Positions 1 to 51,028 of a DNA stretch of 51,028 bases are shown piece by piece. Made by a program: the position numbers and the translations under genes. Each line of letters opens with the position of its first letter. Position 1 is the first letter of the stretch. The DNA comes from an uncultured Faecalibacterium sp. (GTDB taxonomy: Bacteria; Bacillota; Clostridia; Oscillospirales; Ruminococcaceae): NCBI GenBank assembly GCA_934533135.1, contig CAKTBG010000018.1, positions 1 to 51,028 on the forward strand, written 5' to 3'. Under the pieces are notes generated by a model. That model saw nothing but the letters and a program-made list of their open reading frames with translations, had not been told where the DNA came from and ran no database searches.

Positions 1-39
1 TTAGGAGGGAGGCGCTTTATCCAGCTAAGCTACTGAGGC
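1..39 (-). tRNA. tRNA-Arg (CCU), 5' half, cut by window edge
   Basis: Read on the minus strand from position 39, the sequence gives a 7-nt acceptor strand, TA at tRNA positions 8-9, a D stem GCTT/AAGC around the loop AGCTGGATA, a 5-nt anticodon strand CCTCC and the loop CTCCTAA with anticodon CCT. The 3' half lies beyond the left edge, so an intact acceptor and T arm cannot be confirmed. It is the only one of three similar units here whose visible arms are all canonical. Confidence 0.6.
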
Positions 40-75
40 ATATTATGTATTATCGTTGATTTTTTGAAATTCAAC

Positions 76-175
76 GCACTTGGAAACAAATGTGTGGAAT
101 GCTTTTCACAACGAAGTAACCGACTGCATTGCAACCGGAACGGTGTTAAACTTGTTGCATCAAAATTTGTTGGGA
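76..175. repeat. Tandem unit A, conserved core upstream of tRNA-Arg
   Basis: This stretch aligns over about 90-100 bp with 325-414 at what I estimate by eye to be roughly three quarters identity. Both contain GGAATGC, TCACAAC, TAACCGA, TGCATT, CAACCG, GGTGTTA and TTGCATCAAA in the same order. On the minus strand each core lies directly upstream of a tRNA-Arg-like sequence, so the duplication unit is core plus tRNA, about 250 bp long. No coding frame is supported. Confidence 0.7.
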
Positions 176-240
176 AAATCTCGATCCCCAGTCTTGCTTT
201 TGATTAGAACAATCACTTCTGCCCCCAAGGTATCAGGTTG

Positions 241-284
241 ACCGAATTCTTAGGAGGCGAACCCTCTATCCAGCTGAGGTATAG
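241..284 (-). pseudogene. tRNA-Arg-like remnant (CCU loop)
   Basis: On the minus strand there is a D arm CCTC/GAGG around AGCTGGATA and the loop CTCCTAA, as in tRNA-Arg(CCU). The anticodon stem does not close and no T arm or matching acceptor follows. The D stem differs from unit A but still pairs, so the change is compensatory. It is most likely a decayed duplicate; a structured non-tRNA role cannot be excluded. Confidence 0.5.
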
Positions 285-324
285 AGACAGATCGAGCATC
301 GCTGAGGTTCTTATCGCGGATCTT

Positions 325-414
325 CCGCTTGGATGTGTTTTGCACGGAATGCGTCTCACAACAGAATAACCGATTGCATTCCAACCGAAATGGTGTTACA
401 CTGATTGCATCAAA
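325..414. repeat. Tandem unit B, conserved core
   Basis: This is the second copy of the core described at 76-175, again placed just upstream (minus strand) of a tRNA-Arg-like remnant. The two cores are more alike than the sequence between them, which suggests either recent duplication or selection on the core. Confidence 0.7.
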
Positions 415-490
415 TGATTCCCTGCGGCGACCAGACACCGGCGTTGCCTGCGAACAGAGCACTCTCCTGCATCCATGGGATCCGGTTGAC

Positions 491-532
491 CGAATCCTCC
501 GGAGGAAGCCGCTCTATCCCGCTGCGCAGCAA
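491..532 (-). pseudogene. tRNA-Arg-like remnant (CCG loop)
   Basis: On the minus strand the string GGGATAGAGCGG is followed by the loop CTCCGGA, as in tRNA-Arg(CCG). The anticodon stem pairs only partly, and what follows is not a T arm. It is the third and most degraded member of the array that starts at the left edge. Confidence 0.4.
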
Positions 533-541
533 AGACGCACT

Positions 542-570
542 CGTGTGTCCAACACAGTATATATTATAAT
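542..570 (+). promoter_or_regulatory. Probable trkH promoter
   Basis: A TATAAT -10 box lies at 565-570. The -35 region 17 bp upstream (542-547) is poor. Its position fits transcription of trkH from about 577 and excludes the upstream in-frame ATG at 579 as a sensible start. Confidence 0.5.
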
Positions 571-647
571 ACCTCTTTTTGATCCAAAAATCAAGACAGA
601 GGTGCCGGGAAACTGCATTGCCGCGCGGAAGGAAAGAGGCTTTTCCC

Positions 648-2039
648 ATGCCTATAAAACTAAAAACGAAACATTTCGCCCTGCGCAAGCAGCGGGGCGG
701 ATGGTTTGCCGGAAGCAGCGCGACCCAGCTGATCTGCGGCAGCTTTCTGCTGCTGATCGCGGCGGGCACCCTGCTGCTCAGTCTGCCGATCTCCAGCCGG
801 AGCGGGCGGCTGGGCGTGATCGACGCCATGTTCACGGCCACCAGTGCCACCTGCGTCACCGGCCTGATCGTCCGGGATACCTGGACACAATTCACCGGGT
901 TCGGGCAGGCGGTCATTCTGCTCCTGATCCAGATCGGCGGTCTGGGGCTGGTGACGCTCACCAGCTTCTTCGCACTGGCGGCGCGGCGGCGGATGGGCTT
1001 CCGGGATCTGCGGCTGCTGGGCGAGAGCGTCTCGGCCAGCGGGATGGCGCAGGCCACCAAAGTGCTCAAGATCGTCATCTCGCTGGCGGCTCTGTTTGAA
1101 GCCCTCGGCGCGGTGCTGCTGTGCTTCGTCTTCGTGCCCCAATATGGGTTGGAAGGCATCTGGGTCAGCGTATTTACAGCCATCTCCGCCTTCTGCAACG
1201 CCGGTTTCGACCTGTTTGGGCGGTTCGGCGCGTATTCCTCGCTGGTGCCCTACGTCCACAATTATTATGTACAGGCGGTCGTCATGTTCATGATTATGGC
1301 CGGCGGTTTGGGCTTCATGGTCTGGGTGGAGATCGGCGAATACCGCAAAAAGCGGCGGCTCTCTCTCAACGCACAGGTGGTGCTGGCGTTCTCGGCCATC
1401 CTGTGGGTCGGCGGCGCGGTGCTGTTCGGCCTGATGGAGTGGAACAACCCTGCGACGCTGAGCGGATTGTCCATCCCGGAAAAGGTCATGGCTTCCCTGT
1501 TCCAATCGGTCTCGACCCGTACTGCGGGCATGAACACCGTCGATCTGGCGGCCTGCGGCCCCATCACAAAACTGATGATGAGCGTGCTGCAGTTCATCGG
1601 CGCAGCACCCGGTTCGACGGGCGGCGGCGTGAAGGTGACCACCTTTGCGGTCGTGGTGCTGACCATCCGCAGCGTGGCGCAGGGTCGGGATGACTGTGTG
1701 ATCGCCAACCATCACATCGAGTCCAAAACCGTTTACCGCGCACTGACCATCATCATGCTGGGCATCGTAGCGGCTCTGGGCTCGGCGGTGGTCGTATTCT
1801 ACAACACCTCCGATGCCGTGTCGGTCATTGACGCCGTCTTTGAGTCCTGTTCGGCATTTGGTACGGTCGGCCTGTCGGTGGGCGTCACCAGCCAGCTGAA
1901 CACCGGCGCAAAGCTGCTGTATATGCTGGTCATGTTCACAGGACGCGTCGGCCCGGTGTCGCTGGCCATCAGCCTGACGGCCAAGCCCGACGACAACAAA
2001 CGCAAGATCCTGCCGGTGGGTCAGATCAACGTGGGTTAA
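648..2039 (+). CDS. trkH: TrkH/KtrB-type potassium uptake channel subunit
   Basis: This is the membrane pore subunit of a K+ (or Na+-coupled K+) uptake system. The 463 residues match the shorter KtrB-like members. Four pore-loop segments are visible, each with the family's selectivity-filter glycine: ATCVTGL, FCNAGFD, STRTAGMN and SAFGTVGLS, separated by hydrophobic helices. I start at 648, where GGAAAGAGG lies about 9 bp upstream; an in-frame ATG at 579 has no ribosome site and abuts the -10 box. The cytoplasmic TrkA/KtrA gating subunit, usually encoded next door, is not in the window. A bidirectional terminator follows and the next gene converges. Confidence 0.93.
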   Translation: MPIKLKTKHFALRKQRGGWFAGSSATQLICGSFLLLIAAGTLLLSLPISSRSGRLGVIDAMFTATSATCVTGLIVRDTWTQFTGFGQAVILLLIQIGGLGLVTLTSFFALAARRRMGFRDLRLLGESVSASGMAQATKVLKIVISLAALFEALGAVLLCFVFVPQYGLEGIWVSVFTAISAFCNAGFDLFGRFGAYSSLVPYVHNYYVQAVVMFMIMAGGLGFMVWVEIGEYRKKRRLSLNAQVVLAFSAILWVGGAVLFGLMEWNNPATLSGLSIPEKVMASLFQSVSTRTAGMNTVDLAACGPITKLMMSVLQFIGAAPGSTGGGVKVTTFAVVVLTIRSVAQGRDDCVIANHHIESKTVYRALTIIMLGIVAALGSAVVVFYNTSDAVSVIDAVFESCSAFGTVGLSVGVTSQLNTGAKLLYMLVMFTGRVGPVSLAISLTAKPDDNKRKILPVGQINVG

Positions 2040-2043
2040 ACGC

Positions 2044-2075
2044 AAAAAGGCGGCTCCATACGGAGCCGCCTTTTT
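2044..2075. terminator. Bidirectional terminator between trkH and pepT
   Basis: A perfect 9-bp stem (GGCGGCTCC / GGAGCCGCC) is flanked by five A on the left and five T on the right, so it can end both convergent genes. Confidence 0.95.
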
Positions 2076-2085
2076 GCATTTCAGG

Positions 2086-3303
2086 TTATTTGGAGTACAG
2101 GCTGATGATATTCAGCAGAACTTCCGTGGCGCGATCCATCCGCTCGACGGTGGTACACTCGCAGACGCCGTGGAAGTTGAAGCCGCCGGTGCCAAGGTTC
2201 GGGCAGGGCAGCCCCTTCCAGCTCAGCACCGCGCCATCGGTACCGCCGCGCACAGGCACTTCCTCCGGCTCCATACCGGCCATCTCGATGGCTTTGCGGG
2301 CGGTCTCGACGAGGTGGAAGTGGGGTTTGATCTTCTCGATCATGTTGCGGTAGCTGTCCTTGATCTCCACTTCGACCGTACCGGCACCATACTTGCCGTT
2401 GAGGTAGGCCGCGATCTGGAGCAGGTTGTCCTTCTTATACTGCAGCTTGTCCGCGTCGTGGTCGCGCAGGATATAGCCGAGCTTGGCGTCGGTGACATCG
2501 CCGTACATCTGGCAGAGGTGATAGAATCCCTGCCGCCCCTCGGTGGTCTCCGGGCGTGCCATGACGGGCAGAGCCATGTGGAACTCCATCGCCACATTGG
2601 AGGCGTTGATCATGGCATCCTTTGCACTGCCGGGATGGACCGAGAAGCCGTGGATGGTGACGGTGGCAGAAGCAGCGTTGAAGTTTTCGTACTCGATGCC
2701 GCCCACGTCGCCGCCATCGACGGTGTAGGCAAAGTCTGCCCCGAAGCCCTCGAGGTCGAACAGAGCGGCACCCTCGCCGATCTCCTCGTCGGGGGTGAAG
2801 GCGATGCAGAGCTTGCCGTGAGGCCGCCCCTCGGCCAGCAGGGTCTCCACTGCGGTCAGGATCTCGGCCACGCCGGACTTGTCATCTGCGCCCAGCAGGG
2901 TCGTGCCGTCGGTGGTGATGAGGGTCTCGCCCTTCAGCTTCTCGAGGAAGGGGAAGGTGGAGGTCTTCATGACCATGCCGGTGGCGGGCAGGATCACATC
3001 GCGGCCGTCGTAGTTTTCATGGAGGATGGGGTTGACGTTCTCGCCGCTGGCATCCGGTGCGGTGTCCATGTGGGCGATCAGACCCAGTGCAGGCTTGTCC
3101 TCGCAGTCGGGCGTAGCCGGAACGCTGCCGTAAACGTAGCAGTGCTCGTCCACAAAGGCATCTTCGATGCCGATGGCCTTCATGTCCTCGACCAGAATGT
3201 GTGCAAGGTCAAACTCCCGCTCTGCGGAGGGATGCGTACCAGAATTGGGATCCGAGGTGGTGTACACCCGGGCATATTTTAACAGTCGCTCATAAGCACG
3301 CAT
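2086..3303 (-). CDS. pepT: Peptidase T (tripeptide aminopeptidase)
   Basis: Cytoplasmic zinc peptidase of family M20B that removes the N-terminal residue of tripeptides. The 405 residues match the family (about 408). Metal and catalytic residues are present: IAHMDTAPD (His78, Asp80), LLGADDKSG (bridging Asp), FTPDEEIGEG (the Glu-Glu pair) and a C-terminal FNFHGVCE histidine. The NFNAASATVTIHG stretch marks the lid domain. The start at 3303 has AAAGGAG 8 bp upstream, whereas a longer in-frame start at 3336 lies inside the promoter. Single-gene unit, convergent with trkH. Confidence 0.95.
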   Translation of the reverse strand: MRAYERLLKYARVYTTSDPNSGTHPSAEREFDLAHILVEDMKAIGIEDAFVDEHCYVYGSVPATPDCEDKPALGLIAHMDTAPDASGENVNPILHENYDGRDVILPATGMVMKTSTFPFLEKLKGETLITTDGTTLLGADDKSGVAEILTAVETLLAEGRPHGKLCIAFTPDEEIGEGAALFDLEGFGADFAYTVDGGDVGGIEYENFNAASATVTIHGFSVHPGSAKDAMINASNVAMEFHMALPVMARPETTEGRQGFYHLCQMYGDVTDAKLGYILRDHDADKLQYKKDNLLQIAAYLNGKYGAGTVEVEIKDSYRNMIEKIKPHFHLVETARKAIEMAGMEPEEVPVRGGTDGAVLSWKGLPCPNLGTGGFNFHGVCECTTVERMDRATEVLLNIISLYSK

Positions 3304-3331
3304 AAGTAAATGCTCCTTTGCTTTTTTCTCT

Positions 3332-3360
3332 ATCATACCCTCTTTTGGGGGATTTTACAA
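3332..3360 (-). promoter_or_regulatory. pepT promoter
   Basis: On the minus strand TTGTAA (3355-3360) and TATGAT (3332-3337) are 17 bp apart, with transcription expected about 20 bp before the pepT start. Confidence 0.65.
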
Positions 3361-3506
3361 GGGAAAACTGCTCTTTCCGGAAAGTTTTTACGCCATGGGG
3401 AAGAGCCATGCCCCGTTTCTGAATCTCCCGTTTCTTGAGCAATTCCGTTGTGTTGTCTTGTGGAATCCAGCGGACATCGCACCAGAATATTGTATCAATT
3501 TTTTCG
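3361..3506. other. Intergenic, nothing recognised
   Basis: Sequence between the pepT promoter and the antisense RNA promoter. I see no gene, repeat or structured element that I can support here. Confidence 0.5.
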
Positions 3507-3534
3507 TTGACAAACGGCATGAATGCGTTATAAT
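3507..3534 (+). promoter_or_regulatory. Strong promoter facing the small toxin-like gene
   Basis: A consensus TTGACA (3507-3512) and a consensus TATAAT (3529-3534) are 16 bp apart. No protein-coding gene with a ribosome site follows on the plus strand before 4204, so the product is probably a short RNA. Confidence 0.8.
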
Positions 3535-3540
3535 GGAGAT

Positions 3541-3646
3541 GGGAAAAGGTGCTGTCCGCAAGGGTCAGCTCCCTACTCGACCATCATAAGCAAAAAAGCA
3601 AACGACCGCTCAAGTTTGGTAGGCTGTGAGGCGGTCGTTACTTTTT
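3541..3646 (+). ncRNA. Predicted antisense RNA of a type I toxin-antitoxin pair
   Basis: Transcription from the promoter at 3507-3534 would start near 3541 and reach the hairpin AACGACCGC/GCGGTCGTT, which is followed by CTTTTTG on this strand. The RNA of roughly 100 nt would be fully complementary to the 3' end and terminator of the convergent small gene at 3638-3781. This is the arrangement of Bacillus txpA/RatA and bsrG/SR4. It is inferred from promoter and terminator only. Confidence 0.55.
3592..3639. terminator. Terminator shared by toxin-like gene and antisense RNA
   Basis: A 9-bp perfect stem (3601-3609 with 3631-3639) overlaps the stop codon of the small minus-strand gene. On the minus strand it is followed by TGC and six T, a textbook terminator; on the plus strand by a weaker ACTTTTTG. 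Confidence 0.85.
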
Positions 3647-3781
3647 GCGCTGAGAATAATGTTTCGCCTTTGGACTATCCCGAAAGATATCCTTTGATGC
3701 CGTCCTTGTCACTTGTATCGTGCCAAAGATGACGGTTGCGAGGAGCTGCAACAGCTCAATAACAGTATTCAAAACTTCCAT
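3638..3781 (-). CDS. 47-residue single-pass membrane peptide, candidate type I toxin
   Basis: The peptide has one hydrophobic helix at about residues 3-23 (VLNTVIELLQLLATVIFGTI) and a basic, charged tail ending SQRKK. This is the usual build of small membrane-active toxins in Firmicutes. AAAGGAGG lies 9 bp before the ATG at 3781, so translation should be efficient. The stop codon is embedded in a strong terminator. A structured leader of about 145 nt and a convergent antisense promoter surround it. I do not recognise a named family and toxicity is inferred from architecture. An alternative is a small regulatory membrane protein. An in-frame GTG at 3907 would extend it through the leader hairpins and lacks a good ribosome site. 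Confidence 0.65.
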   Translation of the reverse strand: MEVLNTVIELLQLLATVIFGTIQVTRTASKDIFRDSPKAKHYSQRKK

Positions 3782-3819
3782 AGTGGAACTCCTCCTTTGA
3801 GTTTTCCTGTTCGTGAAAA

Positions 3820-3927
3820 CATTCGACCGTCCGGAGGAGCACAAATTAAGTAACCTCCTCCGGACATTTGCCGGAAGGAAGCCGACCACCTGCAATGCAG
3901 ACAGCACCTTTGCCGCCCTTCGGCGGC
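3820..3927 (-). other. Structured leader of the toxin-like mRNA
   Basis: Two hairpins are visible on the minus strand. One is GCCGCC/GGCGGC with a GAAG loop, right at the predicted 5' end. The other is an 11-bp perfect stem GTCCGGAGGAG/CTCCTCCGGAC with a 15-nt loop. The second contains a decoy GGAGGAG that resembles the true ribosome site downstream. Long structured leaders delay translation in many type I toxin mRNAs. Confidence 0.55.
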
Positions 3928-3933
3928 ATTTTT

Positions 3934-3942
3934 AGTGTAACA
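3934..3942 (-). promoter_or_regulatory. Extended -10 promoter of the toxin-like gene
   Basis: On the minus strand the sequence reads TGTTACACT, an extended -10 (TGn plus TACACT). The -35 region is weak. Transcription would start about 3927. Confidence 0.5.
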
Positions 3943-3980
3943 CACTCTGTGGAAAAGCGCAAACTTTTTTCAAAAAACAG

Positions 3981-4009
3981 TTGACAACACCCGAAAGCTA
4001 TGGTAAGAT
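3981..4009 (+). promoter_or_regulatory. Promoter of the DUF3793 gene
   Basis: TTGACA (3981-3986) and TAAGAT (4004-4009) are 17 bp apart, with TGG just before the -10. The palindrome at 4011-4035 covers the transcription start. Confidence 0.8.
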
Positions 4010-4010
4010 A

Positions 4011-4035
4011 CAGTTACGTTAGATATAGCTAACTG
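4011..4035. promoter_or_regulatory. DtxR-like operator at the DUF3793 promoter
   Basis: The inverted repeat CAGTTA...TAACTG also contains GTTAG...CTAAC and covers the expected transcription start. Related GTTA/TAAC half-sites lie at the feo promoter and before the DtxR-like gene, which suggests one iron-responsive repressor. The regulator assignment is inference. Confidence 0.6.
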
Positions 4036-4039
4036 CAAG

Positions 4040-4071
4040 GCGGCAGGAACCTCCCGTGTTCCATGAGCCGC
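4040..4071 (+). other. Leader hairpin before the DUF3793 gene
   Basis: Two nested stems (GCGGC/GCCGC and GGAAC/GTTCC) lie in the 5' untranslated region about 130 bp before the start codon, followed by CTTGATTTTA. The T-run is broken, so termination here is doubtful. It could stabilise or regulate the mRNA. Confidence 0.4.
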
Positions 4072-4203
4072 TTGATTTTAGCGTTTCTGGTTAGTATTTT
4101 CTAACTTGTTGGTCTGCGTTTTCCCTTCGGATCTCTTACATATCCGATCTGCAAGCGGGAACACTGAACCCAGCAGAACGAATGCCGACGGAGGAAACCG
4201 GAC

Positions 4204-4782
4204 ATGGAACGCAATTTTGAAACGGTCATGATCGAGCAGTGTGCGCCGGTTCTGGCCGGGCTGAAACCGGCCGGGCTCTTTCGCTATGAGACAAGCGACA
4301 GCTCCGATCTGGCCAGACGGGTGCGCAGCTGGAACGCGCAGCTCTGCAACAAGGGGCTGCGGGTCGAGGTTCTCAAAGGCTGTATCCGGACACATCAGTA
4401 TCTGGTCTACGTTTACCGGGAGTCTCGGCTGCGTGCCATCCTTGCGGAGGATGCGATCCGAAGTTTTCTGGCGCAGGAGGGGTACACGCTCCCCCCTTCC
4501 CCCGAGGATTTCGGCAAGCTGATCCGCCAGCTGTCGCGGCGTCTTTGCTGCGCGTCTGAGTTCCCGCATGAGATCGGGATCTTTCTGGGGTATCCCCTCC
4601 CCGATGTGCAGGGGTTCATCCAGAATCAGGGGCGCAACTTCACCTGCTGCGGCTGCTGGAAAGCCTACGGCGATCCGGAACTGGCTCAGCGGCATTTCGC
4701 CCAGCTCAACAAGTGTACCGCGGTCTATCTGCGTCTGTTCCACAGCGGTACCCCCATCACCCGCCTTGCTGTGGCGGCTTAA
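4204..4782 (+). CDS. DUF3793 family protein
   Basis: Cytoplasmic protein of 192 residues matching DUF3793, a clostridial family of unknown function often seen near iron-uptake and flavodoxin genes. The family block is clear in the C-terminal half: PHEIGIFLGYPLPDVQGFI, then CCGCWKAYGD and a closing F..LNKC. Several cysteines (LCCASEF, FTCCGCW) could bind metal, but this is not shown. GGAGG lies 9 bp before the ATG. It has its own promoter with a DtxR-like operator and a strong terminator, so it is probably a single-gene member of the same regulon as feo. Confidence 0.85.
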   Translation: MERNFETVMIEQCAPVLAGLKPAGLFRYETSDSSDLARRVRSWNAQLCNKGLRVEVLKGCIRTHQYLVYVYRESRLRAILAEDAIRSFLAQEGYTLPPSPEDFGKLIRQLSRRLCCASEFPHEIGIFLGYPLPDVQGFIQNQGRNFTCCGCWKAYGDPELAQRHFAQLNKCTAVYLRLFHSGTPITRLAVAA

Positions 4783-4874
4783 CTTTGACATTCTCTTCCA
4801 ATACTCTCTTTTTATTCTGGCACCCGCCGGGCACCTCCATGCCCAGTGGGGCGAAATCCTCCTTTTGACACGCG

Positions 4875-4914
4875 GCCGCCCAATGCAGCATGACCACTGC
4901 ATCGGGCGGCTGTG
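4875..4914 (+). terminator. Terminator after the DUF3793 gene
   Basis: Stem GCCGCCC-AATGCAG with CTGCAT-C-GGGCGGC (4875-4910), then TGTGTCGTTT. The stem is strong and the T-run is poor. Confidence 0.65.
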
Positions 4915-4928
4915 TCGTTTATAAGGAA

Positions 4929-5059
4929 AACCTCTCAGTCGCCTTCGGCGACAGCTCCCCTAGTAGGGGAGCCTTTGGCAAAAAGGTTTTGCTTTTTGTG
5001 GATTGCCAAGGCCTCTCCTACAAGGAGAGGTGGCATTGCGAAGCAATGACGGAGAGGTT
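4929..5059. repeat. Interspersed palindromic repeat, copy 1
   Basis: This copy has two halves in inverted orientation: CCTCTCAGTC...AGCTCCCC...GGGGAGCC.TTGGCA, then TGCCAAGG.CTCTCC...GGAGAGGTGGCA...GACGGAGAGG. The ends are AACCTCTC and GAGAGGTT. Six more copies are in this window (near 17.0, 36.5, 39.0, 41.8, 45.9 and 47.3 kb). No transposase is encoded, so it looks MITE-like. Confidence 0.9.
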
Positions 5060-5165
5060 GGACAAGAGCAATTTTGGGTTTGTGTAAACTACCTAATTTT
5101 TTCCGAAACGTGTCTCGCATTTTCTGTTTGTTTCTCCAAACTAACTTTAAATTATGAAAAAACCA

Positions 5166-5194
5166 TTGACAACGAAGGTTAGTAAGCGTAAACT
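5166..5194 (+). promoter_or_regulatory. feo operon promoter
   Basis: TTGACA (5166-5171) and TAAACT (5189-5194) are 17 bp apart. Operator-like repeats overlap the spacer and follow the -10. Confidence 0.75.
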
Positions 5195-5198
5195 ATCC
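5177..5198. promoter_or_regulatory. Operator-like site 1 at feo
   Basis: GGTTAGT at 5177 and AACTATCC at 5191 form an imperfect inverted repeat inside the promoter spacer and -10. Confidence 0.5.
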
Positions 5199-5203
5199 AC
5201 GCT

Positions 5204-5227
5204 GATAGTTGCAACTGACTAACTATC
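5204..5227. promoter_or_regulatory. Operator-like site 2 at feo
   Basis: A perfect 7-bp inverted repeat, GATAGTT / AACTATC, with a 10-bp spacer lies over the expected transcription start. Together with site 1 it looks like a double metal-repressor binding region. Confidence 0.6.
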
Positions 5228-5277
5228 ACCGCATGGTTCCCATACAATCCGAAAGACAGGGAGTGGAGTGGTATATG

Positions 5278-5490
5278 ATGCCTTTAACAATGGCAAAGGC
5301 GGGCGAAACCGTCACGATCCAGAAGATCACCGGCAAAGACGAAGTCCGTTTGCATCTGGCAGAGCTGGGCTTTGTGATCGGCAGCGAAGTGACTGTTATC
5401 AACGAGATCGCGGGCAACCTGATCGTTCAGGTCAAAGAGAGCCGTCTGGCTCTGGACAAGACCATGGCGAACCGCATTATGATTGGCTGA
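5278..5490 (+). CDS. feoA: FeoA-domain protein (first of two)
   Basis: Small cytoplasmic SH3-like protein of 70 residues that supports the ferrous-iron transporter FeoB. The pattern MPLTMAKAGETVTI...LAELGFVIGSEVTVI...GNLIVQVKESRLALD..MANRIMI is typical of clostridial FeoA. GGAG lies 9 bp before the ATG at 5278; an adjacent ATG at 5275 is equally possible. First gene of feoA-feoA-feoB, under the promoter at 5166-5194. Confidence 0.92.
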   Translation: MPLTMAKAGETVTIQKITGKDEVRLHLAELGFVIGSEVTVINEIAGNLIVQVKESRLALDKTMANRIMIG

Positions 5491-5580
5491 ACAGCGGAAA
5501 CACACGTTTTTGCTGTTTGAGGGCGGCCGGTGAACCGTAGGCCGCCCCGATAGGATAAGACAAGTAGAGGAGGATTTTTC

Positions 5581-5802
5581 ATGAAGACTCTGAAAGACGT
5601 CAAGGTTGGCGAGACGGCCACCGTCGCCCGTCTGCACGGCGAAGGCCCCGTCAAACGCCGCATCATGGACATGGGCATCACCAAAGGTGTCGAGATCTAT
5701 GTCCGCAAGGTCGCGCCGCTGGGCGACCCGATGGAGCTGACCGTGCGCAACTATGAGCTGAGCGTGCGCAAGGCCGACGCAGAAATGATCGAAGTGGTTT
5801 GA
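5581..5802 (+). CDS. feoA: FeoA-domain protein (second)
   Basis: A second FeoA of 73 residues: MKTLKDVKVGETATVARL...RRIMDMGITKGVEIYVRKVAPLGDPMELTVRNYELSVRK. The GDPxE.xVRxYxLSxR block is the canonical FeoA C-terminus and is absent from the first copy, so the two are diverged paralogues. GAGGAGG precedes the ATG. The 90-bp gap after the first feoA holds no promoter I can support, and feoB starts 25 bp downstream. Confidence 0.93.
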   Translation: MKTLKDVKVGETATVARLHGEGPVKRRIMDMGITKGVEIYVRKVAPLGDPMELTVRNYELSVRKADAEMIEVV

Positions 5803-5827
5803 TTCCAAAGAGAGGAAAGGACACGCA

Positions 5828-8017
5828 ATGAGCATTAAAATTGCATTGGCCGGCAACCCGAACTGCGGCAAAACGACCCTGTTCAACAATCTGACCGGCT
5901 CGAACCAGTATGTCGGCAACTGGCCCGGCGTTACCGTGGAGAAAAAGGAAGGCAAGCTGAAGGGCGAGAAGGATGTCATCATTCAGGATCTGCCCGGCAT
6001 CTATTCCCTGTCTCCGTACACCCTCGAAGAGGTCGTCTCCCGCACCTATCTGGTCAAGGAGAAGCCGGATGCCATCCTGAACATCATCGACGGCACCAAC
6101 ATCGAGCGCAACCTGTACCTGACCACCCAGCTGATCGAGCTGGGCATCCCCGTGGTCATGGCCGTCAATATGATCGACCTCGTCCGCAAGAACGGCGATA
6201 AGATCGACCTGAAGAAGCTGAGCAATGAGCTGGGCTGTCAGGCCGTTGAGATCAGTGCCCTGAAGGGCGAGGGCACCGAGGCTGCGGCCAAGGCTGCCAT
6301 CGCTGCGGCCAAAGCTGCCAAGACCGGCGAGCTGCCCCACGTCTTTACCGGCAGCGTCGAGCACGCCATCGCCCACATCGAAGAGTCCATTCAGGGCAAG
6401 GTCGATGACCGCTTCCTGCGCTGGTACGCCGTCAAGCTGTTCGAGCGTGATGCAAAGGTCATGGACGAGCTGAAGCTCGACAAGAGCCTGATCGACCACA
6501 TCGACCAGCACATCAAGGACTGCGAGGCTGAGATGGACGATGACGCCGAGAGCATCATCACCAACCAGCGTTACGCCTACATCAACACCGTGGTCGGCAA
6601 GGCCGTCAAGAAAAAAGCCCGCGTCGAGCACCTGACCGTCTCCGACAAGATCGACCAGATCGTGACCAACCGTGTGCTGGCTCTGCCGATCTTCGCCCTG
6701 ATCATGCTCCTGATGTACTCCCTGTCCATGGGCACCTCCATCGCAGACGGCGGCTGGTCCATTGGCTCCTTTGCCACCGACTGGACCAACGACGTCCTGT
6801 TCGGCGAGATCGTGCCCAACGCACTGGGCGGCTTCCTCGAGAGCATCGGCGTGGCCGGCTGGCTGTACGGCCTGATCATGGACGGCATCGTCGCCGGTGT
6901 CGGCGCAGTTCTGGGCTTTGTGCCTCAGATGCTGGTCCTGTTTTTCCTGCTGTCCATTCTGGAGGACGTCGGCTATATGTCGCGTGTCGCCTTCATTATG
7001 GACCGTATCTTCCGCAAGTTCGGCCTGTCCGGTAAGAGCTTCATCCCCGTGCTGGTCGGCACGGGCTGCGGCGTGCCGGGCGTCATGGCTTCCCGTACCA
7101 TCGAGAACGAGCGTGACCGCCGCATGACCATCATGACCACCTGCTTCATCCCCTGCGGTGCCAAGATGCCCATCATCGGCCTGATCGCCGGTGCAATGTT
7201 CGGCGGTTCCTCTGTGGTCGCGGTCTCCGCTTACTTCATCGGTATGGCCGCCATCATCTGCTCCGGCATCATCCTGAAGAAGACCAAGATCTTCGCAGGT
7301 GACCCGGCTCCCTTCGTCATGGAGCTGCCCGCTTACCACATCCCCGCTTGGGGCAACGTCTTCCGTTCCACTTGGGAGCGCGGCTGGTCCTTCATCAAGC
7401 GTGCCGGTTCCGTCATTCTGCTGGCTACCGTCGTTCTGTGGTTCCTGCAGGGCTTCGGCTTCGAGAACGGCGTCTTTGGCATGGTCGAGGAGCAGGACAA
7501 CTCCGTTCTGGCTATCATCGCCACCAAGATCGCATGGATCTTCGCACCTCTGGGCTTCGGCAACTGGAAGGCTACCGTCGCTTCGGTCTCCGGCCTGATC
7601 GCCAAGGAGAACGTTGTCGGCACCTTCGGTGTCCTGTATCACTTCGGCGGCGAGCTGTCTGATAACGGCAACGAGATCTGGAGTGCCGTTGCTCAGGATT
7701 ACACCGCTCTGTCTGCGTACGCCTTCATGATCTTCAACCTGCTGTGCGCTCCCTGCTTCGCGGCCATGGGTGCCATCAAGCGTGAGATGAACAACGGCAA
7801 GTGGACCGCATTCGCCATCGGTTATATGTGCGCACTGGCTTACTGCTCCGCTCTGGTGGTGTACCAGATCGGCGGCCTGATCACCGGTGAGATCGGCTTC
7901 AACTTCTTCACCATCGTTGCAGCGGTGGTTCTGGTCGGCTTTATCTACCTGCTGGTTCGCCCCAACAAGTATGCCAACGACACCGAGGTCAAGATCGACG
8001 TTTCCAAGATCAAGTAA
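5828..8017 (+). CDS. feoB: Ferrous iron transporter FeoB
   Basis: Inner-membrane Fe2+ transporter with an N-terminal G domain, 729 residues. The GTPase motifs are GNPNCGKT (residues 9-16, G1), DLPG (54-57, G3), NMID (114-117, G4) and SALKG (G5). A helical GDI-like region and a membrane part with two Gate repeats follow; the Cys-containing GTGCGVPG and PCGAKMP segments line the proposed path. AGAGGAAAGG precedes the ATG. Third gene of the feo operon. Codon use is strongly biased, suggesting high expression under iron limitation. Confidence 0.97.
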   Translation: MSIKIALAGNPNCGKTTLFNNLTGSNQYVGNWPGVTVEKKEGKLKGEKDVIIQDLPGIYSLSPYTLEEVVSRTYLVKEKPDAILNIIDGTNIERNLYLTTQLIELGIPVVMAVNMIDLVRKNGDKIDLKKLSNELGCQAVEISALKGEGTEAAAKAAIAAAKAAKTGELPHVFTGSVEHAIAHIEESIQGKVDDRFLRWYAVKLFERDAKVMDELKLDKSLIDHIDQHIKDCEAEMDDDAESIITNQRYAYINTVVGKAVKKKARVEHLTVSDKIDQIVTNRVLALPIFALIMLLMYSLSMGTSIADGGWSIGSFATDWTNDVLFGEIVPNALGGFLESIGVAGWLYGLIMDGIVAGVGAVLGFVPQMLVLFFLLSILEDVGYMSRVAFIMDRIFRKFGLSGKSFIPVLVGTGCGVPGVMASRTIENERDRRMTIMTTCFIPCGAKMPIIGLIAGAMFGGSSVVAVSAYFIGMAAIICSGIILKKTKIFAGDPAPFVMELPAYHIPAWGNVFRSTWERGWSFIKRAGSVILLATVVLWFLQGFGFENGVFGMVEEQDNSVLAIIATKIAWIFAPLGFGNWKATVASVSGLIAKENVVGTFGVLYHFGGELSDNGNEIWSAVAQDYTALSAYAFMIFNLLCAPCFAAMGAIKREMNNGKWTAFAIGYMCALAYCSALVVYQIGGLITGEIGFNFFTIVAAVVLVGFIYLLVRPNKYANDTEVKIDVSKIK

Positions 8018-8063
8018 TCAAACCTCATTTTGAAATTTCAAGTGCTGAAAGGAGTGCTGCTTT

Positions 8064-8237
8064 ATGATGGAATTTCTGGCGACGAACTTCAACCTGCCGA
8101 CCATTCTCGTAGGTGCGATCGTGTTTGGCGGTGTGGGCTGGATCACATGGCATTCCCACAAGCACGGGGGTGGCTGCGGTGGCTGCGGCGAGGGCGGCTG
8201 CAATGGAAATTGCGGCGGCTGCGGCGGCTGCCACTGA
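8064..8237 (+). CDS. FeoB-associated Cys-rich membrane protein
   Basis: Small protein of 57 residues, below the usual size cutoff. One hydrophobic helix (about residues 11-28) is followed by a His/Gly/Cys tail with seven cysteines in GGCGGCGEGGCNGNCGGCGG-type spacing. Such proteins sit directly after feoB in many Firmicutes and are thought to help iron transfer at the membrane. Here it starts 46 bp after feoB with AAAGGAG upstream; ATG 8067 is an alternative start. A strong terminator closes the operon after it. Confidence 0.88.
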   Translation: MMEFLATNFNLPTILVGAIVFGGVGWITWHSHKHGGGCGGCGEGGCNGNCGGCGGCH

Positions 8238-8256
8238 GCGTTAAACCAAAACCGCA

Positions 8257-8297
8257 GGGCGCGGGTCGAAACACAAAATCGGCCCGCGCCCTTTTTT
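8257..8297 (+). terminator. feo operon terminator
   Basis: Perfect 9-bp stem GGGCGCGGG/CCCGCGCCC followed by six T. Confidence 0.95.
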
Positions 8298-8309
8298 AGA
8301 ACCGAAAAA

Positions 8310-8325
8310 GTTAGCATAAGATAAC
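8310..8325. promoter_or_regulatory. Operator-like palindrome before the DtxR-like gene
   Basis: GTTAGCATAAGATAAC carries the GTTA/TAAC half-sites also seen at the other iron promoters, and it overlaps a TAAGAT -10-like box (8317-8322). It suggests autoregulation. Confidence 0.5.
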
Positions 8326-8344
8326 ATAGAAAGAGAGTGATACC

Positions 8345-8755
8345 ATGGAACTGACGTCGGCGCACCTGCGCTACCTGCTGGCGATCTACGAAGTCTCGCA
8401 GACCCATCTGGACATCAGCTCCCGCAGCATTGCCGAAAAGCTGGGCGTGACCAAGCCATCGGTGGTGCGGATCATGAACCTGCTGATGGAGCGCGGCATG
8501 ATCGTGAAAGAACACTACGGCAAAATTTACCTCACCGACCGGGGCATCTATGTGGCCAAAGCGGTCAATGCACAGCTGCACGAGGTGCTGACGCATTTTC
8601 CGCCGGTGAACTTTGCCCTGACCGCGGAGGAAAAATTCTCTGCCGCCCTTGCCCTGACCGCCGCTCTGCCCGACCGGGCTTTTACCGGCGAGTACGACCG
8701 TCTGTTCGGCGCATATTCGCCGGACGAAACCACAGAAACGGAGAATATCTCGTGA
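8345..8755 (+). CDS. DtxR/MntR-family metal-dependent regulator
   Basis: DNA-binding protein of 136 residues. A winged helix (about residues 8-70) carries LDISSRSIAEKLGVTKPSVVRIMNLL and ends YGKIYLTDRG, the DtxR/MntR signature. The dimerisation region that follows is short and lacks a recognisable SH3 domain, so it resembles MntR-size proteins. It is a natural candidate for the repressor acting at the GTTA/TAAC palindromes around DUF3793, feo and its own gene. Its stop codon overlaps the GTG of the next gene (GTGA), so it is translationally coupled to the ABC pair. Confidence 0.82.
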   Translation: MELTSAHLRYLLAIYEVSQTHLDISSRSIAEKLGVTKPSVVRIMNLLMERGMIVKEHYGKIYLTDRGIYVAKAVNAQLHEVLTHFPPVNFALTAEEKFSAALALTAALPDRAFTGEYDRLFGAYSPDETTETENIS

Positions 8756-10485
8756 TCAACAAAAAACTGCTTTCCTTTGACCGGGGTGCCCTGCGCTTTG
8801 TTGGGGGCAGCGTCCTCTGCCAGTGGCTGGGGATGCTCTGCAATGTGATCTTCGTCACCGCCGTGGCCGGGCTGCTGGGCGCGGTGTTCGACAGTACCCT
8901 GACCACCGATGCACTGGTGCAGAGCCTCCTTCTCTGCGCCGTCACCGTGCCGGTGCGGTACGGCCTGACCCTCGCGGCCTCGTCCCTGAGCGACAAGGCC
9001 TCCAAGGACGTCAAGCGCACCCTGCGCTCCAATATTTACGCCAAGCTGACCCGGCTCGGCCCCAACTACACCGAGACCGTCGCCACCAGCGAAGTGGTGA
9101 TGCTGGCCAGCGAGGGCGTGGAGCAGATCGACACCTACTTTTCCAAGTATCTGCCCCAGCTGTTCTACAGCCTGCTGGCTCCGCTGACCCTGTTTGCCCT
9201 GCTGGTCGGCGTCCATGCGCGGTCGGCCATCCTCCTGCTGTGCTGCGTACCGCTGATCCCTCTGTCCATCGTGGCGGTGCAGAAATTTGCTAAAAAGCTG
9301 CTGGCCAATTACTGGGGCGAGTACACCACCCTCGGCGACAGCTTCCTTGAGAACCTCCAAGGCCTGACCACCCTCAAGATCTATCAGGCCGATGGCTGGA
9401 AGCATGAGGAGATGAATGCGCAGGCCGAACGCTTCCGCAAGATCACCATGAAAGTGCTGACCATGCAGCTGAACTCCGTCACCCTGATGGATCTGATGGC
9501 CTACGGCGGCGCAGGTCTGGGCATCATCAGCGCAGTGTCTGCCTTTGCTGCCGGTCAACTCGACCTGACCGACACCCTGCGGATCGTACTGCTGGCCGCA
9601 GACTTCTTCCTTCCGCTGCGGCTGCTGGGCAGCTATTTCCACATTGCCATGAACGGTGCGGCCTCGGCGGAGAAGATCTTCAAGCTCTTGGCCGCGGAGG
9701 AAACGCCCGACGGCACCCGGAGCCTTGACACCGCTGACACCACCCTCCAGCTCGACCACATCACCTTCGGCTACGAGAAAGACCGCACCATCCTCAAAGA
9801 CATCTCCCTCACCATCCCGCAGGGCAGCTTCGTCTCTCTGGTGGGAGAATCCGGCTGCGGCAAAAGCACCATCGCTGCCCTGCTGTCCGGCTCCCGCACC
9901 GGTTACACCGGCCGCGTGACGCTGGGCGGCATCCCGGTGCAGGAGATTCGGCAGGCCGACCGTCTGCGTACCCTGACGCTGGTGCCTCACAACGCCGCCA
10001 TCTTTAAAGGAACGGTGGCCTCCAACCTCTGGATGGCCGACCCCGACGCCGACGCGCAGAAGCTCTGGAATGTGCTGGAGCAGGTCCATCTGGCCGACTT
10101 CTGCCGCAGTCAGGAAGGCCTTGCCACCGAGCTGCATGAGGGCGGCTCCAATCTGTCGGGCGGCCAGCGGCAGCGTCTGGCCATGGCGCGCGCCCTGCTC
10201 CACGATTCGCCCATCTACCTCTTCGACGAGGCCACTTCCAACGTGGATGCGGAGAGTGAAAACGACATCCTGCAGGCCATCCACGGCTTGGCCGGCAAAA
10301 AGACCGTCATCCTGATCTCCCACCGCCTCGCCAACGTCGTGGACAGCGACTGCATCTACGTCATGGAGAAGGGGCGGATCGCCGAACAGGGCCGCCATGC
10401 CGACCTGCTGGCGAAGAACGGTGTATACAGCCGGTTGTATCAGACTCAAAAACAACTCGAGACCCTTGGGGAGGTGTCGGCATGA
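8752..10485 (+). CDS. CydD-type ABC transporter, fused permease and ATPase
   Basis: 577 residues: an exporter-type membrane domain (about 1-310, six helices) and a nucleotide-binding domain with GESGCGKST (Walker A), LSGGQRQR (signature), IYLFDEATSNVD (Walker B) and SHR (H-loop). The membrane stretch around EGVEQIDTYFSKYLPQL is CydD-like. CydDC complexes are linked to thiol or haem handling during cytochrome bd assembly, but no cydAB is in view. The GTG start overlaps the DtxR-like stop and its own stop overlaps the next ATG, so a heterodimer with the next protein is very likely. A metal-linked substrate such as haem is inference. Confidence 0.8.
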   Translation: MINKKLLSFDRGALRFVGGSVLCQWLGMLCNVIFVTAVAGLLGAVFDSTLTTDALVQSLLLCAVTVPVRYGLTLAASSLSDKASKDVKRTLRSNIYAKLTRLGPNYTETVATSEVVMLASEGVEQIDTYFSKYLPQLFYSLLAPLTLFALLVGVHARSAILLLCCVPLIPLSIVAVQKFAKKLLANYWGEYTTLGDSFLENLQGLTTLKIYQADGWKHEEMNAQAERFRKITMKVLTMQLNSVTLMDLMAYGGAGLGIISAVSAFAAGQLDLTDTLRIVLLAADFFLPLRLLGSYFHIAMNGAASAEKIFKLLAAEETPDGTRSLDTADTTLQLDHITFGYEKDRTILKDISLTIPQGSFVSLVGESGCGKSTIAALLSGSRTGYTGRVTLGGIPVQEIRQADRLRTLTLVPHNAAIFKGTVASNLWMADPDADAQKLWNVLEQVHLADFCRSQEGLATELHEGGSNLSGGQRQRLAMARALLHDSPIYLFDEATSNVDAESENDILQAIHGLAGKKTVILISHRLANVVDSDCIYVMEKGRIAEQGRHADLLAKNGVYSRLYQTQKQLETLGEVSA

Positions 10486-12152
10486 AGAACACCACACACC
10501 GCAGCCCGCTGCAGATCGTCCGGCGGCTGATCGTCCTCGTCCGGCCCATGCTGCCCATCATGCTGACGGCCATTGGGATGGGCGTGGCCGGGCATTTCTG
10601 CGCCACCTTCATCACCATTTTCGGCGGCTTCGGCATCCTGACCGCCGCCGGGCTGCCCAGCCCGCTGGGGTCGGTGGGCACGGCTTTTTGCTGCATCCTT
10701 GTCTTTGCGCTGCTGCGCGGCATCCTGCGGTATGCAGAGCAGGCATCCAACCACTATATCGCCTTCAAGCTGCTGGCTCTGATCCGCGACAAGGTGTTCG
10801 GTGCCCTCCGCCGCCTGACCCCCGCCAAGCTGGAAGGGCGGGATCGGGGCGACCTGATCTCCCTCATCACCGCCGACATTGAGGCGTTGGAAGTCTTTTA
10901 CGCCCACACCATTTCCCCCCTCTGCATCGCATTCCTCTGTGTAATCGGGATGTTTTGCTTTACAGCAAGTTATCACATTCTGCCCGCCTTGGTTTTGCTC
11001 GCAGGCTATCTGCTGGTGGGGGTGGCTCTGCCCATCTGGTCGGCCAAACGGGGCGACGCGGCGGCGCGGGCGTATCGGCAGGCTCTGGCCGACACCAACA
11101 GCTACGTCCTCGAAAGTCTGCGCGGTTTGAAGGACACCCTGCAGTATCAGGACGCCCCCAGCCGTGCCGCAGGCATCACCGCCCACAGCGAGAGGCTGGG
11201 TCGGAAGCAAACCGCCCTGAAGTACCGCGAGGGTGTGACCGTGGGCGTGACCAATACCCTCATCCTCTGCACCGCACTGGCCGTGCTGGGGGTAAGCCTG
11301 CACCTGTATCAGACCGGCCGGATGGGAGCCGAGGGCGTCCTGATCTGCACCCTGTCGGCTCTCAGCTCCTTCGGGCCGGTGGTGGCACTGGCCAACCTCG
11401 GAGCCAGCCTGACGCAGGTGTTCGCCAGTGCCGATCGTGTGCTGGATCTGCTGGACGAGGAGCCGGTGACCGCCGATGTGACCACCGGCAAGGACACCGC
11501 CTTTGCCGGAGCCGACGCCGAACACATCCGCTTTTCCTACGCCGACGAGGAGGTGCTGCGGGATCTGAGCCTGACCATCCCGGAAAAGAAGATCGTTGGC
11601 ATCACCGGTCGCTCCGGCAGCGGCAAGAGCACCTTCCTGCGGCTGCTGATGCGGTTCTGGGATGTCAGCTCCGGCACCATCCGTTTCGGGGAGAATGACA
11701 TCCGGGAGGTCAACACCGCCGCCCTCCGCAGGCAGGAGAGCCTTGTGACGCAGGAGACCGAGCTGTTCGACGACACCATCGAGAACAACATCAAGATCGC
11801 CAAGCGGAACGCCACCCACGCGGAAGTGGAAGCCGCCTGCAAAAAAGCGGCACTGGACGGTTTCATCCGCAGCCTGCCCAAGGGATATGAGACCCCGGTC
11901 GGCGAGCTGGGCGGTGCGCTCTCCGGCGGCGAACGCCAGCGCATCGGCGTGGCGCGCGCCTTCCTCCACGATGCGCCCTTCCTCCTGTTGGATGAGCCCA
12001 CCTCCAACCTCGACAGCCTCAACGAGGGCGTCATCCTCAAAGCGGTGCAGGCTGCGTGCAGGGACAAGACCGTCCTTCTCGTCTCCCACCGCAAGTCCAC
12101 GATGGCCGTCGCCGACCTCAGCTTCTCGGTCGAAAGCGGCCGCGTGAGCTGA
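10482..12152 (+). CDS. CydC-type ABC transporter, fused permease and ATPase
   Basis: 556 residues, partner of the preceding half-transporter, overlapping it by 4 bp (ATGA). Six-helix membrane domain, then GRSGSGKST (Walker A), LSGGERQR (signature), LLLDEPTSNLD (Walker B) and SHRKST. Both subunits keep consensus ATPase motifs, so neither site is obviously dead. A terminator follows directly. The co-translated DtxR-like gene suggests expression tied to metal status. Confidence 0.8.
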   Translation: MKNTTHRSPLQIVRRLIVLVRPMLPIMLTAIGMGVAGHFCATFITIFGGFGILTAAGLPSPLGSVGTAFCCILVFALLRGILRYAEQASNHYIAFKLLALIRDKVFGALRRLTPAKLEGRDRGDLISLITADIEALEVFYAHTISPLCIAFLCVIGMFCFTASYHILPALVLLAGYLLVGVALPIWSAKRGDAAARAYRQALADTNSYVLESLRGLKDTLQYQDAPSRAAGITAHSERLGRKQTALKYREGVTVGVTNTLILCTALAVLGVSLHLYQTGRMGAEGVLICTLSALSSFGPVVALANLGASLTQVFASADRVLDLLDEEPVTADVTTGKDTAFAGADAEHIRFSYADEEVLRDLSLTIPEKKIVGITGRSGSGKSTFLRLLMRFWDVSSGTIRFGENDIREVNTAALRRQESLVTQETELFDDTIENNIKIAKRNATHAEVEAACKKAALDGFIRSLPKGYETPVGELGGALSGGERQRIGVARAFLHDAPFLLLDEPTSNLDSLNEGVILKAVQAACRDKTVLLVSHRKSTMAVADLSFSVESGRVS

Positions 12153-12183
12153 ACGCACGGCCGCCCGTTTCCCATATCTCGCT

Positions 12184-12220
12184 GGCTCTCCCCCTTTCTC
12201 AAGGGCGGAGAGCCTTTTTT
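12184..12220 (+). terminator. Terminator after the ABC pair
   Basis: Stem GGCTCTCC/GGAGAGCC with six T following. Confidence 0.9.
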
Positions 12221-12451
12221 CGTTCCGCAATCTTGGATATATTATTGTTTTTCCTTGCAAAACACCGTCTTTGATTCCAAACACCGTCTTATTTGCGCAC
12301 TTTCATTCCAACTCGGAATCAACTATCGCAGAAATCCATCAATTATCCGGGCTTTTCTTTGGGCGGATTCTGTAGTATCATGAAGGTATGGAATGAAATA
12401 CAACAAAAACCGGTTCTGAAATCCGAGAAATGGAAAGGTGAAGACGCTTCT
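12221..12451. promoter_or_regulatory. LysR upstream region with palindrome and direct repeat
   Basis: ATTCC-N5-GGAAT at 12305-12319 has the size and symmetry of a LysR-type binding site. The 12-mer AAACACCGTCTT occurs twice, near 12258 and 12278. A TATCAT box near 12375 could be a -10, with a weak -35. The regulator gene downstream would probably control itself here. Confidence 0.4.
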
Positions 12452-13306
12452 ATGGACGAAAAAGACTTTGAACTGCTGGAAGTCCTCGACGAGACCCGCA
12501 ACATCACCCATGCCGCCGACAAGCTGTATATGACCCAGTCCGCACTCTCCAAGCGGATCAAATCCATCGAGCAGGAGTTGGGCGTGGACGTCCTGCTCCG
12601 CTCCCGGCAGGGCATCCGCTTTACCCCTGCGGGCGAAAAAGTGCTGGAACACAGCCGCGCCGCCCTGCACGAGATGGAAAAACTGCGCCGCGGCCTCGAC
12701 GCCATGCGGGGCGAGGTGTGCGGCACCCTGCGGGCCGGCATCTCCATCAATTTCTCCTACTACCGCCTGCCCGATATCCTGACGGAGTACCACAGCAAGT
12801 ACCCCAGAGTCCGGTTGGATATCGCCACCGGCCACAGCCGCCAGCTGTATCAGCAGATGCTGGACGGCAGCTTGGATGTGGCGGTGCTGCGCGGGGAATA
12901 CCCGTGGGACGGCACCCAATTTCTGCTCTCGCAGGAAAACATCTGCCTCATCCACGCCAAACAATACGAGGGCGTTCCCCTGTCGGATTACCTCTACATC
13001 GACCACCACACCGATGTTTCACTGGGGGCACTGATGGCGCGCTGGCGGTACGAAAACGGCATCACCAGCGACGCCGGCAATTTTGTGGTGGACAACATCA
13101 CGGCCTGCCTCGAGATGGTCGAGCGCGGGCTGGGCTGGGCGTTGATCCCGGAGATCGCGCTGAGCCATTTTGACGGCTGCATCCACCCCTGCATCTTCGA
13201 GAACGGCGAGCCGTTTGTCCGGCGCACCTCCATCTTCTGCCAGCGGGATGCCGCCGCCCTGCCGCAGGTGCAGCTCTTCATGGATCTGCTCAAACAGCAC
13301 CGCTGA
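12452..13306 (+). CDS. LysR-family transcriptional regulator
   Basis: 284 residues. The N-terminal winged helix (about residues 1-65) reads FELLEVLDETRNITHAADKLYMTQ and SALSKRIKSIEQELG, and a two-lobe effector-binding domain follows. I start at 12452, where AAAGGTGAAG lies upstream; a longer in-frame start at 12293 would run through the operator region. It lies 21 bp before citXG in the same direction, so it probably belongs to the same transcript and responds to a metabolite linked to citrate use. The effector is unknown. Confidence 0.9.
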   Translation: MDEKDFELLEVLDETRNITHAADKLYMTQSALSKRIKSIEQELGVDVLLRSRQGIRFTPAGEKVLEHSRAALHEMEKLRRGLDAMRGEVCGTLRAGISINFSYYRLPDILTEYHSKYPRVRLDIATGHSRQLYQQMLDGSLDVAVLRGEYPWDGTQFLLSQENICLIHAKQYEGVPLSDYLYIDHHTDVSLGALMARWRYENGITSDAGNFVVDNITACLEMVERGLGWALIPEIALSHFDGCIHPCIFENGEPFVRRTSIFCQRDAAALPQVQLFMDLLKQHR

Positions 13307-13327
13307 CCGGAAAGGAGGCCGTTTCAG

Positions 13328-14695
13328 ATGGAAAACAACGTATCCCTGCTCGAAATGCTGGACGCCCGCGAACGCCGCGCCCAACGCCAGCAGCAGCTGC
13401 AGGCGCAGTACCGCACCACCCTTGTCTGCTTCACCATGAACATCGCCGGGCCGGTCAAGAGCAGTCCGCTCATCCGGCGCGGGTTTGCGCGGGGGCGGGA
13501 GCTGCTGGAACGCCAATTCCTGCGCTGCAGGCTGCAGCCGCTCCACGTCGAGATCGTGCGCGAGAAAACCGGCTGCGAGGCCTTTTATCTGGTGGACGCC
13601 GACCCGCTGGAAATCAAAAAGCTGACCACGCTGGTGGAGGACGCCAGCCCGCTGGGGCGGCTGTTCGACATGGATGTGCTCTGCCCCGACGGACGGAAAG
13701 TGGATCGGGAGGAGCTGCATCTGGAAGGCCGCCGCTGCCTGATCTGCGGCGGCCCGGCCAAGGCGTGCAGCAGCCGCCGGATCCATACCGTGGCAGAATT
13801 GCAGGAAAAGACCACCCGCATTCTGGAAGATACCTTCAACGAGCTGGACATCCACACCGCCGCGCAGCAGGCCGTCCGCGCCCTGCTCTACGAAGTGACC
13901 ACCACCCCCAAGCCCGGCCTTGTGGATCGGCGGAACAGCGGCAGCCACAACGACATGGACTCCTTCACCTTTATGAGCAGTGCTGCGGCACTGGGCGGGT
14001 ACTTCGAGGCCTGCGCCCGGGTCGGCCGGGAGACCGCCGCCCTGCCCGCCGCCGAGACCTTTGCGCAGCTGCGGCCGCTGGGCTGTGAGGCCGAGGGCGA
14101 AATGCTGGCCGCGACCCATGGGGTCAACACCCACAAGGGAGCCATCTTCTCCATCGGCATCGTCTGCGCCGCGCTGGGGCGGCTGGATCGGGCACTCTGG
14201 CGGGAGTCTGCACAGGTCACTGCGGAGGCCGCCGCCATGACCGCCGGGCTGACCGCACAGGATCTTGCCGGTGTGACCGCCGAAACCGCCGTCACCGCCG
14301 GGCAGAAGCTGTATCTCCAGTACGGCATCACCGGGGTGCGGGGGCAGGTCGAAGCCGGTCTGCCCGCTGTGCTGGACTACGGCCTGCCCGCCCTCGAGCA
14401 GGGGCTTGCGCAGGGATACGGCATCAACCGCGCCGGGTGCGGTGCGCTGCTGGCGATCCTGGCCCACAGCACCGACACCAACATCATCGCGCGCTCCAGC
14501 CGGGAGCGGCAGCTTGCGTTGGCCGATGCGCTGCAAACGTATCTGGCCGACACCCCCTACCCCGACGAAGCCGCCCTCACCGAGATGGACGATCGTTTCA
14601 TCGCAGAAAATCTTTCGCCGGGCGGCAGTGCCGACCTGCTGGCTCTCACCTACCTGCTCCACTTCTTCCGATCGGAGGTCATCGAAGATGTCTGA
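13328..14695 (+). CDS. citXG: CitX-CitG fusion, citrate lyase prosthetic-group synthesis and transfer
   Basis: 455 residues joining two enzymes. About 1-170 is CitX, apo-citrate lyase phosphoribosyl-dephospho-CoA transferase, with the diagnostic GRLFDMDVLCPDG. About 175-455 is CitG, triphosphoribosyl-dephospho-CoA synthase, with TTTPKPGLVDRRNSGSHNDM. Together they make and load the cofactor on the CitD acyl carrier subunit. AAAGGAGG precedes the ATG. The reading frame overlaps citC by 8 bp. The lyase subunits citD, citE and citF are not in the window. Confidence 0.92.
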   Translation: MENNVSLLEMLDARERRAQRQQQLQAQYRTTLVCFTMNIAGPVKSSPLIRRGFARGRELLERQFLRCRLQPLHVEIVREKTGCEAFYLVDADPLEIKKLTTLVEDASPLGRLFDMDVLCPDGRKVDREELHLEGRRCLICGGPAKACSSRRIHTVAELQEKTTRILEDTFNELDIHTAAQQAVRALLYEVTTTPKPGLVDRRNSGSHNDMDSFTFMSSAAALGGYFEACARVGRETAALPAAETFAQLRPLGCEAEGEMLAATHGVNTHKGAIFSIGIVCAALGRLDRALWRESAQVTAEAAAMTAGLTAQDLAGVTAETAVTAGQKLYLQYGITGVRGQVEAGLPAVLDYGLPALEQGLAQGYGINRAGCGALLAILAHSTDTNIIARSSRERQLALADALQTYLADTPYPDEAALTEMDDRFIAENLSPGGSADLLALTYLLHFFRSEVIEDV

Positions 14696-15731
14696 ATACA
14701 CCCTTTCGCAGGTTTCCCCCACCGACAAACGCACCCTTGCACAGATCGACGCATTGTTGGAGCTGGAGGGCATCCGCCGCGACGGAAACCTCGACTACAT
14801 CTGCGCGATGTTTGACGAAAACTACAACGTCATCGGCACGGGCAGCTGCTTCGGCAACACGCTGCGCTGCTTTGCGGTCAGCACGGCGCATCAGGGCGAA
14901 GGTCTGCTGAACCAGATCATCACCCACCTCATTGAGATCCAGTGTGCCCGCGGCAACCTGCATCTCTTCCTCTACACCAAGGTGCAGAGCGCGAAATTCT
15001 TCGGGGATCTCGGCTTTTACGAGATCGCCCGCGTCGCAGATACGCTGGTTTTCATGGAGAACCGCCGCGACGGGTTCGGCAGTTATCTGCGCCGATTGGC
15101 AGCCTCCAAGACCGGCGGCCGATCCGCCGCGCTGGTCATGAACGCCAATCCCTTCACGCTGGGGCACCAGTATCTGGTGGAAACCGCGGCCGCCGCCTGC
15201 GACACGCTCCACCTCTTTGTGGTCAGCGAGGACGCCAGCCTTGTTCCCTTTGTGGTGCGCAAAAAGCTGGTAGCAGAGGGCGTTGCGCACCTGCCGAACG
15301 TCGTGCTCCACGACAGCGGCCCCTACATCATTTCCAATGCGACCTTCCCCAGCTACTTCCTGAAAGACGAAACGGCGGTCATCGACGGCCACGCGCGGCT
15401 GGATCTGGCAGTGTTTACCAAGATCGCCGCCGCCCTGAACATCACCGCCCGGTACGTCGGCGAAGAGCCCACCAGTCAGGTGACCGGCCTGTACAACAAG
15501 ATCATGTGCGAGCAGCTCCCGAAATCCGGCATCGACTGCATCGTGATCCCGCGCAAGGAAGCAAACGGCAAGGCCATCAGTGCCTCGACCGTCCGCCAGT
15601 GCCTGCAGACCGGCGACTGGGCGACGCTGGAAACGCTCGTTCCCCAAACGACGCTGGACTACTTCCAAAGCCCCGAAGCCACTCCCGTCCTCGCCCGTAT
15701 CCGCAACGCCGGAAATGTGGTGCATTATTGA
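14688..15731 (+). CDS. citC: [Citrate (pro-3S)-lyase] ligase
   Basis: 347 residues; acetylates the thiol of the citrate lyase prosthetic group using ATP and acetate. A GNAT-like N-terminal half (about 1-140, with the AHQGEGLLNQIITHL segment) is followed by a nucleotidyltransferase domain with NANPFTLGHQYL (the HxGH-type motif) and a C-terminal ISASTVR. The ATG lies within the end of citXG with CGGAGG upstream, so the two are translationally coupled. Confidence 0.93.
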   Translation: MSEYTLSQVSPTDKRTLAQIDALLELEGIRRDGNLDYICAMFDENYNVIGTGSCFGNTLRCFAVSTAHQGEGLLNQIITHLIEIQCARGNLHLFLYTKVQSAKFFGDLGFYEIARVADTLVFMENRRDGFGSYLRRLAASKTGGRSAALVMNANPFTLGHQYLVETAAAACDTLHLFVVSEDASLVPFVVRKKLVAEGVAHLPNVVLHDSGPYIISNATFPSYFLKDETAVIDGHARLDLAVFTKIAAALNITARYVGEEPTSQVTGLYNKIMCEQLPKSGIDCIVIPRKEANGKAISASTVRQCLQTGDWATLETLVPQTTLDYFQSPEATPVLARIRNAGNVVHY

Positions 15732-15740
15732 TCTTTTTTC

Positions 15741-16199
15741 TTGCTTCTCCGTTCTTTTTATGATATGATAGGGGGCAACGACAAGTTCCACGGAGGACTT
15801 CCGCTGTACCACATTGAGCGGAAAATTACTGAAATGGGTGATATCCCTTTTGATGACGGTACTCGCATCATTTATGTAAACGGTGCTTTCCGCGACATCA
15901 ACCATCCGGTCGGGCGGCTGATGCACGATTTCAATTGTACCAATGCCGCCGATATGTTCAGCGAACTGTTGGCTGCAGAGGTACGATATCTCAAAGAGGA
16001 CGAAAGGGGGCGCACCAGTATGTGCAAACTTCTGGAAGAGATGCGGGATGAGGCCGCCGAAAAAGCCACCTATGCCAAGGCCATCGAAACGGCCCGATCC
16101 ATGCTGGCAGATGGCTTTTTGACTTATGAAAAAATCGCCCAGTACTCTGGCTTGTCTCTGGATGAGATCAAAGAACTGGCCGGACAGCGATCCGCATAA
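15741..16199 (+). pseudogene. Rpn-family PD-(D/E)XK nuclease/transposase, 5'-truncated remnant
   Basis: The readable part (from about 15765) matches only the C-terminal half of Rpn/TIGR01784 proteins: FHGGLPLYHIER, GTRIIYVNGAFRD, then NAADMFSELLAAEVRYLKE and a helical tail ending LSLDEIKELAG. Full-length members are about 300 residues, and the nuclease core is missing here. There is no credible ribosome site, and homology begins 30-odd bp after citC. Best read as a fragment left by an older insertion and deletion. Confidence 0.7.
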
Positions 16200-16225
16200 T
16201 TTCACAAGTACTTTATTATCACACA

Positions 16226-16268
16226 GCAAAACCCCCGGAAGCATCTCGCCTCCGGGGGTCGTTTTATG
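16226..16268. terminator. Bidirectional terminator
   Basis: CCCCCGGA/TCCGGGGG stem (16232-16239 with 16251-16258), with AAAA on the left and GTTTT on the right. It serves the minus-strand lipoprotein gene and anything reading through from the left. Confidence 0.9.
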
Positions 16269-16290
16269 CGTAATTTCGTTTACAGAGTGC

Positions 16291-16794
16291 TTACTGGGCA
16301 ACCATCACAACGATATCAACCATACCGACAACACTGTAAGTACCGATGCCGTACTTGGTGATCTTCGTGTTCTGCGCATCTGCATTATTCTTCTTGATCT
16401 GCTCTGCGAAGAAGGTGGAAGTATCACCTGTCTGAACCGTATCTCCATCCATGCCGACCAGCAGCTTGGTGCCGGGAGCAGAAACAGAAAGGCTGAACTT
16501 GCAGGTATTGATATCCAGACCTGCTTCCTTGATGATTTGCTCTGCTTTAGCAGCGGCTTTATCCGGGTCTTTTGCCAGAGCAGCCAGCTCCGTGGGGCTG
16601 AGTCTCTTAATGCTGTTGATCAGTTTCTTGGCACTGTTATCCATATCTGCATCGGCAGACACTCCGCTGTTTGCGCCCAGCTTACCAGCGATTTCGGTAG
16701 AATAAGTCTTTGCCGACTTGCCGCAGCCGGTGAGGACGGTGAGAGCCATCACGCAGACGAGCGCGACGGCGAGGAATTTCTTGAGATGTTTCAT
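16291..16794 (-). CDS. Small lipoprotein of unknown function
   Basis: 167 residues. A signal peptide with lipobox LTGC (acylated Cys at about residue 24) anchors it outside the membrane. The mature part is a Lys/Ala-rich helical segment and a beta-rich C-terminus (GIGTYSVVGMVDIVVMV). I do not recognise a family. AAAGGAG lies before the ATG. It is transcribed alone, from its own promoter to its own terminator. Confidence 0.85.
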   Translation of the reverse strand: MKHLKKFLAVALVCVMALTVLTGCGKSAKTYSTEIAGKLGANSGVSADADMDNSAKKLINSIKRLSPTELAALAKDPDKAAAKAEQIIKEAGLDINTCKFSLSVSAPGTKLLVGMDGDTVQTGDTSTFFAEQIKKNNADAQNTKITKYGIGTYSVVGMVDIVVMVAQ

Positions 16795-16874
16795 GATCGG
16801 GTACTCCTTTCAAATTGATCCCTTATGCAATACCTCTGCCGGGCATTTTCAAAATGCCTGCTTGAGTTGAGACA

Positions 16875-16903
16875 AAAATATTACATTTTTCACAATTTGT
16901 CAA
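16875..16903 (-). promoter_or_regulatory. Promoter of the lipoprotein gene
   Basis: Minus-strand TTGACA (16898-16903) and TATTTT (16875-16880), 17 bp apart. Confidence 0.75.
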
Positions 16904-16990
16904 GAAGTTCCGGCCTTTTGCAGATGTTTTCCGCATTATGAACAAAAATAAGCGAAAGCCATTGTGGAATAAGTCAAACTCTTCTGTCAT

Positions 16991-17142
16991 CCAACCTCTC
17001 CGTCATCCCTACGGGATGCCACCTCTCCTTGTAGGAGAGGCCTTGGCATTCCGCAAAGCCTGCTCTCATTGCCAAAGGTTCCCCTATCGGGAAAGTTTTC
17101 CCCGGTCGGGAGAGCTGGCTGTGAAGCAGACGGAGAGGGCAT
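16991..17142. repeat. Interspersed palindromic repeat, copy 2
   Basis: Starts AACCTCTCCGTCATC and ends GACGGAGAGGGCAT, with internal CCACCTCTCC..GGAGAGGCCTTGGCA and TGCCAAAGG. Its right end lies 7 bp from the stop codon of the minus-strand gene at 17149. Confidence 0.85.
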
Positions 17143-17148
17143 TTCCTT

Positions 17149-19995
17149 TTACCGTGTTCCCTTCCGCAGATCCTGCTCCCAGACCATGCCGATGGCGTCG
17201 AGCTTGGCGATCTGCTCCGGGGTCAGGCGGGGATCCTGTGCCGCGTAGCACTCCCGCGCCCGGCGCACCCAGTCGCCAAGGCAGAAGCCTTCGGGCGTCT
17301 TGTAGTTGACCGGAACGAGCAGGGTGCCCTTTTCTTCCGCATACCGCTTGACCTGCTGGTAAGCACACTCCCATTTGGCTTCGCGGGCATCCCACTCCAT
17401 GCCGATCTCGTCCAGCAGTGCGATGTGCTCCGCCGATACCTGCGAGGAGTTGGGCCGCGTCTTGCGGGCGGCGCGGAGGTTTGAGATCCAGACCCCCAGC
17501 CGGAACCCCGTCTCGTCGATGTAGCTGGCCGGCACCAGCAGATCGCCGTACTTTTTATAATACGCCTTGGCGCGGCGGTAGTTGCGCTGCCAATTCAGAT
17601 CGCGCTGTACGCCGCGGGGTCTGCGCACCCGGGCAGCCGCCTGCGCCATCTCGGTGTGGAACAGCTCTTCCAGCGCGGCAGACTGTGCGGCGGTCAGGGT
17701 GGGGTCGTTTTTCTTGACCCGCTGCTTCTGGCGGGAGATCCAGCTGCCCAGCCAGATTCCTTCCTCGGTGATATACTGGCTGGGCACGGGTGCGCCGTGA
17801 TGCGCCTGCTTGTATTCCCGCGCCAACGAAAGGCGGTAATCCCAGCCGTTGCTCCGGCTCCAGACCATGCCCAGCTTGTCCAGCAGAGCCTTGCGCTCCG
17901 GGGTCAGGCGGGTGCTGCTGTGGTCGGGCCGCTGGCAGGCATACCGCTGGCGGGCGATCCATTTGCCCAGCATCAGGCCGTCTGCGGTGACGTACTCCGA
18001 GGGCACATTCAGATTGCCATGGATCTTGCGGTACTCCACAGCGGCATCGTAGGCCTGCTGCCACTTGCGGTCATTGCGGTTGGTCCAGTCCACCCCGATG
18101 GCATTCATCCGGGCGATCTGGTCTTCCGAGAGGGCGTGATTTTTGTAGGCGGTGCGCTGGCTGCCCAGCCAGACGCCCAGTGCCATCCCCTCGGGGGTGA
18201 TGTATTTGACCGGCACCTCGAGATCGCCGTGCTCGAGGTAATACCGGGCAGCGGCGGCGTAGCTCTGCTCCCAGAGCTGGCTCATGGTATCCCAGACCAT
18301 CCCCAGTTCGCTCAGCCGCTCCACCCGCTGCGGGTCGAGGCTGTGGCTGAAATACCGCTGCCGGTTGTACACGATCCACTCGCCCAGCGCGAAGCCGTTC
18401 TTATCCCTGTAGCGCACCGGCACCATCAGGTCGCCGTGGGTGTCGCGGTACTTTTTGGCCGATTCCCAGCCCTTCTCCCACGCAAGCGTGAGCCGCTGCT
18501 TCCAGACCACGCCGATCTTATCCAGCTTGGCGATCTGTTCTTCGGTCAGGCGGCCGGGGCGTTTGCCCGCGCGGACTTTGCGCTGGATCTCCAGCCAGCG
18601 ACCCACGGCAAGCCCCTCAGGTGTGACGTAATTGCTGGGGAATTCCAAGTTCAGCTCGACACCGGCGCAGGCTTTGGCCGCCTCATAATATGCGTTCCAG
18701 CGTTGTTCCAACGCCTTTTTCAATTGCCGGAAGCAGATCACGCTCTGGCGCAGAGGATCCCTCTGCCGGAACGCGATGGGGATGCCACCCTGCTGCTTGA
18801 CGGCTTTTTCGTAGCTGCGGCGGGCATCCAGCACGGTAATGACCCCCTCAAAGGAGTCGGTGTAATCCACCAGCGGAACCCCGCCGCAGGCCGCCATGAC
18901 CCGGTTGACCATCAGGCGTGCGATCCGGGGATCGCTGCTTTTGTGCAGCAGGATCGCCCCATCGATGCCCTCCTGCGGGAGCATCGCATCCGGCTCGTTC
19001 CAGTACGCCAGCAGCCGCACGCCGGGTGCAGCGTCGGCCTCAAATTCTGCCCGCGCCGGGCTGTCCACCAGAGAGGAATCTCTGGCCACGGTGTAGACGC
19101 GGGGCGCGGCTCCCTCGTGGCTCAATCGGACGCTCAGCTCGGGCAGGCAGTGCCGCAGCCATTCCTGATCCTCCGCCAGCACATAGAACCGCCCTCCCTG
19201 CTCGGCCATGGACGCGACCGGCTCCTTTGCGGCTTCTTCCGCATCGCGGACGGCATAATCGAGGTTGTTGTAGAGCTGCATCAGCGGGTCGGGCAGACCG
19301 GGGCTGTGGAGGTTCTTGACCCGGGCTTTCAGGCCGCGCATCACATCCCTGCTGGACCAGAGCAGAGCCACCAGCTCGGGCGGCACCGGCATCGCTCCGG
19401 CGGCCGCGGCCTCGTTGACCGAGCAGCACGCCGCCACCGCATCCTCCCCGAAGAGTTCCTGCGCACGCAGGCAGGGGCTCGGTTTGACCCCCATCTCCCC
19501 GAGACCCAGCACCCGGATATCCGGGCAGAGGCCGATCAACCGCGCCACGCTGCGATTCCACAGATCGGCGGCGATCGCATGGTAGCCGTCCACGATCAGC
19601 CATGCGGGGCGGCTCTCGCCCAGCTCCACCCACTTTCGGGGGTCTGCCGCTGCCAGCTCTTCACAGGAATATAACGTCACGTTTTCGGGCAGGCCGTTCT
19701 CGCCTCCCCCGGCCGGGGCAAGCGGCACGTTCGTGCCAGAAGGGGAACGGCGGTCGGGCGTATGCGGGGCTGCAAGAGCCTTCGCCGCACATTCCACCTG
19801 CCGCAGGCGCAGTGCGTACGCCCCCGGCACCAGCCAGACGATCTTCTCCCCGGGATGCTCTTCCAGCAGCGTCCAGATCAGGGCAAGTTTGTCCGTGCCG
19901 GTGGGCTGGATCACGGCCGCCCTGCCACATTCCTTTATTTTTTCCATCGCCGCACCGTAGGCTGCGATGTTGTTCTGATACAAATCCATCTCCAT
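17149..19995 (-). CDS. HA-repeat protein with a degenerate helicase-like N-terminus
   Basis: 948 residues, cytoplasmic. The first ~440 resemble the SF2 helicase found fused to helicase-associated (HA, PF03457-type) domains. The catalytic motifs are broken: Walker A reads QPTGTDKL (residues 30-37) instead of PTGTGKS, and the DEAH-box position reads VDGYH. From about residue 455 seven HA repeats of ~65-70 residues follow, each with W..Y..A, GDL.VP..Y, G..LG.W and an LT.EQ..LD.IG..W ending. HA domains are thought to bind nucleic acid. I choose the ATG at 19995 (GGGAG upstream) over an in-frame start at 20100. It probably binds DNA or RNA without ATP hydrolysis; the true role is unknown. Confidence 0.8.
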   Translation of the reverse strand: MEMDLYQNNIAAYGAAMEKIKECGRAAVIQPTGTDKLALIWTLLEEHPGEKIVWLVPGAYALRLRQVECAAKALAAPHTPDRRSPSGTNVPLAPAGGGENGLPENVTLYSCEELAAADPRKWVELGESRPAWLIVDGYHAIAADLWNRSVARLIGLCPDIRVLGLGEMGVKPSPCLRAQELFGEDAVAACCSVNEAAAAGAMPVPPELVALLWSSRDVMRGLKARVKNLHSPGLPDPLMQLYNNLDYAVRDAEEAAKEPVASMAEQGGRFYVLAEDQEWLRHCLPELSVRLSHEGAAPRVYTVARDSSLVDSPARAEFEADAAPGVRLLAYWNEPDAMLPQEGIDGAILLHKSSDPRIARLMVNRVMAACGGVPLVDYTDSFEGVITVLDARRSYEKAVKQQGGIPIAFRQRDPLRQSVICFRQLKKALEQRWNAYYEAAKACAGVELNLEFPSNYVTPEGLAVGRWLEIQRKVRAGKRPGRLTEEQIAKLDKIGVVWKQRLTLAWEKGWESAKKYRDTHGDLMVPVRYRDKNGFALGEWIVYNRQRYFSHSLDPQRVERLSELGMVWDTMSQLWEQSYAAAARYYLEHGDLEVPVKYITPEGMALGVWLGSQRTAYKNHALSEDQIARMNAIGVDWTNRNDRKWQQAYDAAVEYRKIHGNLNVPSEYVTADGLMLGKWIARQRYACQRPDHSSTRLTPERKALLDKLGMVWSRSNGWDYRLSLAREYKQAHHGAPVPSQYITEEGIWLGSWISRQKQRVKKNDPTLTAAQSAALEELFHTEMAQAAARVRRPRGVQRDLNWQRNYRRAKAYYKKYGDLLVPASYIDETGFRLGVWISNLRAARKTRPNSSQVSAEHIALLDEIGMEWDAREAKWECAYQQVKRYAEEKGTLLVPVNYKTPEGFCLGDWVRRARECYAAQDPRLTPEQIAKLDAIGMVWEQDLRKGTR

Positions 19996-20104
19996 AAGAT
20001 CCCATCTCCCTGCACCGGCACATCCCGCCCTTCCAACGCCGATTTTGCGCGTCGTTTCGGCGTTTTGCCGGAGTGTCCACCAGAAAGGTAAATTTCGCAC
20101 TTTA

Positions 20105-20134
20105 TTTGTATCACGAAAGTCATTTTCTTGTCAA
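20105..20134 (-). promoter_or_regulatory. Promoter of the HA-repeat gene
   Basis: Minus-strand TTGACA (20129-20134), 18-bp spacer, TACAAA (20105-20110) with TGA before it. Confidence 0.6.
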
Positions 20135-20194
20135 GAGACTTTCGGAAAATTTTCGCCGCTTTTCGCCGTTGTGATCGGCTGCAAACAAAAACAA

Positions 20195-20254
20195 CCGGGT
20201 CCTGTCGTCCGGATCCACGGCATCATAACGGTGGATCCAGATCACAAGGCTCGG
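20195..20254. repeat. 60-nt two-stem element, copy a
   Basis: Outer stem CCGGGTC/GGCTCGG is extended outward by AAACAACCG/CGGTTGTTT. Inner stem GGATCCAC/GTGGATCC. Copies b (38941-39000) and c (41815-41874) have exactly the same length and layout, with compensatory differences. TTGTTT follows on both strands, so it probably ends transcription of the dehydrogenase gene on the minus strand. Confidence 0.75.
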
Positions 20255-20276
20255 TTGTTTGGAGGAGGCTGGTGCG

Positions 20277-20317
20277 CTGCCCTCTCCGCCTGCAGGCAGG
20301 ATACCCGGAGAGGGCAG
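20277..20317. other. 12-bp hairpin at the 3' end of the dehydrogenase gene
   Basis: CTGCCCTCTCCG pairs perfectly with CGGAGAGGGCAG, 3 bp from the stop codon. There is no T-run. The CCTCTCCG/CGGAGAGG core matches the ends of the interspersed repeat family, so it may be a minimal remnant of it. Confidence 0.6.
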
Positions 20318-20320
20318 GAC

Positions 20321-21337
20321 TCAGAAGCGGCTGACCAGCCGCTCGCCCGACGCTGCCCCGCTTGCATAGCCGGTTGCGCGGCTGACCTGATTGTCCAGCG
20401 GCTTTCCGGCGGCGTAGAGGGTCAGATTGTGGACGAAGATGTCTGCGATGTTCTCCAGCGTTTTCGGCAGGCTGAACTTGCCCGACACATGGGGGGTGAT
20501 GATGACGTTCGGCTCAGCCCAAAGCGGATGGTCGGCGGGCAGCGGTTCCGGAGCCGTCACGTCCAGACCCGCGCCATAAATGTGTCCGCTGTGGACGGCT
20601 GCGGCCAGCGCGTCGCTGTCCACGCAGGAGCCGCGCCCCACATTGAGCAGGATGGCTCCCCGCTTGCACTTGGCCAGCCGTGCGGCGTCGAACAGCCCCT
20701 CCGTCTCCGGGGTCCCGGGCAGGCTCAATGCCACGCAGTCCGCCTCGGGCAATTCCTTGTCGAGGTCGGCCTGTGCCACCACCCGCAGGCAGTAGTCCGG
20801 GCAGGGGGTATCCGGATGGACGCTGCGGCGGACGCCTACCACTTCAGCCCCCAGCGCGTGGGCACGGCGGGCAAAGTTGGAGCCAATGTCGCCCATGCCG
20901 ACGCAGAGCACCCGCGCACCATAGATGCTGCGCACCGAGTGGCCGGTGGGAGCCCACTGGTGGGCGTTCTGGCGGTCGCGATAGAGGAAGAGGTCTTTCT
21001 GCAGCCCCAGCCACATCCCCAGCATCCATTCGCTGATGGACAGCCCGTAGGCACCGGTGGCGTTGGTCACGATGCAGCCCTCGGGCAGGACGCCGGGCTT
21101 GAGGTAGTCGTTGGGGCCGGCCGCGTTGGACTGGAACCACTCGATGTGGTCGTTTTGGGCGATCAGCTTCACCGGCACATTGCCAAGGACGATCTCCGCC
21201 CAGACCGCATCTGCCGCGGTGACGGTGCTCTCGGTCGTGAAGCGGAACGCCGCTTCCGGCGCGGCGGCCTGCAATGCAGCACGCTGTGCCTCGGTGGTCG
21301 GCAGACAGACCAGGATCTTTTTGTTCAGGGAAGGCAT
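20321..21337 (-). CDS. D-2-hydroxyacid dehydrogenase family protein
   Basis: 338 residues, NAD(P)-dependent reduction of a 2-keto acid. The Rossmann motif GMGDIGSNFARRA is followed by the catalytic triad: Arg in NVGRGSCVD, Glu in TAPEPLP and His in TPHVSG. The substrate cannot be told from sequence. AAAGGAG precedes the ATG. Its promoter is TTTACA-17-TACTAT at 21387-21415. Downstream lie a strong hairpin and the 60-nt two-stem element. Confidence 0.9.
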   Translation of the reverse strand: MPSLNKKILVCLPTTEAQRAALQAAAPEAAFRFTTESTVTAADAVWAEIVLGNVPVKLIAQNDHIEWFQSNAAGPNDYLKPGVLPEGCIVTNATGAYGLSISEWMLGMWLGLQKDLFLYRDRQNAHQWAPTGHSVRSIYGARVLCVGMGDIGSNFARRAHALGAEVVGVRRSVHPDTPCPDYCLRVVAQADLDKELPEADCVALSLPGTPETEGLFDAARLAKCKRGAILLNVGRGSCVDSDALAAAVHSGHIYGAGLDVTAPEPLPADHPLWAEPNVIITPHVSGKFSLPKTLENIADIFVHNLTLYAAGKPLDNQVSRATGYASGAASGERLVSRF

Positions 21338-21386
21338 AACGAAAACTCCTTTCGGGATGATCCATTTTCTTGCATTTTACACCCTC

Positions 21387-21415
21387 ATAGTAGCATATTT
21401 CAGCCGGAATGTAAA
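21387..21415 (-). promoter_or_regulatory. Promoter of the dehydrogenase gene
   Basis: Minus-strand TTTACA (21410-21415) and TACTAT (21387-21392), 17 bp apart, with TGC before the -10. Confidence 0.65.
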
Positions 21416-21422
21416 ATCATTC

Positions 21423-22337
21423 TCATGCGTCTTCCAGCGTATCATCGTCCTCCACGGGGTAATATTCCGCAAGCAGATCCTGCAGGTCGGTCTCCATGGT
21501 TTTGCGGCTGCGCAGCGCGTTCTGGACGATGGCAGGGTTGTCGGTGATGATGTCATCCACCCCAAGGCGGAGCATCCGGTCGATCTCCTCCTGCCGGTTG
21601 ACCGTCCATGCCGAGACGGTCTTGCCCCGCAGGTGCGCCTGCCAGACCGTCAGCACCGTGATGGAACCATTCTCGATGCTGTAAAAATCGACGTCGCGCT
21701 GGTCGTGAAAGCCCAGAAAGCCCGAGTGGGTGATATAACCGGTGCGGATCTCGGGCGCGAGGATCTTGATCTGGGCAAGCGTATCGAGGCTCTTGGAGGT
21801 GACGGTGCAGTCTTCCTCGAAGCCCTCCTCCCGGATCAGGCGCACCACTTCCGCCTCCAGCGTCGGCGTCGCTGCGCTGGGCTTGATCTCGATGTTCAGC
21901 TTGATCCGGCCTTTGCAGAGCCGCAGCACCTGTTTGAGGGTGGGGATCCTGGTGCCCGCAAACCGTTTGCTGAAGAAGCTGCCCGCGTCCAGCTGCTCGA
22001 TCTCGGCGTAGGTCAGGTCGTACACATTGGCATCCAACCCGGTGCAGCGGCGCAGGTTGGTGTCGTGGGTCAGCACCGCCACGCCGTCTTTGGTCATCTG
22101 CACATCCAGCTCGGCGTATTCCGCGCCCGACGCAATGCTCATTTTAAACGCAGGGATGGTATTTTCCGGTGCCGCCGCACTGTACCCCCGGTGGCTGGTG
22201 ACAACGATCTCCTGTGACAGACGATGGCTGTGCAGCCCGACCCAGACCAGCCCCAGCAGGCAGAGCACAGCCCCGGCCAAGATCACCAACGCCGTCTGCA
22301 CAGCCCGGTACCGGCGGCCATCATACTTTTCCTCCAT
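21423..22337 (-). CDS. Membrane-anchored glycerophosphodiester phosphodiesterase
   Basis: 304 residues. An N-terminal helix (about residues 12-32) anchors a GDPD domain outside the membrane. Catalytic features: TSHRGYSAAAPENT, AELDVQMTKDG (the ExD metal ligands), VLTHD and LNIEIKPS, then the closing LGVDDIITDNP. It releases glycerol-3-phosphate from glycerophosphodiesters. I start at 22337, with GGGAAG upstream; the longer GTG start at 22373 is less convincing. Confidence 0.92.
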   Translation of the reverse strand: MEEKYDGRRYRAVQTALVILAGAVLCLLGLVWVGLHSHRLSQEIVVTSHRGYSAAAPENTIPAFKMSIASGAEYAELDVQMTKDGVAVLTHDTNLRRCTGLDANVYDLTYAEIEQLDAGSFFSKRFAGTRIPTLKQVLRLCKGRIKLNIEIKPSAATPTLEAEVVRLIREEGFEEDCTVTSKSLDTLAQIKILAPEIRTGYITHSGFLGFHDQRDVDFYSIENGSITVLTVWQAHLRGKTVSAWTVNRQEEIDRMLRLGVDDIITDNPAIVQNALRSRKTMETDLQDLLAEYYPVEDDDTLEDA

Positions 22338-22408
22338 GCGGTTCTTCCCTTTTCTGTCATCGCAGTTTTCCACATTTTTCGCAGTTTGTGGGATGACTTT
22401 TTTATTAA

Positions 22409-22437
22409 AGTATACATTTTCAGAACGAAAAAATCAA
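22409..22437 (-). promoter_or_regulatory. Promoter of the GDPD gene
   Basis: Minus-strand TTGATT (22432-22437) and TATACT (22409-22414), 17 bp apart. Confidence 0.75.
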
Positions 22438-22464
22438 GAAATGGAGGAAATTGGTCTCACTGGT

Positions 22465-23139
22465 TCAGGCGTTTGCGCCGCCCTCCGCCTTCATCGCATT
22501 GAAGCCGATGAGGACGATCCAGACGTATGCGCAGGTCTTGGGGATCATCAGCATCCCGATCAGGGGGTTCACTTCCGCCCACAGCACCACCGGGATATAG
22601 AAACCGAAGCTCAGCACGATGGTGAGCCACATCCAGCGGAACGCCCGGTCGCCGTGATCCTTGGCACTGCGGTAGAACAGCACAATGATCAGCAGACCCA
22701 GCAGCGCGAAGGGAAGGTTGCGCAGGATGCCCCATGCAAGCGGCGTCTTATTGGTGAGCCACTGGTTCTGCGGCATCATGCACAGCAGCACACGCACGGC
22801 AGACAGGGCGTACACGGCGATGGTCAGGTTCTTCTGGCCTTCCACCTGATAGCGTTTGCGCCAGACGTAGTACAGCAGCACATAAAAGATGGTCATGGTG
22901 ATGGAGGTGATCCACTTGCCCAGACCCAGCGGAACGGCATAGTGTTCCAGACCGGTGGTACACAGAGCCAGCGCACGCGGCACCAAGTGGAAGGAATCGC
23001 CCGCCCCCAGCACCACGGCCATGAGGCCGAACAGCTTGAACTGCGAGCCGCTCTTGCTGCCGCGGATCATACGGATGCCCACCGTGAGAACGGTGACCAG
23101 ATAAAAGATGTCAAATACGGTTTCGATGATTGCACGCAT
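22465..23139 (-). CDS. Conserved polytopic membrane protein under TetR control
   Basis: 224 residues with about six to seven hydrophobic helices. Conserved-looking polar spots are LGAGDSFHLVPRA and MMPQNQW. I have seen close relatives in gut clostridia but know no function. I start at 23139, where AAAGGAG lies upstream; the extended frame to 23250 would translate across the operator. A TetR operator (23219-23231) sits between a TTGAAC -35 and the likely -10, and the TetR gene is immediately upstream on the same strand. An exporter or sensor role is only a guess. Confidence 0.75.
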   Translation of the reverse strand: MRAIIETVFDIFYLVTVLTVGIRMIRGSKSGSQFKLFGLMAVVLGAGDSFHLVPRALALCTTGLEHYAVPLGLGKWITSITMTIFYVLLYYVWRKRYQVEGQKNLTIAVYALSAVRVLLCMMPQNQWLTNKTPLAWGILRNLPFALLGLLIIVLFYRSAKDHGDRAFRWMWLTIVLSFGFYIPVVLWAEVNPLIGMLMIPKTCAYVWIVLIGFNAMKAEGGANA

Positions 23140-23218
23140 AAATTTTGCTCCTTTTTTCAGATCGGTTGGGAGAGAAGGTGTGTACACAGGATGCTTCCAT
23201 CCCATGTACCGGTCAATC

Positions 23219-23231
23219 TGAACATTGTTCA
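23219..23231. promoter_or_regulatory. TetR operator upstream of the membrane protein gene
   Basis: TGAACATTGTTCA, a perfect palindrome around a central T/A, shared with the site at 23847-23861. It lies in the promoter spacer. Confidence 0.8.
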
Positions 23232-23240
23232 TTTTCGGTT

Positions 23241-23276
23241 CAAAAAACATCCCACATCTCTGTGGGATCGTTTTTT
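23241..23276. terminator. tetR terminator
   Basis: ATCCCACA/TGTGGGAT stem with six A on the left and six T on the right. It overlaps the tetR stop codon on the minus strand, so it separates tetR from the regulated gene. Confidence 0.9.
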
Positions 23277-23832
23277 AGTAGATGGTTCGCCGGACAACTT
23301 CCAGCACCGTGGAGGGGTCGAAATCCTGCCGCACCAGTGCGGACAGCATCAGGGAAAACAGCATTTCCGCAAACTGTTCCACGGTAAATTCCTCGGTGAA
23401 AGCATCTGCCCGAACCTTGGGGTCACTGCGCAGCACCCTGCACAAAGCGTCCAGAATGTGCCGCCATGCCCGCTGCATCTGCTGCTTTCCGTCGGCGGTA
23501 TCCTCCCGGACAAAGCCCAGCGCATGATGGGTGAAAAACCCCGGGTATCGCTGGCAGCCATACGCCAACTGCTGATACATCCACCGGACGCAGGACAGCG
23601 TATCCCGAAAGACCAGCGCATCCTCCGGGTGGTGAAAGATATCGTTCCAGATGCTCTCCACCGTGGCACTCAGCAGCGCGGTCTTGGAGGAAAAATAATT
23701 GTAGATGCAGCCCACCGAGACCCCGCAGGCAGCCGCCACCGAGCGGATGTTGACCCCCGCCCACCCATTTTGCTGGATGAGCTCCCGGCTGGTCTTCAGG
23801 ATCGTCTCTTTCGACGTTGCCATTGGATTCAT
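23275..23832 (-). CDS. TetR-family repressor
   Basis: 185 residues. N-terminal helix-turn-helix (about 10-55): GWAGVNIRSVAAACGVSVG and CIYNYFSSKTALL; the remaining helices form the ligand-binding core. GAGGTG lies 5 bp before the ATG at 23832; a second ATG at 23823 is possible. Two copies of TGAACATTGTTCA, one at its own promoter and one at the next gene, are very likely its sites. The inducer is unknown. Confidence 0.92.
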   Translation of the reverse strand: MNPMATSKETILKTSRELIQQNGWAGVNIRSVAAACGVSVGCIYNYFSSKTALLSATVESIWNDIFHHPEDALVFRDTLSCVRWMYQQLAYGCQRYPGFFTHHALGFVREDTADGKQQMQRAWRHILDALCRVLRSDPKVRADAFTEEFTVEQFAEMLFSLMLSALVRQDFDPSTVLEVVRRTIY

Positions 23833-23846
23833 CGGATCACCTCAAC

Positions 23847-23861
23847 ATGAACATTGTTCAT
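23847..23861. promoter_or_regulatory. TetR operator at the tetR promoter
   Basis: Perfect 15-bp palindrome ATGAACATTGTTCAT just downstream of the tetR -10, at the expected transcription start. Confidence 0.85.
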
Positions 23862-23868
23862 GACGCAT

Positions 23869-23897
23869 AGTATACAAGTCCGGCGGGGCGTTGTCAA
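23869..23897 (-). promoter_or_regulatory. tetR promoter
   Basis: Minus-strand TTGACA (23892-23897) and TATACT (23869-23874), 17 bp apart. Confidence 0.85.
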
Positions 23898-23931
23898 GGG
23901 GCTCTTGAAAAATTTTTCCGCGTTTTTTGGC

Positions 23932-24429
23932 TCAGAGCCGCACGGCCGCCTGCTTCAGCCGCTCCAGATCCTCCGCATCCGGGTGGGAAAGGGCTTGGTC
24001 GAAGTTTTCGATCAGCGCGTCCAGATTCGGCAGATGGAGCGGCTGCTTTTTCATGGCCTCATACCGCTGGCGCACCGACAGCGGCATCTTGCCCTGACAC
24101 ATAAAACTGCCAATCACCCGGTTGCTGCTGTCCAGCCTCTTTTGCACGGCTTTCAGGATCTTGTCGAAATAGGCCTCGCTGCCGCCGAAGCCTGCAGTGC
24201 CAAAGAGAAAAATGTTTTTGCCGTGCAGCTGTTTCAAAAAGTCTGCCGCACCCTCGTCCGCGTTTCCCTTGTCCGTCCAGAAGCCCACATAGAGGGTGTC
24301 TGCTTCCAGTGCGGCGGGGTCCGGCGTGCCAAAATAGCAGCATTCCTCCTGCGGCAGATAGTCGTGCAGCGTCTCTGCCAACAATTTCGTGTTGCCGGTT
24401 TTACTGCTGAATACGATTGCGTAGCACAT
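23932..24429 (-). CDS. bilS: Flavodoxin-like protein BilS
   Basis: 165 residues. The FMN-binding loop of flavodoxins is at the start (SSKTGNTK, about residues 8-15), followed by FWTDKGNAD and FLFGTAGFGGS. In the bilQRS operon described for gut bacteria, BilS is a flavodoxin-like helper that improves bilirubin reduction, presumably by passing electrons to BilR. It lies 46 bp after bilR with AAAGGAG before the ATG, as the third gene of the operon. The name rests on gene order plus family. Confidence 0.82.
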   Translation of the reverse strand: MCYAIVFSSKTGNTKLLAETLHDYLPQEECCYFGTPDPAALEADTLYVGFWTDKGNADEGAADFLKQLHGKNIFLFGTAGFGGSEAYFDKILKAVQKRLDSSNRVIGSFMCQGKMPLSVRQRYEAMKKQPLHLPNLDALIENFDQALSHPDAEDLERLKQAAVRL

Positions 24430-24475
24430 AGGTTTCTCCTTTTTTAAGTTCAGACGTTAAGTCCAGACGTCGTTT

Positions 24476-25585
24476 TTACGTTCGTGCATCATAAATGCAG
24501 CGGGTTCCCTGATGTGCCATCAGGCCGCCCAGACACTTTTTGTTGCAGCGGACACAGCGGTGGATCTGCTCTGCCTGCCCGTTTTTCAGCTTGTTCACCC
24601 AATCCGGGTCTGCCAGAAGCGGGCGGCTCATGGCAGCACACTGGATGCGTCCGCCGGCAAGCTGCTGCTCCACAAAGGCCGGGTCGTTCAAGCCGCCCAC
24701 CCCGCAAAGGGGGAGGTCGGTGTACTGCCGCACCGCATCGCAGAATTTGAGGAAACACCCCGGCTGGTTGAAATAGGGGTGGTTGGCGGGCGGGATGGTG
24801 TTCTCCAACGCCGAGTGGTTTGCCAGCGTCACATGGAAGCTAGTCACCCCCGCCTGTTCCAGCAGCGGCACAAACACCGGTAATTCTTCTTCCACCACAC
24901 CGGCGTTGCCAAAGTGGGGGTTTTCCTGCCGGACCGCCAGCTTGTAATCAATGGGCATTCCCGGAACTGCCGCATGGACAGCCTTGACTGCCTCCACCGC
25001 AAAGCGGGCGCGGTTTTCGGCACTGCCGCCGTATTCGTCGGTGCGATGATTGAAGATGGCCGAGCTGAAGCTGCCGCACATCCGGTCGCCATGCACCTGC
25101 ACCAGATCAAAGCCAGCCTGTTTTGCCAGCACCGCCGCCTTGCCGAATCCGCGGAGGATCTCATGGATCTTCCGCTGCGGCAGATTGGTAATGTAGGGTG
25201 CCACTTCCTCGTTCAGCTTTTCCCGCAGCTGATCCGGGGTGATCTTCTTCAGCAGAACGCCGGGAATGTACTTGAACATGGCCAGCAGGTTGGAATCGCT
25301 CTGGTGCAGCTGGGCGCAGACTTTGCAATCCGCATCGTGGGCGATTTTTACGATTTTCTGATAAAAAGCGAACCCCTTGGCATCAAACAGCGATTTTTCA
25401 AATCGGCTCTTTCCCACCGGGACATCGCCAACGATGATCATGGCACAGCCGCCCTGAGCGATCGCACGGATCTTTGCAAAATATTCTTCCTCCGGCAGAC
25501 CAAACGTCGTCGGCGCAAAAATGATGCGGTTTTTCAGCTGCACCCCGCCATAGTTGATTGGACTCAAAATCGTTTCGTACATCAT
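24476..25585 (-). CDS. bilR: Bilirubin reductase BilR (Old Yellow Enzyme family)
   Basis: 369 residues. An FMN-binding TIM barrel of the OYE/2,4-dienoyl-CoA reductase type reduces bilirubin toward urobilinogen in known homologues. Seen: ILSPINYGGVQLKNRI at the start, VHGDRMCGSFSSAIFNHRTD where most relatives carry HxAHGYL, and CVRCNKKCLGG plus a further Cys near the end as a likely [4Fe-4S] ligand set. The Asp-Arg of HGDR falls at residues 166-167 counted from the second Met, the pair I recall as characteristic of BilR. Unlike larger relatives, it has no C-terminal FAD domain. The first ATG overlaps the bilQ stop (ATGA); the second ATG is an equally good start. Confidence 0.86.
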   Translation of the reverse strand: MMYETILSPINYGGVQLKNRIIFAPTTFGLPEEEYFAKIRAIAQGGCAMIIVGDVPVGKSRFEKSLFDAKGFAFYQKIVKIAHDADCKVCAQLHQSDSNLLAMFKYIPGVLLKKITPDQLREKLNEEVAPYITNLPQRKIHEILRGFGKAAVLAKQAGFDLVQVHGDRMCGSFSSAIFNHRTDEYGGSAENRARFAVEAVKAVHAAVPGMPIDYKLAVRQENPHFGNAGVVEEELPVFVPLLEQAGVTSFHVTLANHSALENTIPPANHPYFNQPGCFLKFCDAVRQYTDLPLCGVGGLNDPAFVEQQLAGGRIQCAAMSRPLLADPDWVNKLKNGQAEQIHRCVRCNKKCLGGLMAHQGTRCIYDART

Positions 25586-25995
25586 TCACACACTTTCTTT
25601 TGTACTGCTTTTTGCAGCAATGTCAGCAGCTGCTGCCGCTCCTGTGCCGTCAATCCATCCAGATTCTGCGCATCCCAGTCGGTAAAGACCCGATGACAGG
25701 CTGCAAACGCACGTTCGCCCTGCTGCGTCAGCTTCAGGCGGTAGCTGCGCCCGACTTTTTCTTTCGTCAGGAACCCATCCCCCGCCAGCTTGTCCAAACT
25801 GCGCTGGGAGTGCCCCCAGTCCAGATGGAGATCTTTGGTCAGCTCCGAGGGCGTACAATCCGGATGCTTTCCCACATAGATCACAAAATACATCAACCCG
25901 AAACGCAGCCCCTGCTCCTGCAGACACTGGCTCGTATAAGCAGCAAACGCTCGGTACAGCGTCAGAATGCAGGAAGATACCGTGGTTCGTTCCAC
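25582..25995 (-). CDS. bilQ: MarR-family regulator BilQ
   Basis: 137 residues. MarR winged helix: HPDCTPSELTKDLHLDWGHS and QRSLDKLAGDGFLTKE, then the wing. As first gene of bilQ-bilR-bilS it is expected to control the operon. I choose the GTG at 25995, which has AAGGAG 8 bp upstream; the GTG at 26004 would touch the ribosome site itself. A perfect CTTGAC-N3-GTCAAG palindrome overlies the -35 box. Confidence 0.85.
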   Translation of the reverse strand: MERTTVSSCILTLYRAFAAYTSQCLQEQGLRFGLMYFVIYVGKHPDCTPSELTKDLHLDWGHSQRSLDKLAGDGFLTKEKVGRSYRLKLTQQGERAFAACHRVFTDWDAQNLDGLTAQERQQLLTLLQKAVQKKVCE

Positions 25996-26029
25996 ACCAT
26001 CCACTCCTTCCGTTTTTCAGATCGTCCGC

Positions 26030-26058
26030 ATTATAGCACCATTGCTTGACAAAGTCAA
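26030..26058 (-). promoter_or_regulatory. bilQRS promoter
   Basis: Minus-strand TTGACT (26053-26058) and consensus TATAAT (26030-26035), 17 bp apart. Near-consensus, so strong unless repressed. Confidence 0.88.
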
Positions 26059-26059
26059 G
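26045..26059. promoter_or_regulatory. Probable BilQ operator
   Basis: CTTGACAAAGTCAAG is a perfect 6-3-6 palindrome that contains the -35 box of the bil promoter. Binding here would block polymerase, as expected for a MarR-type repressor. Confidence 0.7.
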
Positions 26060-26271
26060 TAACTTTTTGCACGGATTCACCGAAAGCCGAACTTCTCAAA
26101 GCCTGTGACTGAAACCTGTGAAGCAGATGGGCGTGCGGCGTGCCGAAGGGATCTTGTTCTCCCAAAAGGGCTGCTGTCGTCCGACAAAATTTCTCTTCCA
26201 GCGATCCTCTCTGCAATTTTCCGGTCGCTTCGCTCGTATCCAGAATAAAGGACCGAATTTCATTGCCCACG
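26060..26271. other. Intergenic, possible decayed sequence
   Basis: A minus-strand frame runs through (26055-26288) but has no ribosome site and ends across the bil promoter. Its translation (CFTGFSHRL-like segments) resembles low-quality intergenic predictions common in this genus. No gene is supported. Confidence 0.5.
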
Positions 26272-26300
26272 TTGACTTCGTTGCACAATATGGATATAAT
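26272..26300 (+). promoter_or_regulatory. Promoter of the type II toxin-antitoxin pair
   Basis: TTGACT (26272-26277) and TATAAT (26295-26300), 17 bp apart. The AT-rich stretch ATATAATATAATC over the -10 is a plausible antitoxin-binding region. Confidence 0.8.
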
Positions 26301-26350
26301 ATAATCAGAATTTTACTATTACGAGCTACACAGGAGCAGGAGGTGCTTTT

Positions 26351-26638
26351 ATGAATATCCGTCCGTCTGCAGCGATTCGCCAGAATTACAATGAGATTGC
26401 CGCTCTGTGCAGAGAAACCGCTGAGCCGATTTTTCTCACCAAGAACGGCGAGGGCGACTTGGTCGTTATGGACATTGAAACCTACAACCGCCGGGAAAAA
26501 ATGCTGAAGCTCCGTGAAGAGCTGCTTTCCGTGGAAGAGGACCGGCTGCATGGAAGCGAGGGCTATTCGATTGACGAGGTCGCTTCCATGATGCGCAGCG
26601 CGATCAAGGAGGCCGCCGGACATGGAGCAGCAAAATAA
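26351..26638 (+). CDS. Phd/YefM-type antitoxin
   Basis: 95 residues. The N-terminal Phd/YefM fold is clear: IRPSAAIRQNYNEIAALC, EPIFLTKNGEGDLVVMDIETYN. The C-terminal acidic helix would wrap the toxin. GGAGG lies before the ATG. It probably binds its own promoter with the toxin as co-repressor. Overlaps the toxin gene by 17 bp. Confidence 0.9.
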   Translation: MNIRPSAAIRQNYNEIAALCRETAEPIFLTKNGEGDLVVMDIETYNRREKMLKLREELLSVEEDRLHGSEGYSIDEVASMMRSAIKEAAGHGAAK

Positions 26639-26939
26639 ATACCGCGTGATCGTGTCGGCACGAGCCGCTCAGATGCTGGTGTTCCACGCCGCATTTCTGG
26701 CACAGACCAGCCCTGCGGCAGCAGAGCGGCTTACAGTTGAATTTGAAACGGCTGCAAAATCTTTGGAGCAGATGCCGCAGCGTTGCCCGTGGCTCAGAGG
26801 CGAATACATTCCTAAAAATGCTTACCGATTCATCTTGTTTGAAAACCGCTATATGCTCATCTTCCAGATCGTAGATCATACGGTCTATGCGGATTATGTG
26901 GCAGATTGCAGACAGGATTACGGCTGGCTCATCCGATAA
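26622..26939 (+). CDS. RelE/ParE-family toxin
   Basis: 105 residues with the RelE/ParE core: YRVIVSARAAQMLVFHAAFL, PQRCPWLRGEYIPKNAYRFILFENRYMLIFQIVDHTVYADYVADCRQDYGW read in segments. Members inhibit translation or gyrase; which applies here cannot be told. The start lies within the antitoxin gene, with AAGGAGG upstream. Confidence 0.88.
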   Translation: MEQQNKYRVIVSARAAQMLVFHAAFLAQTSPAAAERLTVEFETAAKSLEQMPQRCPWLRGEYIPKNAYRFILFENRYMLIFQIVDHTVYADYVADCRQDYGWLIR

Positions 26940-26944
26940 TCAAC

Positions 26945-26986
26945 AAAGGCGGTGGCTTTCCTTTTTGTGGGAAGTTCCCGCCTTTT
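26945..26986 (+). terminator. Terminator after the toxin gene
   Basis: AAAGGCGG/CCGCCTTT stem followed by T, 6 bp after the toxin stop. Confidence 0.7.
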
Positions 26987-27000
26987 GCCGCGTCTATGCA

Positions 27001-27042
27001 AAAAGAAAAGCACCATACTTCCTGCGAAGTACAGTGCTTTTT
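27001..27042 (-). terminator. tRNA-Ala terminator
   Basis: Minus-strand stem AAGCACTGTACTTC/GAAGTATGGTGCTT (one mismatch) followed by TTCTTTTT-type T-rich sequence. Confidence 0.85.
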
Positions 27043-27118
<76 letters not shown>

Positions 27119-27121
27119 ACA

Positions 27122-27150
27122 AATCAACGTCATTCCTGACGACGTTGATT
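27122..27150 (-). other. Hairpin in the tRNA-Ala 5' leader
   Basis: AATCAACGTC pairs perfectly with GACGTTGATT across a 9-nt loop, 3 nt upstream of the mature 5' end. It may keep the leader from mispairing with the tRNA before RNase P cleavage. Confidence 0.6.
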
Positions 27151-27179
27151 ATTATACCAGCAGAAAACGGAAATGTCAA
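27151..27179 (-). promoter_or_regulatory. tRNA-Ala promoter
   Basis: Exact consensus on the minus strand: TTGACA (27174-27179), 17-bp spacer, TATAAT (27151-27156). Confidence 0.92.
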
Positions 27180-27204
27180 GCCATTTTCTGCATTTTTCTG
27201 CAGA

Positions 27205-27864
27205 TCATTTGGAATGCTTCCGACCAAAGCGGTACTCTTTGCCCTCCCGGATGCGCTGGATGTTGGAGCGGTGCATATAGATCACCATCCCGCCCATGAT
27301 GAGCGCCCCCGCCACGCAGACGACGGTATCGCCGACGGCATAGCCTTTGAGCCCGCAATACACCCATGTGAGGATGGGATACGCCGCCGCCATGGTCACG
27401 CTGCCCAGCGACACCATGCCGGTGGGGAGCAGGCAGGCCAGAAAGATCAGCGTCAGAAAGGGCAGCAGAACGGGCTGGATGGCAAGGATCGCACCCCCGG
27501 CCACCAGCACGCCCTTGCCGCCTTTGAAGCCGAAATAGAGGGGTTTCAGGTGTCCGACCACCGCAAGGATGGCGGAAAGGTAAACGCCCAGATACGGCGA
27601 TACCGCGCCGCCTGCGGGCAGATAACCGAACAGCCACCGCCCGATGCAGACCGCCGCCACGCCTTTGAGGACATCGCCGGCAGCGGTCAGAGCCGCCGCC
27701 TTCTTGCCAAAGGTGCGGAGCATATTGGTCATGCCTGCCGCGCCGCTGCCGTGGTTGCGAACATCGTCGTGATAGAGGTATTTGCTGATGAGGATGCCGG
27801 TATCAACGCTGCCCAGCAGATAGGCCTGCGCTGCCGCTGCAAGGACGATCAGGATCGTCAGCAT
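27205..27864 (-). CDS. plsY: Glycerol-3-phosphate acyltransferase PlsY
   Basis: 219 residues, membrane enzyme that moves an acyl group from acyl-phosphate to glycerol-3-phosphate, the first step of phospholipid synthesis. The loop motifs are present: YLLGSVDTGILISK, NHGSGAAGMTNMLRTFG, GDVLKG, VVGHLKPLYFGFKGGKGV and the C-terminal MHRSNIQRI. Five helices fit. It lies 18 bp after der on the same strand, a common clostridial pairing. Confidence 0.96.
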   Translation of the reverse strand: MLTILIVLAAAAQAYLLGSVDTGILISKYLYHDDVRNHGSGAAGMTNMLRTFGKKAAALTAAGDVLKGVAAVCIGRWLFGYLPAGGAVSPYLGVYLSAILAVVGHLKPLYFGFKGGKGVLVAGGAILAIQPVLLPFLTLIFLACLLPTGMVSLGSVTMAAAYPILTWVYCGLKGYAVGDTVVCVAGALIMGGMVIYMHRSNIQRIREGKEYRFGRKHSK

Positions 27865-27882
27865 AAAACAGACGCCTCCTTT

Positions 27883-29226
27883 TTACACGTCCTTCGCACG
27901 GACTTCGCCAGCACCGCGCTCCCGGACGACCAGACGGATGGGGGTATGCTCCAAGCCAAAATTCTCGCGGATCTGATTGATGATATACCGCTGATAGCTG
28001 AAATGGAACAGCTGCTTGGAGTTGACGAAGGCCACGAACGTCGGCGGGCGGGTGGAAGCCTGCGTCAGGTAGAAGATCTTCAGGCGGCGGCCCTTGTCGG
28101 AGGGCGGCTGCATCCGAGCCGTGGCGCGTGCCAGCATCTCGTTCAGCACACCGGTGGGCACACGGGCACCGTTCTGGGCGTCCACATCCCGGATCAGCTG
28201 CATCAGCTTGTTGACGTTGTAGCCGGTCTGCGCCGAGATGAAGATGATGGGGGCATAGCCCATAAAGCTGAAGCACTCGGCATAGCCGCGCCGCTGCAGC
28301 TCCATGGTGTTGGTTTCCTTGCCTTCCACAGCATCCCACTTGTTGACGACGATGATGCAGGCTTTGCCCTGATCGTGGGCGTAGCCCGCCACCTTGCTGT
28401 CCTGCTCGGTGAAGCCGACCGTGGCATCCACGAGGATCAACGCCACCCGGCTGCGCTCGACGGCTGCCAGAGCGCGGACGACCATATACCGCTCAAGACC
28501 GTCGGTGATGTTGCTGCGCTTGCGCAGGCCGGCGGTGTCGGTAAAGATGAACTTGCCGTAGGCGTTGTCCACCGGGGTGTCGATGGCGTCGCGGGTGGTG
28601 CCCGCCTCGTTTGCCACGATCATCCGGTTCTCGCCGAGGATGCGGTTGGTCAGGCTGGATTTGCCGACGTTCGGGCGGCCGATGATGGCGACCGGAATGC
28701 GGTCTTCCTCCACAACGGTCTCGCTGAAATCGAGGTGGGCGCAGACGGCATCCAGCAGGTCGCCGGTGCCGTGGCCGTGGACCGACGAGATGCCCAGCAC
28801 TTCATCAAAGCCCAGATTGTAGAACTCGTACAGCTCCATGGGGGTCTGACCCACGTTGTCGCACTTGTTGACGGCCAGAATGATGGGTTTGTGGCTGCGG
28901 CGGAGCATATGCGCCACATCCTCATCGGCAGCGGTCAGACCATCGCGGACGTCCACCACCATGATGATGCAGTCGGCGGTGTCGATGGCGATCTCCGCCT
29001 GCTCCCGCATATGCGCCAGAATGCCCTCGGTGGCCTTGGGCTCGATGCCGCCGGTGTCCACCAGCAGGAACTCGTGGCCGCTCCACTCGCAGTTGGCGAA
29101 GATGCGGTCACGGGTGATGCCGGGGGTATCCTCGACGATGGCCAGACGCTGGCCGCAGAGTTTATTGAAAAGGGTGGATTTGCCGACGTTCGGGCGGCCC
29201 ACCACTGCTACGATCGGTTTGCTCAT
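27883..29226 (-). CDS. der: Ribosome biogenesis GTPase Der (EngA)
   Basis: 447 residues with two tandem G domains (GRPNVGKSTLFNK near the start and GRPNVGKSSLTNR near residue 185), each with DTAG/DTGG and NKxD motifs, then the KH-like C-terminal domain. It acts in maturation of the 50S subunit. GGAGG precedes the ATG. Middle gene of the DUF512-der-plsY run. Confidence 0.97.
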   Translation of the reverse strand: MSKPIVAVVGRPNVGKSTLFNKLCGQRLAIVEDTPGITRDRIFANCEWSGHEFLLVDTGGIEPKATEGILAHMREQAEIAIDTADCIIMVVDVRDGLTAADEDVAHMLRRSHKPIILAVNKCDNVGQTPMELYEFYNLGFDEVLGISSVHGHGTGDLLDAVCAHLDFSETVVEEDRIPVAIIGRPNVGKSSLTNRILGENRMIVANEAGTTRDAIDTPVDNAYGKFIFTDTAGLRKRSNITDGLERYMVVRALAAVERSRVALILVDATVGFTEQDSKVAGYAHDQGKACIIVVNKWDAVEGKETNTMELQRRGYAECFSFMGYAPIIFISAQTGYNVNKLMQLIRDVDAQNGARVPTGVLNEMLARATARMQPPSDKGRRLKIFYLTQASTRPPTFVAFVNSKQLFHFSYQRYIINQIRENFGLEHTPIRLVVRERGAGEVRAKDV

Positions 29227-29270
29227 GGGGGATTCCTCCTTTCACAAAGGGGTCAAATGAAATCAATGCC

Positions 29271-30602
29271 TTATGAATGTCTCCGGCGGGAGATGTGCAG
29301 GCCGCTGCGGAGCAGGGCGCGGGCCTCGTCGCCGCCGCTGGTGGGCAGCACTTCGATCTTCACGCCTAGACGTTCGCCCAGCTGTGCAACGGACACATCG
29401 TCGAGGAACACGTCTTTTTCTTCCCGCAGCATCACGGCAGGCACCCCCAGCGTACCGCTGGTCAGCCTGCCTTCGCATTGGGCAATGATGTCGGTGGCGG
29501 TCACCAGACCGGCCACGCCGACATTGCCGCCGAAGAACTTGTTCTGGATGGGGTGTACCGTGACCTCGATCATGGGGTACTGGCGGTGCAGCTCGTCCAT
29601 CATTTCGGTGATAAGAGGGGCTGCCATGGTGCCGGTGACCACATCCAGCTTCTTGCTGCCGTAGATGCGGTGGGGCTTGGCCAGCTCCTCAAGGAATTCT
29701 TCTGCGTAGAGCCGCATCATGCCGACGCCGTTTTCCAGCTGGTCGAAGTCCTCATAGAACTCCGCCGGCGGGATGGGCCGCTCTGCCTTGAGATACCACT
29801 CGTCGCTGGGATAGATGATCCGCTTGCCGTGCCGCTTTTTGCATTCGTCGCCGAATGCTTCCATGATGTCGATGACCTCGGCACTGGTCTCCTTGTCGAA
29901 GGGAACCTGCGGATAAAGGTTCTTGCGGTAGTCGGTCACCCCGCAGGGCACCGCAGCGATGCTCTGCACCATGGGGGTCAGCTCCAGCAGGTCGCTCAGG
30001 GTGCGGCGCAGCTCGTCGCCGTCGTTCACGCCCCGGCAAAGCACCAGCTGGCAGTTGACCGCGATCCCGCCCTCCACCAGACGGGGCAGATACTGCAGCA
30101 CTTCCCCGCCCCGCTTGTTGGCCAGCATCCGGATGCGGAGCTGGGGGTTGGTGGTATGCACCGAAATGTTGATGGGCGAAATGTGCATCTTGATGATGCG
30201 GTCGATCTCGTGATCCTGCATATTGGTCATGGTGATGTAGTTGCCGAACAGAAAGCTCAGCCGCTCATCATCGTCCTTAAAATACAGGCTCTCGCGCATA
30301 CCCGGAGGCAGCTGATCGATGAAGCAGAACATACAGTGGTTGGAGCAGGAATGTTTCTGGTCGCCCAGATAGGTCTTGAAGTCACACCCAAAGGGGCCGC
30401 GTTCTTCCCGCCGGACATCCCACTCCCGAATTTCGTCGGCGGCCTTCGCTTTCAGATGAAAGCTCTTGCTGTCGGTATAAAAATCGTAATCCAGCGAGTC
30501 GTTCAGCGGGTTGTCATCCACACTCAGCAGCTCGTCGCCCGGCGCAAGGCCAAGGGCTTCGGCCTCACTGCCGGGTTCGATGGAGTCGATACGGATACTC
30601 AA
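29271..30602 (-). CDS. PDZ-radical SAM-DUF512 protein
   Basis: 443 residues: a PDZ-like N-terminus (about 1-70), a radical SAM core with CSNHCMFCFID (CxxxCxxC cluster motif) and a C-terminal DUF512 domain. The family is conserved next to der in clostridia and its substrate is unknown. I favour the TTG at 30602, with AGGTGA upstream. An upstream in-frame TTG at 30629 lies inside the terminator hairpin of rpmF. Probably transcribed by read-through or from an undetected promoter. Confidence 0.85.
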   Translation of the reverse strand: MSIRIDSIEPGSEAEALGLAPGDELLSVDDNPLNDSLDYDFYTDSKSFHLKAKAADEIREWDVRREERGPFGCDFKTYLGDQKHSCSNHCMFCFIDQLPPGMRESLYFKDDDERLSFLFGNYITMTNMQDHEIDRIIKMHISPINISVHTTNPQLRIRMLANKRGGEVLQYLPRLVEGGIAVNCQLVLCRGVNDGDELRRTLSDLLELTPMVQSIAAVPCGVTDYRKNLYPQVPFDKETSAEVIDIMEAFGDECKKRHGKRIIYPSDEWYLKAERPIPPAEFYEDFDQLENGVGMMRLYAEEFLEELAKPHRIYGSKKLDVVTGTMAAPLITEMMDELHRQYPMIEVTVHPIQNKFFGGNVGVAGLVTATDIIAQCEGRLTSGTLGVPAVMLREEKDVFLDDVSVAQLGERLGVKIEVLPTSGGDEARALLRSGLHISRRRHS

Positions 30603-30627
30603 GCTTTCACCTACTTTCAGACAGAAC

Positions 30628-30658
30628 AAGAAGGGGAAGGCGTGCGCCCTCCCCTTCT
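30628..30658 (-). terminator. rpmF terminator
   Basis: Minus-strand stem AGAAGGGGA.GGC/GCC.TCCCCTTCT followed by TGTTCTG. The stem is strong and the T-tract moderate. Confidence 0.7.
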
Positions 30659-30695
30659 GTACATAACACCAATTATGCCACCAATTCTGCGCAAA

Positions 30696-30875
30696 TTAGG
30701 CCTTCTTGATGACTTCCTCGCCCTTGTAGTAACCGCAGTTGCCACATGCCTGGTGGGGGAGCTTCAGAGAGCCACAGTTGCTGCACTTGACCAGTGCGGG
30801 GGCCTCCAGCTTCCAAACATTGCTGCGACGCTTGTCGCGGCGGGCCTTGGAAAGATGTCTCTTAGGTACTGCCAT
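30696..30875 (-). CDS. rpmF: 50S ribosomal protein L32
   Basis: 59 residues: MAVPKRHLSKARRDKRRSN start, two zinc pairs (CSNC and CGNC) and a VIKKA end. It is the cysteine-containing (zinc) form. Below the usual size cutoff but unmistakable. AAGGAGGTG precedes the ATG. It lies 26 bp after the DUF177 gene, the usual partner. Confidence 0.98.
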   Translation of the reverse strand: MAVPKRHLSKARRDKRRSNVWKLEAPALVKCSNCGSLKLPHQACGNCGYYKGEEVIKKA

Positions 30876-30901
30876 ATTTTTGCACCTCCTTGATGGGTTT
30901 C

Positions 30902-31402
30902 TCAGTTCAGCAGTGATTTGAGGATCGCGAGCCTTGCGTCTGCGGGAGTGGCTTCATCCTCCGTGGGAGGACAGACACATTCTGCCCTCTTTTTCCCGCA
31001 CCGGGGACACAATCCCGGGCAGTCGGCACTGCAAAGCAGCACCGTGGGGATCTGGAACAGAAACTCCTGGCTCAGCCATTCGTCCACATCCAGATGTCCT
31101 TTTTCGTTGAGGGGCAGGTCGAAATCCGGATCGTCAAGATCCCGCTCTTTCGCCGTCCACTCCGTGTCTACTGTTTCTTCCCGGGTCACCGGGTCGAGAC
31201 AGCGGGCGCACTCTCCGTGTACTACCGCCGTTGCCCGCAGGGTCATCCGGACTTCGTCGCCGTCGGTCTCTGCCTCAAAGCAGGCCGTCACCGGCTGGTC
31301 GATCCGGGCACCGGCAAAATCCTTTGCAGACAAATCACACTGAAACTCTGCATGGTAAGGTTGCTTGCCGGTGGCAATAAACTTTCTCAGGTCAAATTGC
31401 AT
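30902..31402 (-). CDS. DUF177 (YceD-like) protein
   Basis: 166 residues. The family pattern is a Cys pair in CARCLDPV, followed by a C-terminal cluster CSADCPGLCPRCG..R..C.C. It is almost always encoded before rpmF and is linked to 23S rRNA maturation in plants and bacteria. Start at 31402 with GAGGTG upstream. Promoter TTGACA-17-TATACT at 31431-31459. Confidence 0.92.
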   Translation of the reverse strand: MQFDLRKFIATGKQPYHAEFQCDLSAKDFAGARIDQPVTACFEAETDGDEVRMTLRATAVVHGECARCLDPVTREETVDTEWTAKERDLDDPDFDLPLNEKGHLDVDEWLSQEFLFQIPTVLLCSADCPGLCPRCGKKRAECVCPPTEDEATPADARLAILKSLLN

Positions 31403-31430
31403 AGTACACCTCATAAAAGGCTGCTTTGTT

Positions 31431-31459
31431 AGTATAACGCCAACGCTGCCCTTTGTCAA
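31431..31459 (-). promoter_or_regulatory. Promoter of DUF177-rpmF
   Basis: Minus-strand TTGACA (31454-31459) and TATACT (31431-31436), 17 bp apart. Confidence 0.9.
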
Positions 31460-31463
31460 CACC

Positions 31464-31515
31464 AAAACAGGCAGAAAACCGAAAAAATTTCTTTTTGCCG
31501 GTTTCCTGCCCGTTT
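31464..31515 (-). terminator. Terminator of the small P-loop gene
   Basis: Long minus-strand stem AAACGGGCAGGAAACCG with CGGTTTTCTGCCTGTTTT. It lies directly upstream of the DUF177 promoter. Confidence 0.8.
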
Positions 31516-31534
31516 GGACTGGATTTTCAGGAAT

Positions 31535-31939
31535 TTACAGGTACTTCTTTACATTGTGGGGCAGCTCTGCCTCGTCTGCGCTGACGGTGACCGTGACCTT
31601 GACGGAATCGCCCGCCACAGCTGCCATCTCGTCCAGCACAACGCCCAGACGGTTGATGTCGTGATCCAGCACCTTCAGGATGCCGTCGATGTACAGGTCG
31701 GTGATATCATAGTTGCTTGCCAGCAGGCCGGCCACAAAGCCGTACAGCATCTCGCCGCCGGCAACTTTGTACTCGTCCAGATCGATCAGACGGGCAGCAG
31801 GAGCGATGTCATAGGTCAGCTTCATGCCCTTTTCGACCACGACGACATTGCCCTTGGTGGTCTTGACCGAATCGTTGATCATGTCGATCATCGCCTTGGT
31901 CTTACCGGAGCCTTTTGCGCCAACAATCAGTTTAATCAT
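31535..31939 (-). CDS. Small P-loop ATP-binding protein of unknown function
   Basis: 134 residues. Walker A is GAKGSGKT at residues 7-14, and a hydrophobic strand ending in Asp (LYIDGILKVLD) could serve as Walker B. Relatives are common in clostridia and are sometimes loosely called PilT-like; nothing here supports a pilus role. AGGAGG precedes the ATG. It lies 61 bp after pgi with no terminator between, so it is probably co-transcribed. Confidence 0.8.
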   Translation of the reverse strand: MIKLIVGAKGSGKTKAMIDMINDSVKTTKGNVVVVEKGMKLTYDIAPAARLIDLDEYKVAGGEMLYGFVAGLLASNYDITDLYIDGILKVLDHDINRLGVVLDEMAAVAGDSVKVTVTVSADEAELPHNVKKYL

Positions 31940-32000
31940 AGTTCTGTCCTCCTGTATTTTCCACGCCTTGCGGCGGGAGATCTTTGTTTTTTGGGTTTTC

Positions 32001-33332
32001 TTACTTCAGCTTTGCTTCCAGCTCAGCGGTCAGGTTCTCGTAGCCCGGCTTGCCCAGCAGTGCGAACATATTCTTCTTGTAGCTCTCCACACCCGGCTGG
32101 TTGAAGGGATTGACGCTCAGCAGGTAGCCGCTGCAGGCGCAGGCACGCCAGAAGAAGTAGATCAGGTAGCCCACATTGTAAGCCGTCAGGTCGTCCAGCT
32201 CGATCAGAACTTCCGGCACGCCGCCGTCGGTGTGGGCGAGGATGGTGCCCTCCATGGCCTTGCGGTTGACCACGCTCATGTTCTGGTCGGCGAGGAAGTT
32301 CAGGCCGTCGAAGTTGCCCTCCAGCTCCTCAATGAACAGATCCTGCGCGGGCTTCTGGACATCCACGATGGTCTCGAACATGGTGCGGGAGCCTTCCTGA
32401 ATGAACTGACCCATGGAGTGCAGATCGGTGGAGAAGATGCAGCTTGCCGGGAACAGACCCTTGTTGTCCTTGCCCTCGCTCTCGCCGAACAGCTGCTTGT
32501 ACCACTCGTTCATCAGGGTGAAGTTGGGCTCGTAGCACTCGAGGATCTCGACGCTCTTGCCCTTGCGGTACAGGATGTTGCGGATGGCTGCATACTTGTA
32601 GGCATCGTTGTCGGGGCTGAGGACGGAGAAACGCTCCATGGCGTCGGCTGCGCCCTGCATCAGGGCGTCGATGTCGATGCCGGCTGCGGCGATGGGCAGC
32701 AGACCCACGGCGGACAGGACGGAATAGCGGCCGCCGACGTCATCGGGAACCACGAACGTCGGCCAGCCCTGTGCGTCTGCCAGCTGCTTCAGGGTGCCGC
32801 GGGCACGGTCGGTGGTGGCGTAGATGCGCTTGTTGGCTTCTGCAACGCCCATCTCATCCTCCAGCAGCTTGCGCAGCACACGGAAGGCCAGCGAGGTCTC
32901 GGTGGTGGTGCCGGACTTGGAGATGACGTTGATGGAGAACTTCTTGCCCTTGCACAGTGCGATGATGTCGTTCAGGTAGGTGGGGCTGATGCTGTTGCCG
33001 CAGAAATAGATCTTCAGGCCGTTGTCCAGCTCGTTGTGGTACAGACCCTTGACTGCCTCGACCACAGCGCGTGCGCCCAGATAGCTGCCGCCGATGCCGG
33101 CGACCACCAGAACTTCCGAGTCCTCGCGGATCTTGGCAGCGGCTGCCTTGATGCGGGCAAACTCTTCCTTATCGTAATCCCGGGGCAGATACATCCAGCC
33201 CAAAAAATCGTTGCCGGGGCCGTTCTTGGCTTCCAGCTGCTTGTGGGCGGCTTCCACCTGCGGATAGATCGCCTGATATTCCTCTTCGCCGATGAAGCTT
33301 GCGAGGTGTTTCGTGTTCAAAGCAAGACTCAT
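32001..33332 (-). CDS. pgi: Glucose-6-phosphate isomerase
   Basis: 443 residues, glycolytic interconversion of glucose-6-phosphate and fructose-6-phosphate. Motifs: [39 protein letters not shown] and the C-terminal [11 protein letters not shown]. Start at 33332 with GGAGG about 10 bp upstream; upstream in-frame ATGs reach into the promoter. Length matches the Firmicute form. Confidence 0.97.
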
Positions 33333-33394
33333 TTTATCAAAACCTCCAAACATTTTTCGGGCACCCTGCCCGGTGAGGATGATTCTATGGTATA

Positions 33395-33423
33395 AGTGTA
33401 CCGTTCCCACCGGGCAAAGTCAA
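33395..33423 (-). promoter_or_regulatory. pgi promoter
   Basis: Minus-strand TTGACT (33418-33423) and TACACT (33395-33400), 17 bp apart. Confidence 0.8.
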
Positions 33424-33547
33424 GGCCAAAATCCTTGGTTTTCATACAATTTTAATGATAATCTTCTGGCGCATCCGACATCTTTTGTTCAGCAGTCCAA
33501 CGGCCTGTTCTGCCCCGCCCCTGCTTTTATTCGGTAATGTGTTTCTT

Positions 33548-34801
33548 TTAACAAACCAGACTTTCCCACAGCAGGTCAAACGCCGCGCGGAAGGTCAATT
33601 TTGGTGCATCTGCGGCCGCTCTCACTTCAAATTCATTCAACAGCGCGTCGCCGTCATAGACCGCCATTTTCCCCACAGCCTGCCCCTGTGTGACAGGTGC
33701 AGCCAGCTCTTCGGGCAGGGTCAGCGCGGTGCGCAGGCTGCTGCCGCCGCCCTTGCGGGTCAGCACCGTCTCCGGCAGGGCGGTGTAATCCAGCGGCACA
33801 GCGTCCTCCGCACTCCCCCTGACCCGGAGCTGGAGCGGGCGGTCGGCCGGTTCCGGCACCGAAGCCGCCTCGTAAGCGGCAAAGCCGTAGTCCAGCAGGG
33901 CGGTGGCCGCATGGAACCGATCCGCGCTGGACGGTGCCCCCAGCACCACGGCGATCAAGTCCAGCCCTTCCCGGGTCGCACTGGCCGAGATGCAGACGCC
34001 CGCCCCGCTAGTGGTGCCGGTCTTGAGGCCGGTGATGCCGCTGTACCGTTTGAGCAGCTTATTGGTGTTCACCAGCTGGGTCTGGCCGTTCCGCAGGCTG
34101 TCGGTCCAGATCCCCGTGTAGTGGAGCACCTCCGGATAGCGGTTCAGGATGTACCGGCTCATGGCCGCCACATCCCGGGCGGTGGAGAGATGCCCCTCTG
34201 TGTCCAGCCCGCAGGCATTGTGAAACGTGGTGTGCTCCAGCCCCAGCTCCTTGGCGCGGGCGTTCATCCGCTCCACAAACGCCGGTTCGCTGCCGCCCAC
34301 CAGCTCGGCCACCGCCACCGCCGCGTCGTTGGCCGACGAAACGCAGATGGCCCGGATCATCTCGTCCAGTGTAAACTGCTCGCCCGGCTCAAGCCAGATC
34401 TGGCTGCCGCCCATGCGGTAGGCGTGCTCGCTGACCGGAACCAGCGTGTCCATCGTCAGCTTTCCCTCCTCCACAGCCTCAAACGTCAGCAGCAGGGTCA
34501 TCACCTTGGTGATGGACGCAATGGGCATCGGCGCATCCGGGTTCTTCTCGTAGAGCACCCGGCCGCTCTCCTGCTCCATGAGCAGTGCCGCCCGGCAGTT
34601 CAGCGGCAGATCCGGCTGGGCGTCTGCCTGCAGCGCATCCGGCGTGCGCAGGGCGGAGCCTGCCGCCCGCGTTTCCGCCTTTGCCCCGTCGGGGGCCAGC
34701 ACCGCCCGCAGCCCAAGCCCCTGTGCCGACCCGAAGGCCAGCGCGAACAGCCAGAAGCAGAGCACCGCCGCGCAGAACGCCGCAAATCTTCTCTGTTCCA
34801 T
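33548..34801 (-). CDS. dacA: Serine-type D-Ala-D-Ala carboxypeptidase (PBP5-like)
   Basis: 417 residues, exported. A signal peptide (about 1-27) precedes the peptidase S11 domain: SITK at 96-99 (nucleophile Ser96), SAN at 156-158 and KTG at 260-262. A C-terminal beta domain follows. There is no clear membrane-anchoring helix at the end. It trims peptidoglycan pentapeptides. GGGGAGG precedes the ATG. Divergent from mtaB. I see no clear promoter or terminator for it. Confidence 0.94.
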   Translation of the reverse strand: MEQRRFAAFCAAVLCFWLFALAFGSAQGLGLRAVLAPDGAKAETRAAGSALRTPDALQADAQPDLPLNCRAALLMEQESGRVLYEKNPDAPMPIASITKVMTLLLTFEAVEEGKLTMDTLVPVSEHAYRMGGSQIWLEPGEQFTLDEMIRAICVSSANDAAVAVAELVGGSEPAFVERMNARAKELGLEHTTFHNACGLDTEGHLSTARDVAAMSRYILNRYPEVLHYTGIWTDSLRNGQTQLVNTNKLLKRYSGITGLKTGTTSGAGVCISASATREGLDLIAVVLGAPSSADRFHAATALLDYGFAAYEAASVPEPADRPLQLRVRGSAEDAVPLDYTALPETVLTRKGGGSSLRTALTLPEELAAPVTQGQAVGKMAVYDGDALLNEFEVRAAADAPKLTFRAAFDLLWESLVC

Positions 34802-34899
34802 CTCTCCTACCTCCCCGCATCCGTTGCAAACGATCTCTGGTTGCAGTGTATGCCGCCAAAAGACGCAAAATCACTCTTTTCCATTGAAAAAGAATCTGG

Positions 34900-34905
34900 T
34901 ATAAT
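34900..34905 (+). promoter_or_regulatory. mtaB -10 box
   Basis: TATAAT with TGG just before it (extended -10). The -35 region is weak. It lies 64 bp before the mtaB start. Confidence 0.6.
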
Positions 34906-34968
34906 ATAGATTTGTCAACTTCATGATTACACTTGCTCTTGTCCAACCTCTGATCGAAAGGAATCCCC

Positions 34969-36264
34969 ATGCGAGTTTGTTTTTATACCCTTGGCTGCAA
35001 GGTCAATTTGAATGAGACCGGCGCATTGGAGCAGATGTTCCGCTCCGCCGGGTTTACCATCGTGCAGGAAGGCGAAGAAGCCGACGTCTTTGTCGTCAAC
35101 AGCTGCACCGTCACCAACTTCGGCGACCAGAAGAGCCGCAAGTGGCTCCGCCGCGCCAAGCGGGAAAACCCCGGCGCGGTCACCGTCCTCACCGGCTGCT
35201 ACCCGCAGGCCTTTCCCGAAGAAGCCGCCCAGTTTCTGGAGGCCGATCTGGTCTGCGGCAACGGCGACCGCAAGGCCATCCTCGACAACGTGCTCAAGCT
35301 GCTGGACGGCCACGAGCGGATCGTGGCCATCGCGCCCCACGCCCGGGGCGAACAGTTCGAGGAGCTGCCGGTGGAGCGTTTCGAGACCCATACGCGCGCG
35401 TTCATTAAAGTAGAGGACGGCTGCAACCGTCAGTGCGCCTACTGCGTCATCCCCCGCGCCCGCGGCCCCGTGCGGAGCCGTGCGGAAGCCAGCATCCTCA
35501 ACGAGCTGCGGCAGCTGGCCGCGTCCGGCTACCGTGAGGTCGTGCTGAGTGCGATCTCCCTGCCCAGCTACGGCCTCGACACCGGCACCAACCTTGTGGA
35601 GCTGGTGGAGCACTGCGCCGCCGTGGAGGGCATCGAGCGGATCCGTCTGGGCAGCCTCGATCCCGATATGCTGACCCCGGAGTTCATCTCCCGGCTGGCG
35701 GCGGTGGACAAGCTCTGCCCGCAGTTCCATCTGAGCCTGCAGAGCGGCTGCAGCTCCACCCTGCGGCGGATGCGCCGGGTCTACACCGCCGAGCAGTACG
35801 CTGCAGTGGTGGCGCAGATCCGCGCAGCCTACGGCAAACGCCCGGTCAGCTTTACGACCGACTGCATCTGCGGGTTCCCGGGGGAGACGGCGGCCGACTT
35901 TGCGGAAAGCTGCGCCTTCCTGCAGAAGATCGGCTTTTTGAAAGTCCATGTGTTCCCCTACTCCCGCCGGAGCGGGACCCCTGCCTACGATTTCCCCGAT
36001 CAGATCCACGAGCGGGAAAAGCAGGAGCGGAGCCGGAAGATGAATGCCCTTGCCGAGGAGATCCGCCGGGAAGTCCTTGCCGCTTACGAGGGCACCGAGG
36101 ACGAAGTCCTGCTGGAAACACCCCTCTCCGAGACGCTGTTCACCGGCTACACCCGGCTGTATATTCCGGTCGTCGTATCGGCCCCCGGCTGCAAGAGCGG
36201 TGCGATCGTCCGCGTCCGTCTGGGGCAGTACGACGGCGAGCGGGTCCGCGCCCAGCTGCTGTGA
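34969..36264 (+). CDS. mtaB: tRNA t6A37 methylthiotransferase MtaB
   Basis: 431 residues; converts t6A37 of tRNA to ms2t6A. The N-terminal methylthiotransferase domain has the three cluster cysteines (Cys10, Cys46, Cys77). The radical SAM motif is CNRQCAYC, and a TRAM-like domain ends the protein. AAAGGA precedes the ATG. Confidence 0.95.
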   Translation: MRVCFYTLGCKVNLNETGALEQMFRSAGFTIVQEGEEADVFVVNSCTVTNFGDQKSRKWLRRAKRENPGAVTVLTGCYPQAFPEEAAQFLEADLVCGNGDRKAILDNVLKLLDGHERIVAIAPHARGEQFEELPVERFETHTRAFIKVEDGCNRQCAYCVIPRARGPVRSRAEASILNELRQLAASGYREVVLSAISLPSYGLDTGTNLVELVEHCAAVEGIERIRLGSLDPDMLTPEFISRLAAVDKLCPQFHLSLQSGCSSTLRRMRRVYTAEQYAAVVAQIRAAYGKRPVSFTTDCICGFPGETAADFAESCAFLQKIGFLKVHVFPYSRRSGTPAYDFPDQIHEREKQERSRKMNALAEEIRREVLAAYEGTEDEVLLETPLSETLFTGYTRLYIPVVVSAPGCKSGAIVRVRLGQYDGERVRAQLL

Positions 36265-36403
36265 ATTTTTTCACATATTTCAAAGTTTGGTCTTTTCAGA
36301 CGTTTTTGTTTGTGCTACAATGAAGATGGATCATCGGGTCAGCGTGCTGTTTGCAGCAGTGCGGTACCACCGCCCGGGTCTGAAATGCTGTTATCTGTGT
36401 CAT
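36265..36403. other. Gap after mtaB with hydrogenase promoter
   Basis: A TACAAT box with TGC before it (36316-36321) is a plausible extended -10 for the hydrogenase gene. No terminator for mtaB is visible. An interspersed repeat follows, inside the hydrogenase leader. Confidence 0.45.
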
Positions 36404-36556
36404 TGCCCTCTCAGTCACCTTCGGTGACAGCTTGTCCTCCCTCTGTCGCTCATGCGACATCTCCCTCCGGCCGGAGGGAGTCTTTCAAAGGGAGAGCCAA
36501 GACTTGCCTCTCCCTTCGGGAGAGGTGGCATCGCGCCAGCGATGACGGAGAGGGTC
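36404..36556. repeat. Interspersed palindromic repeat, copy 3
   Basis: TTGCCCTCTCAGTCACC start and GATGACGGAGAGGG end. The middle block (GTCCTCCCTCTGTCGCTCATG and CTCCCTCCGGCCGGAGGGAG) is shared almost exactly with copy 7 at 47.3 kb, marking a subfamily. It lies between the likely promoter and the hydrogenase start. Confidence 0.9.
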
Positions 36557-36608
36557 AGTACCGCTGCATTTCTGTGTTCTGTTGTTTCAAAAGCAAGGAG
36601 AGATTGGA

Positions 36609-38162
36609 ATGAGTTTTAGAGGAATCAACACGACGGTCATCCAGATCCGCCGCCAGGTGTTCACCGAGGTTGCGCGGATGGCCTATGCCAACGTCAAAGG
36701 CGAGCAGGCCAACCACCTGATGCGCAAGATCCCTTACACCATCATCCCCGGTGAAGAGGGAAAACTCCGGAAGGACATCTTCCTCGAGCGCGCCATCGTC
36801 GAAGAGCGCGTCCGTCTGGCCATGGGTCTGCCCACCCGCCGCATGGACGAGCACAACAGCGTCGTCTCCGGTCTGGAGGACGCTTCCATCGCCGATAAGT
36901 ATTACGATCCCCCGCTGGTAAACGTCATCAAGTTTGCCTGCAACCGCTGCCCCGAGAAGCTGGTCAAGGTCTCGGATCTGTGTCAGGGCTGTCTGGCACA
37001 CCCCTGCATGGAAGTCTGCCCCAAGAAGGCCATCACTTGGGAGAGCGGCCGCTCCACCATCGATCAGGACAAGTGCATCAAGTGCGGCCGCTGCGTGACC
37101 GTCTGCCCCTACAACGCCATCGTCAAGACCGAGCGTCCCTGCGCCGCTGCCTGCGGCATGGGTGCCATCCACTCCGACGAGCTGGGCCGTGCCGAGATCG
37201 ACTACAGCAAGTGTGTGTCCTGCGGCCAGTGCCTCGTCAACTGCCCCTTCGGTGCCATTGCCGACAAGGGTCAGATCTATCAGCTGATCCAGGGCTTCAA
37301 CCGCGGCGACCGCATCTACGCTCTGGTCGCTCCCGCGTTCATCAACCAGTTCCCGTCTCTGGCCTCCACCGGCAAGCTCAAGGCTGCGCTGAAGGCTGTC
37401 GGCTTCTACGATGTGGTCGAGGTCGCCATCGGTGCCGACCTGTGTACCGTCGATGAGGCGCACGACTTCCTCGAGGAAGTTCCCGGGAAGCTGAACTTCA
37501 TGGCAACCTCCTGCTGCCCGGCATGGAGCATGATGGCCAAGACCGCCTTCCCCGATCTGGCCAAGAACATCTCCATGACCATGACCCCCATGGTCTTTAC
37601 CGCCCGCATGATGAAGCAGAAGGATCCCACCGCCCGGATGTGCTTCATCGGACCCTGCGCCGCCAAGAAGCTGGAGGCCTCCCGCCGCACCGTCCGCAGC
37701 GACGTCGATTTCGTCCTGACCTTCGAGGAGCTGGCCGGCATCATGGAAGGCAAGGATCTGGACTTTGATTCTCTGGAAGTCGATCCCAATGAGGCCGCTC
37801 TCTGCTCTGCTTCCGGCGCAGGCCGCGGCTTTGCACAGTCCGGCGGCGTCGCCAAGGCCGTTGCCGATAAGATCAAGGAATGGCATCCGGATATGGACGT
37901 CAAGATCGCATCCGCACAGGGTCTGGCCGAGTGCAAGAAGCTGCTGATGCTGGCCAAGGCCGGCAAGTACAACGGCTATCTGCTCGAGGGCATGGGCTGT
38001 CCCGGCGGCTGCATCGGCGGTGCCGGAACCATTGCAGATCCGGCTCGTACCGCGATCCAGCTGAACAAGTACGTCAAGGAAGCTCCGTTCGCCGACCCCG
38101 AGCAGAGCCCCTATATGAGCGAGATCCACGTCCTGAAGGACGACCCCAACTTTGAGGTCTGA
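36609..38162 (+). CDS. Monomeric [FeFe] hydrogenase, group B-like
   Basis: 517 residues. An N-terminal region leads into two ferredoxin-type 4Fe-4S clusters (CIKCGRCVTVCPYNA and CVSCGQCLVNCPFGA). The H-cluster domain follows: TSCCPAW (P1), IGPCAAKK (P2, not the usual MPCxxK of group A) and EGMGCPGGCIGGAG (P3). The altered P2 and domain order fit the little-studied group B. It may recycle reduced ferredoxin as H2. I start at 36609 (AGGAGA upstream); the ATG at 36582 lacks a ribosome site. No maturases (hydE/F/G) are nearby. Confidence 0.93.
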   Translation: MSFRGINTTVIQIRRQVFTEVARMAYANVKGEQANHLMRKIPYTIIPGEEGKLRKDIFLERAIVEERVRLAMGLPTRRMDEHNSVVSGLEDASIADKYYDPPLVNVIKFACNRCPEKLVKVSDLCQGCLAHPCMEVCPKKAITWESGRSTIDQDKCIKCGRCVTVCPYNAIVKTERPCAAACGMGAIHSDELGRAEIDYSKCVSCGQCLVNCPFGAIADKGQIYQLIQGFNRGDRIYALVAPAFINQFPSLASTGKLKAALKAVGFYDVVEVAIGADLCTVDEAHDFLEEVPGKLNFMATSCCPAWSMMAKTAFPDLAKNISMTMTPMVFTARMMKQKDPTARMCFIGPCAAKKLEASRRTVRSDVDFVLTFEELAGIMEGKDLDFDSLEVDPNEAALCSASGAGRGFAQSGGVAKAVADKIKEWHPDMDVKIASAQGLAECKKLLMLAKAGKYNGYLLEGMGCPGGCIGGAGTIADPARTAIQLNKYVKEAPFADPEQSPYMSEIHVLKDDPNFEV

Positions 38163-38179
38163 TCTCCGCTGAACCTTTC

Positions 38180-38223
38180 CGCCGCTCTCCGCAGCATCGC
38201 TGCCGGGGAGCGGCGTTTTTTTT
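38180..38223 (+). terminator. Hydrogenase terminator
   Basis: CGCCGCTC/GAGCGGCG stem followed by eight T. Confidence 0.93.
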
Positions 38224-38297
38224 GGAGTTTTCGCGTTTTATTTTCACAATTCAGCGGTCAGACGTGTAATATTTTTGTGAAGAAATCACGAAGCCGA

Positions 38298-38326
38298 TTG
38301 ACATTTTTGGAGCGTTATGCTACCTT
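38298..38326 (+). promoter_or_regulatory. Promoter of the small secreted protein gene
   Basis: TTGACA (38298-38303) and TACCTT (38321-38326), 17 bp apart, with TGC before the -10. Confidence 0.65.
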
Positions 38327-38382
38327 TGTGTTGACAAACTCTGTCTCATTGCCCTCTGGCAAGAAAGAAAGGCTGAAGCAAC

Positions 38383-38856
38383 ATGACCCATTCCATCAAA
38401 CGCACCGGCGCGGCAGTGCTCTCGCTGATCCTGCTGTGTATGCTGACCCTCAACGCAATGGCGGCTTCCAAGCTGACCGTCGGCGTTAAATTTTGGAAAG
38501 AACGATCCGATAAGGAATCCATGGCCAACAACGGCATCGACGCAGACCGCGAGGCCACCCTCGCCCGCCAGTCCAACGGCACCTACACTCTGACCCTGCC
38601 GGTCAAGCAGGTCTCCAAGATGGGCGTCTCCGGCTCCCTGACCGGCCTGACCATCGGCGATATGACCTACGACGGCGTGTCCAGCGGCGACTTCGAGAAA
38701 GGCACGGCCGTCCTCACCATCAAGAATCTTCCTGCTTCCATCCTGACCGGCAGCGATGTGAACAAATCGCTGCTCGTCACCTGCAACATCCAGATGGACG
38801 TAAGCATCCTCGGCGAGATCAACACCACCGCCCGGATGTGCATCTGGACAAAATAA
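38383..38856 (+). CDS. Small secreted protein of unknown function
   Basis: 157 residues. Signal peptide with cleavage expected after NAMAA (about residue 28). The mature part of ~130 residues is rich in Thr, Ser and Gly and looks all-beta (TYTLTLPVKQV, GLTIGDMTYDGV, SLLVTCNIQMDVSI). I do not recognise the fold; an adhesin or ligand-binding Ig-like domain is possible. The stop codon abuts an interspersed repeat with a built-in two-stem terminator. Confidence 0.75.
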   Translation: MTHSIKRTGAAVLSLILLCMLTLNAMAASKLTVGVKFWKERSDKESMANNGIDADREATLARQSNGTYTLTLPVKQVSKMGVSGSLTGLTIGDMTYDGVSSGDFEKGTAVLTIKNLPASILTGSDVNKSLLVTCNIQMDVSILGEINTTARMCIWTK

Positions 38857-39090
38857 CCCTCTCAGTCACCTTCGGTGACAGCTCCCCCGAAGGGGGAGCC
38901 ATTGGCATATTGGATCACTTCCATCCACAAACAATAAATGCCGGGCCCTGTTGTCCAGATTCACAGCTGCGATGCCGCGAATCCAGACCGCAAGGCCCGG
39001 TATTTTACGTTTCGCGCTCAAGCTTGTCCGGCTTGCCAAGGGCTCCCCCATTTCGGGGGAGCTGGCGAGCGGCAGCGAGACTGAGAGGGC
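38855..39090. repeat. Composite interspersed repeat, copy 4
   Basis: Left half AACCCTCTCAGTCACC...TTGGCATATT, a middle with the 60-nt two-stem element b, then TTTTACGT and a right half TTGCCAAGGGCTCCCC...GACTGAGAGGGC. It fills the whole space between two convergent genes, touching both stop codons. Confidence 0.92.
38941..39000. repeat. 60-nt two-stem element, copy b
   Basis: Outer stem CCGGGCC/GGCCCGG (perfect) and inner GATTC/GAATC, followed by TATTTTAC. It sits between two convergent genes, so it can end both transcripts. Confidence 0.8.
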
Positions 39091-39299
39091 TACTCCATCT
39101 TTTTCTCGACGAAATCGCCGACCAGTTCATCCAGCTGGCAGATGGCTTTCTCGGCACCCTTTGCGATCTTGCGGGCGGTGCGCTTGACCTGCCGCTGATT
39201 CTGGGTGACCATCATGGTGCCCGCCATCCCGAGGGCTGCCCCTACCGCCACGCCCAGCAGGACGCCGCCGGAAGGATTCGCTCTGTGCTCGTTTCTCAT
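39090..39299 (-). CDS. Small single-pass membrane protein (YtxH-like)
   Basis: 69 residues. One Gly/Ala-rich helix (about 14-33: GVLLGVAVGAALGMAGTMMV) is followed by a basic, amphipathic tail with KIAKGAEKAICQLDELVGDF. This resembles YtxH-type envelope proteins. AAAGGGG precedes the ATG at 39299; an in-frame ATG at 39329 is less likely. Confidence 0.75.
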   Translation of the reverse strand: MRNEHRANPSGGVLLGVAVGAALGMAGTMMVTQNQRQVKRTARKIAKGAEKAICQLDELVGDFVEKKME

Positions 39300-39405
39300 G
39301 AAAATTCCCCTTTCGTACCGGTTGTTCACAAAATTTTCAGGCCGATATCTCCAGTATTTCCGTCCAAGAATCCAATATACGCTTTTTTTACGCAGAAAAA
39401 TGTGT

Positions 39406-39411
39406 TATACT
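39406..39411 (+). promoter_or_regulatory. -10 box of the kinase-trmL-degV operon
   Basis: TATACT preceded by TGT (extended -10). The -35 region is T-rich but poor. Confidence 0.5.
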
Positions 39412-39484
39412 ATGAAAGTATGCTGATAAAATCGGTGCAGTACGCCCGGTTTTTCTGGCGCATTCTGCGAAGGAGGCCACTTTT

Positions 39485-40318
39485 TTGCTGAAACAAACGG
39501 AACCCAAAAAAGTTCTCTGCATCCACGATCTCTCCGGCGTGGGCCGGTGCAGCCTCGCGGTGATCCTGCCGGTGCTGTCGGTGATGGGCATCCAGCCCAT
39601 CGCGTTGCCGACGGTCGTTCTCTCGACCCACACCGGCGGCTTCGGCACCCCCGCCCGGATGGACGGCTGTGCCTACGGCGAAGCCGCACTGGAGCATTAC
39701 CGGGATCTGGGGCTGGAATTTGACTGCCTCTACACCGGCTATCTCGGCGGCGAAGCGCAGGTCGCGCTGGCCGAAAAAGCCTTTGCCTACTGGCCTGCCG
39801 CCCAAAAGATCGTAGATCCGGTGATGGGCGACAACGGCAAAGCCTACTCCACCGTAACGCCCGCTCTCATCGACCGGATGCGTGCCCTCTGCCAGCAGGC
39901 AGACCTGATCCTGCCCAACGCGACCGAGGCCGGGCTGCTGCTCCGGAAGGACAGCCTGCCCGCCGCTTTCGACGAGGCCGGTGCGCAGGCTCTGGCCGAC
40001 GAGCTGGTGCAGCTGGCACCGCAGGCCGTCGTGACCGGCCTGCCGCTGGGCAAGTACATCGGCTGCGCCGGCGCAGGCCGGGAGCAGTTCGTCATCAAAA
40101 AGCTGCACATCGACCGCAGTTTCCCGGGCACCGGCGACCTGTACGGTGCGGTGCTGCTCGGCTCCCTGATCCAAGGCAACGCCCTGAGTGCCGCCGCGGA
40201 CAACGCCGCCGAATTCGTCTCGCTGGCCATCCAGCAGACCCCCGCCGGGCAGGATCCCCGGTTCGGCGTCTGGTTCGAGCCGCTGCTGCCCCGCCTGTGC
40301 CCCCTGCGGGAAGGGTAA
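39485..40318 (+). CDS. Pyridoxal/pyridoxamine kinase-like protein
   Basis: 277 residues, ribokinase-like fold. Seen: CIHDLSGVGRCSLAVILPVL, the TVVLSTHTGGF substrate region, KIVDPVMGDNGK and GTGDLYGAVLLG (GTGD catalytic Asp). It probably phosphorylates a B6 vitamer to feed pyridoxal phosphate. The start is a TTG at 39485 with GGAGG 8 bp upstream. First gene of a tight operon with trmL (12 bp) and degV (8 bp). Confidence 0.88.
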   Translation: MLKQTEPKKVLCIHDLSGVGRCSLAVILPVLSVMGIQPIALPTVVLSTHTGGFGTPARMDGCAYGEAALEHYRDLGLEFDCLYTGYLGGEAQVALAEKAFAYWPAAQKIVDPVMGDNGKAYSTVTPALIDRMRALCQQADLILPNATEAGLLLRKDSLPAAFDEAGAQALADELVQLAPQAVVTGLPLGKYIGCAGAGREQFVIKKLHIDRSFPGTGDLYGAVLLGSLIQGNALSAAADNAAEFVSLAIQQTPAGQDPRFGVWFEPLLPRLCPLREG

Positions 40319-40330
40319 GGGAGGCCGACC

Positions 40331-40837
40331 ATGTGTGAACAACCTACCCTGAACATCGTGCTGGTGGAGCCGCGCATCCCGCAAAACACCGGCAATGTCG
40401 CCCGCACCTGTGCCTGCACCGCCTGCCGCCTGCATCTGGTCGGCCCCATGGGGTTTGCCATCGACGACAAGAAGCTCAAGCACGCCGGGCTGGATTACTG
40501 GCACTACCTCGACATCCACTACTACGACGGGCTGGACGATTTCTTTGCCAAAAACCACGGCCCCTTCTATTATTTTACGACCAAGGCACCGCAGCGTTAC
40601 ACCGATGTTGCGTATCCGGACGGCGCGTACCTCGTCTTTGGGCGGGAGGACGCCGGGCTGCCTGAGGCACTGCTGGCGGCCAATCAGGATCACTGCATCC
40701 GGATGCCCATGCGGGATACCTGCCGGAGCCTGAATCTCTCCAACAGCGTGGCCGTCGGCGTCTACGAAGTGCTCCGTCAGTGGGATTTCCCCGAACTGCT
40801 GGATCACGGCCACCTGCGCGACTATGAATGGAAATGA
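40331..40837 (+). CDS. trmL: tRNA (cytidine34-2'-O)-methyltransferase TrmL
   Basis: 168 residues, SPOUT fold. Motif 1 is IVLVEPRIPQNTGNVART and the knot ends with RSLNLSNSVAVGVYE. It methylates the wobble base of tRNA-Leu isoacceptors. GGAGG precedes the ATG. Confidence 0.95.
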   Translation: MCEQPTLNIVLVEPRIPQNTGNVARTCACTACRLHLVGPMGFAIDDKKLKHAGLDYWHYLDIHYYDGLDDFFAKNHGPFYYFTTKAPQRYTDVAYPDGAYLVFGREDAGLPEALLAANQDHCIRMPMRDTCRSLNLSNSVAVGVYEVLRQWDFPELLDHGHLRDYEWK

Positions 40838-40845
40838 GGAACACT

Positions 40846-41718
40846 ATGAGCAAAATTGCGATCCTGACCGATTCCTCCTGCGACATCCCGCAGGAGCTGG
40901 CCGAGAAATACGGCATCGACGTGATGGGCTTCCACATCCTGCTGGACGGCGTGGACTATGTGGAGCGTGAAAGCTGCACCAACGAAGCGTTTTACGACAA
41001 AATGCGCGCCGCCAAGGGCGTGCCCTCCACCGCAGCCATCACCCCCATCCAGTTCTGCGAAAAATACTGCCAGTATGTGGACGAGGGCTACACCGACGTC
41101 ATCCATGTGCCGATCAACCGCTCCGGCTCTTCCACCTACAACAACGCAGTCATGGCACAGGGGATGCTGCGGGAAGAGCGGCCTGAGCACCACCTGAAGA
41201 TCCACCTGCTGGATCCCCACACCTACTCGATGGTGTTTGGCTGGTATCTCTGCGAGATGGGGCGCAAGCTGCAGAACGGTGCCGAGATCCACCACGTCAT
41301 CCACGAGTTTGAGACGCAGATGGGCAAGATGGAGATCATCCTCGGACCCTACAGCCTCAAGCAGATGAAAAAGAGCGGCCGCATCTCTGCTGCTGCCGCC
41401 TTTGCCGGCGAGCTGCTGGGGCTGCGCCCCATCATCACCCTGATCGACGGCAAGACCAAGGTGGAAAACAAAGTCCGCGGCGATGACAAGGTCATCCCGG
41501 CTATGATCGACCTGTGCAAGAAGCGGTCGGAAGGCGTGGAGGACTTCGATTATATGATCGGCCACACCAGCATTCCGCAGGCCGCCGAGCTGGAAAAAGT
41601 CTGCCGGAAGACCTTCGGCAAGGCTCCGCTCGTCACCTTCAACCTCGGCGGCGTGGTCTCGGCCAATACCGGCCCGGACACCATCGCGCTGGTCTACGTC
41701 GGCAAGCCGAGAAACTGA
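40846..41718 (+). CDS. DegV family fatty-acid-binding protein
   Basis: 290 residues. It opens with the DegV pattern KIAILTDSSCDIP and continues with PSTAAITPIQF, RSGSSTYNNAVMA and GPYSLKQMKKSGRIS. Members bind acyl chains and, as FakB, present them to the fatty acid kinase FakA. Start at 40846 with GAGGA upstream. Last gene of the operon; a composite repeat with a two-stem terminator follows immediately. Confidence 0.93.
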   Translation: MSKIAILTDSSCDIPQELAEKYGIDVMGFHILLDGVDYVERESCTNEAFYDKMRAAKGVPSTAAITPIQFCEKYCQYVDEGYTDVIHVPINRSGSSTYNNAVMAQGMLREERPEHHLKIHLLDPHTYSMVFGWYLCEMGRKLQNGAEIHHVIHEFETQMGKMEIILGPYSLKQMKKSGRISAAAAFAGELLGLRPIITLIDGKTKVENKVRGDDKVIPAMIDLCKKRSEGVEDFDYMIGHTSIPQAAELEKVCRKTFGKAPLVTFNLGGVVSANTGPDTIALVYVGKPRN

Positions 41719-41719
41719 T

Positions 41720-41977
41720 AACCCTCTCAGTCAAAGCCTATCGGCTTTGCCAGCTCTCCCAAAGGGAGAGCCCTTGGCATATTGATTTACGTTCATACCC
41801 TATAGCGTCAACAACCGGGCCTCGCGGTTTGGATTCACGGCATCGAACCTGTGTATCCAGACAGCAGGGCCCGGCTTTTTACGTCATCATAAACGCCATG
41901 CAATTCGCACAAACTTGACCGGTCTGCCAATGGCTCCCACTCTGGGGGAGCTGGACGCGGAGCGGCCTGAGAGGGCA
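41720..41977. repeat. Composite interspersed repeat, copy 5
   Basis: Same plan as copy 4: AACCCTCTCAGTC left half with TTGGCATATTGATTTACGTTC, element c in the middle, CTTTTTACGTC, then a right half CTGCCAATGGCTCCC...CCTGAGAGGGC. Begins 1 bp after the degV stop. Its right end runs into the -35 box of queT. Confidence 0.9.
41815..41874. repeat. 60-nt two-stem element, copy c
   Basis: Outer stem CCGGGCC/GGCCCGG, inner GGATTCAC/GTGTATCC with one mismatch, then CTTTTTAC. Probably ends the kinase-trmL-degV transcript. Confidence 0.8.
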
Positions 41978-42006
41978 TTGATTTTCAGTGCTTTTTATGC
42001 TATACT
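41978..42006 (+). promoter_or_regulatory. queT promoter
   Basis: TTGATT (41978-41983) and TATACT (42001-42006), 17 bp apart. The -35 starts at the last bases of interspersed repeat copy 5. Confidence 0.8.
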
Positions 42007-42039
42007 CTCTGTCGCTGTGTTTTGCACGGCATCCCGAAA

Positions 42040-42140
42040 GAGCAACTTAGGATTTTAGGCTCCCCGGTGCATCTCGAGCTGCGCCGGGCCAAACCCACAG
42101 GGGCTGGCGGCCCTGCGCGGTCAAAATCATCCCGCTGGAG
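42040..42140 (+). promoter_or_regulatory. preQ1-III riboswitch
   Basis: The segment matches the class III preQ1 aptamer as I know it from F. prausnitzii: GAGCAACTTAGGATTTTAGG, CTCCCCGG, a variable stem, GCCGGGCCAAACCCACAGGGG, CTGGCGG and GCGGTCAAAATCATCC. The last part precedes the ribosome site GGAG (42137-42140). In the known example the ligand-bound fold ties up the ribosome site, so preQ1 would reduce QueT synthesis. Confidence 0.9.
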
Positions 42141-42150
42141 TATTATATTT

Positions 42151-42681
42151 ATGAATCAGAATTCTTCTATCCGCAAGCTGGTCCGCTGTGCTGTGGTCGC
42201 AGCGATCTATGTCGTCCTCTGCATGGCACTGCAGCCGCTTTCTTACGGCGCGGTGCAGGTGCGTGTGGCCGAGGCTCTCTGCCTGCTGCCCGTCTTTGGT
42301 GCCGAGTACATCGTCGGCGTCGTGCTGGGCTGCTTCCTTGCAAACCTGCTGGGTTCCACCCTCGTGGACGTCATCTTCGGCACGCTGGCGACCCTGCTGG
42401 CCTGCCTCGTGACCTACAAGCTGCGCAACGTCCGCTTCAAGGGTCTGGCTCTGGCCGCCTCCCTCCCCCCGGTGCTCTTCAATGCCGTCATCATCGGCAT
42501 CGAGATCGCCGTCCTGTTCCCGGATCCGTCCTCTTCGGCTCCGCTCTGGATGGCCTGCATCACCAACGGCATCTCCGTCGGCATCGGCGAGCTCATCAGC
42601 TGCACCGTGCTGGGCGTTCTGCTGGTGAAGATCGTCGAGACCAACCCCGCGCTGCGGAAGCTCTTTGCCGCAGCTGCCTGA
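42151..42681 (+). CDS. queT: Queuosine precursor transporter QueT
   Basis: 176 residues, the substrate-binding S component of an ECF transporter for a queuosine precursor. About six helices; the family start SIRKLVRCAVVAAIYVVLCM and YGAVQVRVAEALCLLP are clear. Start at 42151, 10 bp after the riboswitch-controlled GGAG. A longer in-frame start at 42022 lies before the aptamer. The ECF energising module is not in the window. Confidence 0.93.
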   Translation: MNQNSSIRKLVRCAVVAAIYVVLCMALQPLSYGAVQVRVAEALCLLPVFGAEYIVGVVLGCFLANLLGSTLVDVIFGTLATLLACLVTYKLRNVRFKGLALAASLPPVLFNAVIIGIEIAVLFPDPSSSAPLWMACITNGISVGIGELISCTVLGVLLVKIVETNPALRKLFAAAA

Positions 42682-42800
42682 TCGCCTTTCCCTTTCTCCC
42701 CGCCGGGCCCACCTGATCGAGCAGGCTGTCCCGCCGCATCCGGAAAGGCTTTTACCCAGTTGCTCGGCTTTTCCCGGAATGAGTGTCCGATTTCTTTTTC

Positions 42801-42828
42801 AGCTGCCGCATTTGCGGCGGCTTTTTTT
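42801..42828 (+). terminator. queT terminator
   Basis: AGCTGCCGC/GCGGCGGCT stem with ATTT loop, followed by a run of T. Confidence 0.9.
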
Positions 42829-42911
42829 GATTCACAAGCTCTTTTTGCTGCTGTCTCCGCACGATTTTACAGAAAGTTCATGCAAATCCGCGCTAAAATC
42901 TGTTTGTGGGT

Positions 42912-42940
42912 TTGACGGGTTTTGCGCTTTGGTGTATCAT
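42912..42940 (+). promoter_or_regulatory. secA upstream promoter P1
   Basis: TTGACG (42912-42917) and TATCAT (42935-42940), 17 bp apart. Gives a leader of about 125 nt with a large hairpin. Confidence 0.6.
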
Positions 42941-42952
42941 AAGAGATGGATC

Positions 42953-43002
42953 GATCGCAAGTCAAGAAATGCGTGCAGCATTCCAACAGCATCCTTGCGA
43001 TC
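42953..43002 (+). other. Leader hairpin upstream of secA
   Basis: GATCGCAAG (42953-42961) pairs perfectly with CTTGCGATC (42994-43002). The 32-nt loop itself contains AATGC/GCATT. It is transcribed only from P1, and its 3' side lies 21 bp before the P2 -35. Confidence 0.5.
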
Positions 43003-43023
43003 TGCAATGCAGCGCGGCTGCGG

Positions 43024-43051
43024 TTGCATGAAAACGTTAAATTGCTATAAT
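43024..43051 (+). promoter_or_regulatory. secA downstream promoter P2
   Basis: TTGCAT (43024-43029) and TATAAT (43046-43051), 16 bp apart. Start expected about 16 nt before the secA ATG. Confidence 0.7.
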
Positions 43052-43073
43052 TGGAATAGATGAGGTGTATTGA

Positions 43074-45905
<2,832 letters not shown>

Positions 45906-45912
45906 CGTATTT

Positions 45913-45961
45913 CTTGGCTCCCCGATTCGGGGAGCTGTCTGCAAAGCAGACGGAGAGGTTG
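45913..45961. repeat. Interspersed repeat, half copy 6
   Basis: Only the right half is present: TTGGCTCCCC..GGGGAGCTGTCTGC..GCAGACGGAGAGGTT. It starts 8 bp after the secA stop and ends 18 bp before the next start codon. Confidence 0.85.
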
Positions 45962-45978
45962 ATTCACAGAGGTGTTTT

Positions 45979-47193
45979 ATGATGATTTCTTCTCAGGATC
46001 TTCTGAACGAAGCAAAGGCGTTGGAGCCCCAGCTGCAAACGTGGCGGCGGACGCTCCACCGGCATCCGGAGGTGGGCTTTGACCTGCCCCAGACCAAAGC
46101 CCTTGTCAAACAGGCTCTGACTGCGATGGGCTATGCCCCGCAGGACTGCGGCAAGGCCGGTGTGATCGCACTGGTCGGCGGCAAAAAGCCGGGCAAGACC
46201 CTCCTGCTGCGCGGCGACATGGACGCCCTGCCGATCCAAGAGCAGTCCGGCGAGGAATTTTCCTCCGAGATCCCCGGCAGGATGCATGGCTGCGGCCACG
46301 ATATGCACACGGCCATGATGCTGGGAGCCGCCAAGCTGCTGAAAGCCCATGAGGATGAGATCGAGGGCACGGTCAAGCTGGAATTCCAGCCTGCCGAGGA
46401 GATCTTTCAGGGTTCGCCCGACATGATCGCAAACGGCCTTCTGGAAGATCCGAAGGTCGATGCCGCTGTGATGTTCCATGTTCTGGCGGGGATGCCCCTG
46501 CCGGCCGGTACCGTCCTTGTTCCGGGTGGCGGCATCACCATGGCCAGCTGCGAGCAGTACCACATCACCGTCCACGGCAAGGGCGGCCACGGCTCCACCC
46601 CCCACGCCTGTGTGGATCCCATCACGGCCGCAGCGCACATCCACATCGCCCTGCAGGAGATCAACAGCCGGGAGCTGGATCCCAATGCCTTCGGCGTGCT
46701 GACCACCGGCTGCTTCAAGGCCGGTGCCGCCTCCAACGTCATCCCGGACACCGCCGAGATGTTCGGTACCATCCGCACCACCGACCCTGACAACAAGACG
46801 GGGGAGCTCATCCGGAAGCGGATGACCGAGATTGCACAGGGCGTGGCACTGGCTTTCCGCTGCACCGCAGAGGTAGAGTTCAGCGACTACTGCCCCTGCA
46901 TGGTGGTGGACAAGGCTCTGGCCGCCGACGCACTGACCTATATGACCGACCTGCTGGGCGCGGGTGCCATGGATATGACGCCCCTCACCGGCGGCAAGGC
47001 GGGCGGCGGCAGCGAGGATTTCGCCTTTGTCAGCCACGAAGTGCCGACTGTGAGTATGTTTCTCTCCGCCGGAAACTCCAAGGACGGCTATCTCTACGGC
47101 CAGCACCACCCGAAGGTACGGTTCGACGACAGCATCCTCTACGAAGGCTCTGCTGCCTACAGCTATTTCGCCCTGCGGTGGCTGAGCAAATAA
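45979..47193 (+). CDS. M20D amidohydrolase (hippurate/N-acyl amino acid hydrolase type)
   Basis: 404 residues, a zinc or manganese amidohydrolase that splits N-acyl amino acids or related amides. Metal ligands: MHGCGHDMH, QPAEE and the late GGGSEDFAF; the lid domain carries GKGGHGSTPH. Substrate unknown. Start ATG 45979 (or 45982) with GAGGTG close upstream. Confidence 0.92.
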   Translation: MMISSQDLLNEAKALEPQLQTWRRTLHRHPEVGFDLPQTKALVKQALTAMGYAPQDCGKAGVIALVGGKKPGKTLLLRGDMDALPIQEQSGEEFSSEIPGRMHGCGHDMHTAMMLGAAKLLKAHEDEIEGTVKLEFQPAEEIFQGSPDMIANGLLEDPKVDAAVMFHVLAGMPLPAGTVLVPGGGITMASCEQYHITVHGKGGHGSTPHACVDPITAAAHIHIALQEINSRELDPNAFGVLTTGCFKAGAASNVIPDTAEMFGTIRTTDPDNKTGELIRKRMTEIAQGVALAFRCTAEVEFSDYCPCMVVDKALAADALTYMTDLLGAGAMDMTPLTGGKAGGGSEDFAFVSHEVPTVSMFLSAGNSKDGYLYGQHHPKVRFDDSILYEGSAAYSYFALRWLSK

Positions 47194-47202
47194 TCCGACA
47201 AC

Positions 47203-47249
47203 AAAAAATCCCATGTCTGGTACAACACCGTACCGACATGGGATTTTTT
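47203..47249. terminator. Terminator after the amidohydrolase
   Basis: AAAAAATCCCATGTC with GACATGGGATTTTTT (plus inner GGTAC/GTACC), usable from both strands. Confidence 0.95.
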
Positions 47250-47260
47250 CGTTATGCCCT

Positions 47261-47419
47261 CGCCCTCTCCGTCATTGCTGCGCAATGCCACCTTGTCCTC
47301 CCTTTGTCGCTCACGCGACATCTCCCTCCGGCCGGAGGGAGTCTTTCAAAGTGAGAGGCAAGTCTTGGCTCCCCCTTTGGGGGAGCTGTCATCGCCGAAA
47401 GGTGATGACTGAGAGGGCC
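47261..47419. repeat. Interspersed palindromic repeat, copy 7
   Basis: CGCCCTCTCCGTCATTGC start and GATGACTGAGAGGGC end, with the GTCCTCCCT...GGAGGGAGTCTTTCAAAG middle shared with copy 3 and a TTGGCTCCCCC/GGGGGAGCTG hairpin. Lies just past the fhs stop codon. Confidence 0.9.
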
Positions 47420-47426
47420 ATCCTCT

Positions 47427-49088
47427 TTAGAACAGCCCCGTGATCTTACCCTCCGCGTCCACGTCGATGTTGACGGCGGCGGGCTTCTTGGGCAGGCCGG
47501 GCATGGTCATGATGTTGCCGCAGATGACCACCACGAACCCGGCACCGGCGGCAAGGCGGACCTCCCGGACTTCCATGGTGAAGCCGGTGGGGGCGGCCAG
47601 CAGCTTTGCGTTGTCACTGAAGCTGTACTGGGTCTTGGCGATGCAGACGGGCAGATCGCCGTAGCCCATCTCGGTCAATTCGGCAAGGGTCTTGCTGGCG
47701 GCGGCACTGAAGTTCACGCCGTCGGCGCGGTAGATCTTGGTAGCGATGGCCTTTACCTTGTCCTTGAGGGGCATTTCCAGCGGATAGGTGTACTGGATGG
47801 GGCGATCCTCCATGACCTTGAGGACTTCTTCGGCCAGAGCTTTGCCGCCCTCGCCGCCCTTGGCAAAGACCTCGCTCAGGACGCAGGGCACGCCCTGCTC
47901 AGCGCAGACCTGCTCGACGTAAGCCTGCTCTTCGGGGGTGTCGGTGGGGAAGGCATTGATGGCGACCACCACAGGCAGGCCGAAGCCGTTTTTCAGGTTG
48001 TCGATGTGGCGGACAAGGTTGGCGGAACCGGCTTTGACGGCCTCGAGGTTGGGCTGGTTCAGGTCGGCTTTGGCGACCCCGCCGTGGCTCTTGAGGGCGC
48101 GGACGGTGGCCACCAGCACGCAGGCACTGGGTGCGATGCCGGCATAGCGGCACTTGATGTCGAGGAACTTCTCAGCCCCCAGATCGGCACCGAAGCCCGC
48201 CTCGGTGATGACGTAATCGGCCAGCGAGAGGCTCAGCTTGGTGGCCATGACGCTGTTGCAGCCGTGGGCAATGTTGGCAAAGGGGCCGCCGTGGATGATG
48301 GCCGGGTTGTTCTCGAGGGTCTGGACGAGGTTCGGGTCAAGGGCGTCCTTCAGCAGGGCGGTCATGGCACCGGCGGCACCGATCTCGCCCGCCGTCACCG
48401 GCTTGCCGTCATAGGTATAGGCGCAGACGATCTTGCTCAGCCGCTCCTTCAGGTCGGAGATGCTGGTGGCGAGGCAGAAGATCGCCATGACCTCGCTGGC
48501 CACGGTGATGTCAAAGCCGTCCTCGCGGGGCGTGCCGTTGACCTTGCCGCCCAAGCCGTCCACGATGAAGCGGAGCTGGCGGTCGTTCATGTCCATGCAG
48601 CGTTTCCATGTGATCCGGCGGGGGTCGATGTTCAGCGGGTTGCCCTGCTGGATGCTGTTGTCGATCATGGCCGCCAGCAGGTTGTTGGCCGCGCCGATGG
48701 CGTGCAGGTCGCCGGTGAAGTGGAGGTTGATGTCCTCCATCGGCACCACCTGCGCATAGCCGCCGCCGGCGGCACCGCCCTTGACGCCGAACACCGGGCC
48801 GAGGGAGGGCTCCCGCAGGCAGAGCATGGTCTTTTTGCCGAGGGCGTTCATGGCGTCGGCCAGACCCACGCTGGTGGTGGTCTTGCCCTCGCCCGCGGGC
48901 GTCGGGCTGATGGCCGTGACAAGGATCATCTTGCCCTGCTTGCCCGCCTTGTGGATGAGGCGGTGGTTGATCTTGGCCTTGTAGCGGCCATAGGGGATCA
49001 CGTCCTCGTCGGCAAGGCCGAGGGATGCGGCGATCTCCGCGATCGGCTTCATCTTGGCTTCCTGTGCGATCTCGATATCAGACTTCAT
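47427..49088 (-). CDS. fhs: Formate-tetrahydrofolate ligase
   Basis: 553 residues; joins formate to THF using ATP, feeding one-carbon units to purine synthesis. P-loop [29 protein letters not shown], the FTGDLHAI loop and the closing [11 protein letters not shown] are all present. AAGGAGG precedes the ATG. Controlled by a ZTP riboswitch with its own terminator in the leader. Confidence 0.97.
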
Positions 49089-49111
49089 GGCTCTTTTCCT
49101 CCTTCGCTACG

Positions 49112-49152
49112 AAAAAAGGGCAGCTTCGCGCAGCGATTGCGCAAAGCTGCCC
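49112..49152 (-). terminator. Attenuator terminator of the fhs riboswitch
   Basis: Minus-strand stem GGGCAGCTT/AAGCTGCCC with inner GCGCA/TGCGC, followed by six T. Its 5' arm overlaps the conserved CTGGGCAG of the aptamer, the classical switch layout. Confidence 0.93.
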
Positions 49153-49214
49153 AGACGGTCGGCATTGACATCCCGGCTCTCCCCGCACTGTGGTGCTCCA
49201 CAACGTTCCGTCAG
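49147..49214 (-). promoter_or_regulatory. ZTP (pfl) riboswitch aptamer upstream of fhs
   Basis: Minus strand reads CTGACGGAAC, a GTGG/CCAC hairpin, GGGGAGAGCCGGGATG and TGCCGACCGTCTGGGCAG. The usual CTGGCG...CCGCCTGGGCA pairing is replaced by CTGACG...CGTCTGGGCA, a compensatory change. ZTP binding should break the downstream terminator and allow fhs expression when folate-dependent purine synthesis stalls. Confidence 0.85.
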
Positions 49215-49241
49215 CAGAAAGAGCCGTTCTCGATGGTTTTA

Positions 49242-49270
49242 AGATAACACAACTGCGTGGGGTTTGTCAA
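49242..49270 (-). promoter_or_regulatory. fhs promoter
   Basis: Minus-strand TTGACA (49265-49270) and TTATCT (49242-49247), 17 bp apart. Confidence 0.8.
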
Positions 49271-49331
49271 GCTAATAAAGTTGATTTCATTCTTCAACAA
49301 TTTAATAAGTCTTACGTTTCAGTATACTATA

Positions 49332-50507
49332 TCATTTATTTCCTTTTGCCCTATTATGCGTTTTGCATAGCATCTGACAATTTTTAATGTCCGTCATTCC
49401 GCCTTTGCTCCATGCTGTAACATGGTCTGCATCCATTTCCGTGAACTTCCAGATACGTTTTGCATTGCTATCTGTGCCTATTGCACATAATGGACAGTTT
49501 GATTTTCCGTTTATTTTTGCATCAGCTGTCTGTTGTTCATAAACCGCCTTTTTTGTGCTTTCTTCAAAAATGCGAATTTCGAGTAGCCGAAAATCCTGAC
49601 ATCCTCCTAAAATATATTCAAAAATACCAGCTTTCTTTTTCACGGCATTATCTGCATATAGTTCATGCACCTTTGCAGATACCGTAGCAGGGTCATACGG
49701 ATTATTGTGATATGTCTCAAAGAGTCTTCCCCATTCTAACCCACGCATTTCACTTTTCACATCGCTGAAAACACCTGAAACCCAGTCAATAACACTTAAA
49801 AAATATGCTTCAAGCTCATTTATATTATCATCATAGCGATGTTCGCTCATATATGTATCTATCACATCATTGTCAGTGCTTCTGGTCACCCATCCTAAAG
49901 CAATATGCAAAAAATCCTGCCTCAAGACGTCACCCTTTATGTACGCACTCCATTTTTGTATATTGGCATTTTGACTGTTGCTAAATTTTTCCTTTGCTTT
50001 TGTGACAAAAGTTCCTGAATATACCGCATTTGAAATTTCTTGATGCTTCAATGGTATTCCCGCAATATTGATTGTCTTGAACCACTCTTTTATTTCACTT
50101 TCTGTGCCTTCGCAAATATAAATTGTCAATGGTGTTTCATTGATTTTTTGTCTTAAATCTTCTGCCATCGCCGAATAATAATGCGGCATTCCATTTTCAT
50201 CTATCAACGGGAATTTTCCCGTCAAAAAACGACCCAAGCTCGTAATGCGCTGTTGTCCATCTAAAACCTCATACTTATCTGTTCCAACTTTATTAAAATA
50301 AATCAATCCTAATGGATATCCATTCAGCACAGAGCGAATAACCGCTTCTTCCATTTTCTGCTTCGCATAAAGATAGTTGCGCTGATATTCCGGCTGAATT
50401 ACAAGTTTACCAGATAAACCAAAGAGCCCTTTTCCTTCCAATTCATTGTACACAAAGCCTTTGCATATTTGCGCAATGGTAATATCTGTTACAAGCGTTG
50501 TCTTCAT
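49332..50507 (-). CDS. DUF262-HNH protein, putative modification-linked nuclease
   Basis: 391 residues. The N-terminal DUF262 (ParB-like NTPase/DNase) domain has IQPEYQRNYLY and EVLDGQQRITSL; the C-terminus is an HNH nuclease domain with CPLC, DADHVTAWSKGGMTD and NCQMLCKTHN. This pairing occurs in GmrSD-like and other anti-phage nucleases. The gene is visibly AT-rich with A/T-ending codons, unlike its neighbours, which suggests transfer. The ATG overlaps the stop of the distal methyltransferase frame (ATGA) and lacks a strong ribosome site (AGGGAGCG lies close), so it may depend on translational coupling. Confidence 0.85.
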   Translation of the reverse strand: MKTTLVTDITIAQICKGFVYNELEGKGLFGLSGKLVIQPEYQRNYLYAKQKMEEAVIRSVLNGYPLGLIYFNKVGTDKYEVLDGQQRITSLGRFLTGKFPLIDENGMPHYYSAMAEDLRQKINETPLTIYICEGTESEIKEWFKTINIAGIPLKHQEISNAVYSGTFVTKAKEKFSNSQNANIQKWSAYIKGDVLRQDFLHIALGWVTRSTDNDVIDTYMSEHRYDDNINELEAYFLSVIDWVSGVFSDVKSEMRGLEWGRLFETYHNNPYDPATVSAKVHELYADNAVKKKAGIFEYILGGCQDFRLLEIRIFEESTKKAVYEQQTADAKINGKSNCPLCAIGTDSNAKRIWKFTEMDADHVTAWSKGGMTDIKNCQMLCKTHNRAKGNK

Positions 50508-51028
50508 AACTTTCGCTCCCTACTTATTCGACGAATAAGTAACCGTTGGTATACCTTTACTCCATTTACTACACCGGCTGCATTTAAGTCGTAGGTTCCT
50601 TTTTTTCCAAATAATTCAAAATACCGTTTCTGGCACTCTTCCGATGTATACACTTTAGTTTTTAATCCATACAAGTCCATATTTTCACACATACCCACAA
50701 TTTCAAATTGTTCCGGGCAGTGCTTAAACAAGTATGTAATAGGAACCCCCATAATTCCGCTACATCTTCCGTTTAATAAATATTCGTCCGTAGCGGAGTT
50801 TTCCTTCAATATACGGTCCGTCTTTTCCTGTTCTTGACTCGATTCCGGCGAGACCTCTAATATTTCCAGCTGCAAGGCCGACAATTTCAAATTGCTCTGG
50901 GCTATGCCTGAACAAGAAGGTGATTGGCACTCCCATAACTCCATTACATTCCGGTCGGTCGGTCGGTCGGTCGGTCGGTCGGTCGGTCGGTCGGTCGGTC
51001 GGTCGGTCGGTCGGTCGGTCGGTCGGTC
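50504..51028 (-). CDS. EcoRI-family adenine methyltransferase, C-terminal part, distal frame (partial)
   Basis: Only the 3' end is in the window; the catalytic part lies beyond the right edge. This frame reads through the GGTC repeat (as repeated Asp-Arg-Pro-Thr), then 60 codons of unrelated sequence, then the module CSGIMGVPITYLFKHCPEQF EIVG... ending YQRLLIRRISRERKL. The module matches the C-terminus of EcoRI-type m6A methyltransferases. The stop TGA overlaps the nuclease ATG. Which frame joins the unseen N-terminus depends on repeat number. The ATG at 50944 is internal, not a real start. Confidence 0.7.
   Translation of the reverse strand, partial: DRPTDRPTDRPTDRPTDRPTDRPTDRNVMELWECQSPSCSGIAQSNLKLSALQLEILEVSPESSQEQEKTDRILKENSATDEYLLNGRCSGIMGVPITYLFKHCPEQFEIVGMCENMDLYGLKTKVYTSEECQKRYFELFGKKGTYDLNAAGVVNGVKVYQRLLIRRISRERKL
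50760..51028 (-). CDS. EcoRI-family adenine methyltransferase, C-terminal part, proximal frame (partial)
   Basis: Alternative frame of the same gene. After the repeat it reads PECNGVMGVPITFLFRHSPE and QFEIVGLAAGNIRGLAGIES, ending YGRIFIKRKM and TAG at 50762-50760. This is a complete, shorter version of the same C-terminal module, homologous to the distal one. Translation stopping here leaves about 250 nt before the nuclease start, so coupling would be lost. Confidence 0.7.
   Translation of the reverse strand, partial: PTDRPTDRPTDRPTDRPTDRPTDRPECNGVMGVPITFLFRHSPEQFEIVGLAAGNIRGLAGIESRTGKDGPYIEGKLRYGRIFIKRKM
50953..51028. repeat. (GGTC)19 tandem repeat, runs off the window edge
   Basis: Nineteen perfect tetranucleotide units lie inside the methyltransferase reading frame. 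Because 4 is not a multiple of 3, each unit gained or lost changes the downstream frame, while every frame through the repeat itself stays open. This is the classical structure of slipped-strand phase variation. Perfect identity of all units implies active length change or recent expansion. Confidence 0.95.

Follow-up and report, generated by a model that had tools for sequence, protein, structure and literature searches.

At the end of the window, which is the whole 51,028-bp stretch of DNA analysed here, a run of GACC units is followed on the minus strand by three reading frames that end differently and by the gene of a putative nuclease (Table 1). The run, a likely slippage site, had been described in an earlier note as 19 GGTC units. 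Nineteen full units were indeed found, but this count is only a lower bound, as the run reaches the edge of the window, and the N-terminus and the catalytic part of the gene lie beyond it. Two contigs of related loci also start within the repeat, and the lengths of the three runs (77 bp in the window, 21 bp in L018 and 59 bp in L020) coincide with k sizes used in common assemblers, so that the real number of GACC units at this locus is probably above 19.

Reading of the frames bore out what the same note had reported for each of them. Frame a leads from the repeat into a module of 63 residues (module A), closed by a stop at 50760. In frame b the DNA of module A is crossed out of frame, over a stop-free bridge of 61 codons that leads into module B, the second module, which ends with a stop at 50504. 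Frame c meets a TAA directly after the repeat and does not hold the conserved last strand; consequently, the locus has two complete endings and not three, and frame c likely represents a truncated state.

The downstream gene encodes a protein with matches to PF03235 (72 bits) and PF01844 (31 bits), that is, with both a GmrSD_N (DUF262) and an HNH domain, and holds a DGQQR motif. It is likely the partner of the methyltransferase. The region from 49332 to 51028 has a G+C content of 40%, versus 59.5% for positions 1-49000, which suggests that the pair was probably acquired by horizontal transfer. Beside it lies an ordinary chromosomal neighbour, a formate--tetrahydrofolate ligase gene with a ZMP/ZTP riboswitch directly upstream, and a strong PreQ1-III riboswitch is found further away in the window.

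Table 1. Positions of the repeat, the alternative endings and the neighbouring features in the window.
Feature	Position	Strand	Remarks
GACC tetranucleotide repeat, 19 full units	50953-51028	minus	period-4 run of 77 bp, 50952-51028
Frame c stop (TAA), directly after the repeat	50944-50946	minus	product ends ..DRPTGM
Module A including stop, frame a, complete C-terminus	50760-50951	minus	LAAGNIRGLAG type; PF13651 277-345; Ka/Ks 0.067 versus L022
Bridge of 61 codons, module A DNA in frame b, stop-free	50768-50950	minus	Ka/Ks 1.76 versus L022
Module B including stop, frame b, second complete C-terminus	50504-50767	minus	MCENMDLYGLKT type; PF13651 277-344
ATGA, frame b stop overlapping the nuclease start codon	50504-50507	minus	
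GmrSD_N (DUF262) and HNH nuclease, 391 aa	49332-50507	minus	PADLOC REase_II (294.6 bits)
ZMP/ZTP riboswitch	49142-49228	minus	
Formate--tetrahydrofolate ligase gene	47430-49088	minus	
PreQ1-III riboswitch	42040-42140	plus	111.7 bits

Modules, bridge and selection

Both endings had been proposed to be C-terminal modules of the EcoRI-methylase type, and the PF13651 (EcoRI methylase) profile supports this assignment. Module A (64 aa scanned) matches it with 40.8 bits and module B (87 aa scanned) with 42.6 bits, above the curated cut-off of 26.4, and the two matches cover the last 68-69 positions of the profile. Searches based on structure were less informative. In the predicted structure of state A, the C-terminal part has a low confidence, too poor to place a docking half-module. 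A sequence search of the PDB with E up to 1 returned only chance-level rows (best E 0.4 for the methyltransferase and 0.77 for the nuclease), and a Foldseek search gave nothing at E 0.001 or below. A second look with VIA pointed to adenine methyltransferases as a class, with rRNA enzymes first.

The comparison of substitution rates separates the modules from the bridge. Compared with L022, module A of the window shows a Ka of 0.064 and a Ks of 0.96, and module B a Ka of 0.063 with saturated Ks. Among relatives, the Ka/Ks of module A is 0.06-0.18 (L018, L019, L020, L194), while that of module B (L018, L019, L020) is 0.05 in one pair, Ks being saturated in two. Judged from these ratios, each module is under purifying selection in its own frame. 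Frame b of the bridge gives values of 1.1-2.8 over five pairs, so this stretch would be only kept open.

The earlier note had considered the open bridge improbable by chance and a sign of selection. This holds only in part. When module A was recoded synonymously 20,000 times with its protein kept, frame b remained open at the window with P = 0.036, a mild improbability which is not decisive, so the case for the bridge rests on the relatives. The bridge is open in all six loci, the window included, with null P values of 0.019-0.086 each (1.9-8.6% of draws), values that cannot simply be multiplied, as the loci share ancestry. The other offset across module A holds 3-6 stops in the same loci.

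The array in related genomes

A search with the nuclease against 84,980 species genomes, from which the best 80 of 419 relatives were kept, together with 17 loci from viral contigs, provided a set of 97 loci. The order of repeat, modules and nuclease seen in the window was found in four of them (L018, L019, L020 and L022). The earlier note had suggested looking for EcoRI-methylase genes with duplicated C-termini in different frames. These four are also the only ones with closely spaced modules in a motif scan of the 97 loci, a scan that misses designs like that of L016. Other close loci (L001 and L002, both with a nuclease identity of 87%, as well as L021 and L023) have a single module.

L019 and L022 hold the whole gene: a catalytic part with the NPPF motif, a further module (module 0), a GACA repeat, and modules A and B. 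The catalytic part of the PF13651 profile is matched in both, as well as in the protein P0132. The GACA repeat sits in a loop of module 0 that precedes its last strand, and its run in L022 is only 13 bp long. The frame in use is A in L022 (426 aa) and B in L019 (535 aa). In the four loci, the third frame reads ..(R/V)TPYFRIIIRRKM or ..ITPYFRIIIRRKM before its stop, which is the missing last strand of module 0; therefore, the three frames of these relatives correspond to module 0, A or B.

No close DNA copy of the window locus was found in phage and plasmid records, nor was the GACC-plus-module pattern matched in the viral contigs. Relatives number 13 in phage records and 98 in plasmid records (30 of the 98 being listed). 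One of the phage loci, L269 (Helicobacter phage Pt11509_1, PQ159904.1 18534-19949), encodes an EcoRI-type nuclease and a methyltransferase annotated as two CDS, with no repeat at the corresponding site of the latter.

At the DNA level, 231 distinct methyltransferase C-terminal regions (218 first, the rest later) were scanned, coming from genomes of the family or order of those of L019, L020, L022 and L233 (1,596 genome searches, overlaps counted). A repeat at this site appears in 16 of the 231 regions, which together with the window, L018 and L020, all starting inside the repeat, amount to 19 loci. Among those 16 of the 19 loci that include the DNA beyond the repeat, the conserved last strand ends all three frames in 14, and two of the three in L112 and in the window. 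This means that 46 of 48 frames end in this strand, versus 506 of 39,276 ORF ends (1.3%) in the background of the loci of the first scan. The earlier note, based on the window alone, could not show that in 14 of the 16 repeat-bearing loci the third frame completes an ending; at the window itself this frame looks truncated, as the note had it.

The repeat units observed in DNA are GACA, GACC, GA/AG, CA, AGCAG and AACGG. In L233, L246, L261 and L262 the repeat lies within another type of first module, with a YDR(I/V)VI end, and L195, L197, L247 and L263 show a second design, in which a shared front half-module is followed by an (AG)n repeat, after which each of the three frames reads a short alternative back half of its own. 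Two candidates were excluded, the ATC repeat of L172, located 374 nt away from the site (versus 167-248), and the AATAGA repeat of L144, located 3' of the stop codon. L048, L075 and L110 hold two modules about 1.1-1.2 kb apart, each ending a long open frame; these are apparently two tandem methyltransferase genes with different modules, another way of holding two likely specificities.

A census of predicted proteins extended these results. The methyltransferase of L022 (8000 scored, best 120 listed) and the module-0 part of P0132 (best 120 of 937) were used as queries, and the matches listed comprise 221 distinct proteins, 123 of which hold module 0 by motif. A repeat was shown by 51 of the 123, and 48 were kept after the rows of P0255, P0305 and P0134 had been dropped as chance matches. 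Their states are 0 in 14 cases, A in 19, B in nine and cut in six, counts that refer to predicted proteins clustered at 90%, mostly from metagenomic contigs and related by ancestry, and not to independent events. The repeat period is two residues in five proteins, four in 33, five in eight and seven in two (the period of 8 in P0283 being read as 4), which corresponds to units of 2, 4, 5 and 7 nt, with a share of GACA that is biased because the second query carries a repeat coded by this unit. Twelve distinct units were inferred from the proteins, 14 when GACC and CA from DNA are included, and none of them is a multiple of three, although a 6-nt unit is formally possible for five protein-only ER rows of period 2 (the AG loci having a 2-nt unit in DNA). 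This is what is expected if frame shifting is what matters. The design, with its 14 units of 2-7 nt, recurs in genomes from several bacterial groups.

States differ between several proteins whose cores are almost identical: P0121/P0122, P0124/P0129 and P0269/P0273 (99.1-99.3% identity), and P0262 (state A) and P0275 (state 0), with 94.3%. The modules are also found singly, as exchangeable C-termini. Among the 123 module-0 proteins, 60 more are ordinary single-module proteins without repeat, and eight have an A or B array with no detected repeat; because of these eight and of the short GACA run of L022, some copies of the array may be nearly locked. In P0123, P0131 and P0286 unrelated sequence takes over from the core at the repeat or close to it, possibly owing to assembly joins or insertions at this point.

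Interpretation of the probable switch and its nuclease

With good confidence, the gene cut by the window edge can be read as that of a likely adenine methyltransferase of the EcoRI type, of which the window holds the 3' end; slippage of its GACC repeat would join either of two complete modules, both predicted target-recognition domains (TRDs), to the core. In the mechanism proposed, the repeat slips during replication, and the number of units modulo 3 would determine whether the product is the core with module A, the core with module B or, at the window, a protein ending after the repeat; in the 14 relatives in which the third frame completes module 0, the choice would be a true three-way one. 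The module joined to the core would then set the methylation target. The modules are probably TRDs, since they also occur singly as interchangeable C-termini, and a change of specificity, rather than only an on/off switch, is the best reading of the locus, because the array recurs, its modules are under purifying selection, near-identical cores carry A or B in predicted proteins, and the modules also occur singly as exchangeable ends. On the same sequence-based grounds, the earlier note's proposal of a C-terminus chosen by repeat length gains support, and the verdict is that the locus would be a real C-terminal phase-variation switch, with two endings and a truncation here and three endings in most repeat-bearing relatives.

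The best-known phase-variable methyltransferases switch on and off, and the truncated frame c of the window would fit ordinary variation of this kind, with a single functional C-terminus and a second module left over as a duplication relic. Unused endings would nevertheless decay, and the purifying selection acting on both A and B therefore speaks against a relic, as do the conserved strand that closes three frames in 14 of 16 loci and the presence of every state among the predicted proteins, so that this explanation is considered unlikely. Somewhat less likely still is a silent store of recombination cassettes, with the repeat serving only as a site of recombination or breakage and the frames being irrelevant. 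Similar module types do occupy either position, A or B, depending on the array (the ATESEG type at A in L019 and the CTESEG type at B in P0134), as if modules were mobile between sites. However, such a store would have no need for different frames behind an open bridge or for units that are never a multiple of three, and downstream modules are already read through the repeat in predicted proteins. Several forms could also be made simultaneously in each cell, by transcriptional slippage or by programmed ribosomal frameshifting at the repeat. This would likewise keep all frames open and selected, but the units of 2, 4, 5 and 7 nt, of many compositions, are neither slippery heptamers nor homopolymer runs, and near-identical genes differ in state at the DNA level, which makes this possibility highly improbable. 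Finally, a fusion of unrelated gene ends by the assembly is hardly credible, for even though six contigs end in the repeat (those of the window, L018, L020, L109, L221 and L267), L019 and L022 show the repeat, A, B and the nuclease in the same order without interruption, and arrays of a related type have other units.

The nuclease was compared with its methyltransferase in 95 pairs, taken from 139 methyltransferase references that include duplicate loci. A locus was used only when the two genes were present without a stop and the motif could be recognised, and each methyltransferase was counted once. Similarity of the nuclease goes with that of the core (rho 0.75), not with that of the TRD (rho 0.10), and the partial correlation between TRD and nuclease is weak but positive (0.06, with 32 of 500 permutations as high). 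In L047/L045 the TRDs are 27.5% identical and the nucleases 99.7%, and similar figures are found for L045/L046 (28.8% and 98.4%) and L003/L037 (28.8% and 98.2%). Counter-pairs exist as well, L046/L052 and L045/L052, in which similar cores (0.86-0.88) accompany nucleases only 75% identical. Stretches of 15 residues along the nuclease have a conservation of 0.56-0.90, none being as variable as the module. The methyltransferase core also contains a variable patch (0.39-0.45 in the profile of single-module references), so that the module is not set apart by its variation alone.

According to these comparisons, the nuclease probably takes its target from the methyltransferase, since each module swap would expose the host to cutting if the nuclease had a fixed target of its own. 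This is favoured over the alternative that the protein, as a relative of GmrSD, cuts DNA carrying some other modification. If the nuclease does read the target of the methyltransferase, a single slip of the repeat would change the targets of modification and of restriction at once, and the host would not be cut, a step less certain than the others. In addition, in the arrays inspected (window, L022, L018 and L112) the end of the last module meets the nuclease start, so translation of the nuclease may also depend on the state. The fullest version of this idea, a three-position selector encoded in DNA, with nested TRDs in three frames behind a hypermutable repeat, each slip retargeting methylation and restriction so that a population has several restriction barriers from one locus with no off state, is evenly poised between true and false.

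Should the proposal be true, a clone would have a reserve of two or three specificities for methylation and restriction, and could switch between them at slippage rates with protection retained. Variable anti-phage barriers and methylomes could arise in this simple way in mostly uncultured bacteria. The proposal offers a rule, that the number of units modulo 3 predicts the methylated motif, and it implies that the choice of target by the DUF262-HNH nuclease depends on its own methyltransferase. Since the repeat is a frequent breaking point of assemblies, as in six of the 19 repeat loci, switches of this kind are easily overlooked or taken for fragments in annotation.

Comparison with known systems

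Phase variation by repeats is reportedly also a property of Type III mod methyltransferases such as ModS of Streptococcus suis, in which one specificity is said to be switched on and off and the alleles to differ between strains. As proposed here, an adenine methyltransferase is phase-varied by repeats in that system, with the difference that the gene of the window itself carries the alternatives. The two complete endings of the window, and the three of 14 of 16 loci, speak against a single-specificity on/off gene of the Type III mod kind, specificity being here a prediction.

The gene pair of the window is of a kind in which a PF13651 methyltransferase lies beside a DUF262-HNH nuclease. A single module is usual among the 97 loci, and the window differs from the usual pair in its tandem modules selected by a repeat. 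Its nuclease matches GmrSD_N and HNH and not the EcoRI fold. GmrSD_N (DUF262) and HNH domains are also those of the GmrSD Type IV enzymes (PMC4619093), to which, as far as the available part of that report describes them, the window nuclease is similar in its GmrSD_N domain with the DGQQR motif and its HNH domain. The difference lies in that its gene, known here from sequence, adjoins that of a methyltransferase, the start codon overlapping.

A change of restriction-modification specificity by slippage has been described for the Type I system NgoAV, where it occurs in a poly-G tract of hsdS1 (PMC9577141). In the portion of that work available, the two specificities arise in HsdS, by truncation or fusion of hsdS1/hsdS2, whereas in the window and its relatives the methyltransferase itself would bear the modules, with two or three alternatives in different frames. 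The repeat-bearing gene belongs to PF13651, by its modules in the window and by its core in relatives, and is not an HsdS. Within the open-licence PMC literature, as far as its accessible text goes, NgoAV and C-terminal phase variation were found, but no description of nested TRDs chosen through the reading frame.

As a named class, C-terminal phase variation is known from Helicobacter canadensis (PMC2823697) and Neisseria gonorrhoeae (PMC5320596). The homopolymer tracts of the former mostly change a few residues (PMC2823697), and those of the gonococcus give tails of 2-91 residues and one fusion of 186 (PMC5320596). In the available portions of both reports there is no mention of duplicated homologous modules. 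The window resembles these cases in that a repeat late in the gene, with a unit that is not a multiple of three, would shift the frame near the 3' end and the C-terminal residues differ among the three frames, and the same is true of its relatives. In contrast to the cases described in those portions, homologous domains are stacked here in different frames behind units of 2-7 nt, with two endings that are under purifying selection.
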